From: Spirochaetaceae bacterium
GTDB lineage: Bacteria; Spirochaetota; Spirochaetia; Treponematales; Treponemataceae
Direction: 5' to 3'
Assembly (NCBI GenBank): GCA_031285525.1
Contig: JAITWB010000108.1
Location: 1 to 9,782 of the forward strand
DNA length: 9,782 nucleotides
The position numbers were made by a program, and so were the translations under genes. Positions 1 to 9,782 of the stretch are shown here, one piece after another; position 1 is the first letter of the stretch, and every line of letters begins with the position of its first letter. Under the pieces are notes generated by a model. It had not been told where the DNA came from, did no database searches, and was given only the letters and a program-made list of their open reading frames with translations.

Positions 1-32
1 AATCCCGTATTAAACATGTTTAATACGGGATT
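1..32. repeat. Perfect 32-bp palindrome at the left edge
   Basis: The first 16 bases are the exact reverse complement of the next 16, with no unpaired centre (ends AATCCCG/CGGGATT, centre ACATGT). As RNA it would form a stem of about 14 bp with a 4-nt loop. No T-tract follows on the plus strand, and the minus-strand flank lies outside the window. It could be the terminator of a gene to the left or a large operator site. The ATG at its centre is in frame with the kinase but is not a credible start. Confidence 0.75.
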
Positions 33-94
33 AATATACAACTATGAACGCAACAGGTCAATAGGGTTTGGGCAAAGCAAACAGAAAAAACATT

Positions 95-123
95 TTGACA
101 AATATACACAATGTGTATACAAT
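95..123 (+). promoter_or_regulatory. Sigma-70 type promoter of the PfkB kinase gene
   Basis: TTGACA (95-100) is followed after 17 bases by TACAAT (118-123), 25 bp before the kinase start codon at 148. The -35 box matches consensus fully and the -10 box in 5 of 6 positions. The start site should fall near 130, which leaves a leader of under 20 nt containing the AAGGAG ribosome binding site (136-141). Confidence 0.8.
103..119. promoter_or_regulatory. Palindromic operator inside the kinase promoter
   Basis: TATACACA (103-110), one central A, then TGTGTATA (112-119) make a perfect 17-bp inverted repeat. It fills the -35/-10 spacer and touches the -10 box. A second, overlapping palindrome TGTATACA lies at 114-121. 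A bound repressor would occlude RNA polymerase, as expected for sugar-responsive control of a catabolic kinase. The TGTATACA core recalls GntR-family operators, but no regulator gene is in the window, so the regulator's identity is a guess. Confidence 0.65.
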
Positions 124-147
124 ACATATACCCATAAGGAGACTGCT

Positions 148-1110
148 ATGATTCTAGGCTGCGGCGAATCGGTAATTGATATGATTCCTTCGATAAATAC
201 AGAAGGATTTCCTGTGTTCCTGCCCGTCCCCGGAGGCAGTCCCTACAACACCGCCATTGCGGTGGCACGGTTGGGAGTTCCGGTCTCGTTTATGGGCAGA
301 TTCTCCCGTGATTTTTTTGGGCAAATGCTCATCCGCAGGCTTGAAGAAAACCGTGTAGGGACAGAGCTTATTATCCGCTCCGATGAACATTCGAGTCTTG
401 CTTTCGTAAAGATCGAAAAAGACCGGGAGCCGGAATATCTTTTTTATACCCAGGGTACGGCGGACAGATCCTTTTCCACAGCGGATATACCTCATCAGTT
501 CACTACAGAGCCTGCCTGCATCTATTTCGGCTCCATTGCCAGGACCATGGAACCAGCAGCCTCCGCTATCGAGCAGTTTGTACAGAACCAATCCGCCCAG
601 CCTGATGGTCCGGTAATCTCCATGGACCCCAATATCCGCCCTTTCATGATTGCCGACAGAAATGAGTATGTAAAACGTTTTGAGCGATGGGTGCAAGCCG
701 TCCATATCGTAAAAATCTCCGAAGCGGATATCGCCTTTATCTATCCTGAACTAAACCTTTCGCAAGCAGTAGAAAAACTCTTACAGATGGGACCTCTCTT
801 GGCGGCGGTCACTCTTGGTCCCAAGGGTGCGCTGGCATGTGTCAAAACCAGCAGCGGCTCAATGGCAACGGTACAAGCCCCGGCTATTCCCGTTACCGTG
901 GTTGATACCATCGGCGCAGGAGACACCTTTCATGGAAGCTTTCTATCCTGGTTACACATGAAGGGAAAGATGAGCAGGCAGGGAATTGCAGGGTTGGAGA
1001 CAGCGGAACTGCAAGAAGCTTTGACCTTTGCGAATAAAGCGGCATCCCTTGTATGTACCCGGAGAGGAGCAGAACCGCCTACCATGGCTGAAATGCTTAA
1101 GGCGATTTGA
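148..1110 (+). CDS. PfkB-family sugar kinase (fructokinase-like)
   Basis: A 320-residue ribokinase/PfkB-family kinase, the usual length, predicted to phosphorylate a sugar with ATP in the cytoplasm. The N-terminus reads MILGCGESVIDMIP, as in fructokinases. The first signature, GGSPYNTAIAVARLG, is at residues 29-43. The second, DTIGAGDTF, is at 253-261, with D259 as the catalytic base in the anion-hole motif GAGD. The ATG at 148 is chosen because AAGGAG lies 6 nt upstream and the family fold begins there; the frame is open back to 16, but that stretch covers the promoter. The gene appears to be monocistronic and controlled by the operator at 103-119. Its last 14 bp overlap the end of the convergent gene on the minus strand. 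Fructose is the likeliest substrate by N-terminal resemblance, but PfkB substrates cannot be assigned from sequence alone. Confidence 0.9.
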   Translation: MILGCGESVIDMIPSINTEGFPVFLPVPGGSPYNTAIAVARLGVPVSFMGRFSRDFFGQMLIRRLEENRVGTELIIRSDEHSSLAFVKIEKDREPEYLFYTQGTADRSFSTADIPHQFTTEPACIYFGSIARTMEPAASAIEQFVQNQSAQPDGPVISMDPNIRPFMIADRNEYVKRFERWVQAVHIVKISEADIAFIYPELNLSQAVEKLLQMGPLLAAVTLGPKGALACVKTSSGSMATVQAPAIPVTVVDTIGAGDTFHGSFLSWLHMKGKMSRQGIAGLETAELQEALTFANKAASLVCTRRGAEPPTMAEMLKAI

Positions 1111-2290
1111 TCGGCGTGTATCCGCTCTTCAAAATAAGTTCCTGTCCCTGTTCTGATAAGATCCAATCGATGAATGGGATAATATGATCATTCATATCAT
1201 CCCTATCGATGTAAATAGCATAAAAAACATCGGAGTAGGGATAGGTATTATTTTGGATTGTTTCTCTTGAAGGATAAATACCGTCTATAGACAACAGCTT
1301 TATCTGATCGTTTTGTACCATTTCGGTTGAGAAATACAGGAACGAAAACCCTATGGCGTTGGAGAAATTTCTGTAATTGGCAACTTCATTTATGATATCT
1401 CCCATACCGTAGGGAACATTTTCTCTCCGCGGTTTTTCTATACCCGTATCTCCCATTATTTTTTCCAACATTGTCTGACTGCCTGAATTCTGCGGTCTTT
1501 GAAAGGCTTTAATACGTTGGTTGATTCCACCCAGTTCTTTCCAGTTGTGTATTTTCCCGGAATAGATATCTCTGATATTTTCTGCCGTTATATTGCTAAT
1601 CGTGTTTTCCGTATTCACAAAAAACACAAACGCTTCTTTTCCGATAGGAACGAGCTTTACATGCATATTGGTATCATAAAAGCGTTGTAACTGCTCCTTC
1701 GATGGCTCCGCGCAAAATATGATATCCGCCTTCCCTTCAAGGAGATTATTGAAAGCTCCCGCAGTCCTGCTGCAAAGCACCGATTCATCAAACGCAGCAA
1801 CCAGTTCATCAAACCCGGCAACGGGCGGTTCTGGATATACTGCCTGTGCGAATGCCGCATACACTGGATACAGGGCAGTCGCCCCGTCGAGAACAGGCAG
1901 GTTGTCAAAAAACTGCAATGCAGATGCTTCACCAAGTTTTGCCAATATATTGTCTTGATCGAAGGGGATATACTTATACAAAGGAAAGTGCTGTTCACTG
2001 ACTGTCGGAATTGCCCTAATGTGGTTGTTATAGGTAATAACCGCCCACCCTGAAAGAATAGACAGAACAGGAATACACAATAGAAAGAAAATGCCTTTTG
2101 TGTGTTGTCTATTCCATAAAACCAAAAACACTATGATAGATATATAGAACAAAGCCAATAATGGCATAAGTATATTTCTCTCGGTAAAAAACAAGAGCAG
2201 TATAAACGCAAAAAAAGAGACAAAAGAGAGTCCAATCCCTATCAAAGAACTGACTATTCGTTTGATAATACGCCTGGCATTATTTTCCAT
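1097..2290 (-). CDS. Membrane-anchored PstS-like substrate-binding protein
   Basis: A 397-residue protein with three hydrophobic segments at the N-terminus (about 12-36, 38-59 and 66-86), followed by a periplasmic phosphate-binding-like domain from about 125 to the end. PstS-like landmarks are LDGATALYP (134-142, the anion-binding loop position), KADIIFC (187-193), NIRDIYSGKIHNWKELGG (238-255) and RPQNSGSQTM (265-274, second loop with Ser/Thr ligands). Typical PstS proteins have a cleaved signal peptide or lipobox; here the domain seems to be tethered by membrane helices. No PstC, PstA, PstB or PhoU gene is nearby. The ATG has AGGAGG 8 nt upstream (2299-2304). It starts 19 bp after the TPR gene and is probably cotranscribed with it. 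It is visibly more AT-rich than its neighbours. It could be a phosphate sensor or scavenger; the ligand is not proven. Confidence 0.82.
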   Translation of the reverse strand: MENNARRIIKRIVSSLIGIGLSFVSFFAFILLLFFTERNILMPLLALFYISIIVFLVLWNRQHTKGIFFLLCIPVLSILSGWAVITYNNHIRAIPTVSEQHFPLYKYIPFDQDNILAKLGEASALQFFDNLPVLDGATALYPVYAAFAQAVYPEPPVAGFDELVAAFDESVLCSRTAGAFNNLLEGKADIIFCAEPSKEQLQRFYDTNMHVKLVPIGKEAFVFFVNTENTISNITAENIRDIYSGKIHNWKELGGINQRIKAFQRPQNSGSQTMLEKIMGDTGIEKPRRENVPYGMGDIINEVANYRNFSNAIGFSFLYFSTEMVQNDQIKLLSIDGIYPSRETIQNNTYPYSDVFYAIYIDRDDMNDHIIPFIDWILSEQGQELILKSGYTPIKSP

Positions 2291-2309
2291 ATTTTCTCCC
2301 TCCTCCCTT

Positions 2310-4811
2310 TTACCTTCTCTCTTGTTCCGCCCACTCCGAAAGCAGCCACATCAGTCCCGGCTCAGAGAGCTTTAGAGCAGAGCCGCATACCGTACAGCGG
2401 AACCTGCCGTCCTCCTCCAAACCGGGTTTCGCACAGGCGATACAGCGTATGGCGCCGCAATCGGGGCATATTCCTGCAGGGAGATCGTCCGGCGGCTCAG
2501 CCTCCAACCTCAGCGGTCTCGGATGGGGAATCTCACGGGGAACAAACCACTCCCTGCTGCACTCTGAACAGGAGAGCTTTCTCATCGCCCGCTCCCGGAT
2601 AACGCTTTCAAGCTTCTCCGCATACAGCGCTTGCCCCAGCCGTCTCAGTTCCGCCTCAATTTCCCGAGCCTGGGTATACCGCTGCATAAAGAGATACAAT
2701 TCCCCCAGACCGAAGAGCAACTCCGGGTCGCCGGGAAAATCTTCCAACCCCTTCCGGTACACGATCTCACAGCGGGGATACTCTCCCTTCATCCGGGAAG
2801 TATGCCCCAAAAGTCCATAGACCCGAGGCGAATCCCCGATATCCAAAGCCTGAGTGAGAAGATCGTCCGCCTCGTTCAGCTCACCTCTGCCGAGACAGGC
2901 TTCGGCTCTATCGAGCAAAATATCGATATTATCAGGATCGAGGTTCAGGGCTGAAGTATAGTACTGCTCCGTCTCCGCATCGGTTTTTCCCAGCCGCCTC
3001 AGTATATCTGCGAGATTACGCAGCGCCGCAGGCTCATCGGGCAGAAGTTCCTTCGCCTTCTCCGCATAGGCTTGAGCCTGTTCAACATCTCCCTTTTTAA
3101 GCGCCGTCTGGGAGGCAAGGTTCCATACCCAGCCATTCTCGGGGGAAAGCTCCAGCGCAGCGGCGAGCTCCGCTCCCGGATCCTGTCCATCGAGAAACAG
3201 ATTCTCCGCCAGTCTAAAACGATAGAGACCGTATCCCGGTTCCATCTCCGCCGCCCTGTGGAGGAGGTGTATCGCTTGCTGCCGTTCCCCTTTGGCGGCG
3301 TATATGAGCGCCTGAAGAAAGAGGATCGAGCTGTCGAGCAGATTCGAGCTGTCAAACAGCTCCGAGTTGTCAGACAACTCAGGACTGTCTGCCGTCTGCT
3401 CTGCAATAAGGGGCAAAAAGAGCGCCTCAGCCTTTTCAGTCTCTCCGAGGGAGAAGTAGTATTTTCCTGCGGCTCCCCGGCCCTTCGCTCCCCCAGAAAC
3501 TTCTATCACCGGAAGGAGTTCCGCCAGTTCTTCGTAATTGTCCTGAACGAAAAAAAGCCTTGCCGCCTCATCAAGGCTCTCCTGCGCCTCAGGTTCCCTT
3601 CCGTCAGCCTTGAGGGAACGGGAGAGATGCAGAAAATGAAGGGGCTGTTCCGGCTCCATACGGGAAGCGCTGCGGTAGGAATCCGCCGCCTCTGTCCAGC
3701 GGGAAAGGTGAAAACACAAATGCCCCTTGAGGGAATACAGAGTCGGAGAGGTCTCCGCAACGGCTTGTTTCTCCGACAGAAGGGCTTCCATATCGCCGTA
3801 GCGGTTCTGCACATACAGGAGAGAAACCTGATTCTCCAGAGCCTCCCTGTTTTCCGGCTCTGCTTCAAGAACAGCGCAGAACCGCTTTTCCGCCTCATCG
3901 TAGAGCTGCTCCGCCAGGTACATCCTCCCTGCAAGCAGCAGCGCATGAGTATCGGGTTTTTCCGTCTTTGCCGCCTGGGAAAGCTCTATCAGCGCAGGAA
4001 CGAGCCTGCCTGCAGCATAGTAACTCTCCGCAAGCCGTATCCGCGCCGCCGCCGGAACGGGAATAAAGGAATTCCACCGCAAATGCAGGGTTTCCACCTC
4101 CAGAGGACGTGACTCGACAGCCAGCGCCTGGAGCAGCCCTTCCGCTTTTCCTGCAGAGTCCCAATTCTGCCCCGCAAAGGCGAGTTTGCCGTAGGACTGA
4201 ATCGTATCATCCTCCACATAGGCGAGCCAATTGTCGTTGAGGATAATGGTACAGCCTGTTCCCTGCAATATAATCCTCAGGGAAAATACCTTGGGGTTTT
4301 TTCTGTAGGGAAGATCCATATCATCCTTTGAGGAGGAGTCCGATAGAATCTCAGAACCTTCCGCCCTTCCCGCCGTCCAGGGGAGCAGAGTCATAGGGTT
4401 CCCGTTAAAAACGGCATCCATCCGCACCATGCCCTGATCGGACACGAGGACAGAATAGTAATTACTCTCAGTGGTATACCGCAGTAAAAAGCCGAAGGCG
4501 CAGTGACCCGCTTTCCCGGGATCAATACCGGCGGTATGCCTGGCGTTCACCGAAAAATCGACAAGCGCCTCCACCGTCAAGTCCCGGTATTCATAGCAGG
4601 GATTCACAGTCCAGGCGAAAATATGCTGCCGCTCAAGGGAAAGCAGCAGTCCTTTGTCGGTAAAAGAAGACGCATATCCTGACTGAATTTCACCTACAAA
4701 CCGCCTATTCTTCTCTTTCAGAAAATCGGTCTGCCAGAACTCTTCAATCGGCGCGGAAAAATCAACAATCTCTGGTTTTTTGCGGAAAAACTGTCTTATA
4801 AATCTGAACAT
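2310..4811 (-). CDS. Large TPR protein with jelly-roll-like N-terminus and C-terminal zinc ribbons
   Basis: An 833-residue protein in three parts. Residues about 40-245 are rich in beta-strand patterns (HCAFGFLLRYTTESNYYSVLV and later strands) and look like a concanavalin/LamG-type or DUF1080-like jelly roll. Residues about 250-735 hold many tetratricopeptide repeats (for example LLLAGRMYLAEQLYDEAEKRF and AALRNLADILRRLGKTDAE). Residues about 743-833 carry four CxxC pairs (CSEC, CPDC, CIAC, CTVC), suggesting two zinc ribbons. No signal peptide is evident; the basic, aromatic start MFRFIRQFFRKK could sit at the membrane. The ATG at 4811 is chosen because the longer frame runs into the tRNA gene; no good ribosome binding site precedes it. 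It lies 34 nt after tRNA-Gly and just before the PstS-like gene. A scaffold or assembly role is likely, with partner unknown. Confidence 0.8.
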   Translation of the reverse strand: MFRFIRQFFRKKPEIVDFSAPIEEFWQTDFLKEKNRRFVGEIQSGYASSFTDKGLLLSLERQHIFAWTVNPCYEYRDLTVEALVDFSVNARHTAGIDPGKAGHCAFGFLLRYTTESNYYSVLVSDQGMVRMDAVFNGNPMTLLPWTAGRAEGSEILSDSSSKDDMDLPYRKNPKVFSLRIILQGTGCTIILNDNWLAYVEDDTIQSYGKLAFAGQNWDSAGKAEGLLQALAVESRPLEVETLHLRWNSFIPVPAAARIRLAESYYAAGRLVPALIELSQAAKTEKPDTHALLLAGRMYLAEQLYDEAEKRFCAVLEAEPENREALENQVSLLYVQNRYGDMEALLSEKQAVAETSPTLYSLKGHLCFHLSRWTEAADSYRSASRMEPEQPLHFLHLSRSLKADGREPEAQESLDEAARLFFVQDNYEELAELLPVIEVSGGAKGRGAAGKYYFSLGETEKAEALFLPLIAEQTADSPELSDNSELFDSSNLLDSSILFLQALIYAAKGERQQAIHLLHRAAEMEPGYGLYRFRLAENLFLDGQDPGAELAAALELSPENGWVWNLASQTALKKGDVEQAQAYAEKAKELLPDEPAALRNLADILRRLGKTDAETEQYYTSALNLDPDNIDILLDRAEACLGRGELNEADDLLTQALDIGDSPRVYGLLGHTSRMKGEYPRCEIVYRKGLEDFPGDPELLFGLGELYLFMQRYTQAREIEAELRRLGQALYAEKLESVIRERAMRKLSCSECSREWFVPREIPHPRPLRLEAEPPDDLPAGICPDCGAIRCIACAKPGLEEDGRFRCTVCGSALKLSEPGLMWLLSEWAEQERR
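3318..3389 (-). repeat. Four 18-bp in-frame tandem repeats within the TPR gene
   Basis: Four consecutive imperfect 18-nt units, each starting with GAC, encode the hexapeptides DSPELS, DNSELF, DSSNLL and DSSILF at about residues 475-498 of the TPR protein. The pattern is D-(S/N)-(S/P)-x-L-x. The stretch sits between TPR blocks and looks like a low-complexity linker that grew by slippage. Being a multiple of three, changes in copy number would keep the frame. Confidence 0.75.
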
Positions 4812-4845
4812 AGTTGAATGAAAAATGACTTTGTTAAGATGAACA

Positions 4846-4917
4846 AGCGGCTGAAGGGAGTCGAACCCTCGTCCCAGGCTTGGGAAGCCCACGTAATAGC
4901 CGTTATACTACAGCCGC
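4846..4917 (-). tRNA. tRNA-Gly(CCC)
   Basis: A 72-nt cloverleaf on the minus strand. The acceptor stem is GCGGCTG (4917-4911) with CAGCCGC (4853-4847), and the discriminator base is T at 4846. The anticodon loop is TTCCCAA, with anticodon CCC at 4884-4882, which reads GGG. The T arm GAGGG-TTCGACT-CCCTT is canonical. The sequence lines up closely with bacterial glycine tRNAs as remembered from E. coli. The anticodon stem uses two wobble pairs, and the D stem is short or has a bulge. The 3' CCA is not encoded, so it must be added by tRNA nucleotidyltransferase. Its own promoter is at 4930-4957. Confidence 0.95.
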
Positions 4918-4929
4918 ATTGATATCAGT

Positions 4930-4957
4930 ATTCTACCGGAAAAACGCTTTTTGTCAA
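4930..4957 (-). promoter_or_regulatory. Promoter of tRNA-Gly and probably the TPR/PstS-like operon
   Basis: On the minus strand, TTGACA (4957-4952) is followed after 16 nt by TAGAAT (4935-4930). Transcription would begin a few bases before the tRNA 5' end at 4917. Only a weak AT-rich stem (TTGTT/AACAA) separates the tRNA from the TPR start codon, so read-through into the TPR gene is plausible. Confidence 0.75.
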
Positions 4958-5009
4958 TATATCTGCTGCCGGAAAAATGAGCCCGCCATTCGGGAAGCTC
5001 TTTCCTGGA

Positions 5010-5038
5010 TTGACAATACAGCCTACCTGTCCTACAGT
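5010..5038 (+). promoter_or_regulatory. Promoter of the GH3 glycosidase gene
   Basis: TTGACA (5010-5015), a 17-nt spacer, and TACAGT (5033-5038). The predicted start near 5045 leaves a leader of about 36 nt before the ATG at 5081. It diverges from the tRNA promoter, whose -35 box lies about 50 bp away. Confidence 0.7.
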
Positions 5039-5080
5039 ATGGGGGATTACTCCCGAGTATTCTCTAAGGAACTGCGAAAT

Positions 5081-6790
5081 ATGAAACCCCTCTGCCGGGC
5101 ATGTACGATTATACTTCTTATGACTCTTTTCTTCGCCCCTGTTTTGCCGCTCTACGGAGAAGTGCCGGATACTATCGATTTTTGGAGCGATCTCCCGGAC
5201 GATATCCTTGCAGACGAGTTAGTGAGCCGCATGAGTGACGGGGAACTCCTCGCCCAGATCCTCATGTTCGGCTGGGCAGGACGGGAACCGTCAACACTGG
5301 TGACCGACTGGGTTTCGAAGCGGAGTCTGGGAAGCGTCAAAGTATTCGGCTGGAACACAGACAATATTACCGACGTAGCCAACTCGGTGCGCTTCCTCCA
5401 GCAGCGGGCGCAGCAAACCCGGTTCAAAATCCCCCTCTTTGTAGCCACTGATCAGGAAGGGGGCTGGATACGCCATGTAAAGGGCGCCACCTCGGATACC
5501 CCGGGAAACCTCGCAATCGGGGCATCGGGACTGCCCTCGGACGCCTACTATTCAGGCTATTATATCGCCCAGGAGCTGCAAGTGCTGGGGATAAACATGA
5601 ACTTCGCCCCTACAGTGGATCTCTATACCGATCCCCAATCAACCGTCATCGGTCCCCGCTCCTTTGGGGAAAACCCGGATGCGGCGGGTATTCTGGGTGC
5701 CTCCTTCGCGGCCGGAACGAGAGCCGCCGGGGTACTGGCAACGGCAAAACACTTCCCCGGACACGGAGACACCGGAATCGATTCCCACGGGGGGCTCCCG
5801 ATAATTGCAATAGACGAAGAAACCCTGAACAACCGGGAATTGGTACCCTTCAGGTATTTAATAGAAGAAGATATCCCTGCCATAATGTCGGGGCATATCA
5901 ACTTTCCCAACATCACCGAAAAGGGCGAACCCGCCTCTCTTTCGGCTCATTTTCTCAAGGACATATTGCGGAAACAGCTGGGTTTCAAAGGACTCATCAT
6001 CACCGACGACATGATGATGAACGGCGCCACCGCCTATACCGGCAGTTTTTCCAGCGCCGTCGCCCTCGCCATCCGCGCAGGGAACGATATCGTCATATCC
6101 TCCACCACCCCCGGCCTAAACGAAGCGGTGTGGCGTAACAACATCAGCCTCATGGAAGCCGACTCATCCTTCCGAAAAGCAGTGAGCGAAGCCGCCCGGC
6201 GGGTAATCTACTATAAACTCACCTATCTCAAACAGGAACAAGCTCCTCCTCTGTTCCCTGATCCTCAGGACATCTCAGGACAGATTCCGGCTCCCGGCGG
6301 GGACGCTTTCTTTCTGGAACAGGCCTGCCGCTCCATAACATTGTTAAGGGGAGGAGAAGCACTATCAGGAAACTTCTCCATAAAGGAAGACGAAAGAGTA
6401 TTACTTGCCGGACAGTTCCAGGATTTCTTCCGTCAGGGCGCAGCGCGATTCCCCCAGGCACGAACGGTTCGCTTTAGTTACCAGCCCTCTCAGGGGGAAG
6501 CCTCCGCAGCGGTTCAAGCCATAACCCGGCAATCCGTCTCCTGTGACACCATTATCTTCTGCGTCACAAACCGGGAAAGCCTGGATATCCTCAACAGACT
6601 GCGAACCTTGAGCAAAAGGGTCATCGTTGTTTCAGCCATGTCCCCGGTATTCATCCTCGACCTCGAATGGCCGGACACGATCATCGCCGCCTACAGCTAC
6701 TCTCCCTTTTCGTTTCAGGCGGCCTTCGGCGTCATCGCAGGAGATTTTACTCCTCAAGGGACATTCCCTCTGGCACGGGAAATCAAATGA
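5081..6790 (+). CDS. Secreted NagZ-type family 3 beta-N-acetylglucosaminidase
   Basis: A 569-residue GH3 enzyme, predicted to remove N-acetylglucosamine from peptidoglycan fragments or chitin-type oligosaccharides. The N-terminus (MKPLCRACTIILLMTLFFAP, then VLPLYGEV) is a signal peptide without a lipobox, so the enzyme is exported; E. coli NagZ is cytoplasmic. DQEGG is present in the barrel. KHFPGHGDTGIDSH (223-236) contains the Asp-His dyad typical of NagZ-type GH3 (D234/H236). TDDMMMNG contains the likely nucleophile D309. About 200 extra C-terminal residues follow the barrel, as in two-domain GH3 enzymes. The ATG at 5081 is chosen for the signal peptide and the AAGGA at 5066-5070; the frame is open upstream into the tRNA. 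The stop codon overlaps the next start (ATGA), so translation of the acetyltransferase is probably coupled. Confidence 0.9.
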   Translation: MKPLCRACTIILLMTLFFAPVLPLYGEVPDTIDFWSDLPDDILADELVSRMSDGELLAQILMFGWAGREPSTLVTDWVSKRSLGSVKVFGWNTDNITDVANSVRFLQQRAQQTRFKIPLFVATDQEGGWIRHVKGATSDTPGNLAIGASGLPSDAYYSGYYIAQELQVLGINMNFAPTVDLYTDPQSTVIGPRSFGENPDAAGILGASFAAGTRAAGVLATAKHFPGHGDTGIDSHGGLPIIAIDEETLNNRELVPFRYLIEEDIPAIMSGHINFPNITEKGEPASLSAHFLKDILRKQLGFKGLIITDDMMMNGATAYTGSFSSAVALAIRAGNDIVISSTTPGLNEAVWRNNISLMEADSSFRKAVSEAARRVIYYKLTYLKQEQAPPLFPDPQDISGQIPAPGGDAFFLEQACRSITLLRGGEALSGNFSIKEDERVLLAGQFQDFFRQGAARFPQARTVRFSYQPSQGEASAAVQAITRQSVSCDTIIFCVTNRESLDILNRLRTLSKRVIVVSAMSPVFILDLEWPDTIIAAYSYSPFSFQAAFGVIAGDFTPQGTFPLAREIK

Positions 6791-7698
6791 CGGGAACTAT
6801 CAGTCTGTCGCCGGTAACAGAAAAAGACATCCCCGAGGTTCTTGCCTTCATCGCCACCCGGGAGTCCTCCTGCGTGACCCTCTCAGAGCATCTGCTCAAA
6901 GCCCGAAAAACCCCGTCCCTTTTGGACGGCCGAACCCGATTCTTCATGCTCCGCAGCACTGACGATGAGTCACTGGCAGGGGTCTTCATGCTTTCCTCGC
7001 CGGGACTGCTCCTCCACTGCATTCCCTTTCAGACCGCCCCTGATCAGACAACGGATCAGAGGCAGCTCAAACATCAATTGTATCAGCAGCTCATCGAACT
7101 CATCCTGCCGATAGTAGCTGAAAGCACTATACAATGCATCATGGGAGAAACTGAAGGCACGGAATTCTTCGGCGATCTGATTAATGCTTCCCCTGTACAG
7201 GTGAGCGACTATTATCTCTTTGCCTTTCACCGGGAACAAATTACACCTAAGGGCTGCCACGAAGAGACTGCACACCTCCTCCTCCGTTATACCGACAGCG
7301 CAGATGCGGAGTCCCTCTATCCCCTCCAGGAAGCATACGAGTTGGAAGAGGTCGTACCCAAGGGAAGCACCTTCTCCTCTGCGCAATGTATGGCAGGTCT
7401 CAGACACACCCTCAAAACCCGGACGGCTATAGCTTTCTGGCAGGGCAAGAACCCCATAGCAAAAGCCGCGGTCAATGCCGAAGGGCTGAACTGGGTACAA
7501 ATCGGCGGAGTATACACGGTTCCCCACTGGCGTAACCGAGGCCTTGCCCGGCGGCTGGTACAGCATATAGCGGAACAGTCAGCAGAACAGGGCAGGGGAG
7601 CCTGCCTCTTTGTTAAACAGGAAAACACCGCTGCCCAAAACTCCTACCGCAACGCAGGATTTACCCAGTTCGGGGAATTCAGGATCATATACTATTGA
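6787..7698 (+). CDS. GNAT-family N-acetyltransferase
   Basis: A 303-residue acetyltransferase that would transfer an acetyl group from acetyl-CoA. The GNAT fold is clear in the C-terminal third: VQIGGVYTVPHWRNRGLARR (237-256) is motif A, with the pyrophosphate-binding loop RNRGLA (249-254), and ENTAAQNSYRNAGFTQFGEF is the motif B region. The N-terminal two thirds has no motif I recognise and may be a degenerate second GNAT domain. The start is the ATG overlapping the GH3 stop (ATGA at 6787-6790); the frame opens earlier but only as an out-of-frame reading of the GH3 gene. Coupling to the glycosidase suggests linked roles, perhaps in amino-sugar or peptide handling, but the substrate is unknown. 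No terminator is visible after it; cassette remnants begin within 25 bp of its stop. Confidence 0.85.
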   Translation: MTGTISLSPVTEKDIPEVLAFIATRESSCVTLSEHLLKARKTPSLLDGRTRFFMLRSTDDESLAGVFMLSSPGLLLHCIPFQTAPDQTTDQRQLKHQLYQQLIELILPIVAESTIQCIMGETEGTEFFGDLINASPVQVSDYYLFAFHREQITPKGCHEETAHLLLRYTDSADAESLYPLQEAYELEEVVPKGSTFSSAQCMAGLRHTLKTRTAIAFWQGKNPIAKAAVNAEGLNWVQIGGVYTVPHWRNRGLARRLVQHIAEQSAEQGRGACLFVKQENTAAQNSYRNAGFTQFGEFRIIYY

Positions 7699-7718
7699 GT
7701 TGTATTGCCTACCGTACT

Positions 7719-7754
7719 TAAAACTATATTTTAGAGATGTTTGTTCTATTCCCT
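7719..7754 (+). repeat. 36-bp perfect direct repeat, copy 1
   Basis: Exactly identical over 36 bases to 8165-8200 (begins TAAAACTATATTTTAGAGAT, ends TTCTATTCCCT), with mismatches immediately on both sides. It sits just upstream of the broken nuclease copy and 20 bp after the acetyltransferase stop, and seems to mark the 5' end of each cassette copy. It contains a weak TAAAA/TTTTA inverted repeat. Confidence 0.85.
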
Positions 7755-7756
7755 AT

Positions 7757-7999
7757 GAAAAGTGGAAACTCATTGAACCCGGAATTTATCTCTCCTTAGA
7801 AACAGCACATTTATTAAAGCGTGAAGTCATGGGTGCTTTATATAAAGCAAGAAATAGCATTACCCACACAGATCCAAAAGGAAACGTTATTAAGGGATAT
7901 GCTGATAGTACCAAATTTGTAGGCGGATTAATCATCTTGAAGCTGATAGATATAGATACTCTGATTTATTTGAATGTCGATGACTTACAGACCAGATAA
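7757..7999 (+). pseudogene. Broken paralogue of the downstream nuclease, active-site region deleted
   Basis: This frame has no usable start and ends at TAA 7997-7999. Its last 60 or so residues match the C-terminus of the protein at 8367-8960: REVMGALYKARN against REILSALFGARN, KFVGGLIILKL against KFQGGLIVIKI, LIYLNVDDLQTR against LIYLNVNDLQAR, about 55% identity overall. Just before this, EKWKLIEPGIYLS resembles residues 43-55 of the intact protein (EKWICVEEGIYLS). The simplest reading is an internal deletion of about 80 residues that removed the segment with D98, E107 and K109. The divergence shows that this was a separate paralogue, not a recent copy. An in-frame ATG at 7829 could give a 56-residue peptide, but no good ribosome binding site precedes it. 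Confidence 0.75.
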
Positions 8000-8027
8000 A
8001 AAACACCGGATGCCGTAAGACATCCGG
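7998..8027 (-). terminator. Intrinsic terminator of small RNA copy A
   Basis: On the minus strand a 7-bp GC-rich stem CCGGATG/CATCCGG (8027-8021 with 8012-8006) encloses the 8-nt loop TCTTACGG, then TG and six T (8003-7998). On the plus strand the run of A lies before the hairpin and no T-run follows, so it works only leftward. The T-run overlaps the stop codon of the broken nuclease. Confidence 0.8.
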
Positions 8028-8068
8028 GTATGGTACGGGGCGGTGGGCTTTTAATCTCACGGCCTCGC
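7998..8068 (-). ncRNA. Predicted small RNA, copy A
   Basis: A stand-alone transcription unit of about 71 nt on the minus strand, between its own promoter (8075-8104) and terminator (7998-8027). No minus-strand gene lies to its right before thrS. The body starts CGAGGCCGTGAG, has a C-rich linker (CCCACCGCCCCG) and ends in the terminator hairpin. CCGTGAG (8062-8056) is complementary to CTTACGG in the hairpin loop (8019-8013), allowing 7 pairs including one G-U. It differs from copy B at only two positions of the 64-nt body (8035 and 8051), both in the unpaired linker. It faces the broken nuclease. Expression and function are inferred, not shown. Confidence 0.65.
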
Positions 8069-8074
8069 ATATCT

Positions 8075-8104
8075 ACTATATACTCATTTAAGAGGACTTG
8101 TCAA
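8075..8104 (-). promoter_or_regulatory. Promoter of small RNA copy A
   Basis: Minus strand: TTGACA (8104-8099), an 18-nt spacer, TATAGT (8080-8075). An overlapping TATATA at 16-nt spacing is an alternative -10. The same boxes at the same spacing occur in copy B, although the bases between the -10 box and the RNA body differ in both sequence and length (7 against 10), which supports the boxes as the selected elements. Confidence 0.7.
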
Positions 8105-8105
8105 G

Positions 8106-8164
8106 TGTTTTTTCAACGGCTCTATCCGTTATCTCTGAACTTCATTGCATATTATTAAAACCGC
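8106..8164. other. Unassigned spacer between the two cassette copies
   Basis: These 59 bp separate the left tail repeat from the second 36-bp repeat. I see no coding signal and no match elsewhere in the window, apart from a weak resemblance of its right end to the bases before the first 36-bp repeat. It and 8201-8366 together form the longest gene-free plus-strand stretch here. Confidence 0.5.
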
Positions 8165-8200
8165 TAAAACTATATTTTAGAGATGTTTGTTCTATTCCCT
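8165..8200 (+). repeat. 36-bp perfect direct repeat, copy 2
   Basis: Second exact copy of the element at 7719-7754, located 166 bp upstream of the intact nuclease start. In this copy TTGTTC near its right end (8187-8192) and TATTAT (8211-8216), 18 nt apart, could be a weak promoter for the nuclease; the -10 part is absent after copy 1. This promoter reading is tentative. Confidence 0.8.
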
Positions 8201-8366
8201 TGTTTAGTGCTATTATCTATGTATCTATAGTGAGTAATTTCTTGTGATCTTGTAGGTATCCAACTTTTTTCCTAAGCGTCTATTTTTCCTTGAATTACTA
8301 CTCTTTTGTTTAGTACCCACCCGTTTCTCCTACAAAATCCACTACAGCCAAACTGGGAGGGGTAAA
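8201..8366 (+). other. Leader region of the nuclease gene
   Basis: AT-rich sequence between the 36-bp repeat and the TTG start. The nuclease frame stays open back to the codon after TAG 8253-8255, reading ...HYSQTGRGK just before the start, but contains no ATG. This open run may mean that the nuclease was cut from a longer protein. No convincing hairpin or regulatory RNA was seen. Confidence 0.45.
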
Positions 8367-8960
8367 TTGAATCCGACTTCGGAACAAATGAAAGACGAGA
8401 TATTGAAGCAAAAGGCTCAAGCGAGGGAAATAAAGAGACGATTTGAAAATGCTGAAAAAGCGAAAGCGTTGGCAGATGAATTATTTCTTGGGGAAAAATG
8501 GATATGTGTAGAAGAAGGAATCTATTTGTCGCCTCGTAGAGCTGTTGGAAAGAAATCAAACTATGCTGATGAACTTCGTGCTGCTCAAATATTACGAGAT
8601 AGTGAAAGTACTGTGTACCTTGTTCCAGAAAGCAGTCGGCAACCTGGAAAGAAGTATGATGCTATCGTCAATGGTCTAAAATTTGAAATCAAAACAATAG
8701 GCGGAAATGCCAATACTCTCGAACACCAATTTCTGCGTTCTCGCTCACAAGCTCCAAATGTGTTTATCAATTTGGAAAATGCAATCCTCACAAGACGAGA
8801 GATACTATCAGCTTTATTCGGTGCAAGGAATAAGCCAGAGACAGATAAAATACACGGTTATGCCTATTACAACAAGTTTCAAGGAGGGCTGATTGTAATC
8901 AAAATTAAGAATCAAGAAAATCTGATTTATTTGAATGTCAATGATTTACAGGCCAGATAA
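8367..8960 (+). CDS. Stand-alone PD-(D/E)XK-like nuclease resembling CdiA-CT/MuF tRNase toxin domains
   Basis: A 197-residue protein. Residues 1-45 are a charged, probably coiled-coil helix (QKAQAREIKRRFENAEKAKALADE). ADELRAAQIL at 67-76 supplies a conserved-looking Glu. KKYDAIVNGLKFEIKT (95-110) has D98, E107 and K109, the D-x8-E-x-K core of PD-(D/E)XK nucleases. NANTLEHQFLRSRSQAPNVFINL (114-136) fits the helix and strand after the core in CdiA C-terminal tRNase domains, as recalled from the family. The start is TTG at 8367, with GGAGG 6 nt upstream (8356-8360); the later ATG at 8388 lacks such a site. It is lower in GC than its neighbours, and no delivery domain, signal peptide or protein immunity gene accompanies it. 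The stop codon touches the terminator tract of the convergent RNA. Nuclease assignment is moderate; tRNA as substrate is inference. Confidence 0.7.
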   Translation: MNPTSEQMKDEILKQKAQAREIKRRFENAEKAKALADELFLGEKWICVEEGIYLSPRRAVGKKSNYADELRAAQILRDSESTVYLVPESSRQPGKKYDAIVNGLKFEIKTIGGNANTLEHQFLRSRSQAPNVFINLENAILTRREILSALFGARNKPETDKIHGYAYYNKFQGGLIVIKIKNQENLIYLNVNDLQAR

Positions 8961-8990
8961 AAAAAACACCGGATGCCGTAAGACATCCGG
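8959..8990 (-). terminator. Intrinsic terminator of small RNA copy B, also serving thrS
   Basis: Minus strand: CCGGATG (8990-8984), loop TCTTACGG, CATCCGG (8975-8969), TG, then eight T (8966-8959). It is the first terminator downstream of thrS, so read-through transcripts from thrS should end here too. The T-run overlaps the nuclease stop codon. Confidence 0.85.
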
Positions 8991-9034
8991 GTATGGTGCG
9001 GGGCGGTGGGCTTCTAATCTCACGGCCTCGACTT
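8959..9034 (-). ncRNA. Predicted small RNA, copy B, convergent with the intact nuclease
   Basis: About 76 nt from a predicted start near 9034 to the T-run at 8959. The 5' part holds CCGTGAG (9025-9019), complementary to CTTACGG (8982-8976) in the terminator hairpin loop. A 28-nt C-rich linker with CCCACCGCCCCG joins them. Full pairing of both 7-bp helices at once is sterically strained, because no nucleotides separate the loop segment from the 3' stem arm. A partial pseudoknot, a kissing dimer or an alternative fold is therefore more likely. The promoter begins 6 bp after the thrS stop, so the RNA could be made both independently and from the thrS 3' end. Candidate RNA antitoxin or regulator of the nuclease; unproven. 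Confidence 0.68.
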
Positions 9035-9040
9035 ATGCTA

Positions 9041-9070
9041 AGTATATCGTCTTTTAAGAGGATTTGTCAA
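9041..9070 (-). promoter_or_regulatory. Promoter of small RNA copy B
   Basis: Minus strand: TTGACA (9070-9065), an 18-nt spacer, TATACT (9046-9041). The -35 matches consensus fully and the -10 in 5 of 6 positions. It sits just after the thrS stop codon. The spacer half next to the -35 (ATCCTCTTAAA) is also shared with copy A. Confidence 0.75.
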
Positions 9071-9076
9071 GCTCTC

Positions 9077-9781
9077 TTAAATCTCGATACTTCTGGAAGC
9101 GATCTTATCCTTTATATACACGATAAAATCATCGAGCTTCATCGTTTCCTTTCTGCCGTCCCTAAAGCGTATCGCTGCGGAGTCGGTTTCCGCTTCCTGC
9201 TGTCCCACTACCAGCATGTAGGGGATGCGGAGGTTCTGGGCGGTGCGGATCTTGGCGTTCATCCGGTCGGTGCCGACATTCGCTTCCACCCGCAGGCCTG
9301 CCGCTTTGAGCTTGTCAGCGACGGCCTGGGCGTAGTCATTGAAGGGGGGAGCCACAGGGATTACCTGTACCTGGTTGAAGTGGAGCCACGGCGGAAGAGC
9401 TCCGGCGCAGTTTTCCAGCAGGATGCCGATAAAGCGTTCCAGTGAACCGAGGATCGCCCGGTGGAGCATCACCGGGGTGTGCCGGGAGTTGTCTTCCCCC
9501 ACGTATTCGGCGTTGAGACGTTCCTTTGAGGGGAGCTGGTAGTCTACCTGGAGGGTTCCGCACTGCCAGAGCCGGCCCATGGCGTCGATGAGGGTGAATT
9601 CGAGTTTGGGGCCGTAGAAAGCGCCTTCTCCGGGGGCGAGTTCGTAGGAGAGTCCCGCCTGTTTACAGGCATCTGAGAGAGCCGCTTCTGCCCGATCCCA
9701 GGTTTCGTCGTCACCCACCCGCATTTCGGGTCTGGTGGAGAACCGGACGATGATCTTTTCTTCTCCAAAGCCGAAGTCGGT
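9077..9781 (-). CDS. thrS: Threonine--tRNA ligase, C-terminal part (continues beyond the window)
   Basis: The last 234 residues of threonyl-tRNA synthetase, which charges tRNA-Thr. The visible part begins [20 protein letters not shown] and includes [12 protein letters not shown] and [11 protein letters not shown] of the class II catalytic domain. Motif 3 follows in [17 protein letters not shown], containing the ATP-binding arginine. The C-terminal anticodon-binding domain starts near [14 protein letters not shown] and includes [15 protein letters not shown] and [11 protein letters not shown]. The stop is TAA at 9079-9077. The frame runs off the right edge, so the start and the N-terminal editing domain are not seen. 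Downstream lie only the small RNA promoter and its terminator. Confidence 0.96.
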
Positions 9782-9782
9782 A

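What the first reader, a model, noticed from the sequence alone, without database searches (positions are those of the whole stretch)
7719..9076. Candidate new toxin-antitoxin-like module: orphan nuclease paired with a convergent small RNA, in two copies
An orphan CdiA-CT/MuF-like nuclease has no protein immunity partner, but is followed tail-to-tail by a complete small-RNA gene (consensus promoter, about 75 nt, intrinsic terminator). The same arrangement recurs to the left, where the nuclease is broken but the RNA gene is intact. Known type III systems use RNA antitoxins upstream and in the same orientation as an unrelated RNase; type I systems use antisense RNAs against small membrane toxins. 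A PD-(D/E)XK-like toxin with a convergent structured RNA fits neither.
Basis: partly seen in the sequence, partly recalled or inferred. Interest (0 to 1): 0.82.

Follow-up and report, generated by a model that had tools for sequence, protein, structure and literature searches.

The report
Phage-derived nuclease with convergent RNA partner
A toxin-like, phage-derived nuclease in gut spirochaetes is regularly followed by a small RNA gene pointing at it, which probably replaces the usual protein antidote and, if confirmed, would be a new way for bacteria and phages to protect themselves from such toxins.

The parts
8367..8960 (+). Stand-alone PD-(D/E)XK nuclease (CdiA-CT fold), 197 aa, TTG start, no ORF of its own between its stop and the end of thrS
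9041..9070 (-). Promoter of RNA copy 2, TTGACA-N18-TATACT, 11 of 12
8961..9034 (-). Predicted small RNA copy 2: 5' hairpin, CC-rich linker, terminator; start inferred about 7 nt after the -10
   Evidence: transcription not shown
8969..8990 (-). Intrinsic terminator stem of RNA copy 2, T-run on the minus strand
7748..7999 (+). Nuclease remnant: N-terminal and C-terminal pieces, catalytic core missing (left edge approximate)
8075..8104 (-). Promoter of RNA copy 1, TTGACA-N18-TATAGT, 11 of 12
7998..8071 (-). Predicted small RNA copy 1, 97% identical to copy 2 over 70 nt
8006..8027 (-). Intrinsic terminator stem of RNA copy 1
7719..7754 (+). 36-nt sequence identical to 8165-8200, left boundary of unit 1
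8165..8200 (+). 36-nt sequence identical to 7719-7754, left boundary of unit 2
8355..8362 (+). Ribosome-binding-site-like GGGAGGGG ahead of the nuclease TTG start
   Evidence: sequence

Best explanation
The unit is a toxin-antitoxin/immunity cassette. The protein is a tRNase-like PD-(D/E)XK toxin of a kind that in relatives is the C-terminal warhead of a phage head protein (MuF type) and is stand-alone here. Its antidote is not a protein but a small structured RNA of about 55-130 nt, made from its own convergent promoter just behind the toxin gene. The RNA most likely binds the nuclease as a substrate-like decoy, keeping the producing or lysogenic cell alive. RNAs left without a toxin, including a run of four RNAs of three types in one genome, would then protect against related toxins arriving with other phages. 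Shown by computation: the fold, the phage head fusion in relatives, the recurrent convergent promoter-RNA-terminator, RNA type following nuclease clade, covariation in one RNA class, and absence of a widely shared downstream protein. Inferred: transcription, toxicity, direct binding, protection.
For: Promoter plus terminator behind 46 of 59 nuclease loci against 5 of 288 control ORFs; strict form 42 of 59 against 1 of 288. Later set of 10 distant relatives: promoter of at least 10/12 in 8, at least 9/12 in 10, against 8 and 23 of 288 controls. RNA-first searches in 195 genomes: 61 hits, of which 38 have the nuclease or a remnant just upstream, 5 lie at contig ends, 18 have none; outside training loci 18, 5 and 18 of 41. 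RNA types on a 50-sequence nuclease tree: 7 changes for 8 types, shuffled minimum 26. Hairpin of types B and C, 12 sequences: 5 of 9 pairs with changes on both sides, covariation score reached by 0 of 500 shuffles, loop GGCNUUGUA nearly constant. No downstream protein family shared by more than 2 of 53 loci. Fusion to Phage_Mu_F (L007, L049, L061, L166, L167) and Phage_min_cap2 (L030, L031). The only clear fold match is a CDI toxin of a tRNase type. Asymmetry: RNAs with a broken or no nuclease occur; of 56 clade loci the two without a complete RNA, L005 and L088, both have broken nucleases. Array of four RNAs in L137.
Against: No transcript, toxicity or binding data. In the window's own RNA type the plus strand folds better than the minus strand; over 44 RNAs minus is more stable in 33. 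Linkage alone would also make RNA type follow nuclease clade. A short RNA decays more slowly than a 600-nt gene, which by itself favours orphan RNAs. Detector thresholds were set after seeing many of the loci, RNA types were assigned by eye, and the RNA models were trained at nuclease loci. Eight of 56 loci fail the promoter-only test; six of them carry the RNA by eye, RNA model or weaker promoter. In the four-RNA array no promoter of at least 10/12 was called; by eye only the last RNA has a -35-like box. Type A covariation is weak. A very weak relative, L036, has no such RNA and a 107-aa ORF downstream instead. Half of the assessable non-training RNA hits (18 of 36) have no nuclease found beside them.
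Confidence: 0.6

Rival explanations
1. Type I-like antisense control: the RNA pairs with the read-through 3' untranslated region of the nuclease mRNA and triggers its decay, as in known convergent type I pairs (for example txpA/RatA, recalled). It controls synthesis, not the protein.
For: The RNA is perfectly antisense to any transcript that reads past the nuclease stop, and no plus-strand terminator was called in 7600-9300. In type E and in L035 it overlaps the coding 3' end.
Against: In most loci it lies beyond the stop codon and touches neither ribosome site nor start. Stems covary while the loop stays nearly fixed in types B and C, which antisense pairing does not need. RNAs without any adjacent nuclease and the mixed array have no cis target. 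Against a toxin arriving as virion protein an antisense RNA would be useless (inference).
Confidence: 0.22
2. The block is only a transcription-ending or regulatory element behind mobile phage cargo; the convergent RNA has no antidote role.
For: Convergent promoters can limit read-through, and the window unit is AT-rich and looks acquired.
Against: The T-run and near-consensus promoter serve the minus strand only. Control ORFs seldom have the arrangement. RNA structure and loop are kept in types B and C over divergent nucleases.
Confidence: 0.1
3. The RNA is a cofactor or guide that directs the nuclease, as in RNA-guided nucleases.
For: Fixed pairing of a nuclease with one small RNA, and RNA class matched to nuclease clade.
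Against: RNAs are largely paired in predicted folds, with no obvious variable unpaired guide stretch. The protein fold is that of a known toxin. RNAs persist without the protein.
Confidence: 0.03

Closest known systems
MuF polymorphic toxins of temperate phages (PMC5576092; passages and section 8 read)
   Same: C-terminal nuclease domain on a Phage_Mu_F head protein in relatives L007, L049, L061, L166, L167
   Different: That paper reports a small ORF behind 89.4% of 191 MuF toxin genes as putative protein immunity; here no downstream protein is shared by more than 2 of 53 loci and an RNA gene occupies the place. The window copy is detached from MuF.
CdiA-CT of Burkholderia pseudomallei 1026b (PDB 4g6v; PMC9086364, passages read)
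   Different: Its immunity is the protein CdiI and it is delivered by a CdiB/CdiA system. Sequence identity 18%. Target of the present nuclease unknown.
Type III toxin-antitoxin systems (ToxIN; AvcID, PMC10511110 passages; AbiF/RCd22, PMC12373285 passages)
   Same: RNA antidote to a protein toxin is the proposed principle
   Different: RCd22 lies upstream of abiF and is suggested to be co-transcribed with it; ToxI is a set of repeats (abstract of PMC8860590, search listing). Here usually one RNA unit, downstream, convergent, own promoter, different toxin fold.
Type I toxin-antitoxin systems with convergent RNAs (recalled)
   Same: Convergent small RNA gene with its own promoter
   Different: Toxins there are usually small hydrophobic proteins (abstract of PMC6563280, search listing); here a nuclease, and the RNA is mostly outside the coding sequence.

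Membership tests
Type III toxin-antitoxin | RNA antitoxin inhibits the protein toxin by direct binding | not testable with these tools
   needs a bench assay
Type III toxin-antitoxin | Antitoxin RNA gene upstream of the toxin and in the same orientation | tested here: not met
   downstream and convergent in the window and in relatives
Type III toxin-antitoxin | Antitoxin made of tandem repeats | tested here: not met
   one RNA unit behind the window nuclease; exception among relatives: L047 has two R2 hits in a row; the four-RNA array L137 has no nuclease
Type III toxin-antitoxin | Toxin of the ToxN/CptN/TenpN fold | tested here: inconclusive
   best and only clear fold match is CdiA-CT; ToxN not among the listed rows, which does not exclude it
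Type I toxin-antitoxin | Small hydrophobic membrane toxin | tested here: not met
   197-aa nuclease fold
Type I toxin-antitoxin | Antisense RNA complementary to toxin mRNA | tested here: inconclusive
   complementary only to the 3' region past the stop in most loci; overlaps the coding end in type E
MuF polymorphic toxin | Toxin domain fused to a phage MuF-type head protein | tested here: not met
   window copy is stand-alone; met in relatives
MuF or CDI polymorphic toxin | Small immunity protein encoded directly downstream | tested here: not met
   117 bp between nuclease stop and thrS, no ORF confined to it; largest shared downstream protein group spans 2 of 53 loci
PD-(D/E)XK CdiA-CT nuclease | Fold and catalytic acidic/lysine residues | tested here: met

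The most novel reading that the evidence does not exclude
A whole class of phage-borne polymorphic tRNase-like toxins uses a small RNA instead of an immunity protein. The RNA co-diversifies with the toxin, and hosts keep collections of leftover RNAs as RNA-based immunity against toxins delivered by incoming phage particles.
Probability: 0.45. Interest if true: 0.93.

Novelty: new variant of a known kind. Interest (0 to 1): 0.85.

Why it matters
Polymorphic toxins are generally answered by immunity proteins; behind 53 loci of this spirochaete family I found no widely shared one, and an RNA gene sits in its place. If the RNA is the antidote, it links phage warheads to RNA antitoxins, explains how such toxins spread without a protein partner, and offers a diverse natural set of RNA inhibitors of tRNase-like toxins. 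One carrier genome, G216, appears to be Treponema primitia (protein P0122 is so named and its contig has the same length), a cultured termite-gut species (recalled), so transcription and protection can be tested directly.

Tried and rejected
Tried without result: own-genome search (none held); exact RNA pattern in genome contigs (0 hits); RNA in plasmids and phages (none); nuclease in INPHARED phages by tblastn (none); type B motif in viral contigs; a type A motif there found only the phage already known; sequence search of the PDB (nothing credible); NCBIfam and PHROGs (nothing significant); PADLOC gave one weak match to a type I restriction enzyme model (E 2.7e-4), not followed; Rfam on the window and on 15 of the 181 loci held, where only tRNAs matched.

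Considered and rejected. Integron attC or dispersed repeat: low copy (61 hits in 195 genomes, two RNA classes only), and the block has promoter and terminator. Terminator-only element: see rivals. tRNA anticodon-loop mimicry of the type A loop was noticed but not tested and is not claimed. A peptide encoded by the minus-strand transcript was not tested. A tRNA and an integrase next to the L137 array were suspected by eye; ARAGORN found no tRNA and Pfam no domain, so the idea was dropped. The three weakest R1 hits (L095-L097, E 5e-4 to 9e-4) are probably false; they are counted among the 18 without nuclease.

Literature searches. Their listings show no RNA partner for a MuF or CdiA-CT nuclease; only the listed titles and abstract starts were seen, apart from the papers named; preprints outside PMC and most subscription papers are not held.

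Full report
What is in the window. Between a GNAT gene (ending 7698) and thrS (ending 9077) lies an island of 36-41% GC in a 52-62% GC surrounding. It holds two units. Unit 2: a nuclease ORF, 8367-8960, 197 aa, then a minus-strand small-RNA gene with promoter 9070-9041 (TTGACA-N18-TATACT) and terminator stem 8990-8969. Unit 1: the same layout, promoter 8104-8075 and terminator 8027-8006, but the nuclease retains only an N-terminal motif and its C-terminal end. Both units start with an identical 36-nt sequence. The promoter pattern occurs exactly twice in the window and never in 200 shuffles. The RNA blocks are 97% identical over 70 nt while the adjoining nuclease ends are about 70% identical. 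This is what selection on the RNA, or a recent copying of it, would give. No Rfam family matches the RNA.

Phage link. In viral contig L007 the nuclease is the C-terminus of a Phage_Mu_F protein encoded after a terminase and a portal gene and before the major capsid gene. In L030 and L031 it is the C-terminus of a Phage_min_cap2 protein; in L030 an amidase (endolysin) gene follows. L049, L061, L166 and L167 are further Phage_Mu_F fusions. Nuclease and RNA thus occur together on two kinds of phage head protein, and as stand-alone units such as the window's.

Is the RNA partner general? I wrote a detector for a minus-strand promoter followed by a terminator near the stop codon. It fired with promoter score at least 10 of 12 at 46 of 59 nuclease loci and at 5 of 288 ORF ends from 20 control stretches of five of the genomes; a stricter form gave 42 of 59 and 1 of 288. 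The thresholds were chosen after seeing many of the loci. The 59 include three remote relatives (L034-L036) and leave out three loci cut by contig ends (L013, L054, L087). Two of the 46 hits (L028, L085) lie further away than the block itself. A promoter-only score gave 44 of 56 at 10/12 and 48 of 56 at 9/12, against 8 and 23 of 288. As a check on new loci, 11 more distant nucleases fetched later were tested: one runs off its locus, and of the other 10, all have a convergent promoter of at least 9 of 12 and 8 have at least 10 of 12, against 23 and 8 of 288 controls. In two of the 10 I set the gene end by hand. L036, a 1914-aa protein with a downstream 107-aa ORF, lacks the RNA; it is a very weak relative (E 5.8e-4). 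By eye L035 and possibly L034 have an RNA inside the coding end.

RNA first. Covariance models of two RNA classes were run on 195 genomes: R1 18 hits in 9 genomes, R2 43 hits in 33 genomes. A nuclease profile then found the nuclease or a remnant just upstream of 38 of 61 hits; 5 hits lie at contig ends and 18 have none. Twenty of the 61 are training loci or an identical copy; among the other 41 the figures are 18, 5 and 18. Several of the 18 without a profile hit show nuclease C-terminal remnants by eye (L142, L143); others look like orphans (L123, L130, L134, L135), and L095-L097 are probably false. Contig G436:C48 (L137, about 6127-6720) carries four RNAs in a row: two hit by R1, one by R2 and one that reads like the L028 type by eye, with no nuclease found.

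Asymmetry. Of the 56 assessable clade loci, two lack a complete RNA by detector, model or eye, L005 and L088, and in both the nuclease is itself broken. RNAs with broken or no nuclease are not rare, the window's unit 1 among them. That is the expected pattern for a poison and its antidote. A plain size effect (a small RNA decays more slowly than a long gene) works in the same direction and cannot be excluded.

RNA architecture. Most RNAs have a 5' hairpin, a short linker and a terminator, roughly 55-130 nt. Sequences fall into eight types, assigned by eye, which follow a 50-sequence nuclease tree with 7 changes, the fewest possible for 8 types; shuffles need at least 26. Loci without an assigned type or with too short a nuclease were left out. 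Physical linkage alone would also produce this. In types B and C the loop GGCNUUGUA is nearly constant, and in the hairpin (12 sequences) 5 of 9 pairs show changes on both sides, with a covariation score reached by 0 of 500 shuffles and by no slid version. Type A, the window's, shows only weak covariation. Over 44 RNAs the minus strand is the more stable in 33, but not in the window, where the plus-strand hairpin is much better. I do not know why; the minus strand of many type A RNAs has an A-C mismatch.

No protein partner. All-against-all comparison of ORFs of at least 35 aa that start within 400 bp behind 53 nuclease loci finds no family shared by more than two loci. This contrasts with MuF toxins elsewhere, 89.4% of which have a small downstream ORF (PMC5576092, section 8).

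Mechanism. The most economical reading is that the RNA is the antidote and binds the nuclease, perhaps as a tRNA-like decoy. Direct precedent for RNA antidotes comes from type III systems and from AbiF/RCd22, where the RNA neutralises the toxin in cis and in trans by RNA-protein contact (PMC12373285, abstract and passages). The main rival is antisense control of the nuclease mRNA. Against it stand the position past the stop codon, the covarying stems with a nearly fixed loop, and RNAs without a nuclease. It is not excluded.

Known or new. The listings of the literature searches show no RNA partner for this kind of toxin. By orientation, repeat structure and absence of an immunity protein it fails defining features of type III, type I and MuF/CDI modules, while working like an RNA-antitoxin system is plausible. 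I therefore call it a new variant of a known kind, with the bolder reading stated separately.

Noticed in passing
L137:6127-6720 (G436 contig 48): Four convergent-type RNAs of three types in tandem without any nuclease found; no strong promoter called, by eye only the last has a -35-like box.
   Followed up: partly
window 8035-8070 and 8998-9032: The plus-strand version of the 5' hairpin is far more stable than the minus-strand version; its loop CUUYUAAU resembles an anticodon loop of a lysine or arginine tRNA (recalled).
   Followed up: partly
L020, L026, L037, L041, L044: In this nuclease clade the RNA gene lies inside the 3' end of the nuclease coding sequence, so the same DNA codes protein and, on the other strand, the predicted RNA.
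   Followed up: partly
L047 (G446 contig 7, 6176-6223 and 6370-6418): Two R2-type RNAs in a row behind one nuclease.
   Followed up: no
L061, L166, L167, L168: By eye, RNA with an unusual layout in which the terminator stem seems to enclose the whole structure.
   Followed up: no
window 4846-4917: tRNA-Gly (CCC) on the minus strand next to a TPR protein gene; ordinary.
   Followed up: yes
P0080: A metagenomic nuclease whose reading frame runs on through what looks like the RNA block, showing the block again in protein letters.
   Followed up: no
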